In this document: positions 1 through 64,000 of the stretch, piece after piece
How positions within the stretch are numbered: position 1 is the stretch's first letter
Layout of the letters: every line of letters starts with the position of its first letter
Assembly (NCBI GenBank): GCA_030706405.1
Contig: JAUZOO010000001.1
Span: 329,762-393,761 of the forward strand
Length of the DNA: 64,000 nucleotides
Direction: 5' to 3'
Origin: Bacteroidota bacterium
Lineage (GTDB): Bacteria; Bacteroidota; Bacteroidia; Bacteroidales; JAAUTT01
Position numbers and translations under genes: made by a program
The notes under the pieces: model-generated
Told to the model about the DNA's origin: nothing
Databases searched by the model: none
Seen by the model: only the letters and a program-made list of their open reading frames with translations

Positions 1-884
1 ATTGCCGAATAAACCCGGATCACTTTTCTCCCTGTAACGATCGATTTTCCTTCTTCAAAATAAGAATTACCGGCAGTTAGCGCCCGATACATCGCAACAG
101 AGTCAGTGCCTGCCAGCGACATGGCTTTATCGGTAAGCGAATCGACAGAATGTGCCGCAAAAACGTGCTTATTGGAAATAATTGCAGCCGCTCCTTTGCC
201 TGTTATAGCGTGTTTTTTAATAATATCCTTTAAAACAGCTAAATCGATATCGAGACCAATAGCTGCTTTAAACCGTCCGTTTTCAATTTTGGGGATTATC
301 AACGAAGTCTCATAAAATTTATGTGTTTTATCTTTCAGATAAGAATAAAAATAAGGGTCGAGAATTACGGGCCGTTTTTGGGTCTTAGGAATTACATAAT
401 AATCTTCATTTTCATAACCGGAAGGGTCTTCTTCGGTCATGATCTGATTTTCATTTTTATAAAATGATACGCTGTAAATGCCATTTACCGGCTTATAAAG
501 TGGATCGCTGGCATATTTTTTATCGGTTTCGCCAAAAGCATCGGGCTCCCATATTGCCCACAATGCAAGGTAATCCGGGTGTTCCAGTAACATGCCCTTC
601 ATCATCTCGTTAAGTTCTTCGCGATTATACGAATTACTCTTTTGCGATGCCGAAAACGCCGCAACAAGCGTATTAAGAGACTCATACGAACGGTTAATAT
701 ACTTTTCGACTTCAACTGAAATATTTATACTGGTAAATTTAGTTTTATCGTTGGCCGATTTAATGGCATCGTTATAACTATTTTCCGATATAAAAACAAT
801 AATACCGAGAGATAGAACAAACACTACCGAAATTATACTCAAATAGATACGTATTCCTAGCTTACTAAAACCACTAATTTTCAT
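1..884 (-). CDS. dCache-domain membrane sensor, N-terminal part only (runs off the window)
   Basis: An open frame starts at the ATG whose first base is 884 and runs off the left edge, so only about 294 residues are seen. The N-terminus (MKISGFSKLG) is followed by one hydrophobic helix (about residues 12-32) and then an extracytoplasmic region resembling dCache_1 ligand-binding domains, with the stretch YLALWAIWEPDAFG and later a PVILDPYFYSY segment. Such sensors are usually histidine kinases or chemoreceptors. The response regulator gene lies about 200 bp upstream on the same strand, so a histidine kinase partner is the best inference, but the catalytic part is outside the window. Confidence 0.75.
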   Translation of the reverse strand, partial: MKISGFSKLGIRIYLSIISVVFVLSLGIIVFISENSYNDAIKSANDKTKFTSINISVEVEKYINRSYESLNTLVAAFSASQKSNSYNREELNEMMKGMLLEHPDYLALWAIWEPDAFGETDKKYASDPLYKPVNGIYSVSFYKNENQIMTEEDPSGYENEDYYVIPKTQKRPVILDPYFYSYLKDKTHKFYETSLIIPKIENGRFKAAIGLDIDLAVLKDIIKKHAITGKGAAAIISNKHVFAAHSVDSLTDKAMSLAGTDSVAMYRALTAGNSYFEEGKSIVTGRKVIRVYSA

Positions 885-1084
885 AACCTTAAGTAATTGT
901 AATGATTAATAATAAAACGGCTGATTCAGTTGAATCTCAATTAAATATAAACCAATTGCAAGATAAGATGCTATTATTAATAAAGTTACTGATTTGTTTT
1001 ATTAAAGTGAAATTTTTTACTGCGATGAACTACAAAAATCACAACATTACAATAACAATCTGATTAAAAAATACTTACACTAAT

Positions 1085-1765
1085 CTATAGCGTAAGATTA
1101 AACTTATACCCCATGCCGTAAATAGTCTGAATATAGTCGTTGGCGCCCTTGTCAAGCATTTTGCGCCGGAGATTTTTAATGTGTGTGTAAATAAAATCGT
1201 ACGAGTCCACCAAATCCATGTTATCGCCCCAGAGGTGTTCGGCAATCGACTCCTTAGTAACTACACGATTTTTGTTGGAAAGAAAAAATAACAGCAGGTC
1301 ATATTCCTTTTTGGTAAGGGTAAGCGGCTGATCATTAACGAAAACATTCATACTGTCAAGGTCAATCCTGATTTCGTTACAGACAACCTCCTTGCTTCCG
1401 CTAAAGCTACGACGACGAATGATGGATTTAATACGGGCGTTAAGTTCTGAAAGATGAAAAGGCTTGGTAAGGTAATCGTCGGCGCCTATTTCGAGGCCAT
1501 CGATCCTGTCTTTTAAATTATTACGTGCCGAAAGGATAATAATTCCCGCATCGGATTTTATCTGCTTAAGTTCTTTTATAATATCGAGCCCATTACCATC
1601 AGGAAGACCGATGTCCACAATAATACAATCGTAATTATAGAGGTTAATCTTTTCGCGTGCCTGATTAAAACCGGCAACCTTTTCGCTGCGGTAACCTTCC
1701 TGGTTAAGATATTGCTCCACCGATTCGGCTAAGGCTTTTTCATCCTCAATAATTAGAACTTTCAT
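1085..1765 (-). CDS. OmpR/PhoB-family response regulator
   Basis: A 226-residue two-domain DNA-binding response regulator. The receiver domain (residues 1-115) has the acidic pair E7/D8, the phospho-acceptor D51 (IIVDIGLPDG), S79 and K101 (LTKPF). The C-terminal winged helix (about 128-226) ends in the usual YIQTIYGMGYKF wing. Length is typical. It is followed on the same strand by the dCache sensor, its probable cognate partner. A promoter-like CAAAAGTA (TACTTTTG on the coding strand) sits 26 bp before the start. The target genes are not evident. Confidence 0.93.
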   Translation of the reverse strand: MKVLIIEDEKALAESVEQYLNQEGYRSEKVAGFNQAREKINLYNYDCIIVDIGLPDGNGLDIIKELKQIKSDAGIIILSARNNLKDRIDGLEIGADDYLTKPFHLSELNARIKSIIRRRSFSGSKEVVCNEIRIDLDSMNVFVNDQPLTLTKKEYDLLLFFLSNKNRVVTKESIAEHLWGDNMDLVDSYDFIYTHIKNLRRKMLDKGANDYIQTIYGMGYKFNLTL

Positions 1766-1790
1766 GGTATGGTTCGGTTTAAATCTCCCA

Positions 1791-1798
1791 CAAAAGTA
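1791..1798 (-). promoter_or_regulatory. Bacteroidota -7 element for the response regulator
   Basis: The coding strand reads TACTTTTG, matching the Bacteroidota -7 consensus TAnnTTTG, 26 bp upstream of the response regulator ATG. No clear -33 element was identified. Confidence 0.5.
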
Positions 1799-1843
1799 AA
1801 GAAATCCCTCTTAATTTTGTGCCTTCCTTGTTGCCCAGTCCTT

Positions 1844-3358
1844 TCAAACAAACCGCGACTGCATTCGCTTAACTCGCAGCGCCCGATTCCGGTTTGCCCG
1901 GTATATCCCATAAATAATGATGACGACAATAGGTAACAAAAAATTTAAGTATTTCAGAAACATCTTTTCTCCATCCTCCATAGGTTTGAGCATACGCGAG
2001 GTTACACCTTTGGTACGCAGGTCGATGAGACCGGTGTCGTCGCTAAGCCAGTCAACCGAATTTACGAAAAGGTTAATATTATCGGGAGGCAGAGGCTGTG
2101 CCTGTTGCCCTTCGCCGTTTATCACAAAATTGGCATTCGACATTACAATCATTTTACCTTCCCGTCCATTCTTTGGAATAAGAGAGGCTGCCACAACCAG
2201 GTTCCGAAGCGGAAAATCTTTCTGTTCCCACTGACGGTCTATATCGAAATGAGCTGGGGGGATCTGTTCCCCTGTTTTATCAGATGTTGTGGCCAAAACC
2301 TCAAACTTCCGCGAAGCATCGCCGGTATAAGTAATGGGACAGGCAAATTGGAAAAGAACGGCTTCAAGTCCTTCGGTAACCGGATGTTTTTCAAAATTAG
2401 TTATGACTGGCAAATACGGAAATTTAACCTGAATAACCATTCCGGACGCATCCTGCTGTGCTCCAACGGTTCCGCAGTTTGCATCCACAATTAGCTTATC
2501 TCCTAAATTAATTCCTTTGCCTTTAAGCCATTTTTCGAGACCATTATTCAACACATAGCCTATTCCGCTCTGAAAATTACCATCTACATGGGTTGCAGCA
2601 ATACACAGGTTACCGCCTTCTGAAAGGTATCTGTCGATTTGCTGAAAATGTTTAGCCGGGATAGAATCGCGCGGCCCTATAATAAGCAGCGTTTTATATT
2701 GGTTAAGGTTATAAACCGAATCGTTAAGGTAAACGGGCTGAACGTTATAAAGTACATCCAAATTACTATATATCTGATGAATAGCAGAAAGACCCGGTTC
2801 GCCATGTCCCTGCAATATCCCGATAGCCGGTTTATTGGTTATCGTAAGCTTCTTAATTGCTGCCGAAAGGGCATACTCCATGGCAGCTCCCTGCTGAATT
2901 ACAGGAATAATCTCGGTTTTGTTTCCAATTTTAACCACAGCGCCAAGATAAACCTTCTGTTGTTTCACCTCATCTTTATCGCGTACGTTGAGCACCACAG
3001 GCTGAACTCCTGATTTCAGGGCCTTTTGTTCGTTTTCGTCATTATCCGACGGATTTACAAATTCGTAACGGATCTTATTTTTTGACAGACTCGAATATTC
3101 AACTACAACATCCTTGAACTCACGGCTGGTATTTATCAAATCGGGCGGAAGGTCTTTGGTAATATAGGCCGTTACAGTAACCGGTTCTTTCAGTTCCTTT
3201 AAAATCTTTTTCGTTGCTTTACTCAACGAATAAATCTTGTCGGCAGTAAAATCGAGCCTGAAAAAATACATATTAGACAGCACGTTAACCACAATCAAGA
3301 CTCCAATGGTCACCAAAAAAGTATATATAAGTTTTTTACGACTTTTCATCACTTGCAT
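1844..3358 (-). CDS. gldG: GldG-like ABC transporter auxiliary (substrate-binding-like) protein
   Basis: About 504 residues. A transmembrane helix near the N-terminus (KLIYTFLVTIGVLIVVNVLS) is followed by the GldG pattern YFFRLDFTADKIYSLSKATK, a long periplasmic domain, and a C-terminal helix (FLLPIVVIIIYGIYRANRNR). GldG partners the GldA/GldF ABC transporter linked to gliding motility and type IX secretion in Flavobacteria; non-gliding Bacteroidota also carry it, so motility cannot be inferred. It directly follows gldF. The open frame begins at a TTG abutting the gldF stop, but ATG codons at 3358 or 3349 are more likely starts; 3358 is used here. Confidence 0.88.
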   Translation of the reverse strand: MQVMKSRKKLIYTFLVTIGVLIVVNVLSNMYFFRLDFTADKIYSLSKATKKILKELKEPVTVTAYITKDLPPDLINTSREFKDVVVEYSSLSKNKIRYEFVNPSDNDENEQKALKSGVQPVVLNVRDKDEVKQQKVYLGAVVKIGNKTEIIPVIQQGAAMEYALSAAIKKLTITNKPAIGILQGHGEPGLSAIHQIYSNLDVLYNVQPVYLNDSVYNLNQYKTLLIIGPRDSIPAKHFQQIDRYLSEGGNLCIAATHVDGNFQSGIGYVLNNGLEKWLKGKGINLGDKLIVDANCGTVGAQQDASGMVIQVKFPYLPVITNFEKHPVTEGLEAVLFQFACPITYTGDASRKFEVLATTSDKTGEQIPPAHFDIDRQWEQKDFPLRNLVVAASLIPKNGREGKMIVMSNANFVINGEGQQAQPLPPDNINLFVNSVDWLSDDTGLIDLRTKGVTSRMLKPMEDGEKMFLKYLNFLLPIVVIIIYGIYRANRNRALRVKRMQSRFV

Positions 3359-3367
3359 TTTAAACAA

Positions 3368-4093
3368 TTAATCGACCATATTACGTTTGGAAAGAACCAT
3401 TTTCGTCCCAATCAATGCCAGAAAGACGAAGGAACAGAAATAAATTAGGTCTTTAGAATCGATAACCCCGCGTGAAATCGAATCGTAATGCGTCGAAACG
3501 CTCAAATAGCTCAAAATCTGACCTGTTAATCCGGTAAAATTTCCAGCCAACACATTAAATATCCAATGAAAAAAGATTCCAATAAAGATAGTCAGCAGGA
3601 AACTGACAATCTGATTATTCGTAAGCGAACTGGTAAAAATACCAAGGCTGATGTACGTTGCACTCACCAGTATAAGACCGAGGTAACCGCTCCAAACGGC
3701 ACCATGATCCACCGGGCCCAGAAACAACAAGGTAATGTAATACGGAAGGGTAAGGGCTAATGCCACAGCCACCAGCAATAGTACCGAACCAAACTTGCCC
3801 AGTATTACCTGCCAGTCGGTAACCGGCCGGGTAAGCAACAGTTCGATGGTACCTGTTTTCTTTTCTTCGGAGATAAGCCGCATGGTAAGCGCAGGTATCA
3901 GAAAAAACAGGGTCCAGTAAGCGATACTAAAGAATGACTGAAGGCTTGCTTCGTTCGCCAGAAAAACATCGGAACCAAAAAGCCAGGTAAAAAAGCCCGT
4001 AAGGCCTAAAAATGCAACCAACATGATATAAGCTATCAGCGAATCGAAAAATGCATTCAACTCACGATTAGCTATTATCCATATCTTCATCAT
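3368..4093 (-). CDS. gldF: GldF-like ABC-2 permease
   Basis: A 241-residue integral membrane protein with about six hydrophobic helices and the ABC-2 permease hallmark LISEEKKTGTIELLLTRPVTDWQVILGKF in its cytoplasmic loop. It belongs to the GldF family, the membrane subunit that pairs with the GldA ATPase. Its stop abuts the gldG reading frame, so translation is probably coupled. The 185 bp between it and gldA hold no gene and no clear terminator, so one transcription unit is likely. The start codon is doubled (two Met codons), leaving one residue of uncertainty. Confidence 0.9.
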   Translation of the reverse strand: MMKIWIIANRELNAFFDSLIAYIMLVAFLGLTGFFTWLFGSDVFLANEASLQSFFSIAYWTLFFLIPALTMRLISEEKKTGTIELLLTRPVTDWQVILGKFGSVLLLVAVALALTLPYYITLLFLGPVDHGAVWSGYLGLILVSATYISLGIFTSSLTNNQIVSFLLTIFIGIFFHWIFNVLAGNFTGLTGQILSYLSVSTHYDSISRGVIDSKDLIYFCSFVFLALIGTKMVLSKRNMVD

Positions 4094-4278
4094 TTCTGAA
4101 AAATTTATGTAATAAAAAATAGAACACGGATTTGACGGATAAAACGGATGCCTTTTTCAAATTCCGTCAACTGAATTTGCTTAGCAACTAAAGTCCGTTA
4201 ACCAAACATTTTGTCTTAGTACTTTATACTCAATACTTTTATGTTTGTTGAAAGGAGTAAAAATTACCATAGGCCGAT

Positions 4279-5202
4279 TTAGTTTAAAGTTAATTCCCTA
4301 AAGATATCTTCGAGCTTGGTTTCAACAGGCGTAAGCTCAGTAAGTGTCCACCCGTTGTTGCAACATAATTCAAAAACCTGACGACGAACCGAAGTACCCG
4401 GCAAACAGTGCAGCTCAAACGAATGTTGATGTTTTAAATCAACGTCTTCGACCTGTGGAAGGTTTTTTAAAGCTTGGTAAATATCGTCACGATCACCATC
4501 TTCGATAGTCAGCCTCAGTACTTCGCGGCCTGTGGCTTGTTTGCGAAGTTGCTTAGGCGTTCCATCGGCAACAATACGGCCTTTGTTGATAATTATAATC
4601 CGGTCGCACGTGGCCTCAACTTCGGCAAGGATATGCGAACTCAAGATCACGGTTTTTTCTTTCCCAATCTTCCTGATCAAAGTACGGATTTCAACAATTT
4701 GATTGGGATCCAAGCCGGTAGTTGGTTCATCGAGAATAAGCACTTTAGGGTCGTGAATAAGCGCCTGGGCCAAGCCTACGCGCTGCCGGTACCCTTTGGA
4801 CAGTTCGCTGATTTTTTTGTGCTTCTCACCTTCCAGCCCACAGGTATCAACCATTTCGAGGATACGACTTTTTATTTGCGACGAGGGAATAGCCTGCAGC
4901 CGTGCCACAAAATAAAGATAATCGAGTACGCCCATGTCTTCGTACAACGGATTGTTCTCAGGGAGATAACCGATGTGTTTCTTCACATCTTCGGGAAAAT
5001 CGAGAACAGAAACGCCCCCCACCTTAACAGACCCGCCGGAAGGAGCAAGGTAAGATACCAAAGCCCTCATCGTGGTTGTCTTTCCTGCCCCGTTAGGTCC
5101 AAGAAGACCAAGAATTTCACCTGGTTTCACATCGAACGAGATATTATCCACCGCCCGTTGTGTTCCATATTTCCTGGTAAAATTTTTAACAATAATGTTC
5201 AT
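4279..5202 (-). CDS. gldA: GldA-like ABC transporter ATP-binding protein
   Basis: A 307-residue ABC ATPase. Walker A GPNGAGKT is at residues 35-42, the signature LSKGYRQ at 134-140, Walker B VLILDEP at 154-160, and the H-loop histidine lies in ILSSHILAEVEA. The C-terminal extension of about 90 residues is typical of GldA-type ATPases and ends LEDIFRELT. It is first in the gldA-gldF-gldG series on this strand. A promoter-like element lies at 5270-5277. Family assignment rests on the neighbours as well as the motifs. Confidence 0.9.
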   Translation of the reverse strand: MNIIVKNFTRKYGTQRAVDNISFDVKPGEILGLLGPNGAGKTTTMRALVSYLAPSGGSVKVGGVSVLDFPEDVKKHIGYLPENNPLYEDMGVLDYLYFVARLQAIPSSQIKSRILEMVDTCGLEGEKHKKISELSKGYRQRVGLAQALIHDPKVLILDEPTTGLDPNQIVEIRTLIRKIGKEKTVILSSHILAEVEATCDRIIIINKGRIVADGTPKQLRKQATGREVLRLTIEDGDRDDIYQALKNLPQVEDVDLKHQHSFELHCLPGTSVRRQVFELCCNNGWTLTELTPVETKLEDIFRELTLN

Positions 5203-5269
5203 CTTAACACCTTTGTCAAAATATTGATAATCTTATAATTAATATAGCTTTATATGCTATAAGTGGATA

Positions 5270-5277
5270 CAAAATTA
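5270..5277 (-). promoter_or_regulatory. Probable -7 element for gldA
   Basis: The minus strand reads TAATTTTG, matching TAnnTTTG, 68 bp upstream of the gldA start. A good but short match in AT-rich DNA, so only moderate support. Confidence 0.4.
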
Positions 5278-5412
5278 AATGGCTTAAGCTTAGTTGTTTG
5301 TTAAGAAATGTTAATTATGCGTCTTCTTACCTGATAGTATGATTCTTACAAAATACTATACTCTGATTAATAACTATTTACTGCAAAATTTTCATGTTAT
5401 AAAATATATTTT

Positions 5413-5457
5413 TGACAAAATGTCGCTTTAAAAATGTCAATTTGAGCCATTTTGTCA
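5413..5457. promoter_or_regulatory. Inverted repeat upstream of hsp20, possible activator site
   Basis: TGACAAAATG (5413-5422) is repeated as its exact reverse complement CATTTTGTCA (5448-5457), separated by 25 bp. It lies just upstream of a sigma-54-like promoter, where an enhancer-binding protein or heat-shock regulator would bind. This is inference from position. The 5203-5540 interval holds no gene. Confidence 0.4.
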
Positions 5458-5469
5458 CCAAAGAGGTAT

Positions 5470-5485
5470 TGGTACGAAACTTGAA
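5470..5485 (+). promoter_or_regulatory. Sigma-54 (RpoN)-like -24/-12 promoter for hsp20
   Basis: TGGTACGAAACTTGAA aligns with the sigma-54 consensus TGGCACGN4TTGCA. The -24 GG and the TTG of the -12 box are correctly spaced, with A in place of the -12 C. It is 56 bp upstream of the hsp20 start. The altered -12 base makes this a candidate only. Confidence 0.45.
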
Positions 5486-5540
5486 AAAAACTAAGCGTAA
5501 AAACAACTTAAAGTCTAATTAAATATAGGAGGACAAAACA

Positions 5541-5966
5541 ATGTTACCAATGTTAAGATTCAATCGCCCGGCTTTAGCCGATGACTTTTTCAGAAATAAC
5601 TTTCTGAGCGACCTGTTCGAATCCGAAGCCGGATACAGCAATCCAGCTGTAAACATTATCGAAGGCAAAGAAAGCTTCAGTATTGAAGTTGCGGCTCCGG
5701 GCCTCGATAAAAACGATTTTCAGATTAACCTCGAACGCAACGTTCTGACCATTTCGTCGGAAAAAGAAACGGAAAAAGAAGAAAAAGACGGCAAGTATAT
5801 GCGTCGCGAATTCAGCTACTCAACTTTTAAAAGGTCGTTTACGCTGCCCGAAACCGTAGAATACGAAAAAATCGTAGCATCGCACAAAAATGGTATCCTT
5901 ACCGTTACCATTCCTAAACGCGACGAAGCCAAGATTAAACCGGCTCGCCAGATTGATATCTCATAA
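5541..5966 (+). CDS. Small heat-shock protein, Hsp20/alpha-crystallin family
   Basis: A 141-residue ATP-independent holdase chaperone of the cytoplasm. The alpha-crystallin domain spans about residues 33-130, with the conserved NGILTVTIPK near its end. The C-terminus carries the I-x-I oligomerisation motif (QIDIS). The start is firm: a strong AGGAGG ribosome-binding site at 5527-5532, rare in this phylum, precedes the ATG by 8 bp, suggesting high translation on induction. It is a single-gene unit with a sigma-54-like promoter upstream and a terminator hairpin downstream. Confidence 0.95.
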   Translation: MLPMLRFNRPALADDFFRNNFLSDLFESEAGYSNPAVNIIEGKESFSIEVAAPGLDKNDFQINLERNVLTISSEKETEKEEKDGKYMRREFSYSTFKRSFTLPETVEYEKIVASHKNGILTVTIPKRDEAKIKPARQIDIS

Positions 5967-5980
5967 TAAAAACTAGCATA

Positions 5981-6023
5981 AAAAAGCCGTCAGTAACGCT
6001 TTACGTTAACTTGACGGCTTTTT
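5981..6023 (+). terminator. Terminator after hsp20
   Basis: AAAAAGCCGTCA (5981-5992) pairs with TGACGGCTTTTT (6012-6023), giving a 12-bp stem with a T-run. The A-run on the left arm lets it also serve the convergent lipoprotein gene. Confidence 0.85.
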
Positions 6024-6049
6024 TGTTTTCACCCTTTACATCCCTCAGC

Positions 6050-6682
6050 TCATTGTTCCTTGTTACTTATAATCTTTAGTTTCAAAGTTCCGTTCTCTTG
6101 CACCAAACTAACACTGCCAATAATAACCTCATTATAGGTATTCACCTGCTTCAAAAGTACATTCTGATAATCTTCTTTTTCCAGTTTCAAATTGGTAGAA
6201 GACAAAAACGAGGTATCTGCAAATAGGTAAGTATCATTCAGGTCATTGCTGTACCATACAACTTCGGATCGAATTAAACCCGAGCCGTGCGTCAAGGTAA
6301 AACACAATTCATAAAGACTATCTCTGTTTAAATCAACAACTAAAAAATTCTCTGGTTTATGAGCTCCCAACAGATTATTTCGTCCTAAATCATATACCTT
6401 TCCATTCTTAATAAATAAGGCTCTATTGGATAATCCTGGAACATCCGTTGTAATGGTGAATACTTGTGCTCTCATTTTACTCCAAATTTCATTTGTAGTA
6501 ATTTCTTCAACAGAATAGATAAGTGACGGACTCATATCAGGATTATAAACACTGTATATCCACTCCCGAATTAAGTCTTTCGATTCTTCAGATGATATTT
6601 TCTCGGGCGTCGAGGATTGGTCTTCACAAGATAATTGAGACAGCCAAAAACAGATAATCCCAATTAGGTATAGTTTTTTCAT
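6050..6682 (-). CDS. Putative lipoprotein of unknown function
   Basis: 210 residues. A signal peptide ends in a lipobox (LSQLSC, Cys about residue 19), so it is probably lipid-anchored in the envelope. The mature part is soluble-looking, with a central VFTITTDVPGLSNRALFIKNG segment and a conserved-looking FLVVDLNRDSLYELCFT stretch. I do not recognise a family. It converges on hsp20 across a bidirectional terminator and is divergent from cysS, with a 177-bp upstream gap. Confidence 0.75.
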   Translation of the reverse strand: MKKLYLIGIICFWLSQLSCEDQSSTPEKISSEESKDLIREWIYSVYNPDMSPSLIYSVEEITTNEIWSKMRAQVFTITTDVPGLSNRALFIKNGKVYDLGRNNLLGAHKPENFLVVDLNRDSLYELCFTLTHGSGLIRSEVVWYSNDLNDTYLFADTSFLSSTNLKLEKEDYQNVLLKQVNTYNEVIIGSVSLVQENGTLKLKIISNKEQ

Positions 6683-6821
6683 GACGAATACCGTTCTAAA
6701 ATTTCACCATAAAAATACGATATAAATCAATTTATTACCGACGAATATTTTAACTTAAAACGCGAAGGTAATGCCTGATATTATTCTTTGAGATTAAGTT
6801 TCAATTCTTTTTCGTCTTTTA

Positions 6822-6829
6822 TATCTTTG
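6822..6829 (+). promoter_or_regulatory. -7 element for cysS
   Basis: TATCTTTG is a perfect match to TAnnTTTG, 30 bp before the cysS ATG. Confidence 0.6.
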
Positions 6830-6859
6830 ACCCTCTTAATAATTGATAATTCTTGACCG

Positions 6860-8329
6860 ATGCAACACTCGCTATATCTGTACAATACGATTTCGCGTAA
6901 AAAAGAACTTTTCGAACCCCTACATTCACCTTTTGTGGGCATGTACGTTTGTGGCCCCACGGTTTATGGCGATGCCCATTTAGGCCATGCCCGCCCGGCC
7001 ATCACCTTCGATTTGCTGTTCCGCTACCTCAGCCATCTGGGATATAAAGTTCGCTACGTGCGTAACATCACCGATGTTGGACATCTCGAAAACGATGCCG
7101 ACGAAGGAGAAGATAAGATTGCCAAAAAAGCCCGCCTCGAACAGCTCGAACCTATGGAAGTGGTGCAATATTATACCAATCGCTATCACGAATTTACCGA
7201 AAAACTCAACGTGCTGCCGCCAAGCATCGAGCCGCACGCATCGGGACACATCATCGAACAAATCCAGTTAGTCGAAAAAATTCTGGAATCTGGTTTTGCT
7301 TACGAAAGCAATGGCTCAGTTTATTTCGACGTGCTGAAATACAACGAGAAACATCCTTACGGAAAGCTATCAGGCCGTGTGCTCGACGACTTGCTAAGCA
7401 CCACCCGCGACCTCGACGGACAATCCGAAAAACACAACAGTTTCGACTTTGCCCTTTGGAAAAAAGCAGGGGCCGAGCATATCATGCGCTGGCCATCGCC
7501 CTGGAGCGACGGTTTCCCCGGTTGGCACCTCGAGTGTACTGCCATGAGCACCAAATACCTTGGCGAAGTGTTTGATATTCACGGTGGTGGCATGGACTTA
7601 CTCTTCCCGCATCACGAATGCGAAATCGCACAATCAACCGCTGCCATTGGCAAGGATTCCGTTCGTTATTGGGTTCATAATAATATGATTACCATCAACG
7701 GCCAAAAAATGGGAAAATCGCTCGGTAACTTCATTACGCTCGAAGAATTGTTTACCGGAAACCATAAGCTGTTGGAAAAATCCTACAGTCCGATGACCAT
7801 CCGTTTCTTTATACTAATGGCGCAATACCGCGGAACGCTCGATTTTTCGAACGAAGCATTGCAAGGTGCCGAAAAAGCCTTCCAACGATTGATGAGTGCC
7901 GTACAAACCCTCGAAAAAATTAAGACTTCAGACAAATCGACGGTGGATGTAACCAATCTGGAATCAAAATGTTACGAGGCAATGAACGACGATTTGAACA
8001 GTCCGATGGTAATTGCCAACCTGTTCGACGGTGTGCGTTGGATCAACTCCATTGCCGACGGTTCCGAATCGATTTCTGCTAATGACCTCAAAACCTTAAA
8101 AGCTCTTTATAAGACCTTTGTATTCGATATCCTGGGCCTTAAAGATGAGAGTATGGCAGGTGCCAATACCGAACTACTCGATGGGTTAATAAGTATGATT
8201 TTAAAAGAACGCCTCGAAGCCAAAGCGAAAAAAGACTTTGTCACTTCTGACCGTATCCGCGACGAGCTTACCAAACTCGGCGTAACCGTAAAAGATAAAA
8301 AAGACGGCTTCGACTGGGAAATCAAATAA
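6860..8329 (+). CDS. cysS: Cysteine--tRNA ligase
   Basis: A 489-residue class I aminoacyl-tRNA synthetase that charges tRNA-Cys. It carries the zinc ligand C31 ([11 protein letters not shown]), the HIGH-type motif HLGH at residues 40-43, the zinc/cysteine-pocket segment [10 protein letters not shown] and the KMSKS-type motif KMGKS near residue 282. The C-terminal DALR-like helical domain ends in [20 protein letters not shown], as in other CysRS. Length is typical. It is a single-gene unit with its own promoter and terminator. Confidence 0.97.
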
Positions 8330-8350
8330 ACCGATAATACATTGATTTAT

Positions 8351-8390
8351 AAAGCCGTTACCGTCAAACATTGATGGAATGGCTTTTTTA
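8351..8390 (+). terminator. Terminator after cysS
   Basis: AAAGCC (8351-8356) pairs with GGCTTT (8381-8386), with an imperfect inner stem (CCGTCA with TGATGG) and a following T-run. It lies 22 bp after the stop. Confidence 0.65.
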
Positions 8391-8444
8391 ATGTTTTTTA
8401 AGAAAAAAAAAGAAATTCCCCCCCTTGTTTTGCATTCTGCGAAG

Positions 8445-8452
8445 TATCTTTA
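8445..8452 (+). promoter_or_regulatory. -7 element for ispG
   Basis: TATCTTTA differs from TAnnTTTG only in the last base and lies 25 bp before the ispG ATG. Confidence 0.45.
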
Positions 8453-8476
8453 CACCTTAATTTTTCCACAAGGGGT

Positions 8477-10195
8477 ATGCAATACTTCAACAATTTAGAT
8501 CTTTTTAACTATTTACGCCGTAAAACCTCGGTTGTAACCATCGGCGACACTCCCATGGGGGGCAACTATCCTATCCGGTTGCAATCGATGACTAACACCC
8601 CAACGCTCGATACCAAAGCTACTGTAGAACAATGTAAGCGGATTATCGATGCAGGAGCCGATTATGTACGTATCACCACCCCGGCAGTCCGCGATGCCGA
8701 AAATCTTGTCGAAATAAAAAAACAGCTTCGTCAGGCAGGTTATCACAATCCGCTGGTAGCAGATGTACATTTCAACCCTAAAGTTGCCGAAGTTGCCGCA
8801 CGCATTGTCGAAAAAGTACGCATCAACCCCGGAAATTATATCGACAAAAAATCGTTTGAACATATCGATTATACTGATACTGAGTATTTAGCTGAAATTG
8901 AACGTATCCACGAGCGTATTTCTCCGCTTCTTGACATTTGTAAAGAACACGGCACTGCCATCCGCATTGGCGTAAACCACGGTTCGTTGTCCGACCGCAT
9001 CATGAGTCGTTATGGCGATACGCCCGAAGGCATGGCTGAATCGGCTATGGAATTCCTCCGCATTTTCGAAACCAAAGGCTTCAGAAATACTGTCATTTCC
9101 ATGAAATCGAGCAACACCCGTGTCATGGTGCAATCGACACGCCTTTTGGTTGAAAAAATGGCAAACGAAGGGATGCAGTACCCGGTACATCTTGGAGTTA
9201 CCGAAGCCGGCGAAGGAGAAGACGGCATCATTAAATCGGCGGTGGGCATTGGCTCATTACTTGCCGACGGTATTGGCGAAACCATACGTGTTTCGCTCAC
9301 CGGTAGCCCTGAACAGGAAATACCTGTAGCTCGGACCATTGTCGATTATTTCGTCAATCGGCGGGGACATTCGCCCATTACTTCAGATTTCGGAATATCT
9401 TTTAATCCTTTCGAATATCAAAAACGAAAATCGGTTGACATAGAGCGTATTGGCGGAAGCCAAACACCTAAAGTAGTAGTAAGTGTCAAATCCGAAGAGG
9501 AACAAAAAATGGTTTCTACGGAAGATTACGTTTACTCGAAAGACAGTTCTACAAACCTGTTTAAATACAATACAATAACCGCTTTATCACCCGAGTGTCA
9601 GGTAGATGCACCAAGGGTTCTGGTAATCGATTCGGCACACCCACATATAACCGGCGAAGTACGTGCTATTCTGGCCCGATTGCAACAATACCAAAGCGCT
9701 CAACCGCTAGTGGTCCGCCGCAGATATGCCGAAACCGATAAGGAAACGTTTCAAATTAAAGCAGCCTGCGATTTCGGTCCGTTGTTTACCGACGGGTTTC
9801 TGGACGGGATTTGGATTGAAAACGATAATTTAAGCTCCAAAGAAATTTATCAGGTAGCGCTTAACATCTTGCAGGCTTCGCGGCTGCGTATGAGCAAAAC
9901 TGAGTACATCTCGTGCCCATCGTGCGGGCGTACGTTGTTTGATCTTTCGGCTACCACGGCCAAAATCCGCGAACGGACTTCTCACCTCAAACATCTAAAA
10001 ATAGGCATTATGGGCTGTATTGTAAATGGACCCGGCGAAATGGCCGATGCCGATTTTGGTTACGTAGGCACAGGCCCCGGAAAGATTACTCTTTACAAGA
10101 GTAAAGAAGTTGTTAAACGGAACATTCCCGAAGAAAATGCCGTGGACGAATTGATAAACCTGATTAAAGAAAGTGGTCAGTGGATTGACCTTTAA
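8477..10195 (+). CDS. ispG: 4-hydroxy-3-methylbut-2-en-1-yl diphosphate synthase (long form)
   Basis: 572 residues. IspG (GcpE) makes HMBPP in the MEP isoprenoid pathway, using a [4Fe-4S] cluster. The TIM-barrel half begins near VTIGDTPMGG, and the C-terminal Fe-S half holds CPSCGRTLFDL (about residue 478) and GCIVNGPGEM (about 512). An extra domain sits between barrel and Fe-S domain, as in plant, chlamydial and Bacteroidota enzymes; the E. coli form is about 370 residues. The thioesterase gene follows after 29 bp. Confidence 0.96.
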   Translation: MQYFNNLDLFNYLRRKTSVVTIGDTPMGGNYPIRLQSMTNTPTLDTKATVEQCKRIIDAGADYVRITTPAVRDAENLVEIKKQLRQAGYHNPLVADVHFNPKVAEVAARIVEKVRINPGNYIDKKSFEHIDYTDTEYLAEIERIHERISPLLDICKEHGTAIRIGVNHGSLSDRIMSRYGDTPEGMAESAMEFLRIFETKGFRNTVISMKSSNTRVMVQSTRLLVEKMANEGMQYPVHLGVTEAGEGEDGIIKSAVGIGSLLADGIGETIRVSLTGSPEQEIPVARTIVDYFVNRRGHSPITSDFGISFNPFEYQKRKSVDIERIGGSQTPKVVVSVKSEEEQKMVSTEDYVYSKDSSTNLFKYNTITALSPECQVDAPRVLVIDSAHPHITGEVRAILARLQQYQSAQPLVVRRRYAETDKETFQIKAACDFGPLFTDGFLDGIWIENDNLSSKEIYQVALNILQASRLRMSKTEYISCPSCGRTLFDLSATTAKIRERTSHLKHLKIGIMGCIVNGPGEMADADFGYVGTGPGKITLYKSKEVVKRNIPEENAVDELINLIKESGQWIDL

Positions 10196-10224
10196 TTATA
10201 TACAACAGAATAATATTTTATAAA

Positions 10225-10665
10225 ATGGAGAAGAGAATTATTGAGCCCGTCGACACAGTGACGATGCGGCTCGTGAAGAGTGAAGATTTGAACCATCATG
10301 GAACGTTGTTTGCAGGGCGTACTGCCGAATGGTTTGTGGAGTCGGGATTTATTGCAGCAACTACGCTCCTTGATCCCAAGGGTGTGGTTTGCCTTAAAAT
10401 ACACGGGATGCACTTTTCGAAGCCGGTAAAACCCGGACAGATTATCAAGCTCGCGTCAAAAATTGTTTATGCTGGTAAGAGCAGTATTATTGCTTACATT
10501 ACCGTAAGTGTTAACAATGACCCTAAATTCGTAGTAGAAGGCTTTGTTACATTCATCTATGTTGATGAAAACACAAAACCTTGTGCTCATTATGTTGAAA
10601 TTAATCCGGTAACGGAAGTTGACAAAGCACTTTACGAAGCTGCCCGCAACCTTAAAAACAAATAA
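10225..10665 (+). CDS. Hotdog-fold acyl-CoA thioesterase
   Basis: A 146-residue single hotdog domain of the acyl-CoA thioesterase (YciA/BFIT-like) family, which hydrolyses acyl-CoA to free CoA and acid. Near the N-terminus it has the pattern LNHHGTLFAGRTAEWFVESGFIAA, where N and H precede the hotdog helix, then VKPGQIIKLASKIVYAGKSSI on the beta-sheet, and VEGFVTFIYVDE at the end. Substrate cannot be told from sequence. It lies 29 bp after ispG and shares a perfect bidirectional terminator with manC. Confidence 0.85.
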   Translation: MEKRIIEPVDTVTMRLVKSEDLNHHGTLFAGRTAEWFVESGFIAATTLLDPKGVVCLKIHGMHFSKPVKPGQIIKLASKIVYAGKSSIIAYITVSVNNDPKFVVEGFVTFIYVDENTKPCAHYVEINPVTEVDKALYEAARNLKNK

Positions 10666-10680
10666 GAGACATTGCTGTAT

Positions 10681-10716
10681 AACAAAAAGAGCCGTCAATT
10701 GACGGCTCTTTTTGTT
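10681..10716. terminator. Bidirectional terminator between thioesterase and manC
   Basis: A perfect 36-bp palindrome centred on CAATTG, with A-run and T-run flanks, so it can end transcription from either side. It lies between convergent genes. Confidence 0.9.
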
Positions 10717-10735
10717 ATGTTCAAGCATTAAATAC

Positions 10736-11824
10736 TCAAATATGAGCATCACCCTTTTTAAGTTTCACATCGTTTACGAAATCTTTAATGCGTTGTTCTT
10801 CTTCCTTCTTGCATATCAACAAAATACCATCGGAATCAACCACAATATAATCGTCCAATCCCTGTATCACTGCCAGTTTATCCGAAGCTATTTTTACAAT
10901 ACAATTACTTGTGTTGTAGGCAAAAACATTATCTTTGGTTAAGGCATTGTTGGCTTCATCTTTATCGAGATGGGTATAAAGTGACCCCCAGGTTCCCAAG
11001 TCGCTCCAACCAAAATCGGCACAGATAACATATACATTATCCGCTTTCTCCATAATTGCATAATCAATGGAAATGCTCTTGCTCTTGGGGTAAAGACCGC
11101 CGATAAAATCGGCTTCCTTTTCGGTATTCAAAAGCTCAAGAGCATCCTGAAACTGATTGTTCAAGTCTGACATATAAAGATCGAACGACCGCAGAATTGC
11201 GTTGAGCGACCAGATAAAAATACCAGAATTCCAGAAAAACTCACCGCTTTCGAAAAAGATTTTGGCCATTTCGAGATTCGGCTTTTCGGTAAAAGTTTTC
11301 ACTTTACGGATGGGCGATTTTCCGTGCGTGGAATCGGCGTTTACCTGAATATATCCGTAACCGGTTTCGGGACGGCTCGGCTTAATGCCTATGGTTAATA
11401 AAGCGTTCGTGTTCTGAGTAAATTCAAGCCCCTTATTAATAACGTCGAGAAATTCCTCTTCGCGAAGAATCAAGTGGTCCGAGGGAGCTACGATGATGTT
11501 GGCGTCGGGATTTTGCTTCAGAATTTTAAAATTGGCATAAGCTATGCAAACTGCCGTATTTTTGCGCATGGGTTCGAGCAAAACCTGATTGGGATGAATA
11601 CCCGGCAATTGTTCAAATATGAGGTCTTTGTAATCCTGATGCGAAACGATCAGAATATTTTCACGGGGGATAATTTTACAGAATCGGTCAAAAGTTTGTT
11701 GAAGGAGTGATTGCCCGGTTCCGAGAATGTCTAAAAACTGTTTAGGTTTGGTGGTTCTGCTTAACGGCCAGAATCTGCTTCCAACTCCACCGGCCATGAT
11801 AACACAATAGTTATTCTGGTTCAT
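10736..11824 (-). CDS. manC: Mannose-1-phosphate guanylyltransferase
   Basis: A 362-residue nucleotidyltransferase that forms GDP-mannose from GTP and mannose-1-phosphate for surface polysaccharides and glycans. The N-terminal motif GGVGSRFWPLSRTTKPKQFL carries the nucleotide-binding loop and the metal/phosphate-binding lysine. VAPSDHLI and the FTEKP segment are further hallmarks. The length indicates a single-domain form without the fused mannose-6-phosphate isomerase seen in many Proteobacteria. It is monocistronic. Confidence 0.93.
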   Translation of the reverse strand: MNQNNYCVIMAGGVGSRFWPLSRTTKPKQFLDILGTGQSLLQQTFDRFCKIIPRENILIVSHQDYKDLIFEQLPGIHPNQVLLEPMRKNTAVCIAYANFKILKQNPDANIIVAPSDHLILREEEFLDVINKGLEFTQNTNALLTIGIKPSRPETGYGYIQVNADSTHGKSPIRKVKTFTEKPNLEMAKIFFESGEFFWNSGIFIWSLNAILRSFDLYMSDLNNQFQDALELLNTEKEADFIGGLYPKSKSISIDYAIMEKADNVYVICADFGWSDLGTWGSLYTHLDKDEANNALTKDNVFAYNTSNCIVKIASDKLAVIQGLDDYIVVDSDGILLICKKEEEQRIKDFVNDVKLKKGDAHI

Positions 11825-11981
11825 GAATGTATTTTTTGATTAAATAACGAAATTAAGAAATTTTATTATTCCACAGGTTATACCGTTAGAAAAATCCTGC
11901 GAAGGATGCGAATATCGGTATATATAAAATCCCTGCCAAATGTTTTAACAGAATCCCTCCGCGAAATTGACCGGATATTTT

Positions 11982-11989
11982 TACCTTTG
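11982..11989 (+). promoter_or_regulatory. -7 element that fixes the mlaE start
   Basis: TACCTTTG matches TAnnTTTG and lies 21 bp before the ATG at 12011. It falls inside the longer open frame that begins at 11906, arguing that the upstream codons are not translated. Confidence 0.6.
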
Positions 11990-12010
11990 CGGATTAAAAC
12001 AAGGCATTTT

Positions 12011-12760
12011 ATGTTACCAAAAGGCTTATTCTACCACCTTGGCCAGTATTACATGCTTATGGGCAAGGTTTTTGCCAAACCCGAAAAACATAAGTTATTT
12101 TACAAACAATTTGTAAAGGAAGTTTCTGCCCTTGGGCTTAGTTCGCTGGGCATTATTGCCATCATTTCCCTGTTTATGGGAGCGGTAATTACTATCCAGA
12201 CGGCCTATAATACCGAAAATCCGTTACTCCCGCCATACCTTATCGGACTGGCAGCCCGCGATTCCATTTTGCTTGAGTTTTCATCCACCATGATAGCGCT
12301 TATCCTTGCCGGGAAAGTAGGTTCGAGCATTGCCTCTGAACTTGGAACGATGCGCGTTACCGAACAGATAGACGCTCTGGAAATCATGGGCGTAAATTCG
12401 GCCGGTTACCTCATCCTTCCGAAGATTACAGCAGCTATGGCATTCAATCCTTTCCTCTGCTTGGTGAGTATGACCGTAGGTATTTTTGGTGGCTGGCTTG
12501 TTGGTACAGCTGTTGGCGTTATCACTACCGAACAATACATCATTGGCATTCAGTACGCTTTTGAGCCTTATTATATCACCTATTCGGTTATCAAAACCAT
12601 TGTTTTTGCTTTTATCATCACATCCATATCGGCATATTACGGGTATAATGTCGAAGGCGGTTCCCTCGAAGTAGGACGTTCCAGTACCCGAGCCGTGGTT
12701 TACAGCAGCGTGGTAATTTTGCTGTTTAACCTTATCCTCACTCAATTGCTTTTATCATGA
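12011..12760 (+). CDS. mlaE: MlaE-type phospholipid ABC transporter permease
   Basis: About 249 residues with five or so membrane helices. It belongs to the MlaE/YrbE permease family, which moves phospholipids between inner and outer membranes. Family hallmarks are GAVITIQTAYN, LILAGKVGSSIASELGTMRVTEQIDALEIMG and the C-terminal GYNVEGGSLEVGRSSTRAVVYSS. The open frame extends back to 11906, but a promoter at 11982-11989 and the usual family length favour ATG 12011. It overlaps the ATPase gene by 4 bp (ATGA), so the two are co-translated. No MlaD gene is adjacent. Confidence 0.92.
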   Translation: MLPKGLFYHLGQYYMLMGKVFAKPEKHKLFYKQFVKEVSALGLSSLGIIAIISLFMGAVITIQTAYNTENPLLPPYLIGLAARDSILLEFSSTMIALILAGKVGSSIASELGTMRVTEQIDALEIMGVNSAGYLILPKITAAMAFNPFLCLVSMTVGIFGGWLVGTAVGVITTEQYIIGIQYAFEPYYITYSVIKTIVFAFIITSISAYYGYNVEGGSLEVGRSSTRAVVYSSVVILLFNLILTQLLLS

Positions 12761-13518
12761 TTCAGCTAAAAAACGTATATAAATCCTTTGGCGACCGAAC
12801 TATCCTTAACGATATCTCGGTAACTTTCGAGAAAGGTAAAACCAACCTCATCATTGGACAGAGTGGTTCGGGGAAAACGGTGCTGCTTAAGTCGATTGTA
12901 GGTTTGCTCGAAATCGATAGCGGCGATATCATCTATGGCGATACCAACTTTACTACGTCCGATTTTTTAACCAAGAAGGAAATACGCAAGCAAATTGGTA
13001 TGCTTTTTCAGGGTGGGGCGCTTTTCGATTCCAGTACGGTAGAAGAAAATGTAGGCTTTCCGTTGGATATGTTTACCGATATGACTGACGAAGAAAAACT
13101 GGAAAGGGTAAATTTCTGCTTAAAACGTGTTCGTCTCGAAAATGCTAATCATCTTTTTCCGTCCGAAATTAGCGGGGGAATGAAAAAACGTGTGGCCATT
13201 GCCCGTGCTATAGCGCTTCAGCCCAAATACCTGTTTTGCGACGAGCCCAACAGCGGCCTAGATCCAATGACATCAATCATTATCGATAACCTCATTAAAG
13301 AAATTACGGAAGAATACGAAATTACAACCATCGTCAATACCCACGACATGAACTCGGTGATGGAGATTGGCGACAAGGTGGTGTTTATCTATAAAGGAAA
13401 TAAATCGTGGGAAGGCTCGAAGGATGACATCTTTCATTCCGACAATGAAACGCTCAACGATTTTGTATTCGCCTCGCCCCTAGGTAAGAAAATTAAAAGT
13501 CTGGTGCGGTCAGCTTAG
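12757..13518 (+). CDS. mlaF: MlaF-type ABC transporter ATP-binding protein
   Basis: A 253-residue ATPase driving the MlaE permease. It has Walker A GQSGSGKT (about residues 34-41), signature ISGGMKKRVAIARA, Walker B YLFCDEPNSGLDP, and an H-loop in IVNTHDMNSV. The serine of the D-loop region (PNSGLDP) is typical of the Mla/Mkl family. Its last codons overlap by 9 bp the 3' end of the convergent regulator gene. Confidence 0.93.
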   Translation: MIQLKNVYKSFGDRTILNDISVTFEKGKTNLIIGQSGSGKTVLLKSIVGLLEIDSGDIIYGDTNFTTSDFLTKKEIRKQIGMLFQGGALFDSSTVEENVGFPLDMFTDMTDEEKLERVNFCLKRVRLENANHLFPSEISGGMKKRVAIARAIALQPKYLFCDEPNSGLDPMTSIIIDNLIKEITEEYEITTIVNTHDMNSVMEIGDKVVFIYKGNKSWEGSKDDIFHSDNETLNDFVFASPLGKKIKSLVRSA

Positions 13519-14193
13519 TTCGCTGATGCGTTCCAGCCTCTCTTCGTCGGCAATTTCGATGATGGGGCCGTTAATTTTAATAATTCCGTCCTTGCGTAAG
13601 TCCGACAGCGTGCGGATTACGTTTTCTACCGTCATGCCAATGTACTCGGCCATTTCCTTGCGCGACACCGGAAGCTCGAACGAGCTGCTGTTATAAACCT
13701 TACGCGAAAAATACAGCAGAATGTAGGCAATGCGTCCAAACAAACGTTTCTGTTTTACTTCCAGAAAATCTACCAGAATATTATCCGTGGCCTTGTTAAT
13801 CTTTTCCATGATGCTCATGGCAAATTTCCCGTTTTGGGAGGCAATGGATTTAACCTCGTCGAGGTTGATGTTGCAGGTTACCGAATCTTCGAGGGCGGCA
13901 ACCGAATATTTATAGTATTTCTCCGAGAAAATGCTTAACAAGCTTACAAAATCGAGCGGAAGTGCAAAACAGATAATTTGCTGTTTATCGTTTGATCCGT
14001 TACGATACAATTTCACCAAACCGCTTTTAAGGTAAATAAACTCCTGAATTTCATCGCCCTCCTGGATAATGACCTCGCCCTTTTTATAGTGAAACTGGGT
14101 TTTGCGGGTACATATCGATTCTATTTCCGAGTTACTAACATTCTCGAAAAACAGCGACCGCAGTTCACATCCTTCGCAGTTACAAGTATTCAT
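13510..14193 (-). CDS. Fnr-like Crp/Fnr-family transcriptional regulator
   Basis: About 228 residues. It opens with a Cys cluster (MNTCNCEGCELRS; C4, C6, C9), followed by a cyclic-nucleotide-binding-type beta-roll, a dimer helix and a Crp-type helix-turn-helix (SRKEMAEYIGMTVENVIRTLSDL). The N-terminal cysteines plus one in VTCNINL could ligate an oxygen-labile [4Fe-4S] cluster as in Fnr (inference). It is divergent from the sulfide-oxidation-type operon, and two Fnr-box-like palindromes lie in the shared intergenic region. Met codons at 14232 and 14199 are alternative starts. Confidence 0.88.
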   Translation of the reverse strand: MNTCNCEGCELRSLFFENVSNSEIESICTRKTQFHYKKGEVIIQEGDEIQEFIYLKSGLVKLYRNGSNDKQQIICFALPLDFVSLLSIFSEKYYKYSVAALEDSVTCNINLDEVKSIASQNGKFAMSIMEKINKATDNILVDFLEVKQKRLFGRIAYILLYFSRKVYNSSSFELPVSRKEMAEYIGMTVENVIRTLSDLRKDGIIKINGPIIEIADEERLERISELS

Positions 14194-14286
14194 TGTCATT
14201 AAATTGAAAGGCTTTGCGGGTAAATTTAGCATAAAAAACTAATTGTGGGACAAAAGAAGGTAAATCCTTTGTAGACATTGCCGATT

Positions 14287-14300
14287 ATGATATATATCAT
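14287..14300. promoter_or_regulatory. Fnr-box-like operator 1
   Basis: ATGATATATATCAT is a perfect 14-bp palindrome that fits the Fnr core TGAT-N4-ATCA. It lies between a divergent Fnr-like regulator and the flavoprotein operon, about 70 bp before the expected transcription start. Confidence 0.6.
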
Positions 14301-14303
14301 AGC

Positions 14304-14317
14304 CTGATATTTGTCAT
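14304..14317. promoter_or_regulatory. Fnr-box-like operator 2
   Basis: CTGATATTTGTCAT matches TGAT-N4-ATCA with one mismatch (GTCA). Its centre is 17 bp from that of operator 1. Confidence 0.45.
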
Positions 14318-14350
14318 AAGCCTTTATTTTCAATCCTTTGAACGGCTGCA

Positions 14351-14358
14351 TACCTTTG
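14351..14358 (+). promoter_or_regulatory. -7 element of the flavoprotein/TusE/DsrE operon
   Basis: TACCTTTG fits TAnnTTTG and lies 18 bp before the ATG at 14377. It decides against the in-frame upstream ATG at 14338, which precedes it. Confidence 0.6.
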
Positions 14359-14376
14359 CTTCATAAAATTAAAAAC

Positions 14377-15618
14377 ATGAAACGAATTCTGATACTTGGA
14401 GCCGGAACTGCCGGAACAATCATGGCCAATAAGCTTCGCAAAGCCCTTTCTCAAAAAGAATGGGAAATAGCCGTTGTGGACAGAGAAAAAACGCATTATT
14501 ATCAGCCCGGTTTTTTGTTTATCCCTTTCGGGAAATATTCGGGAAACGATGTTGTCAAATCTGTTGCTGAATTTATTCCGTCGGGTGTTAACCTCATCAA
14601 AAAAGATATTGAGAAAGTGGATGCCTCCGCCAATACCGTACAGTTTACCAGTGGCGAAAGCATGTCGTACGACTATCTTATTATTGCTTCCGGTGCGCGG
14701 ATTGCCCCCGACGAAACTCCTGGCATGAATGGCCCGCTGTGGCAGAAAGGAGTGTTCGACTTTTATACCTATCAGGGAGCAGTGGCTTTAAAACAATTTT
14801 TTGAAACGTGGCAGGGCGGTAAACTGGTGATGGCCATTACCGATATGCCGTTTAAATGTCCGGTAGCTCCTATCGAATTTGTTTGCCTGGCCGATGAGTT
14901 CTTTACCAAAAAAGGAATCCGCGACAAGGTTGAAATTACGCTCGTTACCCCGCTGCCCGGAGCTTTTACCAAGCCCATCGCCACACAGATGCTCAGCCAG
15001 GTATTGAGCGAAAAAAACATCAACATCATCCCCGATTTTTATATCGAACATGTCGATAACGAAAACAAAAAATTGGTTTCGTACGACGAGAAGGAGGTTC
15101 CCTTTGATGCGCTTACCATTGTCCCCTTAAACAAAGGGGCCGAGTTTATTGGTCGCAGCGGACTGGGCGATGACCTCGATTTTGTGCCTGTAAACAAAAA
15201 CACCTTACAACACGAGACTTTCCGGAACATCTTTGTAATTGGCGATGCCGCGGCTGTTCCTGCATCCAAAGCAGGGTCGGTAGCCCACTTCGAGGCCGAT
15301 GTACTGACCGAAAATGTACTCAGCGCCATTGCCGGCAAACCGGTAGAAGCCAAATTCGACGGACATTCCAACTGTTACATCGAAACCGGTTTTGGAAAAG
15401 CCGCCCTCATCGACTTTAATTATGATACCGAGCCATTGCCGGGAACTTACCCGGTGGCAGGCGTAGGCCCATTTCAGCTTCTTAAATCTACCCGCCTGAA
15501 CCATTTGGGCAAGCTCTTTTTTAAATGGCTGTACTGGAACATCCTGTTAAAGGCCAGACCGCTGCCCGTAAGTCATAACATGAGCATGGCCGGGAAAAAT
15601 GCATCGCTTTTAAAATAA
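14377..15618 (+). CDS. sqr: Sulfide:quinone oxidoreductase-type FAD-dependent oxidoreductase
   Basis: 413 residues. A Rossmann FAD-binding motif GAGTAGTIMAN starts at residue 8, a second dinucleotide segment has YDYLIIASGARIAPDE, and the C-terminal FAD motif is NIFVIGDAAAVPASKAGSVAHF. Cysteines in FKCPVAPIEF and SNCYIETGFG sit where SQRs hold the redox-active pair. SQR oxidises sulfide to sulfane sulfur and passes electrons to quinone at the inner membrane face. It heads an operon with TusE/DsrC-like and DsrE-like sulfur carriers, which supports a sulfur role. Another flavoprotein of the same superfamily cannot be excluded. Confidence 0.8.
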   Translation: MKRILILGAGTAGTIMANKLRKALSQKEWEIAVVDREKTHYYQPGFLFIPFGKYSGNDVVKSVAEFIPSGVNLIKKDIEKVDASANTVQFTSGESMSYDYLIIASGARIAPDETPGMNGPLWQKGVFDFYTYQGAVALKQFFETWQGGKLVMAITDMPFKCPVAPIEFVCLADEFFTKKGIRDKVEITLVTPLPGAFTKPIATQMLSQVLSEKNINIIPDFYIEHVDNENKKLVSYDEKEVPFDALTIVPLNKGAEFIGRSGLGDDLDFVPVNKNTLQHETFRNIFVIGDAAAVPASKAGSVAHFEADVLTENVLSAIAGKPVEAKFDGHSNCYIETGFGKAALIDFNYDTEPLPGTYPVAGVGPFQLLKSTRLNHLGKLFFKWLYWNILLKARPLPVSHNMSMAGKNASLLK

Positions 15619-15649
15619 ACAAACATCAACGTATAAAAATTATAAAACT

Positions 15650-15961
15650 ATGGCAGAAACAGTATTAGCAGGTGCTACCGTAACGGTAAACAACGAAGGA
15701 TATTTCGAAAATCCTGCACAATGGACCAAAGATATGGCCGTGGAAATGGCCAAAGAATACAATATCGAACTCACCGACAAGCATTTTGAGGTACTCGAAT
15801 ATCTGCGCCAGAAACATATGGCTGGCGAACAGCTTACCATTCGTAAAGTAGGCAATTCGGGCATTGTTGATATTAAACAGCTTTATCAGCTTTTCCCCGG
15901 CGGTCCGCTAAAAATTTCATCGAAATTAGCCGGAATACCCAAACCGGTAAGTTGTGTTTAA
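15650..15961 (+). CDS. TusE/DsrC-family sulfur relay protein
   Basis: A 103-residue DsrC/TusE fold protein that carries sulfur as a persulfide on its C-terminal cysteine arm. The family landmarks are NNEGYFENPAQWTKDMAVEMA, VLEYLRQKH and the arm PKPVSCV with the penultimate C102. The second arm cysteine of true DsrC, 11 residues upstream, is Ser (S91), so it is TusE-like or a one-Cys DsrC. It lies 31 bp after the flavoprotein gene and 27 bp before the DsrE-like gene, in one operon. The DsrAB reductase is not in the window. Confidence 0.88.
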   Translation: MAETVLAGATVTVNNEGYFENPAQWTKDMAVEMAKEYNIELTDKHFEVLEYLRQKHMAGEQLTIRKVGNSGIVDIKQLYQLFPGGPLKISSKLAGIPKPVSCV

Positions 15962-15988
15962 CTTTTAACCCCTTTAAAAACGAATACT

Positions 15989-16495
15989 ATGATAACACAT
16001 AAAGAAGAATATCCGCTCAAAAAAGTATGCATCATCTGTGCAAAAGGATCAATCGAGGATGTTTATGCTGCGCTTGTAATGGCCAACGGAGCCGTAATGG
16101 AAGGTATTGAAGCCAGAATGTTTTTTACCTTCTTTGGACTGGATGCCATCACAAAAAAGCAGATTGACAAACTGCATACCGCAACCGTGGGAAACCCGGC
16201 AATGCGCATGCCCGGCGGACTTCCGTTCCCTTCCATTTTAGGAATGTTGCCAGGGGTTGAAGCCGGTGTGTCGGCCATGATGAAAAGTCAAATGGACAAA
16301 CTCGACATCCCGCCAGTAAAAGAATTTTTTGAAATGATTGTGGCCGGCGGAGGCGAAATATATGCCTGCAAGCTGGCTACGGACATGTTTAAATTAACCA
16401 AAGATGACCTCATCGACGAGGTTATCGACATCATCTCTGTTGGCCAGTTCTACGAAATGGCTGGCGGACAGGGTACTCAAATCATTTTTGTATAA
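15989..16495 (+). CDS. DsrE-family sulfur carrier/sulfurtransferase-like protein
   Basis: A 168-residue DsrE/DsrF-like (DsrE2-type) protein. It has an N-terminal strand KKVCIICAKGSIEDVYAALVMANGA and a hydrophobic middle (FPSILGMLPGVEAGVSAM). A conserved-position cysteine in GGEIYACKLATDMF is the likely persulfide carrier. It is last in the flavoprotein-TusE-DsrE operon and followed by a terminator. The likely role is receiving or delivering sulfane sulfur formed by sulfide oxidation (inference from context). Confidence 0.86.
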   Translation: MITHKEEYPLKKVCIICAKGSIEDVYAALVMANGAVMEGIEARMFFTFFGLDAITKKQIDKLHTATVGNPAMRMPGGLPFPSILGMLPGVEAGVSAMMKSQMDKLDIPPVKEFFEMIVAGGGEIYACKLATDMFKLTKDDLIDEVIDIISVGQFYEMAGGQGTQIIFV

Positions 16496-16532
16496 CGCTA
16501 ACTTGTTATGTGTTTAGGCTGGTGCTGTAGCC

Positions 16533-16576
16533 AAAAGGCTGTCATACTTCCTACGATGGGAGATGACAGCCTTTTT
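16533..16576 (+). terminator. Terminator after the sulfur operon
   Basis: AAAAGGCTGTCAT (16533-16545) pairs perfectly with ATGACAGCCTTTT (16563-16575), followed by T. It lies between the DsrE-like gene and the convergent LURP-like gene. Confidence 0.88.
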
Positions 16577-16588
16577 CGTTTTACGGAT

Positions 16589-17176
16589 TTATTCTTTCAA
16601 AACCATATCAATCGACATTACTGCCGCAAGTATCAGTAGCCTTACCGGGTTATTGGCTGGCACACGACTGTCGATTTCGAGCATATAGTTATCGGCAGTG
16701 GTAAAAAGTTCCTTCCCAAAACCGCTCCATTTCTTGGCTACGTGGGCCAGTTCCTGATCGTCTTTCATAAACCGGAAATCCCAGCCTGTCCATTTGCCTT
16801 TAAGGGTACAAACCACTTTCTCGGAAGCATCGAGCACATCGAATTTTCCGCCAATAGAAAAGAACTTCTGTTTAAATAATCCTACCAACGTATCGTTTTC
16901 GTCAAAAACCTGCACTTTCGAGAGGAAGATGGAGATGCCGCGTTTAACGGTCAGCACCTTTTCGCCCGATGCGGTACGAATGATAATTTCAAAGGGAGTC
17001 ATCCGCTTATAGTCCGAAAACCTGAACAGTTTGGTGAAAAAACCCAAGTTCTCCTCGCGGCATTCGAGCACGAGTTGTTGCGTGCCAGGGTCAAAAATAT
17101 CATAATTGTTGGCTGCCTTAAAGATGCCAACGTGCTCCTTCACAAAATACAGGTTCTGATTTAATGCTTTGTTCAT
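16589..17176 (-). CDS. LURP-one/phospholipid-scramblase-like protein
   Basis: 195 residues with a tubby-like beta-barrel pattern of the LURP-one-related/scramblase superfamily: YFVKEHVGIFKAANNYDIFD, VLECREE, LTVKRGISIFLSKVQVFDEND, KWTGWDFRFMKDDQELAHVAKKWSG, and a C-terminal hydrophobic helix LLILAAVMSIDMVLKE. Bacterial members have no settled function; lipid binding is suggested only by the fold. It is monocistronic, with a TATCTTTG element 22 bp upstream (17199-17206). Confidence 0.72.
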   Translation of the reverse strand: MNKALNQNLYFVKEHVGIFKAANNYDIFDPGTQQLVLECREENLGFFTKLFRFSDYKRMTPFEIIIRTASGEKVLTVKRGISIFLSKVQVFDENDTLVGLFKQKFFSIGGKFDVLDASEKVVCTLKGKWTGWDFRFMKDDQELAHVAKKWSGFGKELFTTADNYMLEIDSRVPANNPVRLLILAAVMSIDMVLKE

Positions 17177-17198
17177 ATTGCAGTGTTAAGTTAAGGCT

Positions 17199-17206
17199 CA
17201 AAGATA
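17199..17206 (-). promoter_or_regulatory. -7 element for the LURP-one-like gene
   Basis: The minus strand reads TATCTTTG, a perfect TAnnTTTG match 22 bp upstream of the start. Confidence 0.5.
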
Positions 17207-17380
17207 TTTGAAAAATATAAGTTTTAGCTCAGCAAAACTTCGCCTGAAAATGAAATTATTTTATTGCTATACGTGTAACCTAAAATAAGTACACAGCGTC
17301 ATACTAGCAAAACCGGTTCAAATTATGGTGCAGGATGCGCAACCTTCACCGAATAATAACCAATGTTACTTTTAACAACA

Positions 17381-19804
17381 ATGAAACCTTTAAAATCTTT
17401 TCTAGTATTGTCATTGCTTATATCGACAACATTAACATCCCTTGCCGGATCAGGTAACGGCCTTATCCGGGGGAAAGTTTATGATAAATCGAGTGGAAAA
17501 CCTGTCGAATTTGCGTCTGTGATTCTTTTGTCTTTACCCGACTCGGCGGTGAAAAAGACGCTGGTCACTGATTCTACTGGCATTTATGCCTTTAATGTGC
17601 CCGCCGGCGACTATTTTATTTCGACACAACTGGTAGGATACAAACCTGTAAAAACGAATAAAATAAACCTCTCTGGCCGTCAGGAAAAAGAACTGGCTCC
17701 AATCTTCCTCGAAAATTTTGAGCTCAAAGAAGTGACGGTTACTGCCAAAAAACCATTTATCGAGCAAAAAGCCGACCGCACCGTGATGAATGTGGGCGAA
17801 AACATCAGCAGCGTGGGCGAATCGGCCTACGAACTGCTCAAAAAAGCTCCAGGCGTCTATCTCGACAAGGACGATAACATTATCCTTCGCGGAAAAGACG
17901 GCGTTACAGTGATGATTAACGATAAACCCACGCACCTTTCGGCAAAAGATCTGGCTAATTACCTCAAGGGAATGCAATCGGCCGAGATTGACAAAGTGGA
18001 GATCATCACCAATCCACCGGCACGTTACGATGCTGCCGGGAATTCGGGAATCATCAACATCCGCACCAAGATAAACCTGAAACCAGGCCTCACCGGAAGC
18101 GTTTATTCGGGCGTTAACCAGGGGAAAAAGACAGGCGTTTACGGTGGTGGAAACCTCAACTTCCGATACGGAAAGCTTAATATTTTCGGCAACTATAATC
18201 CGGGATCATACGCCGGGCAATGGCACAACGACCTTGACCGTACTCTTCCGGGCAACCGTTTTTACCAGAATGTTGACGGAGACTGGCGCTTTAATGCCAA
18301 CTCTTTTAACGCTGGTGTCGATTACGACATCAACAAACAAAACACCGTTGGAATATTGATACGCGGGTACGGCAACACGGAGAAAAACAATATGTATAAC
18401 AACCTCTTTATTTATAGCAATTCCTCTGCGGCCGACTCAACCGTGCGCTCCATCAGCAATTCCGATTTTTCGTACAACAACATGTCGTACAACCTCAATT
18501 TCAAGTCGAAGCTCGACACTCTTGGCAAGGAACTGAACGTGGATATGGATTACGCCCGGTTTAATAACCGCAGCACACTTTACAATTATAATTATTACTA
18601 TTTACCGGACGGTACCGAAAAACGGGCGCCATTGGTTCTTCAGGGCAAGACGCCCTCCAAAATCACCGTACATTCGGCTAAGGTGGATTATGTAAACCCT
18701 TTCCTGAAATATTTCCGCTTGGAAACAGGGGCAAAATACAGCAGGGCCGAGACCGACAACAACCTCAATTACCAAAATCTGCAAAACGGAAACTGGGTTT
18801 ACGATCCTTCGCGCTCCAACGAATTCGACTATAAAGAAGATGTGCTTGCCGGATATATAAGTTTCTCGTACGATAAAAATAAAATCAGCCTCAAAGCTGG
18901 TTTGCGTGCCGAAAATACCTGGAGCCAGGGCAATTCAATTACCATGAACAGGATGGTTAAACGCTCGTATCTCGACCTGTTTCCTACTTTCTTTGTTCAG
19001 GATAAGCTTTCCGACAGCCATTCGCTGGGTTTCTCGTACAGCCGGCGTATCGACCGTCCCAATTACCAGGACCTGAATCCCTTTATGTATTTTATCGACC
19101 AATATACGTACATGGTAGGTAACCCGTTCCTCAACCCGCAGTATACCCACACGTTCTCGCTGACCCATTCGTACAAGAATGCGCTCACATCATCGTTGAG
19201 CTACAGCCATACCAGCGATGTTATGACCGAAATCATCAAACAGGACGACGTTTCGAAAGTTGTTTACCAAACCAAACAGAATATAAACTCCTTCAACAAT
19301 TTTAGCCTTAATATCAACTATAACCTTAACCCTGTTAAATGGTTTTCCACCAACAATAACTTCACGGCCTTTTATAACCGTTACGAAGGTGAAATAACCA
19401 CGGGCAACCAAACCAAGAAACAAACAAGCTGCCGTTTTAATACGATGAATAAGTTCTCGCTGCCGGCCCATTTTTCGTACGAAATTTCCGGCTTCTACCA
19501 GTCGAAAATGCTTTACGGAATGTTCCGCATCAGCCACATGTACTCGATCGATATGGGCCTCGAAAAAAACCTATGGGATAACAAAGCCTCCCTTAAACTC
19601 TCGGTTCGCGACGTTTTTAAGATGATGAAAAACTTTGCCCGCGCACAATACGACAACGTGAACCTCACCTCGTCCAACTCGTGGGATAGCCGTGTGGTAA
19701 CCCTTAACTTCTCGTACCGCTTTGGCAAGAGCAACCTCAAACCTTCGCGCCAGCGTTCCACCGGTATCGACGACGAACAAGGCCGTGTAGGCAAAGGCCG
19801 GTAA
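17381..19804 (+). CDS. TonB-dependent-receptor-like outer membrane beta-barrel protein
   Basis: About 807 residues. A signal peptide (MKPLKSFLVLSLLISTTLTSLAG) is followed by a carboxypeptidase-regulatory-like domain (about 25-110), then a plug-like domain with LKKAPGVYLDKDDNIILRGKDGV and IEIITNPPARYDAAGNSGIINI. A C-terminal beta-barrel has alternating aromatic strands and repeated NF/YN motifs and ends FSYRFGKSN. Such proteins sit in the outer membrane and import or bind an unknown ligand. No SusD partner is adjacent. The open frame starts at 17363, but ATG 17381 begins a better signal peptide. Confidence 0.88.
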   Translation: MKPLKSFLVLSLLISTTLTSLAGSGNGLIRGKVYDKSSGKPVEFASVILLSLPDSAVKKTLVTDSTGIYAFNVPAGDYFISTQLVGYKPVKTNKINLSGRQEKELAPIFLENFELKEVTVTAKKPFIEQKADRTVMNVGENISSVGESAYELLKKAPGVYLDKDDNIILRGKDGVTVMINDKPTHLSAKDLANYLKGMQSAEIDKVEIITNPPARYDAAGNSGIINIRTKINLKPGLTGSVYSGVNQGKKTGVYGGGNLNFRYGKLNIFGNYNPGSYAGQWHNDLDRTLPGNRFYQNVDGDWRFNANSFNAGVDYDINKQNTVGILIRGYGNTEKNNMYNNLFIYSNSSAADSTVRSISNSDFSYNNMSYNLNFKSKLDTLGKELNVDMDYARFNNRSTLYNYNYYYLPDGTEKRAPLVLQGKTPSKITVHSAKVDYVNPFLKYFRLETGAKYSRAETDNNLNYQNLQNGNWVYDPSRSNEFDYKEDVLAGYISFSYDKNKISLKAGLRAENTWSQGNSITMNRMVKRSYLDLFPTFFVQDKLSDSHSLGFSYSRRIDRPNYQDLNPFMYFIDQYTYMVGNPFLNPQYTHTFSLTHSYKNALTSSLSYSHTSDVMTEIIKQDDVSKVVYQTKQNINSFNNFSLNINYNLNPVKWFSTNNNFTAFYNRYEGEITTGNQTKKQTSCRFNTMNKFSLPAHFSYEISGFYQSKMLYGMFRISHMYSIDMGLEKNLWDNKASLKLSVRDVFKMMKNFARAQYDNVNLTSSNSWDSRVVTLNFSYRFGKSNLKPSRQRSTGIDDEQGRVGKGR

Positions 19805-19816
19805 CCATTTTAAACC

Positions 19817-19868
19817 CTACAACAGCCAAGCGGGACGCTATCGATAGCGTCCCGCTTGGCTGTTGTAG
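19817..19868. repeat. Perfect 52-bp palindrome
   Basis: The two 26-bp arms are exact reverse complements with no loop, centred on ATCGAT. It starts 13 bp after the receptor stop and has no T-run, so it is not a classical terminator, though it could stop or stabilise the transcript. The rest of 19869-19950 shows nothing recognisable. Confidence 0.85.
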
Positions 19869-19954
19869 CCCTAATTACAAAATAAAAAGTTGATGTATTT
19901 AGACGCATACGAGCAAAAGGGGCACAAATATCTTCCCGGAAGAATTAGAATTAG

Positions 19955-19962
19955 TATTTTTG
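19955..19962 (+). promoter_or_regulatory. -7 element upstream of map
   Basis: TATTTTTG matches TAnnTTTG, 94 bp upstream of the map ATG, implying a long leader. No gene is seen in that leader. Confidence 0.4.
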
Positions 19963-20056
19963 ACATCGCACATTCCACGTTGGAAATAAACTTCCTGCGG
20001 AGTATCAAAACCTACAATAACCAAGGCGCCATCGTCAAATAATAAAAGTCTGAAAA

Positions 20057-20824
20057 ATGTCCATACTCATTAAAACTGCCTCACAAATTGAAGGCATTCG
20101 TCGTAGCTCTAAACTCGCCGGCGAAACGCTAAAATATATCGAACCCTTTGTAAATCCAGGCGTACACACCGAATACCTCAACCAGCTCATCCACCAGTAT
20201 ATTATTGATCATGGAGCTATTCCGGCCACGCTCAACTACGGCGGCTATCCCAAATCGTGCTGTATCTCGCTCAACGAAGTGGTTTGCCACGGTATTCCTT
20301 CGCCCGATACCATCCTCAAAGATGGCGATATCCTTAACATTGATGTTACCACTATCCTTGACGGATATTTTGGCGATACCAGCAAAATGTACACCGTAGG
20401 GACGATTTCGCCGGTGGCCGAAAAACTAATTGATGTAGCCAAACATTGCATCGATTTAGGCATCCGCGAAGTACGGCCCGAAAATCACTTCGGAAACATT
20501 GGCTATGCAATTTCGCGCTACGCTACCTCGAAAGGGTTTAGTGTTGTTTTTGAATTTTGCGGGCACGGCGTGGGAATAAAATTTCATGAAGCCCCGGATA
20601 TAGATCATGCTGCGCGTAAAAACAGCGGTCCTAAGATGAAAGCCGGCATGACTTTTACCATCGAACCCATGATTAACGAAGGCAAAGCGCGTGTTAAAAT
20701 AGACTCAAAAGACGGTTGGACCGCTCGCACCATCGATAATAAGCTTTCTGCCCAGTTTGAACATACCATTCTCGTTACCCCAACCGGCTACGAAGTACTT
20801 ACGGATGTTGACGGGGAATATTAA
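20057..20824 (+). CDS. map: Type I methionine aminopeptidase
   Basis: A 255-residue metalloprotease that removes the initiator methionine from new proteins. The metal ligands of the pita-bread fold are visible: D in LNIDVTTILDG, D in YFGDTSKM, H in GHGVGIKFHE, E in FTIEPMI, and E in QFEHTIL. VCHGIP holds the substrate-binding histidine. There is no N-terminal zinc-finger extension. It is monocistronic, with a terminator right after the stop. Confidence 0.96.
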   Translation: MSILIKTASQIEGIRRSSKLAGETLKYIEPFVNPGVHTEYLNQLIHQYIIDHGAIPATLNYGGYPKSCCISLNEVVCHGIPSPDTILKDGDILNIDVTTILDGYFGDTSKMYTVGTISPVAEKLIDVAKHCIDLGIREVRPENHFGNIGYAISRYATSKGFSVVFEFCGHGVGIKFHEAPDIDHAARKNSGPKMKAGMTFTIEPMINEGKARVKIDSKDGWTARTIDNKLSAQFEHTILVTPTGYEVLTDVDGEY

Positions 20825-20860
20825 ACAACAAAGGAGTCCTTACCGGGCTCCTTTTGTTGT
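20825..20860 (+). terminator. Terminator after map
   Basis: ACAACAAAGGAG (20825-20836) pairs with CTCCTTTTGTTGT (20848-20860), extended by TCC/GGG inside. It overlaps the map stop region. Confidence 0.8.
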
Positions 20861-20940
20861 ATTGGTTAAAGCAATTAATAGGGTAAATTTTGCCAAAAAA
20901 GCCTAATATTGTTTAACCTTTTATTACTAATAATACAGCT

Positions 20941-22359
20941 ATGAGAAAACTTATCTCTTCTATCTTTTTACTTATCCCGTTCATCGCCTTTGCCCAGAAA
21001 GGAATAACCTTCGAAGTGGAAACCCTCAAAAAACCTACTAACCTGTTAACAACAATTCCTTACGACAGTGTCTTCAAAAATATTATTATAGCCGACCTTG
21101 GCCTCGATCTTTATGAAATACGCAGGAATAAAACCGAATTACCTTACAGCATTATAGCCAAAAACAAATGCACCGATCAACTGGTAAACTACAATTGCCA
21201 TTCCTTTTTTCAAGGAATGTACCAGGCCTATTCGGACCATCGCCCGTTTGTGCTTTCGCCCGATATGATCTGGTTGCTGATAAGCCAGGGCTTTGCCCAG
21301 CACGTCAATAACAATGCCGAAGAACTTCGAAAATACTTTGTCGATTTCGATGGCAAGCTTTCACTAATTGTCCGAAACGACAGCATCATACTAGACGACC
21401 CCAATAGCCCCTGGGAAGACGTTTTCCCCGAATTTACCAAACAAATTGGCAAATACACTGGTAACGAACTGATTGATGTCCTTACCTGCGACTTCTCCAC
21501 AACCACGCCGGTTACCAAAGTTGCTTCGCAAATCACCATTATGGAAGCCATGAAAGCTTATTTCGAGTTCATTGTTCTTAGGGTAGGATGTGGTATCCCC
21601 AAAATTACCCTTGAAGGTACCCCGGAAGACTGGCAAAAAATACTGGATAAAACTACCTATCTGCGAAAATATAAGCTCGATTGGTGGCTCGATGAACTAA
21701 CCCCTCTTTTAAAAGAATTTGTAAAAGCCTCCAAAGGAAAAATTGATAAAAATTTTTGGCAAACCATGTTTAAATACCACTCACAAAAAAAATACATGGC
21801 CCCCAATATCATCGATGGCTGGATTGTAAAATTTTTCCCTTACGACAAAGACGGCAAAAAAAACAACCTCAAAGAACTTGTCGGGACAGAGACATTGCCC
21901 AAAGAATTGGTAAAAGTCGATTTAAAATACATTTATCTCGATAAAGGTAAGGAAGAAACCACCCCTCTTGAGCTTTGGTCCGGATTTGTTGGATTACATC
22001 AAGACCCGAATACTCTTACTTTAAAACCCGAAATCGGCTGGATGGTTAGAAAGAAAAGCAATAATAGCAGTACCTTACTTAATAAATTAGAATCTGGGTC
22101 TAAAGAATATTTTGGAGGAATCAACATCCGGGTAAAAACCGTTCCTCCCGAATTATTTCAAATACCTGAAATCAAAAGTTTATCCATAACTTTTATCGAC
22201 AAAGTTCAAATCCCGGACGAAATGAGCAAATTAAAAATTGATCGGTTCGAAATATATGGCCTAGTTTCAAACGAAGAGATAAAACGTATCTGCAATCTTT
22301 TCCCAAAAACTATCCTAAAAATCAACGGTACTATTTATAATAACCCAAACAAAAAATAA
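20941..22359 (+). CDS. DUF4419-family secreted protein
   Basis: 472 residues with an N-terminal signal peptide (MRKLISSIFLLIPFIAFAQ). The body resembles DUF4419: the conserved SDHRPFVLSPDMIWLLISQGFAQHVN, FTKQIGKYTGNELIDVLTCDFSTTTP, and GCGIPKITLEGTPEDWQKI segments. The function of this family, also found in fungi, is unknown. It is likely periplasmic or surface-exposed (inference from the signal). It is a single gene between map and corA. Confidence 0.78.
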   Translation: MRKLISSIFLLIPFIAFAQKGITFEVETLKKPTNLLTTIPYDSVFKNIIIADLGLDLYEIRRNKTELPYSIIAKNKCTDQLVNYNCHSFFQGMYQAYSDHRPFVLSPDMIWLLISQGFAQHVNNNAEELRKYFVDFDGKLSLIVRNDSIILDDPNSPWEDVFPEFTKQIGKYTGNELIDVLTCDFSTTTPVTKVASQITIMEAMKAYFEFIVLRVGCGIPKITLEGTPEDWQKILDKTTYLRKYKLDWWLDELTPLLKEFVKASKGKIDKNFWQTMFKYHSQKKYMAPNIIDGWIVKFFPYDKDGKKNNLKELVGTETLPKELVKVDLKYIYLDKGKEETTPLELWSGFVGLHQDPNTLTLKPEIGWMVRKKSNNSSTLLNKLESGSKEYFGGINIRVKTVPPELFQIPEIKSLSITFIDKVQIPDEMSKLKIDRFEIYGLVSNEEIKRICNLFPKTILKINGTIYNNPNKK

Positions 22360-22407
22360 AAAGGGGTTTAAAAAATTATCATTACGTAAACTACAACAAC
22401 CCTAACC

Positions 22408-23385
22408 ATGCGAGGCATCATTAATTGCGCAGTCTACTCCAATGGCCACCGAACAGAGAACATTGAACTGAAAGACATCGGCAGGGTACTTTCAAAAGAA
22501 GGACAGTTTGTATGGGTTGGGCTTTATGAGCCGGACGAAGAACTGATGAATGAATTGCGGAAAGAGTTTGCGCTGCACGAATTGGCCATTGAAGATGCCC
22601 ACCGGGCCCACCAGCGGCCTAAAATCGAAGCATACAACGACACCTATTTTGTTGTCCTGCGCACCGCTCAAATGAATGAGGAACAAGCGGAAATCAATTT
22701 CGGCGAAACCCACTTCTTCCTGGGGCAGAACTTTATTATCAGCATACGCCACAGCTCTTCCTTAGCCTACGCCGATGTGCGTACCCGTTGCGAAAGCACG
22801 CCAAAACTGTTAAGCAAAGGGCCCGGATTTGTCCTCTATGCCATCATGGACTTCATTGTCGACCAATATTTCCCGATTATCGATCGGCTGGAACAAGAAC
22901 TTGAGGAACTCGAAGACAAAATTTTCAAAGAAAAATTTAAACGCGAAACCCCCGCGCATATCTACCGCCTCAAATGCAAGTTGAACGAAGTACACCGGGC
23001 CGTATTACCCTTAATCGACATTTGCAACCAGCTAATGCGTTTCGATTCCGAACTGATTCACGAAGATATCAGGCCTTATTTCCGCGATATTTACGACCAT
23101 ACCATCCGCATCAACGAAATGGCAAATAACGACAAGGAGCAGCTAACCTCGGCCCTCGAAGCTAATTTCTCGATGACCTCCATATACCAAAACGAAGTAT
23201 CGAAAAAAATTGCCGGTTGGGCCGCAATTATTGGCGTGCCCACCATGCTGGCCGGAATTTATGGCATGAATTTCGAAAACATGCCCGAACTGCATTGGCA
23301 CTACGGATATCCAATCGTTTTACTACTGATTGTGTTTTTATGCTCCATTCTTTATTGGTTGTTCAAACGCTCGGACTGGCTTTAA
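22408..23385 (+). CDS. corA: CorA-type magnesium/cobalt transporter
   Basis: A 325-residue CorA family channel. A large N-terminal cytoplasmic domain (about residues 1-260) is followed by two C-terminal membrane helices, with the selectivity motif GMN in GIYGMNFENMPELHW between them. The basic C-terminus (KRSDWL) is typical. It transports divalent metal ions across the inner membrane. It lies 48 bp after the DUF4419 gene, and the first copy of the 210-bp repeat begins 23 bp after its stop. Confidence 0.95.
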   Translation: MRGIINCAVYSNGHRTENIELKDIGRVLSKEGQFVWVGLYEPDEELMNELRKEFALHELAIEDAHRAHQRPKIEAYNDTYFVVLRTAQMNEEQAEINFGETHFFLGQNFIISIRHSSSLAYADVRTRCESTPKLLSKGPGFVLYAIMDFIVDQYFPIIDRLEQELEELEDKIFKEKFKRETPAHIYRLKCKLNEVHRAVLPLIDICNQLMRFDSELIHEDIRPYFRDIYDHTIRINEMANNDKEQLTSALEANFSMTSIYQNEVSKKIAGWAAIIGVPTMLAGIYGMNFENMPELHWHYGYPIVLLLIVFLCSILYWLFKRSDWL

Positions 23386-23407
23386 GAAACGTTACATTTA
23401 ACAGCAC

Positions 23408-23613
23408 TGTTGGGCGAAGTTTTTACTTCGTCCGACTATCTTTGGAAGCATCTGCTTCCATTGCTTTTGGGCAGACTATAAATAGCGAATGCTACCGAAG
23501 ATAGACCGACGTTGCGAACTAAGCGGAGCGGTATCTCGAACGAAAGTGAGAAATGCAACGCCGAACAACTTCAACTTACAGGTTCTACCAAGCTACGGAG
23601 AACAGGGGAATTT
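23408..23613 (+). repeat. Structured ~210-bp repeat, copy 1
   Basis: First of three near-identical direct copies. It begins TGTTGGGCGAAGTTTTTACT and ends near GAGAACAGGGG. Inside are a GGCGAAGT/ACTTCGTC hairpin, a GGAAGC/GCTTCC hairpin, and outer arms CGTCCGACTATCTT and AAGATAGACCGACG that pair with few mismatches. No convincing protein is encoded. It sits between corA and the lectin gene. Confidence 0.92.
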
Positions 23614-23623
23614 CAATAAAAGC

Positions 23624-23661
23624 AGAAAAGCCGACAGCTGTATGTAGCTGTCGGCTTTTCT
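23624..23661. terminator. Bidirectional terminator between repeat copy 1 and the lectin gene
   Basis: A 16-bp perfect stem (23624-23639 with 23646-23661) with AAAA and TTTT flanks and a 6-nt loop. It lies 14 bp beyond the stop of the minus-strand lectin gene. Confidence 0.88.
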
Positions 23662-23675
23662 ATTCGATTAAATAG

Positions 23676-24815
23676 TTAAAAATTTCGAACAGACCTTATG
23701 CTTGATTTGGTGGAATCGAACGTGCTCCACTGTGTTCCATTATAGGCCCAATGCATACCAGGGTTATAATACTCAGAACTCCAATACATGGCTTTCTTAC
23801 CAAGGTTAAGCTTATCTTTAGCTTTATGATACATTGCTCTCAATTCGTCTAAAGTGGGCAATCTCCAATCATCATATTTTTTCCCATCTTCGCTATGATA
23901 TTCCTTGCCCCCTATAGCCCAAGGTGCTTCTTGCCATGTGGCCCCATTGCCCTGGTCTTGAGTTTCAGCTATTACACCATGTTGTTTTGTGGCATCTACA
24001 ATAATCACTACACCACCGCCCCATTTATCACCAACATTGAAAGAAGTAGGCCTTGGTTCTACCGGTGCAAACAATCTGCAGGAAGTTTCATTTTCATATT
24101 TCCAGAAAACCCTGTCACCAACGCAAATAGTTAAATTGCCATTATCGTCCAGCCGAATAGTATTTCCAATTTTTGCTGTGGTAGTCCAAATAGGATTACC
24201 ATCCATTCCAATTAACGTAAGATTATCGTTGTAATCCAGTCTGTATGCTCTTCTACCTATTGTATTAGAGTGCCACATCATTTTTTTATTTCCATTATAC
24301 ATTACCAGATCACCGGAGCGTTCCAGTATTAGCTTGTAATTATAATTGGGCGAAGCCAGTATTGTAGTACTTTCTCCGGGATTGACCCTCCATACGTTTC
24401 GATTTATACTTGATGGTACTTCTATTCCGGTAGACCAAATGTGTTTATCATCATTCCAAACACTTAAACTGCCCTCGTTGTTCAACCGAAGACTTTTTCC
24501 ACCCTTATTGTGACAGTAAGCTGCCCAATGAACATCATTGTTTGCTCCATATAAAACCAAATTACCGTCGCCCTGAAATACTAATTTATTGGGTGTTTTC
24601 CCATTTGTTTGAGAATTCCAAAGCGGTTTATTGCTTTTATCGTACACTACCAGATTACCATCTCCCTGGTAGGATAGCCTGTATTGTTGATTGGGTGAAA
24701 CCAGTACTGTGGTATTGGGCGCCCATTCGGTTGGTTTATCTACTCTTGATGGTTGAGCTTTTGCAAAAAGGCCCAAAAGCATAAAGACACCTACAATTAA
24801 CATTAATTTTTTCAT
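23676..24815 (-). CDS. Secreted bulb-type (B-)lectin/DUF1566 fusion protein
   Basis: 379 residues with a signal peptide (MKKLMLIVGVFMLLGLFAKA). Residues about 27-250 contain bulb-lectin repeats with the QxDxNxVxY-type pattern: YQGDGNLVVYD, FQGDGNLVLYG and later weaker copies. The C-terminal third (about 260-379) is DUF1566-like, with WQEAPWAIGGKEY, DDWRLPTLDELRAMY and AMYWSSEYY. Bulb lectins bind mannose, and DUF1566 occurs in secreted bacterial proteins; a carbohydrate-binding surface role is inferred. It lies between copies 1 and 2 of the 210-bp repeat. Confidence 0.82.
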   Translation of the reverse strand: MKKLMLIVGVFMLLGLFAKAQPSRVDKPTEWAPNTTVLVSPNQQYRLSYQGDGNLVVYDKSNKPLWNSQTNGKTPNKLVFQGDGNLVLYGANNDVHWAAYCHNKGGKSLRLNNEGSLSVWNDDKHIWSTGIEVPSSINRNVWRVNPGESTTILASPNYNYKLILERSGDLVMYNGNKKMMWHSNTIGRRAYRLDYNDNLTLIGMDGNPIWTTTAKIGNTIRLDDNGNLTICVGDRVFWKYENETSCRLFAPVEPRPTSFNVGDKWGGGVVIIVDATKQHGVIAETQDQGNGATWQEAPWAIGGKEYHSEDGKKYDDWRLPTLDELRAMYHKAKDKLNLGKKAMYWSSEYYNPGMHWAYNGTQWSTFDSTKSSIRSVRNF

Positions 24816-24880
24816 GAAATGAAATTAAATTTTATTAGATATTGAGGGTTGAAGATAAAAATAAAAGTTGGACTCTTGCT

Positions 24881-24914
24881 GGCGCACGTCTTAAGCGATA
24901 GCGTGACGAGTGCC
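24881..24914. repeat. REP-like hairpin next to the RAYT remnant
   Basis: GGCGCACGTC (24881-24890) and GACGAGTGCC (24905-24914) pair with two mismatches around a 14-nt loop and are preceded by TTGCT. The half-site resembles the GCTGGCGCGCGTC arm of the BIME at 27766-27868. Confidence 0.55.
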
Positions 24915-24943
24915 TTAAACCCACCCTCGTTTTTAACGAACTA

Positions 24944-25099
24944 TTAGTAATTAATCCGTTGAGAAGATTTTAATACTACGTCTAGTAAATAATCTAATTC
25001 AGCATAATTGCGTGCCGAACTAAACCATTTTTCTTCCGGGCGGGATACTATCAATTCCTTTACCGGATTTTGAAGGATATAAAGTTTTTTAATGATAAA
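24944..25099 (-). pseudogene. C-terminal remnant of a REP-associated tyrosine transposase (RAYT)
   Basis: The minus strand encodes about 51 codons with no start, opening after a TGA and ending in TAA. The peptide contains LYILQNPVKELIVSRPEEKW followed by FSSARNYAELDYLLDVV. This is the characteristic end of Y1-type RAYT proteins (YIHNNPV...P..Y.YSSARNYA). The catalytic HUH and tyrosine regions are gone. It lies between a REP-like hairpin and copy 2 of the 210-bp repeat. Confidence 0.75.
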
Positions 25100-25110
25100 T
25101 CATTAAAAAC

Positions 25111-25323
25111 CCCCCGTGTTGGGCGAAGTTTTTACTTCGTCCGACTATCTTTGGAAGCCTCTACTTCCACTGCATTTAGGCAGACTATAAATAGCGAATG
25201 CTACTAAAGATAGACCGACGTTGCGAACTAAGCGGAGCGGTCTCTCGAACGAAAGTGAGAAATGCAACGCCGAACAACTTCGACTTACAGGTTTTACCAA
25301 GCTATGGAGAACAGGGGAATTTT
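25111..25323 (+). repeat. Structured ~210-bp repeat, copy 2
   Basis: Second direct copy. It shares with copy 3 the start CCCCCGTGTTGGGCG and is almost identical to copies 1 and 3 through GAGAACAGGGG. Differences cluster in the GGAAGC hairpin loop. It lies between the RAYT remnant and the 3' end of the truncated sensor gene. Confidence 0.92.
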
Positions 25324-25354
25324 GAACTTTATAACTTACTATTTTCCTTTGATC

Positions 25355-26503
25355 TTATCCTTCTCCAATTTCTGCAACATTTTTTAAAAAAATCATGTGT
25401 CCTATAGGCACAACCAGTTCGCTATCTTTTTTCGGGGCTGTAATCATAGTTATTCCCCTTACAAATTTTGTTTTCTTTCCATGGTATTCCAGCATTATAG
25501 ATGCCTCTTGTTTACTATAGTTTTGATCCATGTCTTTAATGAGGAACCTTAACACCTCGTTATTTAACGCAACATCAGGCGCATATTTGTTCATTATGTC
25601 AAACCGGTTCAACCCCAAAAGCTTTTCTGCAAAAGTGTTGATAAATGTAATATTCTGATATTCGTCCAATACAATCAATGCTTCCGGTATCTTTTCCATT
25701 ATTGCCTCTGCACGTTCTTTTCCATATAAAGACAGGCTTTTTTGAGAGTCATCGTATTCCTCCAATCTACTGGCCATCGTATTAAAAGCATTGGAGATCT
25801 CTCCAAATTCATCGTTGGTTGCAAAGTGTAGCCGGACTGTAAAATTTCGGGCGGCAATTTCTCTGACACTTTCGGTCAATTCTTTAATGGGATTGGCAAT
25901 GTAGCTAGGAAAACCAAAAATAAAGAAGAAGAATACCAAAAAACAAATGGAAGTAATTGCCGACAGAACAAGGTAAGAATGGCTCGCCGTTTCATTTGCG
26001 GTATCATTTTTTCGTACAATGGCCTGCATGTTCAGGTCAGAAATTGCAAATATGATGGTTTTGATTCCGGTAAAAGTGGGCAAAACATTGGCAAAGTAAA
26101 AATGAGGGTTGTCTTTTACAGAATCCCTCATTGATAATGACAGCAAAGTCTTGTATTTATCAAAATTATCCTTCAGTAATTGAACCTGTTCTTTCTCGCC
26201 GATTTCAGTAATATTGTTCTCTTCCTTCGATAAATTCTGCTCAAAATTTTTGAGTAAATTGGATAATTCCTTTTGATCTAGCAGATAATTCTGGTTGAAT
26301 ATATACGAGGCCTGCATCGTGTTTATGTTATCGATGGATTGCAGCATATTCTCAGTATAACCCAACGATAAATGGTTATCTTTCATGATAAGAAGGTTCT
26401 GTTTCGATACTTTTAATGTAAAGTACAAACTGGAACCTCCTACAATTAAAAACGCAGCAAACAGAAAAGTAATCCCAAAAGTTAATTTCGTCTTGATTTT
26501 CAT
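25355..26503 (-). CDS. Membrane sensor (HAMP-PAS) truncated before the kinase core
   Basis: 382 residues: a transmembrane helix (about 8-30), a helical periplasmic domain, a second helix (about 178-200, LVLSAITSICFLVFFFFIFG), a HAMP domain (IANPIKELTESVREIAARNF) and a PAS domain (IPEALIVLDEYQNITFINTFAEKLLGL). It stops at LKNVAEIGEG, the point where related histidine kinases enter the HisKA phospho-acceptor helix. Neither HisKA nor HATPase is present in any frame downstream, and repeat copy 2 begins 32 bp beyond the stop. It may be a sensor relic or a signalling protein without its own kinase. Confidence 0.82.
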   Translation of the reverse strand: MKIKTKLTFGITFLFAAFLIVGGSSLYFTLKVSKQNLLIMKDNHLSLGYTENMLQSIDNINTMQASYIFNQNYLLDQKELSNLLKNFEQNLSKEENNITEIGEKEQVQLLKDNFDKYKTLLSLSMRDSVKDNPHFYFANVLPTFTGIKTIIFAISDLNMQAIVRKNDTANETASHSYLVLSAITSICFLVFFFFIFGFPSYIANPIKELTESVREIAARNFTVRLHFATNDEFGEISNAFNTMASRLEEYDDSQKSLSLYGKERAEAIMEKIPEALIVLDEYQNITFINTFAEKLLGLNRFDIMNKYAPDVALNNEVLRFLIKDMDQNYSKQEASIMLEYHGKKTKFVRGITMITAPKKDSELVVPIGHMIFLKNVAEIGEG

Positions 26504-26556
26504 GATTAAATGGAATTGGTTGGGTTTGTTTTTGCAGAAAAGTTGGTTGTGTATCT

Positions 26557-26564
26557 CAAATTTA
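26557..26564 (-). promoter_or_regulatory. Possible -7 element of the truncated sensor gene
   Basis: The minus strand reads TAAATTTG, matching TAnnTTTG, 54 bp upstream of the start. Confidence 0.35.
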
Positions 26565-26605
26565 CGAATTATTTCAACGTTGCAATTTTAAGTTTTAGCG
26601 AAGAG

Positions 26606-26815
26606 CCCCCGTGTTGGGCGAAGTTTTTACTTCGTCCGACTATCTTTGGAAGCATCTGCTTCCATTGCATTTTGACAAACTATAAATAGCGAATGCTACC
26701 GAAGATAGACCGACGTTGCGAACTAAGCGGAGCGGTCTCTCGAACGAAAGTGAGAAATGCAACGCCGAACAACTTCGATTTACAGGTTTTACCAAACTAC
26801 GGAGAACAGGGGATT
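26606..26815 (+). repeat. Structured ~210-bp repeat, copy 3
   Basis: Third direct copy, matching copy 2 from CCCCCGTGTTGGGCG to ACAGGGGA with scattered substitutions. It fills most of the 379-bp gap between the divergent sensor and Cys-rich genes; the rest of the gap shows no gene. Confidence 0.92.
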
Positions 26816-26882
26816 TTGTTTATCTTTTGAAATAACAAAACTGGAAAAGTTATTACTTTTAACAAACCAAAAATACCCTCTT

Positions 26883-27257
26883 ATGAAAGCATTTATAACT
26901 CGACTGGCCTTTATCCTTTTCCTGTTTTCTTCGGTAAACACTCTTGCCCAAACCGTTTATGTAACCCGTACCGGAGCTAAATACCACGCAGCAGGTTGCC
27001 ACTATCTTAGCCGAAGTTGCTATGCCATCGATTACAAAAAAGCTGTACAACAAGGCTACACTGCCTGTAAAATCTGTAAACCTTCTGTTTCAAAAACTGC
27101 AACGTATCCATCAAGTTCATCGGAAAAACAATACCGAAGCTCCACACCCCGCGAAAACAAAGCCCAAGCCCAACAATGTACTGCCACCACTCAAAAGGGA
27201 ACACGCTGTAAACGCACGACAACAAACGCTAATGGCAGATGCTGGCAACATCAATAA
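26883..27257 (+). CDS. Small secreted Cys-rich protein with a DUF5763-like tail
   Basis: 124 residues from ATG 26883. A signal peptide (MKAFITRLAFILFLFSSVNTLAQ) is followed by a small domain TGAKYHAAGCHYLSRSCYAI...GYTACKICKP with paired cysteines and histidine, like an Ada/metal-binding ribbon. After a Ser-rich linker the tail is CTATTQKGTRCKRTTTNANG ending RCWQHQ, a C-C-C-H zinc-type motif seen in DUF5763 proteins. A metal-binding role is inferred. The open frame reaches back into repeat copy 3 (26757), but that part is repeat sequence, and the signal peptide fixes the start. Confidence 0.72.
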   Translation: MKAFITRLAFILFLFSSVNTLAQTVYVTRTGAKYHAAGCHYLSRSCYAIDYKKAVQQGYTACKICKPSVSKTATYPSSSSEKQYRSSTPRENKAQAQQCTATTQKGTRCKRTTTNANGRCWQHQ

Positions 27258-27285
27258 AACATAGAAGTAACTAAAAATAATAAAA

Positions 27286-27744
27286 ATGGTCTATGCAATT
27301 TTTAGCAATGGAAATCTAAAATTATTCGATTCTGTCCAAAATTCCTTCAATGCTGGTGCAGTATTCTCTTGCATTGTAAATTCCGAAAAAATCGATTCAA
27401 AATATTATAACCGAAAATTAGAAATTCAATTTTGGGAGAATAATAATACTAGTAATGCTATAAATCTAAATTATGGTAAATGGAAACTATACAATAAAAA
27501 ACTTACGTTTGAAATTGGAGATATCATCAAAAATGATGTAAAGAGGATAAGCATAATTGATAGTTATGGCCAGATTGATTCAATATCTATCCAATTTGGA
27601 GGTATTACTGAATCAAATATTATTAGAACTATAAATAATAAATTGAAAGAATTATCCTCATATAATTCATGGGATGAATATAACCTTAAAAAAGAAAACG
27701 AGGCCTTAAGAAAAGAATTGGAAGCCTTGAAAAATAACAAATGA
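27286..27744 (+). CDS. Hypothetical protein with C-terminal coiled coil
   Basis: 152 residues, not recognised. No signal peptide or membrane segment. The body is rich in Asn, Ile and Tyr, with alternating strands (KLEIQFWENN, LTFEIGDII, DSISIQFGG), and the last 25 residues (LKKENEALRKELEALKNNK) form a charged coiled coil. It is more AT-rich than the genes around it, which suggests recent acquisition. It follows the Cys-rich gene by 28 bp and lies upstream of the BIME and hairpin array. Confidence 0.6.
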   Translation: MVYAIFSNGNLKLFDSVQNSFNAGAVFSCIVNSEKIDSKYYNRKLEIQFWENNNTSNAINLNYGKWKLYNKKLTFEIGDIIKNDVKRISIIDSYGQIDSISIQFGGITESNIIRTINNKLKELSSYNSWDEYNLKKENEALRKELEALKNNK

Positions 27745-27765
27745 GATAAATTTAAATCTTCCCTA

Positions 27766-27868
27766 GCTGACGCGCGTTTGAAACGCGTGCCCAAATTTAA
27801 CCATCGTTTGCAACGAGATTGCAAAGCAAAAATGGTATTAGCCGCACGCGTCACAGACGCGCGCCAGC
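27766..27868. repeat. BIME-like pair of REP hairpins
   Basis: Two 25-nt arms, 27766-27790 (GCTGACGCGCG...) and 27844-27868 (...GCGCGCCAGC), are imperfect inverted repeats of each other, and each also folds alone. Between them, TTTGCAA (27808-27814) and TTGCAAA form a small inner hairpin. This is the head-to-head arrangement of bacterial interspersed mosaic elements mobilised by RAYT transposases. Confidence 0.75.
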
Positions 27869-27888
27869 GACAAAGCCGGGAATAAAAC

Positions 27889-27911
27889 AAGCGTGACAAG
27901 ACGTTACGCTT
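27889..27911. repeat. Short hairpin between BIME and array
   Basis: AAGCGTGAC and GTTACGCTT pair with one mismatch around AAGAC. It lies 14 bp before the first array unit; no T-run follows. Confidence 0.5.
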
Positions 27912-27924
27912 AACAACAGCCCAA

Positions 27925-28266
27925 TCCCACCCCGGGACTGTACATTCAAAACCTACGGAAACGAATCCCAGCTCGGGACGGCCTCCCAAAATTCAAAACA
28001 CCAAATCCAGATCCGGGATATGGCTTCTAAAAACTCAGGCACGCCGTCCCAGGTTGGGATTATACTTCTAAAAAGTCAGGCAGCAGATCCCGCGCCGGGA
28101 TTTGGTGTTTTGAAACCAGGGCATTAAATCCCGGCGCGGGATGACGCTTCTAAAAATTCAGGTAAGGAATCCCGATGCGGGACGACACTTCTAAAACTTC
28201 TGGCGGCATATTTCCCATGATAAATTGCCATAAAAATTTTTTGACAGCATATTTCCCGCGGGAAAT
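27925..28266. repeat. Array of nine ~41-bp units, each with a small TCCC/GGGA hairpin
   Basis: Hairpins of form TCCCR-NNN-YGGGA begin at 27925, 27966, 28006, 28047, 28088, 28129 and 28170. Two diverged units begin at 28213 and 28254. Steps are 41, 40, 41, 41, 41, 41, 43 and 41 bp. The stem is kept while the 3-nt loop differs in every unit (ccc, gct, atc, ggt, cgc, gcg, atg). Between hairpins, units 3, 4, 6 and 7 share a second block, CTTCTAAAA followed by TCAGG in three of them; others are more diverged. The last unit is a perfect 16-bp palindrome at 28251-28266. It ends 124 bp before the DUF6261 gene. Confidence 0.9.
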
Positions 28267-28390
28267 CCCGTTTTTAGCCGCCCTTACGAAGCTTCCTCCT
28301 AAAAAACAACCGTTTAAAAGTTTAGATTGTTTTGTTTTATCGGCTAAAAAAAATATTTTTATAAAATCAATCCCTTAACTAATAACATTT

Positions 28391-29137
28391 ATGACTAAAA
28401 TTGAAGTTTTAAGCCTTCACAGTTTTCGCAACGACGACCATCACCAGTTTATGAGCTATGTGGACAAGTTAATCTTAACGCACCAAACCACCGAACTGGG
28501 TGTTCAGGGCCTGTACCTCGATTTCAAAACATTGCTCGACAAGGAATCGTCGATTAATAGTTTGGTACAAACCAGCATCAAGTCCAAAATGATTGTTGAT
28601 CTCGACTCGCAGCGCGATAATACCTGGAGCGCTATCAACACCAAGGTAAAAGCATCGTTGTTAAGCCCGGTGGCCGATGAGGCCGAAAGTGCCCGCATTT
28701 TAAAAATCGTCCTCGATAAGCATGGCGATGTCCGTAACCGTTCGTACCACGAGGAAAGCTCGGCCATTTCGGGTTTGGTGAGAGATTTGCAGAACAGCCC
28801 TAATGCAACCCATGCACAAATAATTGGCATCACCAGTTGGGTTGAATCCTTAAAAACTCAAAACGAAAATTTTATTACTATCCTCGACGAACGCAGTGAG
28901 GAATATAGCGAGCGTCCGGACAGCAACGTTCGCCTAATCCGCGAACAGATTGACCCGATTTATCAGCAGATGGTTGAAAAAATAAACGCTTCCATTGTGC
29001 TCGAACTTGCCAAACCAGCAGTCGAAAGTTTTGTGTTAAAGCTCAACGAAAAAATAGCTTATTTCAAAACTACCATTGCCTCCCGCCAGGCTCGCAGCAA
29101 GGACAAAGCCGCCGAAACCTCAACAGAAAAAGCATAA
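28391..29137 (+). CDS. DUF6261-family protein
   Basis: 248 residues, soluble and almost wholly helical by composition, with no signal peptide. It matches my recollection of DUF6261, a Bacteroidota family of unknown function, in length and in the opening KIEVLSLHSFRNDDHHQFMSYVDKLI. A later SYHEESSAISGLVRDLQ segment and a long C-terminal helix ending in a basic, charged tail (RQARSKDKAAETSTEKA) are also seen. It has its own terminator and lies directly downstream of the hairpin array. The 124-bp leader is AT-rich and holds no other gene. An array-linked nucleic-acid-binding role is speculation. Confidence 0.75.
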   Translation: MTKIEVLSLHSFRNDDHHQFMSYVDKLILTHQTTELGVQGLYLDFKTLLDKESSINSLVQTSIKSKMIVDLDSQRDNTWSAINTKVKASLLSPVADEAESARILKIVLDKHGDVRNRSYHEESSAISGLVRDLQNSPNATHAQIIGITSWVESLKTQNENFITILDERSEEYSERPDSNVRLIREQIDPIYQQMVEKINASIVLELAKPAVESFVLKLNEKIAYFKTTIASRQARSKDKAAETSTEKA

Positions 29138-29158
29138 ACACTAACCTTTCAAACTTGC

Positions 29159-29192
29159 AGCCCCGACTGGTATAATACCGGCGGGGCTTTTT
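29159..29192 (+). terminator. Terminator after the DUF6261 gene
   Basis: AGCCCCG (29159-29165) pairs with CGGGGCT (29182-29188), with GGTAT/ATACC inside, followed by a T-run. Confidence 0.9.
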
Positions 29193-29275
29193 TGTATAAT
29201 AACCTTTGAAAAAAACGACGGGTTTCAATCGCCCCAAACCCCCATCCAACGAAACCCAAATCATTCCGAATTAAA

Positions 29276-29306
29276 TTGCATTTTTATTTCTATAAATCTA
29301 TCTTTG
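29276..29306 (+). promoter_or_regulatory. Promoter of ileS
   Basis: TTG at 29276-29278 and TATCTTTG at 29299-29306 are separated by 20 bp, fitting the Bacteroidota -33/-7 pattern, 54 bp before the ileS ATG. Confidence 0.6.
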
Positions 29307-29360
29307 TGGACTTTTATAAAAAAGTATTAAAATCAACGTCTTAGAATAAAAGGAGTACCG

Positions 29361-32300
29361 ATGAGCAAAAAATTTCAGGAATACAAAAAGCTCGATCTTT
29401 CGAAAATCAACAAGGATATTCTGGAACATTGGAATACACACAACACATTCCAAAAAAGCCTTCAGATACGCGAAGGTAAACCCACGTTTGTATTTTTCGA
29501 AGGTCCTCCTTCGGCTAACGGAATGCCGGGCATCCACCACGTAATGGCCCGCTCCATCAAAGATATTTTTTGCCGCTACAAAACCATGAAAGGCTTCCGC
29601 GTTGAACGTAAAGCCGGATGGGACACACACGGTCTGCCCGTTGAGCTGGGCGTGGAAAAATCATTAGGCATTACCAAGGAAGACATCGGTAAAAAAATAA
29701 GCATTGCCGATTACAACAAGGCTTGCCGCAAGGATGTGATGAAATACACCAAGGAGTGGGAAGACCTCACCACCAAAATGGGTTACTGGGTGGATATGCA
29801 TAACCCGTACATCACGTACGACAACCGCTACATCGAAACCCTCTGGTGGCTGCTCAAAAAACTCTACGAAAAAGGACTTCTTTATAAAGGATTCACCATA
29901 CAGCCGTACTCGCCCGCCGCAGGTACCGGCCTCAGCACGCACGAGCTCAACCAGCCCGGCTGCTACCGCGACGTGAAGGACACGACCATTGTGGCACAGT
30001 TTAAAGTAATCCGCAACGAAACGTCCGAAAAGCTTTATGCCGATGTGGATACCGACCTGTTTTTCATGGCTTGGACCACCACGCCGTGGACATTGCCATC
30101 GAACACCGCGCTGGCCGTAGGTAAAGATATTACTTACGTGAAAGTCCGCACCTTCAACCCATACACCGGCATCCCGGTAACGTTGGTACTGGCAAAAGAC
30201 CTGCTCGCAAATCATTTTAACCCCAAATACAAAGAGCTTGCCCTCGAAGATTACAAAGAAGGAGGGAAGGAGCTTCCGTATAAAATACTGGCCGAATACA
30301 AAGGCTCCGAATTGAAGGATGTACGCTACGAACAGCTCATCCCTTACCAGCAGCCCAAAACCGGCGACGCTTTCCGCGTCATCATCGGCGACTTCGTAAC
30401 CACCGAGGATGGTACCGGTATTGTTCACATCGCACCAAGCTTTGGTGCCGACGACTTCCGGGTTGCCAAAGAAAACGGCATTGGTTCGCTTACATTGGTT
30501 GACCGCTCCGGTAAATTCATCGAAGGCATGGGCGAGTTCAGTGGCCGGTACGTTAAAAATGAGTACGACTCCAGCCTTACCGAAAACGACTCAACGGTAG
30601 ATGTGGACATCGCCGTGATGCTCAAAAAAGACAACAAAGCTTTCAAGATCGAAAAATACGTTCACAGCTATCCTCATTGCTGGCGTACCGATAAACCGGT
30701 GCTTTACTATCCGCTCGATTCGTGGTTCATCAAAACCACCGCAGCCAAAGACCGGATGATTGAACTGAACAACACCATTAACTGGAAACCGCAATCGACC
30801 GGTACCGGACGCTTCGGCAAATGGCTCGAAAACCTTCAGGACTGGAATCTGAGCCGCTCGCGCTACTGGGGAACTCCGCTGCCCATCTGGCGTTCCGAAG
30901 ATGGCTCGGAAGAATTCTGCATTGGCAGCGTAGCCGAACTGAAAGCCGAAATCGACAAAGCCGTTGCAGCAGGTTTCATGACCTCCAACCCGCTGGCCAA
31001 TTACGTTGAAGGCGAAAACACCGCCGACAATTACGAGAAATTCGATCTTCACCGTCCATTTGTTGACGATATCTTCCTGGTTTCGCCAAGCGGAAAGAAG
31101 ATGAAACGCGAAGCCGACCTTATTGACGTATGGTTCGACTCGGGCGCCATGCCTTATGCTCAATTTCACTTTCCCTTCGAAAATCAGGATAAATATCCTT
31201 ATAAAATTGAAGGGGATAAAATTGTGTCCCTTGAAAAGACAGGAAGAGGGGCTTTCCCCGCCGACTTCATTGCCGAAGGCGTTGACCAAACCCGCGGATG
31301 GTTCTTTACCCTCCACGCCATTGCAGCGATGTTATTCGACTCCGTTGCGTTCAAGAACATCGTTTCCAACGGTCTTGTACTCGACAAAAACGGCAACAAA
31401 ATGAGCAAACGCCACGGAAACGCCGTCGATCCGTTCGAAACCATCGATAAATATGGTTCCGACCCGCTTCGCTGGTACATGATTACCAATGCTTCGCCGT
31501 GGGATAACCTCAAATTCGACCTTGGCGGAGTCGACGAAATCAACCGCAAATTCTTCGGAACACTTTATAATACTTACGGGTTCTTCTCTCTTTACGCTAA
31601 CGTAGATAGCTTCACTGGCAATGAACCGCTGGTTCCGGTTAGCGAACGTCCCGAAATTGACCGTTGGGTAATTTCGCTGCTCAACTCACTCATCAAGGAA
31701 GTGGACGAATGCTATAACGAATACGAACCAACCCGTGCAGGTCGAGCCATCCAGGATTTTGTTTGCGAAAACCTCAGTAACTGGTATGTTCGCCTCAACC
31801 GTAAGCGTTTCTGGGGAGGGGAGATGAACACCAACAAAATTGCGGCTTACCAAACCCTTCACACCTGTCTGGAAACGGTAGCCCGACTGGCATCGCCAAT
31901 CTCTCCGTTCTACATGGACCAGCTCTACATGGACCTGACCCATACCGAAGAATCGGTACATCTGGCAGATTTTCCTGCTTACGACGAAAAACTCATCGAC
32001 AAGGAACTCGAAGAACGCATGGACCTTGCCCAGAGCATCTCGTCGATGGTACTGGCCTTGCGCCGTAAGGTGAGTATAAAGGTTCGCCAGCCGTTACAAA
32101 AAATCATGGTTCCGCTGCTCGATATGTCGATGGCCGATAAAATAGATGCGGTGAAGAAGCTTATCCTTACAGAGGTAAACGTTAAAGAACTGGAATACAT
32201 CTCCGATACCACCGGTATTTTGGTGAAGAAGATCAAACCGAACTTCAAGACCCTCGGTCCGAAATACGGCAAACAGATGAAAGGCATCAGCGCCGCAGTT

Positions 32301-32756
32301 GCCACTTTTACCCAGCAGGATATCGCTGCCATGGAACGCCAGGGACACTGGGCTTTAACCGTTGATGGAACCGAAGTGAACATGACGCTGGAAGACGTAG
32401 AAATCCTTTCGGAAGACATCCCCGGATGGCTCGTTGCCAACGAAGGCCGCCTCACCGTAGCCCTCGATGTAACGCTAAGCCCCGAACTTGTTCAGGAAGG
32501 TATTGCCCGCGAATTCATTAACCGGATTCAAAATATCAGAAAAGATAGCGGATTCGATGTAACCGATAAAATAAGTATTGTAATTCAAAAACATAATGCT
32601 ATCTTCGAGGCCATTAATTTCCATAAGGGCTATATTGCCACGCAAACACTGGCTGGCAGCATCGAATGGACCGAAATTTTAAACGATACTCAAGCGAAAG
32701 AAATTGAGATCGACGAAGAAACCAAAACGCTCTTAAAAATTACCAAGATTAGTTAA
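29361..32756 (+). CDS. ileS: Isoleucine--tRNA ligase
   Basis: A 1131-residue class I synthetase charging tRNA-Ile, with an editing domain. The HIGH-type motif lies in PPSANGMPGIHHVMARS (about residues 50-66). The editing (CP1) region includes AWTTTPWTLPSNTALAV and GIVHIAPSFGADD. KMSKS is present as NKMSKRHGN (about residue 680). The length and GIHH variant are those of the long, eukaryote-like IleRS class common in Bacteroidota. An AAGGAG ribosome-binding site precedes the ATG. Confidence 0.97.
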   Translation: MSKKFQEYKKLDLSKINKDILEHWNTHNTFQKSLQIREGKPTFVFFEGPPSANGMPGIHHVMARSIKDIFCRYKTMKGFRVERKAGWDTHGLPVELGVEKSLGITKEDIGKKISIADYNKACRKDVMKYTKEWEDLTTKMGYWVDMHNPYITYDNRYIETLWWLLKKLYEKGLLYKGFTIQPYSPAAGTGLSTHELNQPGCYRDVKDTTIVAQFKVIRNETSEKLYADVDTDLFFMAWTTTPWTLPSNTALAVGKDITYVKVRTFNPYTGIPVTLVLAKDLLANHFNPKYKELALEDYKEGGKELPYKILAEYKGSELKDVRYEQLIPYQQPKTGDAFRVIIGDFVTTEDGTGIVHIAPSFGADDFRVAKENGIGSLTLVDRSGKFIEGMGEFSGRYVKNEYDSSLTENDSTVDVDIAVMLKKDNKAFKIEKYVHSYPHCWRTDKPVLYYPLDSWFIKTTAAKDRMIELNNTINWKPQSTGTGRFGKWLENLQDWNLSRSRYWGTPLPIWRSEDGSEEFCIGSVAELKAEIDKAVAAGFMTSNPLANYVEGENTADNYEKFDLHRPFVDDIFLVSPSGKKMKREADLIDVWFDSGAMPYAQFHFPFENQDKYPYKIEGDKIVSLEKTGRGAFPADFIAEGVDQTRGWFFTLHAIAAMLFDSVAFKNIVSNGLVLDKNGNKMSKRHGNAVDPFETIDKYGSDPLRWYMITNASPWDNLKFDLGGVDEINRKFFGTLYNTYGFFSLYANVDSFTGNEPLVPVSERPEIDRWVISLLNSLIKEVDECYNEYEPTRAGRAIQDFVCENLSNWYVRLNRKRFWGGEMNTNKIAAYQTLHTCLETVARLASPISPFYMDQLYMDLTHTEESVHLADFPAYDEKLIDKELEERMDLAQSISSMVLALRRKVSIKVRQPLQKIMVPLLDMSMADKIDAVKKLILTEVNVKELEYISDTTGILVKKIKPNFKTLGPKYGKQMKGISAAVATFTQQDIAAMERQGHWALTVDGTEVNMTLEDVEILSEDIPGWLVANEGRLTVALDVTLSPELVQEGIAREFINRIQNIRKDSGFDVTDKISIVIQKHNAIFEAINFHKGYIATQTLAGSIEWTEILNDTQAKEIEIDEETKTLLKITKIS

Positions 32757-32776
32757 CACTTGGGTTTAATTAAATT

Positions 32777-32784
32777 TATTTTTG
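32777..32784 (+). promoter_or_regulatory. -7 element for the DksA-like gene
   Basis: TATTTTTG matches TAnnTTTG, 24 bp before the ATG at 32809. Confidence 0.5.
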
Positions 32785-32808
32785 TTAAATTAGACAAAAA
32801 TTCGGGTT

Positions 32809-33186
32809 ATGTCAGAAAAAACAAGGTACTCAGACGCAGAGCTTGAAGAATTCAAAGCGATAATTCTCGATAAGCTCGAAAAGGCAAAGCAAGACTATGA
32901 ATTGCTTAAAAGTGCCATTACTCATAGCGAAAGTAACGATACCGAAGATACTTCACCTACTTTTAAAGTGCTTGAAGAAGGGGCTGCTACTCTCTCGAAA
33001 GAAGAAGCCGGGAAACTGGCTCAACGTCAGCAGAAATTTATCCAAAGCCTGCAAGCTGCTTTAATACGTATTGAAAACAAAACGTACGGAATATGCCGCG
33101 AAACCGGCAAATTAATTCCGAAAGACAGACTAAAGGCTGTGCCGCATGCTACCTTAAGTATCGAAGCCAAGCAAGGCCAGCGCTAA
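32809..33186 (+). CDS. TraR/DksA-like protein lacking the zinc-binding cysteines
   Basis: 125 residues with the DksA/TraR plan: a long N-terminal coiled coil (about 10-95) followed by a short C-terminal zinc-finger-like region. The family motif YGICRETGKLIPKDRL is present, but only one Cys remains of the usual four. DksA-type proteins bind in the RNA polymerase secondary channel and modulate transcription; that role is inferred from family only. Cys-poor versions are common in this phylum. It sits between ileS and lspA with its own promoter and terminator. Confidence 0.85.
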   Translation: MSEKTRYSDAELEEFKAIILDKLEKAKQDYELLKSAITHSESNDTEDTSPTFKVLEEGAATLSKEEAGKLAQRQQKFIQSLQAALIRIENKTYGICRETGKLIPKDRLKAVPHATLSIEAKQGQR

Positions 33187-33205
33187 CGATTTATTATCGA
33201 TAACT

Positions 33206-33243
33206 GAAAAATGATTGGAACCTGTGTTTCAATCATTTTTTTT
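33206..33243 (+). terminator. Terminator after the DksA-like gene
   Basis: AAAAATGATTGGAA (33206 onward) pairs with TTTCAATCATTTTT (to 33240) with one mismatch, followed by T residues. It abuts the next promoter. Confidence 0.75.
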
Positions 33244-33251
33244 TACATTTG
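33244..33251 (+). promoter_or_regulatory. -7 element for lspA
   Basis: TACATTTG matches TAnnTTTG, 63 bp upstream of the lspA ATG. Confidence 0.45.
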
Positions 33252-33314
33252 CGGACATAATTTACTGCCTGAATTTTCGTCTGGAAAGGCTAGGTATACA
33301 AAAAGATTCAAACA

Positions 33315-33953
33315 ATGATTATCAATAAAAATTTGAAACTTAACTTAGGTCAAAAAGCAGCTTTAATTGTCTTTTTGGTGCTGTTAATCGACCAGTGTGT
33401 TAAAATATGGATTAAAACCCACATGATGCTGGGAGAGGAATACCATGTTTTGGGTAACTGGTTTATCATCCATTTTACCGAGAATAACGGAATGGCATTT
33501 GGAATGGAATTCGGCGGGTCATTCGGCAAATTACTGCTCAGTTCGTTCCGCATCTTTGCCGTGGGTGGTATTGGCTGGTATCTGGTACATCTGATCAAAA
33601 CCAAAGCACACACGGGTTTTGTAATCAGCATTGCGTTGATTTTGGCAGGAGCCATTGGCAATATCCTTGACAGTGTTTTCTACGGAATGATTTTCAGCGA
33701 CAGCTATTTTCAAATTGCTCAATTATTCCCGGCTAACGGCGGTTATTCGTCGTTTCTGCACGGCAGGGTAGTGGATATGTTGTATTTCCCGATTCTGAAG
33801 GGCCATTTCCCTGGTTGGTTTCCCATTTGGGGTTCGGAAGAGTTCATTTTCTTCAGGCCGGTATTTAACATCGCCGATTCGTCCATTACCATCGGAGTTA
33901 TCATCATTCTTCTTTTTCAAAAGCAATTTTTTAAACCTGAAAACAAAATATAA
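33315..33953 (+). CDS. lspA: Lipoprotein signal peptidase (signal peptidase II)
   Basis: A 212-residue inner-membrane aspartic protease that cleaves lipoprotein signal peptides. Four hydrophobic helices are visible. The conserved NNGMAFGMEFGG segment is followed by the two catalytic aspartates in GAIGNILDSVFYG and FNIADSSITIG. A periplasmic insertion of about 40 residues between them, longer than in E. coli, is usual for Bacteroidota. The many lipobox proteins in this window are its substrates by inference. Confidence 0.95.
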   Translation: MIINKNLKLNLGQKAALIVFLVLLIDQCVKIWIKTHMMLGEEYHVLGNWFIIHFTENNGMAFGMEFGGSFGKLLLSSFRIFAVGGIGWYLVHLIKTKAHTGFVISIALILAGAIGNILDSVFYGMIFSDSYFQIAQLFPANGGYSSFLHGRVVDMLYFPILKGHFPGWFPIWGSEEFIFFRPVFNIADSSITIGVIIILLFQKQFFKPENKI

Positions 33954-33958
33954 TAACC

Positions 33959-33988
33959 GGCGTACGAACTCTCGTACGCCTTTTTTTT
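33959..33988 (+). terminator. Terminator after lspA
   Basis: GGCGTACGA (33959-33967) pairs with TCGTACGCC (33972-33980), followed by eight T residues. Confidence 0.92.
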
Positions 33989-34000
33989 AATACCAAAATA

Positions 34001-35290
34001 ATGAGCAAACGTACTCCTTTTCCTGCTGTCTTTTGGGTGGCAAATTCAATAGAAATTCTCGAACGCATCGCCTATTATGGCATTTATATGGGTTTTGGAA
34101 TATACATGGCCCATTTGGGATATACCAAAGCGCAGCTAGGCATTGTGCAAAGCCTCTTTTTGCTGTTTTCCTATACCATCCCGGTAATTTCGGGGACATT
34201 TGCAGACCGGTTCGGCTTTAAAAAAGTATTGATCGTAGCCTATCTGGCTTATCTTCCTTCCATTTTATTATTGCTCATTACCAAATCGTTTTCGGGAATT
34301 TCGCTAACCATGTTATGTATTGGTTTTGCGGCCGGAATTTTTAAACCGCTTATTTCCGGCACGGTTCGGGTGGTTTCGGATGCTTCGAACAAAACATTAG
34401 GTTTTGGAATATTTTATGCCATGATTAATATTGGCGGCACCGTTGGGCCTATGATTGCCGGTAAACTCAGGGTAATTTCGTGGAATTACGCTTTTCTGGC
34501 ATCTGCTATTTCCATTGGTTTTATGTTACTGGTAACCATTCTTTTCTACAAAGAACCTCCCCGCAAACTGGAAGGTCAAACCCTTAAAAGCAAGTTCCAT
34601 GACATGGCCGAAACACTCTCGGACGGGAAATTTGTACTGTTCCTTGCCATTCTTGGCGTATTTTTCTGGCTGCCTTTCTGGGCTTTTTTCAACCTTATTG
34701 GCCTCTACATCGACCAAAATATTGACACTGTAACGCTTTATACTCAGGTTAAGAGCGTACTCGGCACCGGTGTAGCCAACTTCCTTTCCCAAGCCGACGA
34801 GCATGGTGTACGTCGCATACTGGGCGAATCAATCGGAAACACTGGTTTATACATCATTATATTTCAGTTGGTGGTTTCAAGCATCAGCCAGCGGTTCAGG
34901 GCTATCCCGGTATTTCTTACCGGTTTGTTTACGGTGGCTTTAGGATTTGGAGTTTTGGCTCTTGCTAAAGTTTCTGCTCCATCGTTCGTTTTTCTCGGCA
35001 TCTTTTTGTTTGCTGTTGGCGAAATGATGTCGTCGCCGCGTATTCAGGAATACATCACCTGGATAGCACCGAAAGAAAAAGCCGGACTGTATATGGGCTC
35101 AAACTTCCTGGCTACTGCAGTTGGCGGGCTATTCAGCGGAGTAATCTATACCTCATTGCTCGGATTTTTTAACAACATGGGACATCCCGAATACGTTTGG
35201 TACACATTGGCAACCCATATTGCACTGGGAATTGTTGCGATTTCTCTATTTGCCAAATTCTTGGGCGAGTATAAAGAGATGGATGCCTAG
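34001..35290 (+). CDS. POT/PTR-like major facilitator transporter
   Basis: A 429-residue MFS protein with about 12 membrane helices. The first helix contains the ExxER...YYG motif of proton-coupled oligopeptide transporters (SIEILERIAYYGIYMGF). The loop motif GTFADRFGFKKVLI follows helix 2, and GIFKPLISGTV matches the family's helix 4 region. The insertion before the second bundle (IDQNIDTVTLYTQ...HGVRRILGES) is unusual. Substrate is unknown; peptides are a guess from the ExxER motif. It starts 13 bp after the lspA terminator T-run. Confidence 0.8.
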   Translation: MSKRTPFPAVFWVANSIEILERIAYYGIYMGFGIYMAHLGYTKAQLGIVQSLFLLFSYTIPVISGTFADRFGFKKVLIVAYLAYLPSILLLLITKSFSGISLTMLCIGFAAGIFKPLISGTVRVVSDASNKTLGFGIFYAMINIGGTVGPMIAGKLRVISWNYAFLASAISIGFMLLVTILFYKEPPRKLEGQTLKSKFHDMAETLSDGKFVLFLAILGVFFWLPFWAFFNLIGLYIDQNIDTVTLYTQVKSVLGTGVANFLSQADEHGVRRILGESIGNTGLYIIIFQLVVSSISQRFRAIPVFLTGLFTVALGFGVLALAKVSAPSFVFLGIFLFAVGEMMSSPRIQEYITWIAPKEKAGLYMGSNFLATAVGGLFSGVIYTSLLGFFNNMGHPEYVWYTLATHIALGIVAISLFAKFLGEYKEMDA

Positions 35291-35307
35291 CAATTTTTAT
35301 AATTATA

Positions 35308-35350
35308 GAAATTAGGGGATTAAGCTAAAACTACTTAATCCCCTAATTTC
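35308..35350. terminator. Bidirectional terminator between transporter and hemW
   Basis: GAAATTAGGGGATTAAG (35308-35324) pairs with CTTAATCCCCTAATTTC (35334-35350), a 17-bp perfect stem between convergent genes. Confidence 0.88.
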
Positions 35351-35363
35351 TTAGTAATCCTAG

Positions 35364-36494
35364 TCATTCCACATAAAACAGGTCCGATATAATCCGATCT
35401 GAAACAAACATTCCGTTATCCGAAAGTCGAAGATGTTCTTCCTCCAAAATCATATAACCCGTATTTGCAAATTTCGACAGTTCTTGTTGAATATGCCGAA
35501 GGTACTTCTCTCCAAAAGATTCTCTTACAATTCTCAAATCAACTCCCCATATCGTTCGTAAACCTGTGAGCAGATAATCGTTAAAACGCTCGTTTACGCC
35601 CAGTTGCTCATCTTCAAAATAAATTTTTCCTTGCTCTATAGCCTCAATGTATTGTTGGTTTACCGATAGGTTCCAGCGGCGTGCAGTTCCATCATAAGAA
35701 TGGGCCGAAGGCCCTGCGCCCAAATATTTTCCGCCTTGCCAGTAATTTGTGTTGTGCCGCGAGAACATTCCGTCCTTACAAAAATTAGAAATTTCATAAT
35801 GTTCGTATCCGTTCCGTTTCATTTTGTCGATGAGCATTGAATATTGCAGGAGACTTTCCTCTTCGCCAATTTCATTAAGTTTTCCCTTCTTTTTATAATG
35901 TCCAAGTACCGTTTTAGGCTCGATAGTTAAATGATAAGCCGAAAGATGAGGAATATTGAATAAAAAGAATTTCTCAAGGTTTTGAGCCCATCTTTCGGCC
36001 GATAACTGTGGCAATCCATAAATCAGGTCGATATTCATATTCGTCAAGCCTGTATCTTGGGCTAATTTAATGCAGCGTTCTGCTTCTTGGGCAGTGTGAC
36101 GGCGGTTCATCCACTTCAAATCGTCGTCGAAAAAAGATTGAATACCAATGCTTAACCGGTTTATTCCCAATTTTTTAATTGACTGAAGATAATCGGTAGT
36201 TAAATCATCGGGATTAGCCTCTAAGGTAATTTCTGCATTTGCCGAAACGTTAAAATGGCGGTGAATACAATCCAAAAGACGTTCTATTTCCTGTGGAGTA
36301 AGCACCGACGGGGTTCCACCTCCAAAATAAATTGTATCAACATTGGGAGAATGAAAATAATCTTTGCGCATTTCGATCTCCTTCGCCAGACAATCCAGCA
36401 AACGGTCCTTAAGCTTTAACGACACCGAAAAATGAAAATCGCAATAGTAACATACTTTCTTACAGAAGGGTATGTGAATGTATATTCCGTTCAT
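35364..36494 (-). CDS. hemW: Radical SAM heme chaperone HemW (HemN-like)
   Basis: 376 residues from ATG 36494; the open frame opens one codon earlier in another Met and a TTG. The radical SAM cluster motif CKKVCYYCDFHF (CxxxCxxC) is near the N-terminus, followed by YFGGGTPSVL. The residue after the motif is D-F rather than the extra Cys of true HemN, which points to HemW, a heme-binding chaperone. The C-terminal HemN-type domain (GVDLRIVRESFGEKY) is present. Older annotations call this coproporphyrinogen III oxidase. Confidence 0.9.
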   Translation of the reverse strand: MNGIYIHIPFCKKVCYYCDFHFSVSLKLKDRLLDCLAKEIEMRKDYFHSPNVDTIYFGGGTPSVLTPQEIERLLDCIHRHFNVSANAEITLEANPDDLTTDYLQSIKKLGINRLSIGIQSFFDDDLKWMNRRHTAQEAERCIKLAQDTGLTNMNIDLIYGLPQLSAERWAQNLEKFFLFNIPHLSAYHLTIEPKTVLGHYKKKGKLNEIGEEESLLQYSMLIDKMKRNGYEHYEISNFCKDGMFSRHNTNYWQGGKYLGAGPSAHSYDGTARRWNLSVNQQYIEAIEQGKIYFEDEQLGVNERFNDYLLTGLRTIWGVDLRIVRESFGEKYLRHIQQELSKFANTGYMILEEEHLRLSDNGMFVSDRIISDLFYVE

Positions 36495-36572
36495 TAACAA
36501 TAATTAACAAAATGGATAAAAATTTGTTATGTTTTTTGTTTGTATCTTAGCGCCGAATTTAAAAGATTAGCC

Positions 36573-37001
36573 ATGCACATCATAAAATCGTTCTGGAAAC
36601 CCATTGCCTGGTCGTTAGTAGTGTTGATCCTGTCAGGAATGACAGGCGAAACCGTTTCTAAAATAGAAATCATCTATTTCCCTCAGATTGATAAAGTTGT
36701 TCACTTCACCATGTATTTTGTATTTACTTTTCTGATGATGTACGACTTTACGCGCTATAAGGATAAAATTTTTTCGCGCACTCAGATAATCCTCTTTTCA
36801 TTGATATCGGCAATATTATACGGCGGGGGAATGGAATTGCTCCAACGTATATCGGCTTTGCACCGGAGCTCGGACATAATGGATTTTCTTGCGAACTCAA
36901 CCGGTGCAATTGTCGCTGTATTACTTTATAAACAACTGGCTTTTATTTTTGATACAGTAATAAAACTATTTACAGTGCCAAAGAAAAGTCGCTCTCTTTG
37001 A
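36573..37001 (+). CDS. VanZ-family membrane protein
   Basis: 142 residues from ATG 36573; an earlier Met at 36540 is less likely. Four hydrophobic helices with the VanZ-like pattern IDKVVHFTMYFVFTFLMMYDF, GGGMELLQRISALHRSSDIMDFLANSTGAIV. The VanZ family is named for teicoplanin resistance, but most members are uncharacterised. Its 3' end overlaps the convergent Rrf2-type gene by 32 bp. Confidence 0.82.
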   Translation: MHIIKSFWKPIAWSLVVLILSGMTGETVSKIEIIYFPQIDKVVHFTMYFVFTFLMMYDFTRYKDKIFSRTQIILFSLISAILYGGGMELLQRISALHRSSDIMDFLANSTGAIVAVLLYKQLAFIFDTVIKLFTVPKKSRSL

Positions 37002-37404
37002 TATGATCGGCCAAATCGCCAATATTCTCCGTTTCGAACAGCGTTTTTAACTGCTCCCGAATAGCACCATAACTACGGTGGATTGGGCAATGCTGGTCGT
37101 CGTCGGTACATGATTTAAGACCTAACACGCAGGAGTTAAAGCTATCTAGTCCGTCAATTACCTCCACAATATCCATAAGGCTTATTTCGTATGGATTTTT
37201 GCCTAAGCCAAACCCTCCGTGCGGACCTTTGGTAGAAGAAAGCATTTTATGCTTTGCCAACGACTGCAATATTTTACCCAAAAACGGGGTTGGAATATCC
37301 AAATCCTTCGAAATCTGTTTAATACCAATTTTCGATTCCCCGTTGCTTTTTACGGCAAGGTAAATCACTGCCCGAATGGCATATTTGCTGGTGTTGGAAA
37401 GCAT
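36970..37404 (-). CDS. Rrf2-family (IscR/NsrR-like) transcriptional regulator
   Basis: 144 residues. An N-terminal winged helix (SKYAIRAVIYLAVKS...KQISKDLDIPTPFLGKILQSLAK) is followed by the family wing GPHGGFGLGKNP. Three cysteines, C92, C99 and C106, are spaced as in Rrf2 proteins that bind an Fe-S cluster. It probably senses iron-sulfur status, nitric oxide or redox (family inference). It is 20 bp downstream of rpiB on the same strand, so the two are co-transcribed. Confidence 0.9.
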   Translation of the reverse strand: MLSNTSKYAIRAVIYLAVKSNGESKIGIKQISKDLDIPTPFLGKILQSLAKHKMLSSTKGPHGGFGLGKNPYEISLMDIVEVIDGLDSFNSCVLGLKSCTDDDQHCPIHRSYGAIREQLKTLFETENIGDLADHIKESDFSLAL

Positions 37405-37424
37405 AAAAGTTTCTGTTCTTTTAA

Positions 37425-37856
37425 TTATTTAACAGGTATTTTTTCAACGCGGGCACAATGACGGCCACCTTCAAAAGGAGTTGTCAAAAACGTATCAACA
37501 ATCTCGTAAGCTTCAGCAACACTTATAAAACGAGCGGGCAAAGCTACAATATTAGCATCGTTGTGCAAACGAGCCAAACGGCTAATTTCCTTGTTCCAGC
37601 ATAAAGCCGAACGTACTCCTTGGTGCTTATTGGCAGTAATGTTAATTCCGTTGCCACTTCCACAAATTGAAATACCCAAATCTACTTCCTTATCTTCAAC
37701 AGCTTTAGCCAAAAGATGGGCAAAATCGGGATAATCAACCGGGTCGGGATTGGAAGATCCAAAATCAGTAACTTCAATACCTTTTTCTTTCAAATACGTT
37801 AATAACTGTATTTTAAGCTGATAACCAGCATGGTCATTTGCAATTCCTAAAATCAT
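37425..37856 (-). CDS. rpiB: Ribose-5-phosphate isomerase B
   Basis: A 143-residue RpiB/LacAB-family sugar-phosphate isomerase that interconverts ribose-5-phosphate and ribulose-5-phosphate in the pentose phosphate pathway. Visible hallmarks are the N-terminal GIANDHAGYQLK, GISICGSGNGINITANKHQGVRSALCW with the catalytic Cys, and the C-terminal GGRHCARVEKI. A TAATTTTG element at 37882-37889 could be its -7 box. The Rrf2 gene follows. Confidence 0.95.
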   Translation of the reverse strand: MILGIANDHAGYQLKIQLLTYLKEKGIEVTDFGSSNPDPVDYPDFAHLLAKAVEDKEVDLGISICGSGNGINITANKHQGVRSALCWNKEISRLARLHNDANIVALPARFISVAEAYEIVDTFLTTPFEGGRHCARVEKIPVK

Positions 37857-37859
37857 GAT

Positions 37860-38362
37860 GTTATATTTTTATTGAGCGTCACAAAATTATAAAAACAAAT
37901 TCATACTATAAGGTATTTTACTTTTCAAAAGTCGATTCTTACAAATTAACACGGAATTGTTGATTAATGTTAATAACTCGTTGACTTCTCCGGAAAAGTT
38001 TTTGACATTTTAAGTTGCAATTAACATTCGCTAGTCAGTATATAACTTTATTCGAAACATACAAATAAGTTATTTGTTATTTAGAGTGAAGTAATCAACT
38101 AATTTTAAACAGCAAAATGATAGTTAAAAACTTAAATTTTTTCAAACTTTGTAGCAATTAACAATTGTTAATAACTCATTGAATATGCTGATTATTAATA
38201 CATTTTTTTAAACCATGCTGTTAATTATGAGGGGTGGCATTCTTAATAACCATTATTACAAACTTTCAAACCAAAAATTTCAAACACAATTAACAGCCTA
38301 TTATTATCATCATATATTTTTAAAAATTCAAAAAGAAATAAATAATATATATAGTTGTTAAA
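37860..38362. other. Gene-free AT-rich interval, candidate chromosome origin (oriC)
   Basis: About 500 bp between rpiB and nadA without a convincing gene. The heptamer TGTTAAT occurs seven times on either strand (37945, 37968, 38020, 38157, 38166, 38219, 38289). Two of these extend to TGTTAATAACTC (37968, 38166). TGTTAATAA differs from the DnaA box complement TGTGGATAA at two positions. A perfect palindrome TTAACAATTGTTAA lies at 38158-38171. The right end (38296-38362) is an AT-rich stretch suitable for unwinding. dnaA is not in the window, so the call is tentative. Confidence 0.4.
37882..37889 (-). promoter_or_regulatory. Possible -7 element of rpiB
   Basis: The minus strand reads TAATTTTG (TAnnTTTG), 25 bp upstream of the rpiB start. 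Confidence 0.4.
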
Positions 38363-39349
38363 ATGATTGATGTTTTGAAAGAAAGAGGCTTTGAAGTTAA
38401 TTTGACGAATGACGAACTTATTCATGAAATCAATAAGTTACGGAAAGAATGTAATGCCATTATTTTGGCACATTTTTATCAGGAATCTGAAATTCAGGAT
38501 ATTGCTGACTTTGTTGGCGACAGTTTACAATTATCGCAGCAGGCAGCAAAAACTGATGCCGATGTCATTGTTTTTGCTGGTGTTCATTTTATGGCCGAAA
38601 CTGCCAAAATTTTAAGTCCTTCAAAAACGGTGTTAATACCCGATTTGGAAGCCGGATGTTCTTTGGCTGATTCTTGTAAATATGCTGATTTTGAAGCGTT
38701 TCTTAAAAATTATCCCGGACATACTGTTATTTCGTATGTTAATACTACGGCTGAAATTAAAGCTTTAACAGATATAATTTGTACTTCGTCTAATGCTTTG
38801 GAAATAGTTAAGTCGTTGCCTGAGAACGAAAAAATTGTTTTTGCTCCAGACCGCAACCTTGGTAATTATATTAAGACGGTAACTGGTCGCGACATGGTTA
38901 TTTGGGACGGTGCATGCCACGTTCATCAAAGGTTTTCGCTTGAAAAAATTGTTGAGTTGAAAAAGGAAAATCCTGCTGCTAAGATTATAGCTCATCCCGA
39001 GTGCGATAAAACCATTCTTTTAATTGCCGATTTTGTTGGTTCTACGGCTGCAATGCTTAAATTTACCCAGGGTGATAATGCTTCTGCCTATATTGTTTGT
39101 ACTGAATCGGGTATTTTGCATCAAATGAGAAAATCTCATCCTGAGAAGAATTTTATCCCTGCGCCACCGAATGATTCAACCTGTGCTTGTAACGACTGTC
39201 AGTTTATGAAACTTATTACTTTGAAAAAGATTTATTTAAGTTTGAAGAATAATACCTTTGAAATAACGATGGATGAAAACCTTCGTGCAAAAGCTGAAAA
39301 ACCTATACGCCGTATGCTCGAAATGTCAGAAAAACTTGGAATAAAATAG
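38363..39349 (+). CDS. nadA: Quinolinate synthase
   Basis: A 328-residue [4Fe-4S] enzyme that condenses iminoaspartate with dihydroxyacetone phosphate to quinolinate in NAD synthesis. NadA signatures seen are AIILAHFYQESEIQDIADFVGDS, FAGVHFMAETAKIL, LIPDLEAGCSLADSC (first cluster Cys), AHPECDKTILLIADFVGST (second) and NDSTCACNDCQFMKL (third region). nadB and nadC are not adjacent. It is the first gene right of the AT-rich candidate origin, and its codons end mostly in A or T, unlike genes to the left. Confidence 0.95.
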   Translation: MIDVLKERGFEVNLTNDELIHEINKLRKECNAIILAHFYQESEIQDIADFVGDSLQLSQQAAKTDADVIVFAGVHFMAETAKILSPSKTVLIPDLEAGCSLADSCKYADFEAFLKNYPGHTVISYVNTTAEIKALTDIICTSSNALEIVKSLPENEKIVFAPDRNLGNYIKTVTGRDMVIWDGACHVHQRFSLEKIVELKKENPAAKIIAHPECDKTILLIADFVGSTAAMLKFTQGDNASAYIVCTESGILHQMRKSHPEKNFIPAPPNDSTCACNDCQFMKLITLKKIYLSLKNNTFEITMDENLRAKAEKPIRRMLEMSEKLGIK

Positions 39350-39402
39350 GATTTATTCGTACTTAGCTGCACAGTTATTTAATCACCTAGTTACTTTTTG
39401 TA

Positions 39403-40425
39403 ATGGCCGAAGATTTTAAAATCAGAGATAATAATTTGAATGATAATGATAAAGACTTTGAGCGCAAGGTAAGGCCATTAGATTTTGGGGATTTTTCAGG
39501 TCAAAGTAAAGTTGTTGAAAACCTTCGAATATTTGTAAAAGCAGCCAAACTTCGTGAGGAATCGTTAGATCATGTATTGTTACACGGACCTCCGGGATTG
39601 GGTAAGACAACGTTATCTAATATTATAGCCAATGAACTTGGTGTTAATCTTAAAATTACATCGGGACCGGTATTAGATAAACCTGGTGATTTAGCGGGTA
39701 TTCTTACTAATCTCGATGATAACGATGTTTTATTTATTGACGAAATTCATCGGTTAAGTCCGGTAGTGGAAGAGTACCTTTATTCGGCCATGGAGGATTT
39801 TATTATCGACATCGTTTTGGATAAAGGTCCAAATGCACGTTCAATACAGCTTAAATTGAATCCTTTTACACTGATTGGAGCAACTACCCGGTCGGGCTTA
39901 CTTACGAGTCCTCTGCGTGCTCGTTTTGGTATAAATTGTCATTTGGAGTATTACGATGTTCCTACTCTTGTAATAATTGTGAAGCGGTCGTCACAAATTC
40001 TTAATGTGGCTATTGATGATGATGCCGCTCACGAGATAGCTTTTCGTAGCCGTGGAACGCCGCGTATTTGCAATGCTCTGTTGCGTAGAGTGAGAGATTT
40101 TGCTCAAGTGGTAGGAGAGGGGTATATTGATCTTAAAATAGCGCAGTACGCCTTAAATGCCCTAAATATTGATAATAGAGGGTTAGATGAAATGGATCAT
40201 AAAATACTTCGTACCGTTATTGAAAAGTTTAAAGGTGGGCCGGTAGGTTTAAATACTATTGCCACCGCTATTGGTGAGGATAGTGGTACTATTGAAGAAG
40301 TATATGAGCCTTTTCTGATAAAGGAAGGTTTTATGAAGCGCACCCCTCGTGGTAGGGAGGTGACGGATTTGGCTTATAAAAGCCTTGGAATTGTTAAGCT
40401 TGCCGACGAGCAAACGTTATTTTAA
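39403..40425 (+). CDS. ruvB: Holliday junction branch migration ATPase RuvB
   Basis: A 340-residue AAA+ motor that drives branch migration with RuvA. Walker A is GPPGLGKTT (about residues 64-72), Walker [11 protein letters not shown], sensor 1 [10 protein letters not shown] and the arginine-finger region LRARFGI. The C-terminal winged helix is [13 protein letters not shown]. ruvA and ruvC are not adjacent. It follows nadA by 53 bp. Confidence 0.97.
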
Positions 40426-40442
40426 TTACGATAAACTCGTAC

Positions 40443-41147
40443 CTAATTTAGGTTTGCAACTTTAATTAAACCGTTGAAATTTAATATTTTAATTTTACGA
40501 CCTTCGATTTCTATTAGATTATCATTTTTGAATTCAGATAACAAGCGAATTACAGATTCTGTCGCTGTTCCAACGATATTGGCCAATTCTTCACGTGTTA
40601 GCAATATTTGAAGGATGTTTTCTTTATCAATACCAAATTCCTGTTTAAGGTGGACTAAAACCTCTGCTAATCTTTCCCTTACGGTTTTTTGGGCTATATC
40701 TGTAATGTATTCGTTGGCTTCCCCTAGCTCGCGGCAGGCAAGTTGCAAAAGTTCAAAAGCAAAATTTCCGTTATTTTTAACCAAATAGTAAAGCGATTCT
40801 TGCGATATATAACATAATTTACTATCTTCTAATGTTTTGGCTGTCGTACAGGCTAAGTCTCCGTTTAAAACGGAACGAAAACCAATGATATCGTAAGGTT
40901 TTGCAAAGCGTATAATCTGTTCTTTTCCGTCAATTCCTGTTTTATAAACTTTAAGAATACCGTCAAGAACGATGTAACAACCTGTGATTCTTGAATTTTG
41001 CCTGTATATACAAAGTCCTTTTTTATAAGTATTTATTGTTTTATCAAGCGATATTCTTTCAACTTCTGATGGAGTTAAGTGTTTAAATAATGCGCTATGC
41101 GAAAAATTGAAATCTTCGGTAATTTGATTGATATATTGGTTTTTCAT
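40443..41147 (-). CDS. Crp/Fnr-family transcriptional regulator
   Basis: 234 residues: a beta-roll effector domain (YIVLDGILKVYKTGIDGKEQIIRFAKPYDIIGF) and a Crp-type helix-turn-helix (TREELANIVGTATESVIRLLSEFKNDNLI). The N-terminal Cys cluster seen in the Fnr-like protein at 13.5 kb is absent, so it is not an obvious Fe-S sensor. It is divergent from the OsmC-family gene, which it may control (inference). A TATTTTTG element lies upstream at 41184-41191 on the minus strand. Confidence 0.88.
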   Translation of the reverse strand: MKNQYINQITEDFNFSHSALFKHLTPSEVERISLDKTINTYKKGLCIYRQNSRITGCYIVLDGILKVYKTGIDGKEQIIRFAKPYDIIGFRSVLNGDLACTTAKTLEDSKLCYISQESLYYLVKNNGNFAFELLQLACRELGEANEYITDIAQKTVRERLAEVLVHLKQEFGIDKENILQILLTREELANIVGTATESVIRLLSEFKNDNLIEIEGRKIKILNFNGLIKVANLN

Positions 41148-41183
41148 TTATGACAATGTATTTTTAGAAGTATCGAACTTTGG

Positions 41184-41191
41184 CAAAAATA
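41184..41191 (-). promoter_or_regulatory. -7 element of the Crp/Fnr regulator
   Basis: The minus strand reads TATTTTTG (TAnnTTTG), 37 bp upstream of the start. Confidence 0.45.
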
Positions 41192-41250
41192 GAAAAAGAA
41201 AGAGATATAAGTGTCTTTAGATTTTATAAAAAAATGATAATAATTTAACT

Positions 41251-41664
41251 ATGAAAACATTTGTTAATGTTAAATGGGATAGCAACTTAAAGTTTAAAGC
41301 TGATTTGTTTGGTAAAGAATTGGTGTTAGATGCTGCTTCTGATGCTGGTGGAAATGATGAAGGCTTTCGTCCTAAGTCTCTTATGATGGTTGCTTTGGCT
41401 GGATGTACTGGTATGGATGTGATTTCAATTCTTAAAAAAATGAAGGTTGATGTTACATACTTTAACCTCAGAATTGAGGGTAACATTCGTGACGAACATC
41501 CTAAGAAGTATGAATCAATGAAAGTAATTTATGAATTCAAAGGAAACGACCTTGAATTGGAGAAATTACAAAAAGCCGTTAATCTCTCGATTGAAAAGTA
41601 TTGTGGTGTAAATGCCAATTACCGGGATTCGATGCAAATGGAATATGAAATAAGTATTCTTTAA
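41251..41664 (+). CDS. OsmC/Ohr-family peroxide-detoxifying protein
   Basis: 137 residues of the OsmC superfamily, thiol peroxidases acting on organic hydroperoxides. The two redox cysteines are in MVALAGCTGMDVISIL and SIEKYCGVNANYRDS. The N-terminus F.VNVKWDSNLKFKADLFGKE matches the OsmC beta-sheet. It is divergent from a Crp/Fnr regulator, and a strong terminator follows. Confidence 0.88.
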   Translation: MKTFVNVKWDSNLKFKADLFGKELVLDAASDAGGNDEGFRPKSLMMVALAGCTGMDVISILKKMKVDVTYFNLRIEGNIRDEHPKKYESMKVIYEFKGNDLELEKLQKAVNLSIEKYCGVNANYRDSMQMEYEISIL

Positions 41665-41677
41665 ATAACGTAAAATT

Positions 41678-41714
41678 CCATGACAGAGTTATTTACCCTG
41701 TCATGGTGTATTTT
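41678..41714. terminator. Terminator between OsmC-like gene and pheS
   Basis: CCATGACAG (41678-41686) pairs with CTGTCATGG (41698-41706), followed by a T-rich stretch. It lies between convergent genes. Confidence 0.8.
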
Positions 41715-42731
41715 TTAGATCTCTGATGAAAACTGTTTAAGGAAGCGAACATCATTTTCGGAATATATACGAATATCTTTAATTTGATATTTCAATAATG
41801 CTATTCGTTCTATACCCATTCCAAAAGCAAAGCCTGAATAGACTTTTGAATCGATACCGTTATTTTCAAGGACATTCGGGTCAACCATACCACAGCCTAA
41901 AATTTCCAGCCATCCTGTGTATTTGCATAAGTTGCATCCTTTTCCTTTGCACGAACATGAAATATCCATTTCGGCCGATGGTTCAGTGAAGGGAAAGTAT
42001 GAAGGACGTAAGCGGATTTTAGTTTCAGAGCCAAAATATTCTTGGGCAAAGAACAATAACGTTTGTTTAAGATCGGCAAACGATACATTTTTGTCGATAT
42101 ACAAACCTTCAATTTGATGAAAGAAACAATGCGAACGTGCTGATATTGCTTCGTTACGGAAAACCCTTCCGGGCATGAGCATGCGGATTGGTGGTTTTGT
42201 TTTTTCCATTACACGTACCTGAACTGATGAAGTATGGGTACGGAGCAGAATATCCGGATTTTTTTCGATGAAGAAAGTGTCCTGCATATCTCTAGCAGGA
42301 TGTTCGGGCGGAAAATTGAGTGCACCGAACACGTGCCAGTCATCTTCAATTTCGGGTCCGTCAGAAACAGTAAAGCCAAGTTTTCCAAAAATTTCATTTA
42401 TTTCATTACGAACCAATGAAATAGGATGCCTTGAACCTAAGGTAAATGGGTCACCAGGTAGACTTAAATCGTTTTTTGAAGCAGAGTCCGTCTGTTCAGA
42501 AAGGTTTGATTTTAAATCGTTGTATTTTGTGTTAAGAAATTCCTTGAGTTCGTTCAGTTTAACGCCGGCTGTTTTTTTCTGGTCGTTTGGGAGTTGTTTA
42601 AAATCTTCAAATAATTGATTGAGAATACCTTTTTTACTTAAAAATTTCAAACGGAAGGATTCAGCGTCTTCTGCTGTTTTGGCTTCAAATAGAGAAGCTT
42701 CGTTAATTATCAGATTTATTTTGTCATTCAT
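41715..42731 (-). CDS. pheS: Phenylalanine--tRNA ligase alpha subunit
   Basis: A 338-residue class II synthetase alpha chain, acting as an alpha2-beta2 tetramer with PheT. An N-terminal coiled coil (residues 1-85) is followed by the motif 2 region LRTHTSSVQVRVM...GRVFRNEAISARSHCFFHQIEG and motif 3 GFAFGMGIERIALLKYQI. The segment CSCKGKGCNLCKYTGWLEILGCGMV is typical. pheT is not next to it. Confidence 0.96.
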   Translation of the reverse strand: MNDKINLIINEASLFEAKTAEDAESFRLKFLSKKGILNQLFEDFKQLPNDQKKTAGVKLNELKEFLNTKYNDLKSNLSEQTDSASKNDLSLPGDPFTLGSRHPISLVRNEINEIFGKLGFTVSDGPEIEDDWHVFGALNFPPEHPARDMQDTFFIEKNPDILLRTHTSSVQVRVMEKTKPPIRMLMPGRVFRNEAISARSHCFFHQIEGLYIDKNVSFADLKQTLLFFAQEYFGSETKIRLRPSYFPFTEPSAEMDISCSCKGKGCNLCKYTGWLEILGCGMVDPNVLENNGIDSKVYSGFAFGMGIERIALLKYQIKDIRIYSENDVRFLKQFSSEI

Positions 42732-42769
42732 TGCACAAAAATTTAGCCAGTAAAATTAGCTATTATTTT

Positions 42770-43561
42770 TTATCGGAGAATTTCTATTGTAAATTTTACA
42801 TCCTTTTCGGGTCTGTCGCCTGAAAGGGTTTTGAGGTTTGCTATTTTATCGACAACTTCCATTCCTTCCATAACTTCTCCAAAAATGGTGTAACTTCCGT
42901 CTAAGTTTGGAACCCCGCCGATTGTGGTGTATATTTTAATTTGTTCGGGTGTGAACTTAAATGGGTGTTGGCCTATTTCTTGATAAACTTTTGCAATTAT
43001 CTTTTTTTTAATTTGTTGGTTGTTTATGGTACTATCTTTAGATTTTAATCGTTGGATTTCGGTAGTATAGTATTTTCGGGCTGTAAGTTGAAATTGTTCT
43101 TGGTTGATGTTAGTTTCAATTTGGTTTAGTTTTTCTGGAGTATATATTTCTCCTTGAACAATATAGAATTGTGTCCCGTTGGATTCTCTGTTCTGATTAA
43201 CCGCATCGGCTTTACGTGCTGCGGCTAAAACTCCGCGCTTATGATAAAATTTTGGATTTATTTCCGCTGGTATGGTGTATGTGAAACTATTATCTGTGGA
43301 AGGTTTTGGCAAGTTTGGGTCGCCACCCTGTATCATGAAATCCTTGATTACACGATGAAATATTCTATCCGTATAAAATCCGTTTTTGATTAACTTTATA
43401 AAGTTATCGCGGTGAATTGGAGTTTCGTTGTATAATTTCAACTTTATGTTGCCATAATCTGTTTTAATTAGCACCTTAATATCCAGATTTGGTTGTGTTT
43501 TACATGAGATAACAGGTAAAATACTAAGAATTGATAAAGTGATTAAATAGTTGAATTTCAT
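42770..43561 (-). CDS. Cyclophilin-type peptidyl-prolyl isomerase lipoprotein
   Basis: 263 residues. The signal peptide ends in a lipobox (LPVISC), so it is probably an envelope lipoprotein. The cyclophilin fold has DRIFHRVIKDFMIQGGDPN (catalytic Arg), NGTQFYIVQG and YTIFGEVMEGMEVVDKI. An insertion of about 60 residues (about 140-200, PEKLNQIETNINQEQFQL...) is seen in related Bacteroidota proteins. It catalyses proline isomerisation of envelope proteins. Only 12 bp separate it from the divergent epimerase gene. Confidence 0.92.
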   Translation of the reverse strand: MKFNYLITLSILSILPVISCKTQPNLDIKVLIKTDYGNIKLKLYNETPIHRDNFIKLIKNGFYTDRIFHRVIKDFMIQGGDPNLPKPSTDNSFTYTIPAEINPKFYHKRGVLAAARKADAVNQNRESNGTQFYIVQGEIYTPEKLNQIETNINQEQFQLTARKYYTTEIQRLKSKDSTINNQQIKKKIIAKVYQEIGQHPFKFTPEQIKIYTTIGGVPNLDGSYTIFGEVMEGMEVVDKIANLKTLSGDRPEKDVKFTIEILR

Positions 43562-43573
43562 TACTTTAAATTT

Positions 43574-44446
43574 ATGAAAATATTGGCATTAAATGGAAGT
43601 AGTGGTTTTCTTGGAAAACAAATATGTCAATTTTTTGAGCGTAAATATACTATTTTGAAGATAAGGAGGGAAGATTACCTCGATCCTTCAGCATTAGCCG
43701 ATAAACTTAAAGGAGTTGATATTGTTGTTAATCTTGCTGGGGCGCGGATAACTCCTGTTGCTTCTAAAAAGTATCGAAAAGATTTATATGACAGTAGGAT
43801 ATATACGACCCAATGTTTGGTTAAGGCTTTTAGTTTGATGGATAAGACTCCGGATTTTTTTATATCTATGTCGGCTATTGGTATTTACGATTATATCCAT
43901 ATTCATAATGAAGAGTCTGTTAATTTTGGAGATGATTTTTTAGCTGATTTATGTAAGGATTGGGAACTTGTGGCCAATAATGACAATCCAATTTTAGAGA
44001 ATACGGCTATTATTAGAAATAGCATTGTTTTGAGTACCGATGGGGGTATTCTTAAGACAGTTTTACCATTTTTTAAAGTTGGATTAGGAACTGTTATGGG
44101 GAATGGAATGCAACCTTTTAGTTTTATTCATATTAGTGATTTTTTACGAGCAATTGATTTTGTTATTGATCATCGTATTAGTGGGATTGTTAACTTAGCA
44201 GCGCCAAATTTTTGCATTTATCTTGACTTTTGTCGGACTTTGAGCAAGCGTTTGGAACGGCCTCTGTTTTTGAAAGTACCTGCTTATTTGTTAAAACTGA
44301 CTATGGGTGAGCAAAGTTCAATGTTACTTAAAGGACAAAAAGTTTTACCTGAAGTACTTTTAAATAGAGGATTTAGATTTGAATATACTGATATACAGGA
44401 AGCTATCAATAGTTTAATTAATTTTACTCACTTTGAATCACATTAA
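43574..44446 (+). CDS. TIGR01777-family NAD-dependent epimerase-like protein
   Basis: A 290-residue atypical short-chain dehydrogenase (SDR39U1/TIGR01777). An N-terminal nucleotide-binding loop NGSSGFLGKQI and the VVNLAGARITPVA and SAIGIYD segments are followed by a DUF1731-like C-terminal region (PAYLLKLTMGEQSSMLLKGQKVLPEVLL). Substrate is unknown. It overlaps the following flippase gene by 14 bp and so is translationally linked to it. Confidence 0.88.
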   Translation: MKILALNGSSGFLGKQICQFFERKYTILKIRREDYLDPSALADKLKGVDIVVNLAGARITPVASKKYRKDLYDSRIYTTQCLVKAFSLMDKTPDFFISMSAIGIYDYIHIHNEESVNFGDDFLADLCKDWELVANNDNPILENTAIIRNSIVLSTDGGILKTVLPFFKVGLGTVMGNGMQPFSFIHISDFLRAIDFVIDHRISGIVNLAAPNFCIYLDFCRTLSKRLERPLFLKVPAYLLKLTMGEQSSMLLKGQKVLPEVLLNRGFRFEYTDIQEAINSLINFTHFESH

Positions 44447-45893
44447 GAATTTAGCAGGTCAAACCGTAATTTATGGTTTAAGCAGCATTGTATCCCGATT
44501 TCTGAATTACCTTCTTACTCCCTTTTACACATACATTTTTTTACCAAGTGCTTATGGCGATGTTACAATTCTTTATGCTTATGTAACGTTTTTAAATATC
44601 ATCCTTACATATGGGATGGAAACTGGGTTTTTCTTTTTTGCCAAAAAAGAAACAGATTTTTCAAAAGTGTATGGATCAGCATTTGTTAGTCTTTTATTTA
44701 CTACTTCTATATTTGTAATTCTTTCACTCATATATCTACCACAGGTTGCTGAATTTGTGCAATATGGTCATAAGATACGTTATGTTTTTTGGTTTGTTCT
44801 TATTTTAGGAATTGATACGCTTACTGCCATTCCCTTTGCTAAACTTCGTCAACAGAATAAAGCTTTTAAGTTTGCTTTATACAAGCTTTTGAACGTTCTG
44901 ATCACAGTTTTTTTTAATGTAATTTTGATTTGGGTTATTCCTCATTTTTTTGTGAATGATGGTAAATTTTTTGCTTTTACTTATAAAGTTGATGTTGAGT
45001 TGATTTTTATTGCCAATTTTATTGGTAGTCTTGTTACATTGTTTATTCTTTTACCTGATTTGTTTCGTGAGAAAATTGGTTTTAGTTTTTCACTCTGGAA
45101 ACGAATGGTTAATTATTCTTACCCTTTGTTATTTGCAGGTTTGGCAGGCACAATAAATGAATTTTTAGATCGGATTCTTTTGCAAAATTATCTTCCTCAC
45201 AATGTTGATATTACTGCTCAAATAGGTATTTACGGAGCTTGTTCTAAAATTGCTGTTTTGTTAACATTATTTACCCAAATGTTTAGGTTCGCTGCTGAAC
45301 CTTTCTTTTTTAACCGTGGAAAAAGTTCTGATCAGAAGGAGGTTCTTGCCGATGTTTCCAAGTACTTTTTTATTTATGGGCTTGTAATCTTTGTTGGCGT
45401 TATGGCTTATCTTGATATTGTAAAGTTTTTTATAGGTCCTAAATTTCATGAAGGATTAAAAGTTGTATCTATTTATATGTTAGGTAGTTTAGGTCTTGGA
45501 GTTTATTTTAATTTATCGTTTTGGTATAAACTGAATGAAAAAACTTATTGGGGAATTATTATCACAGCCATTGGAGCAGCTATAACTGTGGCTTTAAATA
45601 TTATTTTGATTCCAAAGTTTAGTTATCTTGGCTCTGCCTGGGCTCGTTTGGTTTGTTATTTAGTTATAACTGTTATTTCTTATCTTTTGGGACAAAAATA
45701 TTATCCAATTAATTACCCTGTTAAATCGATGTTAGGTTATTTATTTTTTGGACTTGTGGCATTCTTTTTATGTTATGAATTTAAATTGTCGAACATTGGT
45801 TTGGATTTGGCGAAGAATACACTGATTTTTGTATCGTTTCTTGCCTTGCTGGAACGTAAGGAAAAGGTTTTTTCTATTTATTTGAAAAAGTGA
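44433..45893 (+). CDS. MOP-superfamily polysaccharide flippase (Wzx/MurJ-like)
   Basis: 486 residues with about 14 membrane helices. The N-terminus [37 protein letters not shown] is typical of oligosaccharide flippases (polysaccharide biosynthesis protein family), which move lipid-linked glycans across the inner membrane. The start is a TTG at 44433, overlapping the epimerase by 14 bp; no ATG occurs in the first conserved block. Its stop overlaps the dut start by one base. Confidence 0.88.
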
Positions 45894-46327
45894 TGAAAGT
45901 TAAAATTGTTAATAAATCGAAACATCCGTTGCCGGCTTATAGTACACCTCTTTCTGCAGGAATGGATATTCGTGCTAATTTGGATGCTGAAATTGAATTA
46001 ATCCCTGGTGAACGTAGATTGATTCCAACTGGACTGTTTATTGCGTTACCAAAGGGCTATGAAGCCCAAATGCGACCCAGAAGTGGTTTAGCATTAAAGA
46101 GCGGGATATCCTTGGTTAATACTCCCGGTACCATTGATGCTGATTATCGTGGTGAGATTGGTATTATTCTCATTAACCACTCCTCTGAAAAGTTTATTAT
46201 TCACGATGGCGATCGTATTTGTCAGATGGTTATAAAAAAACACGAAACAGTTGAATGGGATGAATGCAGCTCCTTGGATGAAACTAGTAGGGGAGAGGGA
46301 GGCTTTGGGCATACAGGTAAAAAATAA
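45893..46327 (+). CDS. dut: dUTP diphosphatase
   Basis: A 144-residue trimeric dUTPase that removes dUTP and makes dUMP. The five family motifs are visible: [39 protein letters not shown] and the C-terminal P-loop-like [11 protein letters not shown]. The start ATG at 45893 overlaps the flippase stop (TGATG). The following TPR gene overlaps its 3' end in another frame. Confidence 0.96.
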
Positions 46328-46757
46328 TTTTTGTCGTTGTATACCAGTTCTCCTTTTTATTGTTTTTTTTGTTGGTTGTTCTTCTGCACACAGAGCAACC
46401 AACAAAAATACGTCACAATTGAAAGCTTCCAGTATTGTTGAGGACACTTTTGATTATGACTATTACTTTCTTGAAGGTACTAAACAAAAGTTATTAGGAA
46501 ATTATAATGATGCTATTTTATTATTGAACAGTGCATTAATGATAAATAAATTTAGTGCGGCATCTTATTTTCAATTGTCTCAAATATATTTCACTACACG
46601 TAATATTGCTAAAGCTCTGAATTATGGCCGTCTGGCTGTCCGTTATGATGATACTAATTCAGTATATGAATTAAATCTTGCTCGTTTATACCATGATGTT
46701 TGTAAAATAGATAGCTCTTTACTTCTTTATAAGCAAATTAGCACTGTAAATCCCTAA
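46305..46757 (+). CDS. Short TPR lipoprotein overlapping dut
   Basis: About 150 residues. The most sensible start is a TTG at 46305 that yields a lipoprotein signal ([20 protein letters not shown]); the open frame extends back to 46251 inside dut. The mature part holds about three TPR-like helix pairs ([59 protein letters not shown]). In related genomes I recall a much longer TPR protein in this slot between dut and the DUF4292 gene, so this may be a shortened form. The role is probably in envelope assembly (inference). Confidence 0.7.
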
Positions 46758-46767
46758 AACTAAACAA

Positions 46768-47394
46768 ATGCCTAAATTTACAGTTATATTTTTATTAACT
46801 ATTTTATTTTTAAGTTCTTGCGCTATTAAAACAAATTATATTTTTTCTGCTAACGATAAATATGTTACTTATGACAAAGTAAAGATTAAAGTTAATAGTC
46901 AGAAATTAGGTAAAGTAACCTTAAAGGGTTATATAAGTATTGTGAAGGATTCTTCTATTTGTTTTAAGTTTTGGGGTCCATTGGGAATTGAAGTAGTTAG
47001 CGGTAGACTTGATCAACGGTTTGTTTTAAAGGATCATTTTAACGATATTTTCCACGCCGATGCCTTACAAGAGTTAATTGATAAAACAGGTATTGTATTT
47101 ACAAAGCGATGTGTCGAAAATATTTTATTAGCTAAAATTGATAGCTTAAAGACAGATTTGACCACTTTAAATAATAATGTGATTACGTTAAATGATAATC
47201 AACGTTGGATGAATCGTATGCTTAGTGTCGAAAACATACCTCGTAAGAATTTGATGCAATTTTCGTTTAATATAAAATCACAACTGCTGAATAAAGTATC
47301 TGTTATTTATAGTGATGAAAATGATCATTGGTCTGTTGAAATTCAGGTATTAAATATATCTGGCCAACAAAAAAGATGTAATTTTGATTTTTGA
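46768..47394 (+). CDS. DUF4292-family lipoprotein
   Basis: 208 residues with a lipoprotein signal (FLLTILFLSSC). The body has the DUF4292 look: KGYISIVKDSSICFKFWGPLGIEVVSGRLD followed by strands and FNDIFHADALQELIDKTGI. It is predicted to be an outer-membrane-facing lipoprotein with a LolA/LolB-like sheet (inference). It lies between the TPR lipoprotein and the EnvC-like gene, 16 bp before the latter. Confidence 0.75.
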   Translation: MPKFTVIFLLTILFLSSCAIKTNYIFSANDKYVTYDKVKIKVNSQKLGKVTLKGYISIVKDSSICFKFWGPLGIEVVSGRLDQRFVLKDHFNDIFHADALQELIDKTGIVFTKRCVENILLAKIDSLKTDLTTLNNNVITLNDNQRWMNRMLSVENIPRKNLMQFSFNIKSQLLNKVSVIYSDENDHWSVEIQVLNISGQQKRCNFDF

Positions 47395-47410
47395 ATTCTA
47401 AACTTGTTAA

Positions 47411-48685
47411 ATGAGACTTTTTTTAAGCTATAGCTTGACTTTCTTAATGCTTATCTCGTTTCAATTAAAAGCTCAAAATAGGAATGAACTGGAGCGGAAG
47501 CGTAACAATACACTCAAAGATATAGCCGAAACTGAGAAGATACTTAATTCTATTAAGCACAATAAGTTAGAATCTGTTGAAAAATTAAATCTTTTGAATA
47601 AAAAGATTTTATTACGAAATACGCTTATTCAAAATTTGTCTGCCGAAATTTTTGCTGTTGACAATAAAATAACTGAACTTGAGAAGGAAACTGAGACATT
47701 AACTTCTGATGTGAAAAATATAAAGACTGAATATGCCCGGATGGTGTTTGTTGCGTGGCTAAATCGAGGTACTACCAATCGGTTGATGTTTATATTGGCT
47801 TCTAAAGATTTTAATCAGGCTTATAAGCGTATCAAATATTTGCAGCAATATTCTGAATCTCGTCAAAAACAGATTGCTGTAATAAAAGGTGTTCAAAATA
47901 CGCTAAATTCACAAATTGTTGAACTGGAAAATAGTAAGAAAGAAAAGGTTGTTTTACTTAGCACCCAAGAGAAGGAAAATAAGCTTTTACAGCTTGAACT
48001 TCAGGAAAAGACTAACCTTGTGAATACGCTGAAAGCAAAAGAAGGTAATTTACTTAAAAGGTTGAAGGAACAGAATGTATTAGCAACTCGATTGCAAACT
48101 GAAATTGAAAATATTATTAAAGCTGAAATTAAGGCCAAAGCTGCTGCTGCCGCTGCTGCCGCCGAACGGAAAGCAAGGAAACGGGAAACTGTCACTAAAA
48201 ATGGTTCAGTTAAATCGTCCTCTTCGTCTGTTATAGTAGCACCCGTTTCTCACGAGGACAACATTATTTCCTCGAACTTTAGGGATAATAAGGGTCGGCT
48301 TCCATGGCCTACAGAAAGAGGGGTTATCACAAAAGGATTTGGAGAATATCACCACCCGGTTTATAAGGAAGTTAAACAAATGAGTAATGGGATCGATATT
48401 ACTACTGTTCCAGGGGCAGATGTCCGTTCAGTGTTCGAAGGGCAGGTAACTTCAATCATTTTTATAAAAGGCTCTAATTATGCTGTTCTAATCAACCACG
48501 GAAATTTTTATACTGTTTACCAAAATTTAGTTGATATACGGGTTAAAAAGGGTGATAAAGTTCGTATGAAACAGATTATTGGAAAAGTATTTACTGATAC
48601 TAATTCGAATTCTACCGTGTTACATATGGAGATTTGGGAGGAGCGGCGTATTCTGGACCCTGAAGTTTGGCTTTCTCATAATTAA
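47411..48685 (+). CDS. EnvC-like murein hydrolase activator (degenerate M23 domain)
   Basis: 424 residues. A signal peptide is followed by long coiled coils (about 25-270), including an Ala-rich stretch, then a LytM/M23 domain (about 305-424). The M23 zinc site is broken: the first ligand His is Ser (S325 in MSNGID, with D329 kept), the second motif reads H405-M-E407 instead of HxH, and YxHL is YQNL. It thus looks like EnvC/NlpD-type proteins, which activate cell-division amidases rather than cut peptidoglycan. Confidence 0.88.
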   Translation: MRLFLSYSLTFLMLISFQLKAQNRNELERKRNNTLKDIAETEKILNSIKHNKLESVEKLNLLNKKILLRNTLIQNLSAEIFAVDNKITELEKETETLTSDVKNIKTEYARMVFVAWLNRGTTNRLMFILASKDFNQAYKRIKYLQQYSESRQKQIAVIKGVQNTLNSQIVELENSKKEKVVLLSTQEKENKLLQLELQEKTNLVNTLKAKEGNLLKRLKEQNVLATRLQTEIENIIKAEIKAKAAAAAAAAERKARKRETVTKNGSVKSSSSSVIVAPVSHEDNIISSNFRDNKGRLPWPTERGVITKGFGEYHHPVYKEVKQMSNGIDITTVPGADVRSVFEGQVTSIIFIKGSNYAVLINHGNFYTVYQNLVDIRVKKGDKVRMKQIIGKVFTDTNSNSTVLHMEIWEERRILDPEVWLSHN

Positions 48686-48789
48686 AATCATCTTTGGTCA
48701 TCAATTTTTGACCATTCGTCATAAATTTTATTTGTTAAGTAACAAATTAGCATGTTTTAAGTATATATATTTACTAAATCATTATAATT

Positions 48790-49188
48790 ATGAAAAGAAT
48801 GGTTAATATACATTCAAAGATTGATAACCTTAGAGTTATAGAAAATGTTATTGAGGAAATATCAACAGATTTTAACCTTAATTCAGAGCTTTATGGCAAT
48901 GTTCTCATTGCTACTCTTGAAGCAACAAATAACGCCATTCTTCATGGAAATAAGCTTGACGAAAAAAAGCTTGTGAATATTGCCTTTGATTTGGTTGATA
49001 ACAATCTTATTATTACTGTTAAGGACGAAGGCAAAGGTTTTAATTATTCTGATATACCAGATCCTACTGCTCCCGAAAATTTAGAGAAGGATAGTGGAAG
49101 AGGAATATTTTTGATGGAAAAGCTTACCGATAAACTATCGTTTTTTGATAATGGATCAATAGTAGAACTTACTTTTAATTTGATTTAA
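48790..49188 (+). CDS. RsbW-like ATP-binding (anti-sigma factor-type) protein
   Basis: A 132-residue stand-alone GHKL ATPase of the HATPase_c_2 type. The N-box is EATNNAILHGN, G1 DEGKGF and G2 DSGRGIFLME. RsbW/SpoIIAB-type proteins bind and phosphorylate anti-anti-sigma factors; no such partner is adjacent here. It is followed after 2 bp by ybeY, so the two are co-translated. Confidence 0.88.
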   Translation: MKRMVNIHSKIDNLRVIENVIEEISTDFNLNSELYGNVLIATLEATNNAILHGNKLDEKKLVNIAFDLVDNNLIITVKDEGKGFNYSDIPDPTAPENLEKDSGRGIFLMEKLTDKLSFFDNGSIVELTFNLI

Positions 49189-49190
49189 TT

Positions 49191-49622
49191 TTGGCTATTA
49201 ATTTTTTTGTCGAAGAAATCCCTTTTAAACTTTCGAATAAAAGGAATTTAAAAAATTGGATTATTGGAATTGCTTTATGCGAAGGGAAAAGAATTGGAAA
49301 TATCAATTATATTTTTGCTTCTGATAATTATATTCTTGAAATCAACCGACAATATTTACAACATGATTATTTTACTGATATCATTACGTTTAACTATAAT
49401 GAAGGTGAAATTATTAATGGAGATATTTTTATAAGTGTTGATACCGTTAGAGTAAACGCTGAAAAATATAAATTCTCATTTGAGAATGAATTATATCGTG
49501 TAATTATTCATGGAGTCCTTCATTTAATAGGATATGATGATAAAAATGAAGAATCTGCAAAAATTATGAGAAATATGGAGGATTCTTCTTTGAAAAAGCT
49601 TTATAACGAAATTCTTTTTTAA
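49191..49622 (+). CDS. ybeY: Endoribonuclease YbeY
   Basis: A 143-residue zinc-dependent RNase for 16S rRNA 3' maturation and ribosome quality control. The metal motif is HGVLHLIGYDD; two histidines are kept and the third position is Asp, as is common in Bacteroidota. The start is a TTG at 49191, right after the ATPase stop; no ATG lies in the conserved N-terminus. mnmG follows after 59 bp. Confidence 0.9.
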   Translation: MAINFFVEEIPFKLSNKRNLKNWIIGIALCEGKRIGNINYIFASDNYILEINRQYLQHDYFTDIITFNYNEGEIINGDIFISVDTVRVNAEKYKFSFENELYRVIIHGVLHLIGYDDKNEESAKIMRNMEDSSLKKLYNEILF

Positions 49623-49681
49623 GTTCTTTTATAAACCCTTTATTCTCCTAATTGTTATAATTTTGTCCAAATTTTGAAATT

Positions 49682-51556
49682 ATGCATTTGGAGTATGATG
49701 TTATTGTTGTTGGGGCTGGTCATGCAGGCTGTGAAGCTGCTGCTGCTGCTGCCAATATGGGAGTGAGAACATTGTTAATTACCATGGATATGACCAAATT
49801 TGGTCATATGTCTTGTAATCCTGCCATGGGAGGAATCGCGAAAGGCCAGATCGTTCGTGAGATTGATGCGTTAGGTGGATATTCTGGTATTGTTACCGAT
49901 CGGTCAACAATACAATTTCGTTTGCTTAATAGGTCTAAAGGTCCTGCAATGTGGAGCCCCCGAGCCCAATGTGACCGTACCTTGTTCACTAATATTTGGA
50001 GAGAAATGCTGGAAAATACTCCAAATCTTGATTTTTGGCAGGATACTGTTAGCTCTTTATTGCTAGAAGATGGGCAGGTTACTGGAGTTATAACGAGGGT
50101 AGGGGTTAAATTTACTTCAAAATGTGTAGTTTTAACTAATGGAACCTTTATTAACGGTCTTATTCATATAGGTCGGGCTCAGGTTGAAGGAGGTCGTGTT
50201 TCTGAACCTGCCTCCAAGGGACTTTCTGAACAACTTAAAGAATATGGCTTCGAAGTCGGACGCATGAAAACGGGAACTCCCGCACGTCTTGATGGAAGAT
50301 CTATTAATTTTTCTGATTTAACTGTTCAGGAAGGAGAATCTGATGGTGGTAAATTTTCTTTTCTTCCTCATATTAAAAACAATCCGAATTTACGACCTTG
50401 TTATATTACGTATACAAATAGCGAAGTTCATGAAATATTGAAAAGTGGCTTTGCTGATTCTCCTTTGTATAATGGAACTATTAAAGGTACAGGGCCTCGT
50501 TATTGCCCAAGTATTGAAGATAAGGTTGTGACTTTTGCCGATAAGGATAAACATCAACTTTTTTTGGAACCTGAGGGGATTTCTACAAATGAGTATTATA
50601 TAAATGGATTTTCATCATCTCTGCCGTGGCAAATTCAGTATGAAGCTTTACGTAAAATTAAAGGGCTAGAAAATGTAAAAATATTTCGTTCTGGTTACGC
50701 TATAGAGTACGATTATTTTCCTCCAACTCAGCTTCATGCTACGTTGGAAACTAAGCATATTTCTAACTTATTTTTTGCTGGACAAATTAATGGAACTACT
50801 GGTTATGAGGAAGCCGCAGCACAAGGATTGATGGCAGGAATTAATGCATCTTTAAAAGTTCAAGAGAAAGGCGGTTTAATTTTGGGTAGAAATGAAGCTT
50901 ATATAGGTGTTTTAATAGACGATTTAATTACTAAAGGTGTTGATGAGCCTTATAGAATGTTTACTTCGCGTGCTGAATATCGGATTTTATTACGGCAGGA
51001 TGATGCTGACGTACGATTGACACCCATTGGCTATCGTATCGGTTTGGCTAAGGATGAACGTATGGAAAATTTAGAGAAAAAGGTTTCTGAAAGAGCTGGA
51101 TTAATTGAATTTTGCGATAAATTTAGTGTTGCGCCTGACATTATAAATAATCGTTTGTGCGAACTTCAAACGTCTGAACTTAAAAATAAGGTTCGACTTA
51201 GAGAAATTATAACTCGTCCACAGGTAACGTTTTCGAATATTAAAGAATATGTACCAGAGCTTAATGATTATATACTTTCTTTGGGGGAATTGAAATCTGA
51301 AATTGTACAGGCAACTGAAATTATTATTAAATACTCTGGATATATAGAGAGAGAAAATTTAATAGCGGATAAAATTCAACGATTGGAGAGTGTTAAAATA
51401 CATGATGAGTTTGATTTTAGACAATTAAAATCACTTTCCACTGAAGCTCGTCAAAAATTAAGTAGAATAAAACCATCTACAATTGGACAAGCTTCTCGCA
51501 TTCCTGGAATTTCTCCGTCTGATATAAATGTTTTACTTATTTATTTAGGAAGATGA
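49682..51556 (+). CDS. mnmG: tRNA uridine-5-carboxymethylaminomethyl modification enzyme MnmG (GidA)
   Basis: A 624-residue FAD enzyme that, with MnmE, modifies U34 in tRNAs. The FAD-binding GxGxxG is in VIVVGAGHAGCEAAAAAANMG (residues 8-13). The signature segments GGIAKGQIVREIDALGG and CNPAMGG follow, then FAGQINGTTGYEEAAAQGLMAGINA and the MnmE-binding helical C-terminus (ARQKLSRIKPSTIGQASRIPGI). It is classically close to the replication origin. A terminator and the first parS follow. Confidence 0.97.
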   Translation: MHLEYDVIVVGAGHAGCEAAAAAANMGVRTLLITMDMTKFGHMSCNPAMGGIAKGQIVREIDALGGYSGIVTDRSTIQFRLLNRSKGPAMWSPRAQCDRTLFTNIWREMLENTPNLDFWQDTVSSLLLEDGQVTGVITRVGVKFTSKCVVLTNGTFINGLIHIGRAQVEGGRVSEPASKGLSEQLKEYGFEVGRMKTGTPARLDGRSINFSDLTVQEGESDGGKFSFLPHIKNNPNLRPCYITYTNSEVHEILKSGFADSPLYNGTIKGTGPRYCPSIEDKVVTFADKDKHQLFLEPEGISTNEYYINGFSSSLPWQIQYEALRKIKGLENVKIFRSGYAIEYDYFPPTQLHATLETKHISNLFFAGQINGTTGYEEAAAQGLMAGINASLKVQEKGGLILGRNEAYIGVLIDDLITKGVDEPYRMFTSRAEYRILLRQDDADVRLTPIGYRIGLAKDERMENLEKKVSERAGLIEFCDKFSVAPDIINNRLCELQTSELKNKVRLREIITRPQVTFSNIKEYVPELNDYILSLGELKSEIVQATEIIIKYSGYIERENLIADKIQRLESVKIHDEFDFRQLKSLSTEARQKLSRIKPSTIGQASRIPGISPSDINVLLIYLGR

Positions 51557-51579
51557 CAATGTTCCACGTGGAACATTGT
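51556..51579. other. parS centromere site 1
   Basis: TGTTCCACGTGGAACA at 51560-51575 is the ParB-binding parS palindrome (consensus TGTTTCACGTGAAACA with a symmetric C/G change), extended to a perfect 24-bp palindrome. It begins at the last base of the mnmG stop. Confidence 0.9.
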
Positions 51580-51583
51580 TTGG

Positions 51584-51633
51584 TTAGGCATAATCTTAAA
51601 GTTAAAAATTTTAAGATTATGCCTAAGTTTTTT
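51584..51633 (+). terminator. Terminator of mnmG between the two parS sites
   Basis: A 17-bp perfect stem (51584-51600 with 51610-51626) followed by GTTTTTTATT. Confidence 0.92.
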
Positions 51634-51678
51634 ATTATTTGTACTTGAAAAAGTGCTTTATAAAGTTGCATTTCTTTT

Positions 51679-51702
51679 ATTATGTTCCACGTGGAACATA
51701 AT
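51679..51702. other. parS centromere site 2
   Basis: A second exact TGTTCCACGTGGAACA at 51683-51698, within a perfect 24-bp palindrome. It lies 123 bp from site 1, just before ade. Confidence 0.9.
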
Positions 51703-51715
51703 TTATTAAAATGAT

Positions 51716-53347
51716 ATGGTGAAAAGTGTAAGAGGAAATATTGTGGATGTTTTTACGTCTAAAATATTTTTTGGCGAAGTGATTATTGAAGAAGGTCGTA
51801 TTCGATCTATTGAAAAAATAGGTCCTTTTGTGGATAGGGAGTTATATGTTTTACCAGGTTTGGTTGATGCTCATGTGCACATAGAGAGTTCTATGCTTGT
51901 TCCTGTAAATTTTGCAACGGTTGCTGTTAAGCATGGGACGGTTGCTGTAGTTTCGGATCCTCACGAGATTGGTAATGTTTTGGGTGTAGAAGGGATGAAG
52001 TTTATGATACAGAATGGAAATCAATCCTTTTTGAAATTTTTTTGGGGAGTTCCTTCCTGTGTTCCCGCTACTTCGTTTGAGAGTTCTGGAGCAGTAATAG
52101 ATAGCTTAAGCGTAGAAAGTTTGCTTCAAGCTTATAATTTTGTATCTCTTTCAGAAGTGATGAATTTTCCGGGAGTAGTTAATAGAGAAAGGGAAATGAT
52201 GTGCAAAATTGAAACAGCTTTGAAATATAACAAACGAATTGATGGGCATGCACCAGGATTGTCCGGCATTGATTTGGAAAAATATGCGACTGCTGGGATT
52301 TCAACCGATCACGAGTGTTCTTCAATTGAAGAAGCAGAAGAGAAAATTGGTTTTGGGATTAAAATTCAAATTCGAGAAGGCAGTTCTGCTAAGAATTTTG
52401 ATGCACTTTATCCTCTAATTGATAAATATCCAGATATGGTAATGCTTTGTTGCGACGATATTCATCCTGAGGATCTGATACAGGGACATATAAATAGGCT
52501 GCTGGCGTTAGGTATTTCTAAGGGTGTTGATATTTTCAAACTTTTGCGCGCGGCTACGGTTAATCCCGTGAACCACTATGGACTTAATGTGGGACTTTTA
52601 CGGGTTGGAGATTCTGCAGATTTCATTCTTGTAAAGGATTTAAAATCGTTCAAAATTTTTCAGACTTGGATTGATGGAAAGTGTGTTTACAGTGAATCTC
52701 AGAATTTGGAAGCTGGATATACAACAGAATTTATTAATAGGTTTATTACATATACAATTTATACCAATGATTTGAAAATCATAAATACATTTCGGAATTA
52801 TAGAGTAATTGAGGTGTTGGATGGAGAGCTTATTACAAAATCATTGATTGTTAAAAATATGTCTTCTGAACCATATTTAGAATCTGATATTGTAAATGAT
52901 TGTTTAAAAATTGTGGTTGTAAACCGTTACAAGAAAGAAAAACCAGCGATTGGTTTTGTGAAGAACTTCGGATTGAAGCGTGGTGCTATTTCGAGTAGTG
53001 TAGCTCATGATAGTCATAATATTATTGCTATTGGGGTGGATGATAATGATATTATGAATGCTATTACATCTATTATGGATTTAAAGGGAGGCATTTCGGT
53101 CGTTGATGATGATCAATTTTTGACTCTTCCTCTTCCTGTAGCTGGATTGATGTCAATGGAATCTGCTGAAATTGTTGCAGATACTTATCTTCGATTGAAT
53201 AAGAAAGTAAAGGATTTGGGTTCAACGTTAAGTTCGCCATTTATGACAATGTCTTTTTTGGCTTTGTTAGTTATTCCTGAGTTAAAGATTAGTGATAAGG
53301 GTTTATTTGATGTTACTAAATTTCAGTTAATGGATTTATTTGTATAA
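51716..53347 (+). CDS. ade: Adenine deaminase
   Basis: A 543-residue amidohydrolase that deaminates adenine to hypoxanthine in purine salvage. The metal motif HxH is in DAHVHIESSM (about residue 52), followed by SDPHEIGNVLG, the Glu of the EVMNFPGVV segment, DGHAPGLSGIDL and DHECSS. CCDDIHPEDL carries the later metal Asp. The C-terminal domain includes AHDSHNIIAIGVDD. It is directly behind parS site 2, and uvrC begins 5 bp after it. Confidence 0.95.
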   Translation: MVKSVRGNIVDVFTSKIFFGEVIIEEGRIRSIEKIGPFVDRELYVLPGLVDAHVHIESSMLVPVNFATVAVKHGTVAVVSDPHEIGNVLGVEGMKFMIQNGNQSFLKFFWGVPSCVPATSFESSGAVIDSLSVESLLQAYNFVSLSEVMNFPGVVNREREMMCKIETALKYNKRIDGHAPGLSGIDLEKYATAGISTDHECSSIEEAEEKIGFGIKIQIREGSSAKNFDALYPLIDKYPDMVMLCCDDIHPEDLIQGHINRLLALGISKGVDIFKLLRAATVNPVNHYGLNVGLLRVGDSADFILVKDLKSFKIFQTWIDGKCVYSESQNLEAGYTTEFINRFITYTIYTNDLKIINTFRNYRVIEVLDGELITKSLIVKNMSSEPYLESDIVNDCLKIVVVNRYKKEKPAIGFVKNFGLKRGAISSSVAHDSHNIIAIGVDDNDIMNAITSIMDLKGGISVVDDDQFLTLPLPVAGLMSMESAEIVADTYLRLNKKVKDLGSTLSSPFMTMSFLALLVIPELKISDKGLFDVTKFQLMDLFV

Positions 53348-53352
53348 TTTTT

Positions 53353-55152
53353 ATGGATAAAATCGACTATTTAAATAATATACTTCAAGGGCTTCCCGAA
53401 GGACCTGGTGTTTATCAGTTTTTTAATGGACAGGAGCAAATTATTTATGTTGGCAAAGCTAAAAATTTGAAAAGAAGGGTTTCTTCCTATTTTCAAAAAT
53501 CTCACCACGATAGTGCCAAGGTTCGGGTAATGGTGAATAAAATATGCAATATTCGTTATATTTTGGTTGATACAGAATCTGATGCTTTGCTTTTGGAAAA
53601 TAATCTAATAAAAAAATATAAGCCCCGTTATAATGTTTTACTTAAAGACGATAAAACATATCCGTGGATATGTGTGAAAAGTGAGCAGTTTCCTCGTGTT
53701 TTTTCTACACGTAATTTGGTTAAAGACGGTTCAGTTTATTTTGGTCCTTATACTTCTGTGGTTATGGTTCGGACTTTACTTGAATTGATTCGCAAGCTTT
53801 TTCAACTCCGAACTTGCAGTCTGCCGTTATCGTATCAGAATATTTGTTTAGGTAAGTTTAAGGTTTGTCTGGAGTACCATATTGGAAATTGTAAAGGACC
53901 ATGCGTAGGGGAACAATCGGAGGCGGAATATAATCAGTCAATAACACAAATTAAAGATATTCTGAGAGGAAATATTCATCAAGTGGTGTTATACTTGAAG
54001 GATTTAATGCTTAAATATGCAAACGAATATCGTTTTGAAGATGCAGAAACTGTAAGACAAAAAATTGAAATTATTGAAAAATTTCAAAGTAAATCCACGG
54101 TTGTAAGTGCTTCTATAAATAATGTGGATGTATTTTCGTTGATAGAAGAGAAGAATGTTGCAATTGTTAATTTTATTAAAGTTATGAATGGTGCTATCAT
54201 TCAGGCTCATACTATTGAATTGGTAAAACGTTTGGATGAAGATAAGGAAGAACTTTTATCTCTGGCTATTGCTGACATTCGGGAACGATTTCAAAGTCTT
54301 TCGAGGGAGATTTTGATTCCTTTTCCTATCGATTTTGAAATTTTTGGAGTTACCATAACTATACCAAAAATAGGAGATAAGAAGAAATTACTTGAATTAT
54401 CAGAGCGGAATGCAAAGTATTATTTGCTGGAACGAAATCGTCATATTGAAAAGACGAATCCCGAAAAACGCGTTGAACGAATTATGGAGACTATGAAAAG
54501 GGATTTACATCTAAATGAGTTTCCCCTTCACATAGAATGTTTTGATAACTCCAATATCCAGGGAACTCATCCTGTTGCATCCTGTGTGGTATTTAAAAAT
54601 GGTCGTCCATCCAAATCTGATTATCGTCATTTTAACATTAAAACGGTTGAAGGTCCTAACGATTTTGCTTCTATGGAGGAAATTATATTTCGTCGGTATA
54701 AACGCTTATTAGATGAGGGCATTTCTCTGCCTCAGCTGATTGTTATTGATGGGGGAAAAGGGCAACTTCATGCTGCGATAAATAGTATTGAAAAACTTGA
54801 AATTTATGGAAAGGTCGCTATAATTGGTATAGCTAAACGATTGGAGGAAATTTATTTTCCGGGAGATTCAGTTCCTATTTATCTTGATAAACAGTCGGAA
54901 ACCTTAAAAGTTATTCAGCATATCCGAAATGAGGCGCATAGGTTTGGCATTACTTTTCACCGTAATAAACGCTCTAAATCGATGGCTAATTCTGCCTTGG
55001 ATGGAATCCTTGGTATAGGCAATAAAACAGTAGAACTTCTTTACAATAAATATGCATCCATTTCAAATATGAAAAAGGTACCTGTTTCTGAGTTGGAAGA
55101 GTTAATTGGAAAGAAGCGAACGGAAATCCTGTTGAAGTATTTTGAGAGTTAG
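53353..55152 (+). CDS. uvrC: UvrABC excinuclease subunit C
   Basis: 599 residues. It makes the two incisions in nucleotide-excision repair. The GIY-YIG nuclease is at the N-terminus (GVYQFF...IIYVGKAKNLKRRVSSYF). The UVR domain near residue 210-245 is YANEYRFEDAETVRQKIEII. The RNase H-like C-terminal nuclease has HIECFDNSNIQGTHPVASCV and LIVIDGGKGQL. The tail is a helix-hairpin-helix (LDGILGIGNKTVELLY). It starts 5 bp after ade. Confidence 0.96.
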   Translation: MDKIDYLNNILQGLPEGPGVYQFFNGQEQIIYVGKAKNLKRRVSSYFQKSHHDSAKVRVMVNKICNIRYILVDTESDALLLENNLIKKYKPRYNVLLKDDKTYPWICVKSEQFPRVFSTRNLVKDGSVYFGPYTSVVMVRTLLELIRKLFQLRTCSLPLSYQNICLGKFKVCLEYHIGNCKGPCVGEQSEAEYNQSITQIKDILRGNIHQVVLYLKDLMLKYANEYRFEDAETVRQKIEIIEKFQSKSTVVSASINNVDVFSLIEEKNVAIVNFIKVMNGAIIQAHTIELVKRLDEDKEELLSLAIADIRERFQSLSREILIPFPIDFEIFGVTITIPKIGDKKKLLELSERNAKYYLLERNRHIEKTNPEKRVERIMETMKRDLHLNEFPLHIECFDNSNIQGTHPVASCVVFKNGRPSKSDYRHFNIKTVEGPNDFASMEEIIFRRYKRLLDEGISLPQLIVIDGGKGQLHAAINSIEKLEIYGKVAIIGIAKRLEEIYFPGDSVPIYLDKQSETLKVIQHIRNEAHRFGITFHRNKRSKSMANSALDGILGIGNKTVELLYNKYASISNMKKVPVSELEELIGKKRTEILLKYFES

Positions 55153-55162
55153 CTTCAGAAGT

Positions 55163-56137
55163 TTATTTGTTCCGTTCAATTGTGTAATTTACGAATTCTT
55201 TAAGTGAAGATTTAACTTCCGAGTCTGGATATACTGACAGTAAATTCATTGCTTTATTTTTATAATCATACATCATATTGGAAGCGTATTCCAGACCTCC
55301 TTTTGAAATTACAAAATCGATAACATATTTTACTTTATCAGAATTTTTATAATGCTTACTTATAGTTCGTAAAATGTGTTTTCTTTCAGTTTTAGTTGAA
55401 GTCTCCAGTGCATATATGAGCGGAAGTGTAAATTTTTTTTCTTTAATATCGTTTCCTGTAGGCTTTCCAATAATGCCTTTTGTTTGGTAGTCGAATAAGT
55501 CGTCTTTTATTTGAAATGCAATTCCGACATATTCTCCAAACATTTTCATCCGATTAACCGTTTCTTCATCACAACCAACCGATTTTGCTCCGCTTGCCGA
55601 ACATGCAGCAATGAGGGTTGCTGTTTTTTTACGGATAATTTCGAAGTATTGTTCGCGGGTGATGTCCAATGTACGTGAGCGCTGAATCTGCAAAAGTTCG
55701 CCTTCGCTCATTTCACGTACTGCTTCTGATACAATTTCCAGAAGGTCGTAAGCTTTGTGATCGACCGAAAGTAATAGGCCTTTTGCGAGTAAATAATCGC
55801 CCATGAGAACGGCAACTTTCGATTTCCATAGAGCGTTGATGGAAAAGAAACCCCGTCTTTCGTACGATTCGTCTACTACGTCGTCGTGTACCAAGGTTGC
55901 AGTGTGAAGTAATTCTATGAGGGAGGCAGCAGTATAAGTAGCATCGGTTACTTCTCCGTTGAGTTTTGCCGAAAGAAAAACGAACATAGGTCGCATCTGT
56001 TTCCCTTTTCTCCGAAGAAGATAATTGACAATGATATTAAGAAGTGGCACATTGCTTTTCATTGAAGATTTAAAGATGCTATCGAAATGTAACATCTCGT
56101 TTTTGATTGGTGCCTGAATTTTATCGAGAACTGCCAT
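55163..56137 (-). CDS. Polyprenyl diphosphate synthase
   Basis: A 324-residue trans-isoprenyl diphosphate synthase, probably making the octaprenyl-type side chain for quinones from IPP (the product of the MEP pathway that IspG serves). The first Asp-rich motif is LVHDDVVDES and the second IKDDLFDYQ. LRRKGKQMRPMFVFLSA is the substrate-binding RP region. Chain length cannot be told from sequence. Its 3' end converges on uvrC with a 10-bp gap. A TATATTTG-type element lies at 56179-56186. Confidence 0.93.
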   Translation of the reverse strand: MAVLDKIQAPIKNEMLHFDSIFKSSMKSNVPLLNIIVNYLLRRKGKQMRPMFVFLSAKLNGEVTDATYTAASLIELLHTATLVHDDVVDESYERRGFFSINALWKSKVAVLMGDYLLAKGLLLSVDHKAYDLLEIVSEAVREMSEGELLQIQRSRTLDITREQYFEIIRKKTATLIAACSASGAKSVGCDEETVNRMKMFGEYVGIAFQIKDDLFDYQTKGIIGKPTGNDIKEKKFTLPLIYALETSTKTERKHILRTISKHYKNSDKVKYVIDFVISKGGLEYASNMMYDYKNKAMNLLSVYPDSEVKSSLKEFVNYTIERNK

Positions 56138-56178
56138 TTAAAATGCGTTATACTGATGTGTTATCAGCGTGTGAAATA

Positions 56179-56186
56179 CAAATATA
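56179..56186 (-). promoter_or_regulatory. -7 element of the polyprenyl synthase gene
   Basis: The minus strand reads TATATTTG (TAnnTTTG), 42 bp upstream of the start. Confidence 0.45.
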
Positions 56187-56355
56187 TCCGAAAATATTAA
56201 ACAACGATATGTTGTCTTATTTTATAATCTGGCAAATATAAGCTAACATCTTCTCTATTGTGCCAGCCAGGGAGATTAATTTTGTGTAATTAGATTTTAC
56301 CTCCTGATATATTTATATATTTGTATTTGATTAATATGTAATAGATTATATAAGT

Positions 56356-56652
56356 ATGAATTTTAAAGACTTAACCCCTGAGCAATTAGAAAATGCAGCA
56401 AATATGCTCAAAGCGATTGCTCATCCGGTACGTATTGCTATCTTGAATTATCTTGAAGATGGCAAGAAGCTTACGGTAACCGAAATTCACGAAATGCTCA
56501 ATATGGAGCAGTCTACTACTTCGCATCATTTGGGAATTTTGAAGGATAAGGGGGTACTGGCTTCAAAAAGGGAGGGAAAGAATACCTATTATTTTTTGAA
56601 GCATAATAACTTAGCTAACATTATCGATTGTGTGAGCAAATGCCAGAGTTAG
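56356..56652 (+). CDS. ArsR-family winged-helix regulator
   Basis: A 98-residue single winged helix-turn-helix. The family pattern LKAIAHPVRIAILNYLEDG is followed by the recognition helix TVTEIHEMLNMEQSTTSHHLGILKDKGVL and the wing REGKNTYYFL. The metal-binding ELCVCDL motif of metal-sensing ArsR proteins is absent, so the signal is unknown. It stands alone between the prenyl synthase and polA. Confidence 0.88.
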   Translation: MNFKDLTPEQLENAANMLKAIAHPVRIAILNYLEDGKKLTVTEIHEMLNMEQSTTSHHLGILKDKGVLASKREGKNTYYFLKHNNLANIIDCVSKCQS

Positions 56653-56787
56653 GTTTATATTTTGAGATGATATCTTGTGCGATCTGTTTTGACTTTTATT
56701 TAAAATACTTTATTTTTTGTGAAGCACGATGATGTTAAATTTTTTTCTTTTTGGTAAAGCCCTTACCTTGTAATAAATTTTTTAGAC

Positions 56788-59553
56788 ATGTCCGGCGAAA
56801 AAAAACTGTTTCTTCTCGATGCTTATGCATTGATTTATCGTTCATATTACGCTTTTATTAAAAACCCTATGTATAATGCCGAAGGTTTGAACACTTCGTG
56901 CATTTTTGGTTTTGTAAACACGCTGGAAGAGGTTTTAACCAAAGAAAAGCCAACACATATTGCCGTTGCCTTTGATCCGGCTGGCCCTAATTTCCGTCAT
57001 CAATTATATCCGGAATATAAAGCCAATAGAGATGAAACTCCTGAGGATATTCGTAAGTCTATTCCTTACATAAAGGATATACTTAAGGCCTATGGAATTC
57101 CAATCCTCCAGGTGGATGGCTTTGAAGCCGACGATGTTATCGGTACTCTTGCAAAAAAGGCTGAGGCTGATGGGTATCAGGTTTACATGATGACTCCGGA
57201 TAAGGATTATATTCAATTATTATCCGAAAATATATTTATTTATAAACCAAGTCGTTTTGGTAATGGGATAGAAGTTATTGATGTGGTTAAGGCTTGTGAT
57301 AGCTTTAAACTTTTACAACCTGAGCAGTTTATCGATATTTTGGCATTGATGGGAGATACTTCTGATAATATTCCTGGAGCTCCAGGGGTGGGAGAGAAGA
57401 CTGCTATTAAATTGGTTGGAGAATTTCAGTCTGTTGAAAATTTGTTTGATAACATTCCTCTAATTAAAGGAAAACTTAAAGATATTATTGTCAATAATAA
57501 GGAAAAAATTGAGATATCTAAGAAATTAGCCCGTATTGACACTTTGGTTCCTTTGGAAGTTTCAGAAGAAGAATTGATCGTTTCAAAACCTGATTTAGAA
57601 CAAATAAAAAGACTTTTTCTATATTTGAACTTTAAGAATATTGAAAAGAGGGTTTTATCCAGATATAACACCGAGCGTGTTGTTCAAAATACTTTGTTTG
57701 ACTTGCCGGTAGCTTCCTCATCTGCGATGGTAAATAATTTTGCCACTATAGAAACTACACCTCATACTTATTATTTAGTTGATAATTATGAAAAAAGAAA
57801 CGATTTAATTAAGAATTTACTTGAAATAGATGCTTTTTGTTTTGATACGGAGACTACTTCCTTGGATGTTCTGCAATCACAAATCGTTGGGATGTCTTTT
57901 TCGTGGAAAAAAGGTGAAGCTTATTATGTCTCAATTCCTGCTGACCAAAATGAGGCTAGGAAAATTATTTATGAGTTTAAATCAATTTTTGTAAACGATA
58001 GCGTTTTAAAGATAGGGCAGAATATAAAATTCGATATATTAGCTTTAAAGAATTATGGAATTGAAGTAAAAGGTAAAATTTTTGATACCATGCTTGCCCA
58101 TTATCTTTTGCAACCGGAGCTTCGCCATAATATGAATTTTTTATCAGAGCAATATCTTAATTATACTCCTGTTCATATCAAAGAACTTATTGGACAGAAA
58201 GGAAGGCATCAGTTGAATATGCGAAATGTTCCTGCTGAGAAAATTAAGGAATATGCTGCTGAAGATGCTGATGTTACCTGGCAGTTGAAAGATATTCTCG
58301 AAAAAGATTTAGTTAATGCTGAGCTTAATACATTGGCAGAATCGTTGGAGATGCCACTTGTTTTAGTTTTAGCAGACATGGAGTTTGCTGGAGTCTCGTT
58401 AAATACTGAGGCGTTAAAGGATTCGGCGGAAATTCTCAGGAATGATATTATTGAGCTTGAGACGAAGATTATTTCTATAGCTGGTATCGATTTTAACATT
58501 TCATCTCCCAAACAGCTTGGAGAGGTTTTATTTGAAAGGTTAAACATCGATCCCAATGCCAAAAAGACTAAAACGAAGCAATATTCGACCAATGAAGAAG
58601 TTCTTGCGCAACTCGCCGACCGGCATGAAATTATTCCTATTATTTTGGAATACCGTGGGTTGCGTAAGTTGTTGTCTACATATGTTGAAGCCTTGCCTAA
58701 GATGATTAACCCAAATACTGGGAAAATTCATACTTCTTTTAATCAGGCTGTTGCTTCTACCGGACGTTTGAGTTCCAACGACCCTAACCTCCAGAATATT
58801 CCTATCCGAGAAGAACGTGGACGCGAAATTCGCCGGGCTTTTGTTCCATCTGCAGAAGATTATGTTTTGCTTTCGGCCGACTATTCGCAAATTGAGTTAC
58901 GTATCATGGCTCATATGAGTAAGGATCCAAATATGTTGGAAGCTTTTCGGCAGAATACGGATATCCATACGTCAACTGCGGCTAAAATTTATGGTGTTCA
59001 ACCCGAAAATGTTTCACGTGAAATGCGGAGTAAGGCAAAAACTGCCAATTTTGGGATTATCTATGGAATTTCAGCATTCGGTTTGTCACAGCGGTTAAAT
59101 ATTCCCCGAAAAGAAGCTGCTGAACTTATTGAAGGGTATTTTAAAAGCTTCCCTGGAGTAAAACGGTACATGGATGATAGCATTAATTTGGCTCGTGAAA
59201 AGGGCTATGTGGAAACCATTATGGGAAGAAAACGCATTTTACCGGATATAAATTCAAATAATGCAACTGTACGAGGCATGGCTGAGCGGAATGCGATTAA
59301 TTCCCCAATTCAAGGCTCTGCTGCGGATATAATAAAGTTGGCAATGATAAATATTCACCGACAGATGAAACGCCGAAATTTGTGTTCAAAAATGATACTT
59401 CAGGTACATGACGAATTGGTGTTCGATGTTTTTATGCCCGAACTAAAGATTGTGAAGGAGATTGTAAAGTACGAGATGGAAAATGCCGTGAAATTTGATA
59501 TACCTCTATTAGTTGAAATGGGTATGGGCAAAAACTGGCTCGAAGCTCATTAA
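56788..59553 (+). CDS. polA: DNA polymerase I
   Basis: 921 residues with all three domains. The 5'-3' nuclease (1 to about 290) has LDAYALIYRSYYAF and GFEADDVIGTLA. The 3'-5' exonuclease (about 335-510) keeps its DxE at FDTETTS (about residue 353) and so is probably active. The polymerase domain has STGRLSSNDPNLQNIPIR, LSADYSQIELR, the O-helix RSKAKTANFGIIYGIS and QVHDELVF. Unlike many phyla, the proofreading domain is not degenerate. A parS-like sequence lies within its coding region at 59010. Confidence 0.97.
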   Translation: MSGEKKLFLLDAYALIYRSYYAFIKNPMYNAEGLNTSCIFGFVNTLEEVLTKEKPTHIAVAFDPAGPNFRHQLYPEYKANRDETPEDIRKSIPYIKDILKAYGIPILQVDGFEADDVIGTLAKKAEADGYQVYMMTPDKDYIQLLSENIFIYKPSRFGNGIEVIDVVKACDSFKLLQPEQFIDILALMGDTSDNIPGAPGVGEKTAIKLVGEFQSVENLFDNIPLIKGKLKDIIVNNKEKIEISKKLARIDTLVPLEVSEEELIVSKPDLEQIKRLFLYLNFKNIEKRVLSRYNTERVVQNTLFDLPVASSSAMVNNFATIETTPHTYYLVDNYEKRNDLIKNLLEIDAFCFDTETTSLDVLQSQIVGMSFSWKKGEAYYVSIPADQNEARKIIYEFKSIFVNDSVLKIGQNIKFDILALKNYGIEVKGKIFDTMLAHYLLQPELRHNMNFLSEQYLNYTPVHIKELIGQKGRHQLNMRNVPAEKIKEYAAEDADVTWQLKDILEKDLVNAELNTLAESLEMPLVLVLADMEFAGVSLNTEALKDSAEILRNDIIELETKIISIAGIDFNISSPKQLGEVLFERLNIDPNAKKTKTKQYSTNEEVLAQLADRHEIIPIILEYRGLRKLLSTYVEALPKMINPNTGKIHTSFNQAVASTGRLSSNDPNLQNIPIREERGREIRRAFVPSAEDYVLLSADYSQIELRIMAHMSKDPNMLEAFRQNTDIHTSTAAKIYGVQPENVSREMRSKAKTANFGIIYGISAFGLSQRLNIPRKEAAELIEGYFKSFPGVKRYMDDSINLAREKGYVETIMGRKRILPDINSNNATVRGMAERNAINSPIQGSAADIIKLAMINIHRQMKRRNLCSKMILQVHDELVFDVFMPELKIVKEIVKYEMENAVKFDIPLLVEMGMGKNWLEAH
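59010..59025. other. parS-like sequence inside polA
   Basis: TGTTTCACGTGAAATG matches the canonical parS TGTTTCACGTGAAACA at 14 of 16 positions. It encodes polA residues, so it may be coincidental or a weaker ParB site. Confidence 0.4.
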
Positions 59554-59557
59554 TTAA

Positions 59558-59590
59558 TAGTTTCACTAATTTTTTTAATTAGTGAAACTA
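59558..59590. terminator. Bidirectional terminator between polA and the S41 peptidase gene
   Basis: TAGTTTCACTAATT (59558-59571) pairs perfectly with AATTAGTGAAACTA (59577-59590). The right arm lies in the last codons of the peptidase gene, whose stop begins at 59575-59577. Confidence 0.8.
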
Positions 59591-61272
59591 TAATTTCGAG
59601 CTAACGAAGGTTTATCAATGCCTTGTAGAATATGGCTATATCGTTTTTTATCTGTAATAATTTCAAGAGCTTTAGCTACCAAAGGATCTGTTTTCATTGA
59701 AATTTGAATTTTCCCACGTTGATAGTAGTAACGGCTTGCTATTTCTTCTTCAATTAATTCGATAATTTCTTTTTTGTTTTTTTCGAAATCATTGATTTTA
59801 TCGTGGGCTAGTTTTTTGGCAAGGGCTTCGAATTCTGCTTTTGCCCCTTCCATATATTTTTCTTTGACAGCAGTTTCCTTTAATTTATCCAATGTTTCCT
59901 CGCTATCAGTTTTATAATCAAAATTTTTTGTTTTTAGAAATTCTATAAAGTCGGTATAATCCTGATTCGTAAATTTAAAATTAGCGATTGTTGGAATCGA
60001 CTCATGTCTGAGTACATATTGCGTTGCGTAATCGAATATAAAATATTTTGAATAAAGATTATAAGCTAGTTTACTTAAAATATCAGGTTTAATTTCGATG
60101 TCGGGTAAAATTCCTCCTCCATCGAGGACATTTCGTCCGTTTTTAGTTTTAAATGCGTGCATCAGAGAATCGGGGATTCGCCCTGCGATGCCGTTACCGT
60201 TGCGGTGGGAATAGTCCATTGCCTGAATGCATCGTCCGCTAGGTGTGTAGTATTTCGCAGTAGTTACTTTAAGTTTAGTATTGTAACTTAAGGAACGAGT
60301 GGTTTGTACAAGCCCTTTTCCGTATGTGCGCTGTCCAATAATTACAGCTCTGTCTAAATCTTGGAGTGCCCCGGAAACTATTTCTGCAGCCGAAGCGGAG
60401 TTTTTATTAACCATTACTACTAACGGGATGTTTTTATCAATAGCTTGATTTTTTGTTGTGTATGTTACATTCCATTGTTTTACTTTCCCTTTGGTGTTAA
60501 GAATAACCTGTCCCTTATCAACAAAGAGATTAAGAATATTGATTGCCTCGACAAGTAATCCCCCCGGATTTCCTCGTAAATCAAGTATTATAGATTTGGC
60601 CCCTTGTTTTTTTAACTCTATTAATGCATTTTTTACTTCAATATTTGCGTCTTCTGTAAAGCTTGATAGTTTAATATAACCGATGTTTGATTTTATAAGT
60701 CCAAAATAAGGAATATTGGAGATCGTAATTTTTTCGCGGATTAATGTTTTTCTTATGATTGTAGTGTCTCCAGGTCTTTTGATTAAAAGTTCAATTGATG
60801 AACTTAGATTTCCTTTTAATGTTTCTGTTACATCTTCTGAATTTTTGGAAATGGGCGATTTGCCATTTATTTCATAAATAATATCGCCGGCTTTTAACCC
60901 TGCTTTTTGTGCAGGAGAGCCTTCATATGTATAGTTTATAATGATTGAATTTTCGCTTCTTCTTACTGATGCTCCGATTCCGCCATATTCTCCGGTCGTT
61001 ATAAATTTATAATTGTCAAGCTCTGCTTCCGGAATAAAAACCGTGTAAGGGTCGAGGGTGCTAAGCATTGATTTTATACTGGTATTGATTAATTTTTCAG
61101 GATCGGTTTCATCTACATAGTAAAGATTAACTTCTTTGAACAGACTATAATAAATGTCGAGGCTTTTAAGAATTTTGAAATCGTTATTGGCAAATGCTAC
61201 AATTAGCATTAAGCATAGTGAAGATAACGAGATTGTTATAGATATTCTAAGTTTCGTCCAATATTTTTTCAT
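59575..61272 (-). CDS. S41-family C-terminal processing protease (CtpA-like)
   Basis: 565 residues. A single N-terminal membrane anchor (about 10-29) places it in the periplasm. The PDZ domain is about residues 85-170 (ASVRRSENSIIINYTYEGSPAQKAGLKAGDIIYEING). The catalytic Ser-Lys dyad is in NKNSASAAEIVSG (about S294) and GQRTYGKGLVQT (K319). The C-terminal extension of about 180 residues is usual in Bacteroidota. It processes envelope proteins from their C-termini. It follows yidD in the hemD-rnpA-yidD block. Confidence 0.93.
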   Translation of the reverse strand: MKKYWTKLRISITISLSSLCLMLIVAFANNDFKILKSLDIYYSLFKEVNLYYVDETDPEKLINTSIKSMLSTLDPYTVFIPEAELDNYKFITTGEYGGIGASVRRSENSIIINYTYEGSPAQKAGLKAGDIIYEINGKSPISKNSEDVTETLKGNLSSSIELLIKRPGDTTIIRKTLIREKITISNIPYFGLIKSNIGYIKLSSFTEDANIEVKNALIELKKQGAKSIILDLRGNPGGLLVEAINILNLFVDKGQVILNTKGKVKQWNVTYTTKNQAIDKNIPLVVMVNKNSASAAEIVSGALQDLDRAVIIGQRTYGKGLVQTTRSLSYNTKLKVTTAKYYTPSGRCIQAMDYSHRNGNGIAGRIPDSLMHAFKTKNGRNVLDGGGILPDIEIKPDILSKLAYNLYSKYFIFDYATQYVLRHESIPTIANFKFTNQDYTDFIEFLKTKNFDYKTDSEETLDKLKETAVKEKYMEGAKAEFEALAKKLAHDKINDFEKNKKEIIELIEEEIASRYYYQRGKIQISMKTDPLVAKALEIITDKKRYSHILQGIDKPSLARNYSFTN

Positions 61273-61407
61273 GGATGTTGTGAAAAGATTGGTCCTGGTT
61301 TATACTTATTTCAAATTTTATTTAGATTATTACTTAATGTTATATGGTATAAATAATTTTAATATAGTTGGTAATATCTAAATTTATATTCTATGATTAA
61401 ATTTTTT

Positions 61408-61680
61408 TCAAGGAACTGGGTCGTAACCATGCCCTCCCCATGGGTGACATGATAAAACTCTTTTTAAAGTGAGATATAATCCTTTAAATGGGCCATGTTT
61501 ACGAAAAGCTTCAATAGAGTAGTTTGAGCATGTAGGGTAGTAACGGCATTGCCGGCCAATAAATGGTGACAGAGTGTATTGGTAACCTTTTATAAGCACA
61601 ATGAAGAAATAGCTAAGCAGTTTCTTGAAGTTTTGATAAAATACGGTCAAAAATGATTTTGATTTTGTTTTCGAGCTCAT
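61408..61680 (-). CDS. yidD: Membrane protein insertion efficiency factor YidD
   Basis: About 90 residues, with the family core IKGYQYTLSPFIGRQCRYYPTCSNYSIEAFRKHGPFKG followed by LKRVLSCHPWGGHGYDPVP. YidD helps YidC insert proteins in the inner membrane. ATG 61680 makes it overlap rnpA by 68 bp; a later non-ATG start just before the conserved core is possible. The rnpA-yidD pair is classical. Confidence 0.9.
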   Translation of the reverse strand: MSSKTKSKSFLTVFYQNFKKLLSYFFIVLIKGYQYTLSPFIGRQCRYYPTCSNYSIEAFRKHGPFKGLYLTLKRVLSCHPWGGHGYDPVP

Positions 61681-62002
61681 TGTATGACATCGTTTCTGGT
61701 GCAATATAAACAATCAGTAGTTGAATATTTATTTCTTTTTCCTGTAAAAATTGATAAAGCTGGGCTTTATTAAGGCGAAAAGCTTCGCGCAAGCGCCTTT
61801 TTATCAGGTTACGTTTGTTTGCCCTTTTAAAGCGTTTTTTAGGTACTGAAAAAGCCACCTGAGAATGCCGGGTGATGGGATAGTCTGTTACTATCCATTG
61901 TACGCGAAACGGAAAGCAAAATTCAATTTTGCCCTCTTTTATTACTATTTCGATGGCTTTTTTGCTACAAAGCCGTTCTTCTTTTTTAAACGTAAAATTC
62001 AA
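61613..62002 (-). CDS. rnpA: Ribonuclease P protein component
   Basis: About 129 residues from a TTG at 62002; the open frame reaches 62044. RnpA binds RNase P RNA to mature tRNA 5' ends. Family hallmarks are FTFKKEERLCSKKAIEIVI at the N-terminus and the RNR motif region KKRFKRANKRNLIKRRLREAFRLNK. In many bacteria rpmH precedes it; here hemD does, as in other Bacteroidota. Confidence 0.9.
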   Translation of the reverse strand: MNFTFKKEERLCSKKAIEIVIKEGKIEFCFPFRVQWIVTDYPITRHSQVAFSVPKKRFKRANKRNLIKRRLREAFRLNKAQLYQFLQEKEINIQLLIVYIAPETMSYNELENKIKIIFDRILSKLQETA

Positions 62003-62095
62003 CTTGAAGTTTTTTACAGATAAAATAAAAGCTGACACCGCCAATCTTTTTCCGAAGATTACCGGGCCAGCTTTGTAGTGTATAGTTTTGATTGG

Positions 62096-62911
62096 TTATT
62101 TTACCTTACTCTCTTCAGCTTTAGTTTCTGAATTTTTAATGGTTTTATTTTCACCCTTGGCTTCATTTTTATTATGCTCTTTAATGAAGTGTTCCAATGC
62201 CATCGTCATTGACGGAAATTGAGGCATAGGAGCTTGTACGTCGAGTTTTAACCCTGCATCTTTTACTGCCTTTGCAGTAGAGGTTCCAAAACTGGCAATT
62301 TTAATGTCGTCTTGTTTAAAATCGGGAAAATTCTGTAATAAAGATTTAACGCATGAAGGACTGTAAAATACCATTAAGTCGTATTTTATGCCAGCTAAAT
62401 CCGATAAATCAGAATAGACGTTTCGATAAAGAACTGCCTTGGTGAATTTTAGCTTATTTTTTTCCAGTAATTTAGGAATTTCGGGTTTATGTTGATCCGA
62501 AAGGGGTACAAGAAATTTTTCTTCCTTATGCTTCAGCAGGATGTCAATTAATTCAGGGAAAGTACCTTTTCCGAAAAATATTTTACGTTTGCGGTAAACG
62601 ATGTATTTTTGGAGATAAAACGCTGTTGATTCAGACTGGCAGAAGTACTTCATGGTATCGGGAACTGAAACCCGCATTTCTTCACAAATCCTGAAAAAAT
62701 GGTCAATTGCGGTTTTACTTGTAAAGATTACTCCTGAATGGGACAAAATGTCGATACGGTTTTGTCTGAACTCTTTTACCGATACCCCTTCCACATAACT
62801 GAATGGACGAAAGTCAACTTTCAAATTGTTTTTCTCCGCCAACTCAAAGTAGGGTGATTTTTCCTGGTCCAATGGCTGTGGCTGCGAAACTAAAATTTTT
62901 TTGATCTTCAA
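62096..62911 (-). CDS. hemD: Uroporphyrinogen-III synthase-like protein
   Basis: 271 residues of the HemD family, which closes hydroxymethylbilane into uroporphyrinogen III for heme and sirohaem. Two alpha/beta lobes are seen: GVIFTSKTAIDHFF in the first, and YDLMVFYSPSCVKSLLQNFPDFKQDDIKIASFGTSTAKAVKDAGL in the second, the most diagnostic part. A Lys/Glu-rich tail (about 245-271) extends beyond the usual domain. It sits upstream of rnpA. Confidence 0.88.
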   Translation of the reverse strand: MKIKKILVSQPQPLDQEKSPYFELAEKNNLKVDFRPFSYVEGVSVKEFRQNRIDILSHSGVIFTSKTAIDHFFRICEEMRVSVPDTMKYFCQSESTAFYLQKYIVYRKRKIFFGKGTFPELIDILLKHKEEKFLVPLSDQHKPEIPKLLEKNKLKFTKAVLYRNVYSDLSDLAGIKYDLMVFYSPSCVKSLLQNFPDFKQDDIKIASFGTSTAKAVKDAGLKLDVQAPMPQFPSMTMALEHFIKEHNKNEAKGENKTIKNSETKAEESKVK

Positions 62912-62952
62912 AGCCGTAAATTTTTAATGTTTTTTCAACTGATTTAAATACG

Positions 62953-63972
62953 TTAAATCAATGTCGCTGTTAATTTTATCAGGATTAATACCGGTAAAAT
63001 TTCAACGGTACAAAGATATAAAATCAAATAAAAAGGCGAAACCTCTTTTCGAATAATAATTTGAAACCCTCTGATTGTCCGAAATAATATCATAATTCCC
63101 CAAATCAATAGTCCTGCCCAAATGACTGCGGGTTTAATCTGGTCGGCGATATACGGGAATAGAATTACTACCGGAAACAGGAATAAACCAATGTTTTTGT
63201 TGTAGAGATTGATATTGTGGACGTATTCGTGAAATTCATCTTGTTTTTGAAAGAGATAACCGATGATTCTGATTATTACAGTTTTTATATTGATGATAAG
63301 AATTATGCCGAAGTTGTAAATTGCAATGCAAATAGTGTCATTTGAATAAACTTGAGGTAGTTTGAAGTATTGAATAAAAAAAAAGATTAATAATCCAACG
63401 TTTAGTGAAAATATAAGGTTTAGGCCAATCGACATATTCTGGAAAAGCACGTTGCGTTCGCGATAGAGCCTTACTGATGCCTGATAATTTATAATGCCCG
63501 ATATAACTTGAAAAATGTATTTCTGGTAAAGAATTTTCATCCAGGAAAAGATGAAAAGAGTAAGAAGTAGAATTAGAGGAATCCAATCTAAAGAGCTTTC
63601 CGATCTTTCTCTGCCTTCGAATCCAGATTTCTCAACTTTAACAATTGCTTTGGGTTTTTCCGAAACAGATAAAACCTTATGCGGAATTTTGTATTTGGTC
63701 AGAAGTGAAGTGTCAAATTCCTGTGATATAGTTTTGTGCGGGATGACTAGCAGGAAGTTATTGGTATATAATTCGTCAATGGAATTTCGTTGTTCCTGAT
63801 ATGCCGGTATTTTGAAATAAATGCGTGTCGAAGACGTGTCTTCGGGGGTTATAGCGGGTATCGTTTGCTGTGCCGAATCGGGTTGGGTATAGTTTTGGCC
63901 GGTAACGTTCAATGACGTCCGGCCTGATTGTGTTTCAGTATTATTAATATTTTGAGGGATTCCCGTTAACAT
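62953..63972 (-). CDS. DUF4271-family membrane protein
   Basis: 339 residues. An N-terminal soluble region of about 130 residues, with Thr/Ser-rich stretches, precedes about seven membrane helices (first at WIPLILLLTLFIFSWMKI). The membrane part, including YQASVRLYRERNVLFQNMSIGLNLIF, matches my recollection of DUF4271, of unknown function, always beside hemD in this phylum. The ATG at 63972 gives a complete reading frame; 28 bp remain to the window edge. Confidence 0.82.
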   Translation of the reverse strand: MLTGIPQNINNTETQSGRTSLNVTGQNYTQPDSAQQTIPAITPEDTSSTRIYFKIPAYQEQRNSIDELYTNNFLLVIPHKTISQEFDTSLLTKYKIPHKVLSVSEKPKAIVKVEKSGFEGRERSESSLDWIPLILLLTLFIFSWMKILYQKYIFQVISGIINYQASVRLYRERNVLFQNMSIGLNLIFSLNVGLLIFFFIQYFKLPQVYSNDTICIAIYNFGIILIINIKTVIIRIIGYLFQKQDEFHEYVHNINLYNKNIGLFLFPVVILFPYIADQIKPAVIWAGLLIWGIMILFRTIRGFQIIIRKEVSPFYLILYLCTVEILPVLILIKLTATLI

Positions 63973-64000
63973 ACTGAGAAAAATTTTTGCGCAAAAATAG

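Follow-up and report, generated by a model that had tools for sequence, protein, structure and literature searches.

Helically phased palindrome arrays upstream of DUF6261 genes: a possible two-part module of Bacteroidota

The window analysed here, a 64-kb stretch of DNA from a member of the Bacteroidales, contains a row of small palindromes repeated at intervals of about 41 bp, and raises the question of what such an array does and what might read it. A preliminary description had noted seven TCCCR-NNN-YGGGA units at steps of 40-41 bp, with two diverged units continuing the phase, invariant stems, a different loop in every unit and a second conserved block. This view of the array is essentially right, with corrections. 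Exact copies of TCCCRNNNYGGGA start on the + strand at 27925, 27966, 28047, 28088, 28129 and 28170, giving six units within 27925-28182, but unit 3 (TCCAGATCCGGGA, 28006-28018, by sequence reading) differs by a single base; the steps between the starts of units 1-7 are indeed 41, 40, 41, 41, 41 and 41 bp. The window holds seven copies of TCCCRNNNYGGGA against 0.19 expected, and none of 100 shuffles held seven or more. One further site, at 13827, is unrelated to the array.

The palindromes, termed dyad A and assigned no strand, are, by pattern count, TCCCACCCCGGGA (unit 1, 27925-27937), TCCCAGCTCGGGA (unit 2, 27966-27978), TCCCAGGTTGGGA (unit 4, 28047-28059), TCCCGCGCCGGGA (unit 5, 28088-28100), TCCCGGCGCGGGA (unit 6, 28129-28141) and TCCCGATGCGGGA (unit 7, 28170-28182). 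Their outer four pairs are constant in six of the seven units, but the stems are not invariant throughout, as in units 1 and 2 the inner R-Y position reads A...C, which does not pair on the + strand. The seven 3-nt loops (CCC, GCT, ATC, GGT, CGC, GCG and ATG) are all distinct, as described. Units 8 (ATTTCCCATGATAAAT, 28210-28225, imperfect) and 9 (ATTTCCCGCGGGAAAT, 28251-28266), also without strand, are palindromes with a different stem (ATTTCCC..GGGAAAT) that hold the 41-bp spacing, and the stem of unit 9 recurs elsewhere in this genome, in arrays of contigs C21 and C15. The second conserved block, block B (CTTCTAAAA..TCAGG, by pattern match on the + strand), is clear in four units, as CTTCTAAAAACTCAGG (28024-28039), CTTCTAAAAAGTCAGG (28065-28080), CTTCTAAAAATTCAGG (28147-28162) and, with one mismatch, at 28188-28203, but units 1, 2 and 5 have other sequence in its place. 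Just 5' of the array lies a long inverted repeat (27766-27868; 25-bp arms, 84% complementary, 53 bp between them) with TCCC and GGGA outside its arms, perhaps another palindromic element. The window also contains three copies of a 217-nt direct repeat (23397-23613, 25106-25322 and 26601-26817, about 1.5-1.7 kb apart), one of which is matched by the other two at 91% and 94% identity.

The key to the array is the adjacent gene, which the preliminary description overlooked. This gene, directly 3' of the array on the + strand (28391-29137, 248 aa), matches the DUF6261 profile (PF19775, E 4.8e-39), and its product has a helical predicted model. Profile search placed DUF6261 genes at 73 sites in 14 of 149 genomes of the window's order, with up to 18 per genome. 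Seventy were taken (of the others one had stops, one was under the cut-off and one was weak), with L020, L055 and L125 added, and removal of the duplicates L180 and L205 and of N-masked L175 brought 75 rows to 72. An array was called where self-alignment of the 700 bp upstream scored at least 25 at a lag of 38-44, periods being compared within 24-65-bp bands.

The resulting association is very strong. An array of 38-44-bp period lies upstream of 51 of the 72 distinct DUF6261 genes, against 7 of 238 control genes (the controls being 44 window genes and 194 genes of pattern-search loci), and still of 48 of 68 when the four genes picked for their array (L020, L055, L125 and the window's own) are set aside. 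In the raw alignments 53 of 75 rows reached the threshold at this lag and 1-3 of 75 in other lag bands, and among the controls 2-8 did so in other bands. Tandem Repeats Finder, run for periods of 20-200, found an array in 41 of 72 DUF6261 upstreams and 4 of 238 controls. A held-out set of six genes, taken from two additional genomes and from a plasmid record of Prevotella nigrescens, gave five with an upstream array; in this set the array of L211 lies more than 400 bp upstream of DUF6261. Conversely, 15 of the 114 pattern loci listed, found without reference to DUF6261, have the gene adjoining the array; fourteen of these arrays lie 5' of the gene, and that of L050 lies 3'; an array lies on the 3' side of 1 of 69 DUF6261 genes. 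Twenty-one of the 72 genes fall below the threshold; ORF starts were assigned mechanically, and L020 and L164 count as misses because the predicted ORF extends into the array. In the window's genome all five DUF6261 genes are preceded by an array (self-alignment scores 33-132).

The spacing is narrow. The modal period of 59 arrays, 12 of which came from a pattern search that itself selected for spacing, is 41 bp in 27, 42 in 24, 43 in four, 40 in three and 45 in one, so that 58 of 59 lie at 40-43 bp; the mean of 41.4 bp behaves as about four turns of B-DNA, the figure suggested earlier from the window. Period tracks protein kinship weakly (p 0.04). Of 38 strong arrays set against a column-permutation null, 20 beat it for a first dyad and 11 for a second, the null standing in 18 and 27, respectively. 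The second dyad falls at 0.46-0.50 of the period in 16 of the 38 arrays against 4.8 expected, and units thus tend to pair two palindromes at a distance of two turns of the helix.

The mismatches within dyads bear on the level at which this symmetry is kept. Folding of a gene-sense RNA would tolerate G.T over A.C, and folding of the other strand the converse. In 202 good units there are 39 G.T and 41 A.C mismatches (70 and 72 unfiltered), and in the window's genome 12 and 11; a one-strand G.U preference suggested at first by the window vanished with the larger counts. The symmetry is therefore maintained at the DNA level or by a strand-blind process, and the absence of strand bias is more in keeping with symmetry of the DNA than with an RNA hairpin.

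The arrays of the window's genome show what is kept within a unit. Block B (GCCTGA.TTTTT.GAAG) is common, with mismatches, to seven of them, two linked to DUF6261 (the window and L135) and five without the gene in the loci examined (C6:47k, C6:9.7k, C15:442k, C16:307k and C21:107k); the genome's second six-unit array is on contig C6. In 25 of 36 units the centre of dyad A precedes block B by 13-14 bp. The stems of dyad A include, with compensation, TCCC..GGGA, TTTCCC..GGGAAA, TTTCCT..AGGAAA, CTCCAC..GTGGAG and TACA..TGTA; in C16:307k the stem changes from one unit to the next. Thus block B retains sequence and dyad A mainly symmetry, bearing out on a genome scale the stem upkeep proposed from the window. 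The variation within C16:307k is not predicted by strict sequence-specific dimer binding. Palindromes that change within a single array speak against a simple sequence-specific operator; structure, such as a cruciform, may instead be recognised, or template-switch correction may be at work.

Our tentatively favoured explanation is that one module has two parts: the phased array, which acts in cis as DNA, and DUF6261, a protein that would bind the array, regulate its own gene and act in trans. The array would belong to an acquired module and would offer, on one face of the DNA, a row of binding sites to its cognate protein, which is probably DUF6261. Each unit of about 41-42 bp (four turns) would have its two dyads separated by about 20.5 bp (two turns), so that consecutive sites come to lie on the same side of the helix. 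The DUF6261 product, most simply as an oligomer, could bind these sites cooperatively at the DNA level and so, we propose, control its own promoter just downstream. It may further act in trans on other copies of its array elsewhere in the genome, recognition being specific to each gene. Tandem duplication would rebuild the array quickly with symmetry and phase retained, and the module would have been gained horizontally and then amplified, presumably to the benefit of the host or of the element itself. A cooperative, one-face binding array agrees with the narrow period, with the pairing of dyads, with the placement on one side of the gene and with the absence of strand bias.

The protein itself is predicted by AlphaFold2, from 14 sequences, to be helical (pLDDT 86.0, pTM 0.52), and is mildly acidic (median pI 6.1 in 73 proteins). 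No recognised DNA-binding domain was found in it, the model showing helices only, and Foldseek gave no match to the model in PDB or BFVD at E 1e-3. The best VIA-align Z of 10.4 is at a level flagged as generic for helical bundles, and the best PDB sequence match (E 0.13) was likewise set aside. In Pfam, DUF6261 is matched by 14 of 14 members and any other family by at most two of 14; the 14 families listed up to E 0.1 do not include the toxins ToxN, CptN or TenpN. Matches to 12 PHROGs families (best E 6.9e-5, a tail protein) and to six models of a defence library (best CARF_HEPN, E 7.4e-5, and LeoA, 1.2e-4) involve one of 14 members each and are taken as chance between helical proteins. Among the papers searched, one alone, on daptomycin resistance in Streptococcus oralis, names DUF6261. 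In a phage-labelled record that looks like bacterial DNA (MT837725.1, 3305-4903) the gene lies beside an HU-like gene, with methylase-like genes near; an HU-type partner, prompted by this record, was not recurrent (3 loci).

Similar arrays proved widespread, many of them in Bacteroidota. A two-unit pattern occurs in 2 of 99 relatives, one being the window's genome, and a three-unit pattern at no fewer than 114 stretches across the genome collection; among the matches listed, 69 are named Bacteroidota, including a few duplicates, and the others are Verrucomicrobia, deltaproteobacteria and the like. These loci were selected for the TCCC stem and a 39-43-bp step, and because each slice spans no more than 8 kb, a DUF6261 gene past the slice edge would go undetected; many arrays have no DUF6261 in the slice examined. 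In a phylum sample the three-unit pattern was found in 1 of 148 genomes, the window's own (reversed control 0), so this stem is rare. It occurs at one locus in viral contigs, and the window array itself has no match in phages or plasmids. Outside the stem, the sequence of the loci read varies genome by genome.

Beyond the Bacteroidota, Verrucomicrobiales RYN_621 (L030, L032, L034, L057, L109, L111 and L118) and Puniceicoccales (L058, L089, L113 and L114) have several 41-42-bp arrays per genome with the same stem, homology extending past the array and no DUF6261 in the slices examined; such non-Bacteroidota arrays may have an independent origin or a different partner. Long TCCCAACTTGGGA arrays of about 39-bp period and up to 24 units in Cupriavidus (L022, L065 and L088) are possibly unrelated.

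This spread of copies invites a somewhat doubtful alternative, that of a mobile element in which an autonomous copy carries the DUF6261 gene and the arrays lacking it descend from that copy as non-autonomous elements, mobilised by DUF6261 itself or by a palindrome-reading host transposase, with REPIN-RAYT-like logic and other parts. In its favour, 17 of 20 arrays without DUF6261 in the slice, from 10 genomes, match the DUF6261-linked array of their own genome (E up to 1e-3), with identities of 73-90% in six genomes, 68-72% in one and short matches in three; three unlinked arrays of Parabacteroides A77 do not match the linked one. Twelve of the 20 have at least 1 kb of sequence on both sides. 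The linked array's best match lies in its own genome in six of 10 cases (L036, L037, L073, L074, L079 and L122) and in another genome in four (L020, L055, L064 and L131). The stem is common to these loci by choice, because all were taken with one stem pattern, but the spacers were not so chosen.

Occurrence is also patchy, as a mobile element would predict: DUF6261 is present in 3 of 148 genomes of the phylum sample, in addition to the 14 of 149 in the order. No match to the window DUF6261 was found in the 1.5 kb upstream of ileS in 11 relatives, including four congeners (a twelfth relative, G005, yielded no locus), and in one congener (G001) a genome-wide search found none. No array lies beside kdsB in four relatives or pdxA in five, but gene order is not conserved there, so these are not clean empty sites, and neither an exact empty site nor a target duplication was obtained. 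From this patchy distribution, horizontal acquisition is likely. Mobility as such is less well matched: in 39 arrays without adjoining DUF6261, terminal inverted repeats do not exceed chance (two with a match of at least 10 bp within 120 bp, about 1.4 expected) and none has an IS5-like motif on both sides; DUF6261 matches no transposase family; and a Y1 transposase (PF01797) is present in seven of 10 DUF6261-bearing genomes searched and without match in G000 (the window's), G045 and G096.

The arrays are mostly private to each gene. At E 1e-3, arrays of different DUF6261 genes match in none of the 102 pairs within one genome and in two of the 1123 remaining pairs. Among 14 hand-picked pairs of close proteins, five, including the window and L135, have clearly similar arrays (z 7.7 to 27.3) and nine have unrelated ones, so co-evolution of protein and array is not supported. 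One of the nine is L156/L163, whose proteins are 83% identical; these two share long, near-identical Gly/Ser-rich tails. The flanks of L149 and L201 are similar (z 20.9) and their arrays unrelated (z -0.2). Arrays thus often change faster than the gene and its flank. Such turnover would suit a further reading, which we regard as unlikely, in which the helically phased palindromes form an identity tag, private to one DUF6261 and read by it, the pair being a new element for incompatibility, self/non-self discrimination or defence acting on DNA. With the array rewritten much more quickly than its protein, every paralogue, of which a genome has up to 18, would keep a tag of its own, and the other arrays would be marked chromosomal sites.

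A tandem array of near-40-nt units directly 5' of one gene, with compensated stems and a sequence mostly private to that gene, is also what would be expected of a type III toxin-antitoxin-like module, in which the array is transcribed to repeat RNA hairpins that bind or inhibit the DUF6261 protein. The intergenic region, on a stretch that includes the inverted repeat at 27766-27868, does fold more stably than its 20 shuffled versions, whichever strand is taken (z -8.0 and -8.4). However, the equal G.T and A.C counts on the gene-sense strand, the absence of any Rfam match in the window at gathering scores and of a toxin family among the Pfam matches, and the many arrays without an adjoining DUF6261 make this explanation quite unlikely. 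The mismatch counts likewise leave the earlier suggestion of small structured RNAs without support. In four copies (L125, L147, L149 and L201), moreover, a promoter-like TAnnTTTG box separates the array from the gene, at 48-51 bp before the ATG. L160 and L201 have a similar box and flank when set side by side; in L079 and L122 a box of this kind seems, by eye, to lie on the far side of the array, and most copies have no box of this type. A promoter consensus scan of 53 arrays gave no consistent position (left flank, two sense and seven antisense; array-to-gene stretch, five sense and three antisense).

Template switching would yield compensated stems without strand bias. A neutral minisatellite, formed by tandem duplication and template-switch correction of quasi-palindromes and with no function, would therefore account for the stems and for the fast turnover, the nearness of DUF6261 being hitch-hiking. 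It leaves unexplained both the 5' placement (51 of 72 genes against 7 of 238, and 1 of 69 on the 3' side) and the narrow period across unrelated sequences, and we judge it very unlikely. A guide-RNA array (TIGR- or CRISPR-like) with the variable segments as spacers is scarcely credible, as the two constant and two variable segments per unit seen in the window give way in many arrays to near-identical units that leave no spacer, the variable part is held to palindromy in the window's genome, the window array is without match in phages or plasmids, and the three window proteins nearest the array include no nuclease or Tas-type protein, DUF6261 alone being above a curated cut-off.

DUF6261 is a family without known function, and the phased array that precedes about 70% of the genes tested provides its first testable function. 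The pairing may also account for 41-bp repeat arrays in Bacteroidota. That period, and often symmetry, are kept as sequence is lost between proteins up to 83% identical raises the question of what drives such fast rewriting.

No published description of an array-DUF6261 module was found by titles and abstracts, nor did a term search of PMC5771137 give a match, and the array with its gene is apparently an undescribed bacterial module. The nearest described repeat, judged from part of its description, is the 41-nt array of Porphyromonas MITEPgRS. In that part, MITE464/MITEPgRS of Porphyromonas gingivalis has 41-nt tandem direct repeats inside a MITE, in about 10-20 copies, with IS5-type terminal inverted repeats, and a partner gene, dyads and phasing are not mentioned; the BrickBuilt MITE of the same species has a 23-nt unit and a leader and tail with terminal inverted repeats (PMC4596501). 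Both are thus alike in part: MITEPgRS in its occurrence in Bacteroidales, its 41-nt direct repeats and its several copies per genome, and BrickBuilt as an intergenic tandem-repeat element of many copies. The arrays here differ from the first in having no terminal inverted repeats beyond chance, and from the second in unit length and in its leader and tail with terminal inverted repeats.

In REPIN-RAYT systems a gene, the RAYT, which is a Y1 transposase, is flanked by palindromic repeats with copies elsewhere in the genome. The present module resembles these systems (PMC3733652) in its gene, palindromic repeats and further copies, but has a phased array, changing palindromes and a helical protein. 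The lack of a Y1 match in three of the 10 genomes means that this transposase is not required. Type III toxin-antitoxin loci carry tandem repeats of about 40 bp, of gene-specific sequence, upstream of one gene; the 5' tandem array is shared, but DUF6261 has no Pfam toxin family, the dyads no RNA-strand bias and many arrays no gene. TIGR systems have an adjacent Tas protein with a Nop-type domain, unlike the three window proteins nearest the array, and CRISPR arrays have identical repeats and unrelated spacers, in contrast to whole units that repeat or vary as palindromes; this anatomy agrees with the earlier distinction from CRISPR, REP and attC elements.

In plasmid iterons and parC-type centromeres, helically phased repeated sites adjoin the gene of the protein that binds them, and the sites diverge between relatives. 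DUF6261 matched no replication or partition family, and its genes number up to 18 per genome, mostly on contigs not known as plasmids. The array nevertheless shares with iterons and centromeres its helically phased repeats, its position beside a gene and its divergence between relatives, with DUF6261 as the probable binding protein.

Follow-up and report, generated by a model that had tools for sequence, protein, structure and literature searches.

Tandem palindromic arrays upstream of DUF6261 genes in Bacteroidales: candidate private protein-DNA pairs

Genes of the DUF6261 protein family in Bacteroidales are commonly preceded by tandem arrays of short, frequently palindromic units. The association recurs across the family and is linked to the gene, the spacing of the units is locked, the units are on average symmetric with their symmetric columns the more conserved, the array sequences are private, and matching solo arrays are present elsewhere in the genome. 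We propose, and give the proposal about an even chance, that each DUF6261 protein recognises double-stranded DNA in its private array, in the way that an iteron or an operator is bound, and likewise in the solo arrays that match it. The locus described first lies in a stretch of 64,000 nucleotides (hereafter the window), where a sequence-only reading had placed a hairpin array 124 bp before a DUF6261 gene with no gene between them. Its features are as follows, by window position.

27925–28266, plus strand: tandem array of nine palindromic units with a 40–41 bp step, seen as identity at lag 41 and as nine regular cores
27925–27937, no strand assigned: core 1, TCCCACCCCGGGA
27966–27978, no strand assigned: core 2, TCCCAGCTCGGGA
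28006–28018, no strand assigned: core 3, TCCAGATCCGGGA
28047–28059, no strand assigned: core 4, TCCCAGGTTGGGA, of a type shared with the solo array G000:C6:47.4-47.6k
28088–28100, no strand assigned: core 5, TCCCGCGCCGGGA
28129–28141, no strand assigned: core 6, TCCCGGCGCGGGA
28170–28182, no strand assigned: core 7, TCCCGATGCGGGA
28210–28225, no strand assigned: core 8, of the second type, degenerate, ATTTCCCATGATAAAT
28251–28266, no strand assigned: core 9, of the second type, ATTTCCCGCGGGAAAT, a type shared with the solo array on contig C21 (L259:8929-9223)
28267–28390, plus strand: AT-rich leader of 124 bp, from the array to the start codon
28391–29137, plus strand: DUF6261 gene (PF19775), 248 aa, predicted to be all-helical (AlphaFold pLDDT 95), with a basic C-terminal tail
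about 29159–29192, plus strand: terminator-like hairpin and T run 3' of DUF6261 (-21.9 kcal/mol, z -4.4)

Cores 1 to 7 are of the type TCC[C/A]-n5-GGGA and cores 8 and 9 of the type ATTTCCC...AAAT, and successive cores are 41, 40, 41, 41, 41, 41, 40 and 41 bp apart. At lag 41 the array is 54% identical to itself, a value that 2000 dinucleotide shuffles never attain at lags between 20 and 99 (99.9th percentile of the shuffles, 36.5%), and it contains six exact TCCC-n3..6-GGGA cores, compared with a shuffle mean of 0.09 and a maximum of 2. It ends exactly 124 bp before the ATG at 28391, with no credible gene between. The cores, the shuffles and the gap thus confirm the arrangement that had been read from the sequence, and it is general across DUF6261 loci. 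Tandem Repeats Finder at default settings detects only about two of the window copies, because the units have diverged. Just 5' of the array, and separate from it, lies a palindromic block, GACGCGCGTTTGAAACGCGTGC ... GCACGCGTCACAGACGCGCGCC (27760–27875), which is unique in the window's genome save for 33 bp in contig C17. Two near-identical 51-aa frames (25145–25300 and 26640–26795, minus strand) are positioned 1.5 kb apart in the window and mark a duplicated DNA segment.

The window protein matches Pfam PF19775 with an E value of 4.8e-39 (134 bits, against a curated cut-off of 27), and DUF6261 is the only family to score above the Pfam cut-off in it. Two further points of the sequence-only reading hold at this locus: the protein is helical, the AlphaFold model being all-helical with a mean pLDDT of 95, and a hairpin with a T run does follow the gene at 29159–29192, a hairpin that is absent from the output of a generic terminator scan. 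Within the family alignment the conserved residues include D72, R75, D76, N158, F161, R168 and R184, and many members share a basic, R-x-G-R-like C-terminal tail. Comparison of the predicted structure with nucleic-acid-binding folds, which had been suggested, was less informative: Foldseek gave no match at E <= 0.001, a VIA search gave Z scores of up to 10.5, and solved and viral structures yielded generic helical matches only. Sequence libraries hold no function for DUF6261, PADLOC found no defence-system match for three DUF6261 proteins, Pfam found no transposase, replication-initiator, Nop or Cas domain in the window protein, and in the literature searched DUF6261 appears only in a single, unrelated paper.

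The window's genome has five DUF6261 genes. The family is patchy and often multi-copy: 45 of 393 genomes from the order carry it, and all 14 control genomes lack it. We assembled 77 distinct DUF6261 loci from whole genomes, named public contigs and 20-kb stretches; those on public contigs were gathered with a closer DUF6261 alignment, the broad alignment being too poor in conserved stretches. With an array called by Tandem Repeats Finder within 700 bp upstream of the gene, 60 of the 77 loci have one, and in the other 17 this tool and distance detected none nearby. The density of arrays with a period of 40–43 bp is 1021 per Mb over the 500 bp that precede the start codon, compared with about 17 per Mb over the remainder of the flanking 10 kb to either side, an approximately 60-fold enrichment that rules out a random placement of arrays relative to DUF6261. 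The supposition that arrays may recur upstream of DUF6261 is therefore borne out, with an orientation that is constant among relatives, and the lack of arrays at homologues elsewhere, which would have refuted it, is not seen. All four DUF6261 genes found in 400 kb of genome G197, sampled in evenly spaced stretches, have an array directly upstream, and the same arrangement is present in a named species, Prevotella nigrescens; the hosts are gut and environmental Bacteroidales. In the P. nigrescens record NZ_CP082843.1 the annotated DUF6261 start overlaps the array (L290:5839-6001), and the true ATG is likely to be near L290:6001. We found no relative in viral contigs, and a viral origin was set aside on that ground. 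Two short unannotated gut records labelled 'Bacteriophage sp.' do contain one.

What stands out in these arrays is their step rather than their sequence. Array similarity vanishes below about 40–45% protein identity, those arrays that are similar share their orientation to the gene, and, counted from similar pairs, 61 arrays comprise about 45 unrelated sequence families. The best lag is nonetheless 41 in 33 of the 61 and 42 in 26, a length of 41 or 42 bp is found in 238 of 262 inner units, and when units are stacked the linkers are seen to vary in sequence and to keep their length. One turn of B-DNA is about 10.5 bp, such that 41–42 bp corresponds to four turns. Spacings between symmetry centres within arrays peak near multiples of 10.5 bp, at 41–42 bp and also at 11, 20–21, 31–32, 61–62 and 73 bp, although the secondary peaks are suggestive and non-independent, since the counts are raised by related loci and by the copies inside each array. 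Columns of the best stem are more conserved than columns elsewhere (0.892 versus 0.821; 42 of 53 loci, p ~1e-6). The stem score exceeds the 95th percentile of shuffled units in only 22 of 60 consensus units, so that the symmetry is weak in many arrays, and non-stem columns are about 82% identical between units of one array.

Neutral slippage, by which these would be ordinary unstable tandem repeats present by chance, does produce tandem repeats, and the units within one array are indeed alike. We regard it as scarcely credible for units of 41–42 bp in about 45 unrelated sequence families, with a position specific to the gene and with symmetric columns that are better conserved than the linkers. 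A coding origin was also considered, 42 and 21 being multiples of three, and rejected; there is no codon-phase bias, stops are present, and 41 is not such a multiple. As a separate observation, of 17 cases in which a unit consensus has an A- or T-run of at least 4, 10 have the run centred 15–17.5 bp away from the middle of the palindrome, approximately one and a half helical turns, a count that related loci inflate.

Arrays are also found apart from DUF6261. A sample of about 800 kb of the window's genome contains 13 further arrays, none of them beside a DUF6261 gene, which together with the array at C6:47.4k gives 14 solo arrays. For five of these, one of the DUF6261-linked arrays in the genome is a match, scoring 46–85, where arrays from other genomes, used as the null, reach at most 28: C6:47.4k and C21:107k match the window family, two others the L003 array and the fifth the L002 array. 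Linked arrays thus have dispersed relatives, as REP elements do. Relative to genes, the solo arrays are found in every orientation and show no promoter preference, many are near ordinary genes, and in G197 most match no sampled DUF6261 array. A congener without DUF6261 (G004) has two 42-bp arrays in 163 kb (L128:7585-7733 and L131:19275-19403), and arrays are therefore not confined to DUF6261 genomes.

These dispersed copies raise the possibility that array and gene form a selfish duplicating unit akin to REPtrons, as REP elements with RAYT transposases are called (PMC3733652, PMC2817692), the protein promoting the spread of the array and the solo arrays being its offspring or relics. The patchy presence of the family (45 of 393 genomes of the order), the many paralogues per genome and the matching solo arrays would all fit such a unit, as would the site directly before ileS, which in congeners lacks DUF6261 and its array; the neighbours in those congeners differ, so no clean insertion boundary can be drawn. 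We nevertheless consider a selfish unit distinctly unlikely. DUF6261 has no transposase domain, and PF01797 (the Y1/HUH transposase) is absent both from the protein and from the window's whole genome while being found in 5 of 14 control genomes; the paralogues and their arrays are strongly diverged, and few solo arrays are found per family.

Two arrays in G197 that do not belong to DUF6261 introduced two more protein families, for which further loci were collected from other genomes. F2 is a helical family of 227 aa, often with a C-terminal CarboxypepD_reg domain (for example G197:C1:1702971-1703651; loci L160-L189), and F3 is a family of 207 aa in which the N-terminus is helical and the C-terminus fn3-like (for example G197:C1:1903760-1904380; loci L190-L219). 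Upstream arrays are present at 15 of 29 loci for F2 and at 20 of 30 for F3, without any coding signal in them. Their autocorrelation peaks at 21, 42 and 63 bp, as expected of direct repeats stepped at two turns, whereas DUF6261 arrays peak only at 41–42 bp. Neither F2 nor F3 proteins have a detectable relation to DUF6261 (hhalign probability 3% for F2 versus DUF6261, and 43% for F2 versus F3). Other array-associated proteins were seen in the same genome. An array of 42/84 bp lies directly upstream of each of two related proteins of 133 and 116 aa (L111:8237-8521 and L111:15816-15951), which by eye resemble XRE-type HTH proteins, and an array lies directly downstream of each of two related proteins of 245 and 263 aa (L116:10370-10624 and L117:4564-4795), with a possible C-terminal HTH for which there are weak matches only.

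Because F2 and F3 arrays precede proteins with no detectable relation to DUF6261, the binder could be a third protein that they share. A host nucleoid or topology factor would in that case bind all of the arrays, with DUF6261, F2 and F3 merely situated behind them, for instance where arrays insulate or boost variable genes. The helix-turn-stepped arrays before 15 of 29 F2 and 20 of 30 F3 genes agree with this, as do the many solo arrays near ordinary genes. We think it rather unlikely, since each array family has a private sequence and one sequence-specific binder cannot read them all, and since the step follows the protein family, at 41/42 bp for DUF6261 and 21 bp for F2 and F3. That array type follows protein family suggests instead that the arrays are read by these proteins or by a specific partner of each.

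Whether such a reader would meet the array as RNA or as DNA can be addressed from the pattern of substitutions. The sequence-only reading had speculated that the protein may process, bind or use the hairpin units; in an RNA account of this the array is a transcribed 5' leader of the DUF6261 mRNA, and its hairpins are bound or processed, either for feedback or as small RNAs. TAnnTTTG promoters are enriched 5' of the arrays (22, versus 7.6 expected from shuffles; with a -33 box, 9 versus 0.9) and there is no promoter enrichment between array and gene, the array ends only 40–80 bp before the start codon in several loci, and the window array folds better than its shuffles (z -6.0). With Bacteroidetes-type promoters enriched 5' of them, some arrays are probably transcribed, so that some probability stays with an RNA role that the tests below weaken. 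The related suggestion that array and gene form one transcript is likewise plausible for part of the family but gains nothing at the window itself, where the leader has no exact TAnnTTTG promoter and no canonical promoter is found on either side of the array.

Against the RNA account, the opposite strand folds as well (z -5.1), and in the fold the units pair with one another rather than as nine separate hairpins; Rfam gives the window array only matches below the gathering scores. Selection on RNA hairpins would predict tolerance of G.U on the sense strand and common paired changes. Among stem mismatches on the sense strand of all arrays, G.T numbers 91 and A.C 108; of 421 departures from the most frequent pair, no more than 20 are compensatory, a count that contradicts an impression, gained by eye, of widespread compensatory stems. 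In addition, the step keeps to helical turns even between arrays of unrelated sequence, the F2 and F3 arrays are 21-bp direct repeats, and solo arrays occur in every orientation to genes. We thus consider the RNA account unlikely, although it and the shared third binder are the chief alternatives. The mismatch types, the few compensatory changes, the folding of both strands and the helix-turn step favour double-stranded DNA, and, with support from several tests, we infer that the ligand of the array is DNA rather than RNA.

The most likely working for the DNA-binding proposal is that the upstream array presents two-fold symmetric double-stranded sites on one face of the helix at a four-turn (41–42 bp) spacing, and that the private array is bound cooperatively, either by DUF6261 itself, which would probably act as a dimer, or by a partner on which it depends. 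Binding would control the DUF6261 gene itself, and the same binder may occupy those few solo arrays, scattered through the genome, that belong to its sequence family, thereby linking or marking extragenic places. We infer from comparative data the identity of DUF6261 as the binder, its dimerisation, the autoregulation and the function of the solo arrays. More tentatively, and at somewhat less than an even chance, several families (DUF6261, F2, F3 and perhaps more) may each be the reader of a private array with a step fixed at two or four turns, such that many mutually orthogonal pairs can coexist in one genome and solo arrays act as extra docking sites, for example in chromosome organisation or in copy counting or control.

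DUF6261, a family without a function, thereby gains a concrete candidate partner in its own upstream array, and a whole-turn step kept by arrays of unrelated sequence offers a strong physical lead on a protein without a known domain. If each protein does read only its own array, the loci would constitute a large natural set of orthogonal protein-DNA pairs, useful as genetic tools and for studying the divergence of specificity. That F2 and F3 genes show this anatomy too suggests that a broader layer of genome organisation has been overlooked in abundant bacteria of the gut and the environment.

Among known systems, REP elements with their RAYT transposases resemble the present loci in having extragenic palindromic repeats beside a gene and matching copies elsewhere in the genome. 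DUF6261 arrays differ in being strictly periodic and tandem, and the lack of a Y1 transposase in protein or genome rules out REP/RAYT identity; by eye, no common GTAG/CGTC tag was seen in stacked unrelated units. As in CRISPR and in TIGR-Tas, in which an array is next to the gene of one protein family and Tas has a Nop domain (PMC12045711), the DUF6261 array adjoins the gene of one protein family. Unlike Tas, DUF6261 has no Nop domain by Pfam, and unlike CRISPR there are no unique spacers, non-stem columns being largely shared between units, and no Cas domain; both systems are ruled out on these grounds. The parS/ParB, parC/ParR and matS/MatP systems have symmetric sites, clustered or dispersed, that are read by a small protein which is sometimes encoded nearby. 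DUF6261 loci likewise have symmetric sites, clustered or dispersed, near a gene for a small protein, but DUF6261 contains no matching domain and there are many parallel private pairs per genome. Plasmid iterons are tandem direct repeats at whole-turn spacing directly upstream of a replication gene. DUF6261 arrays are similarly tandem repeats at whole helical turns (41–42 bp) upstream of a gene, and by analogy the product may bind the repeats and autoregulation of DUF6261 would be expected. Unlike iteron systems, DUF6261 lacks a replication-initiator domain, and its loci lie on chromosomes, where a genome has several to many of them, each with a private array; we know of no origin at DUF6261 loci. 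Such array-protein pairs are not described in the literature searched, which covered few subscription journals. An iteron-like mechanism, if proven, would itself be of a known kind.
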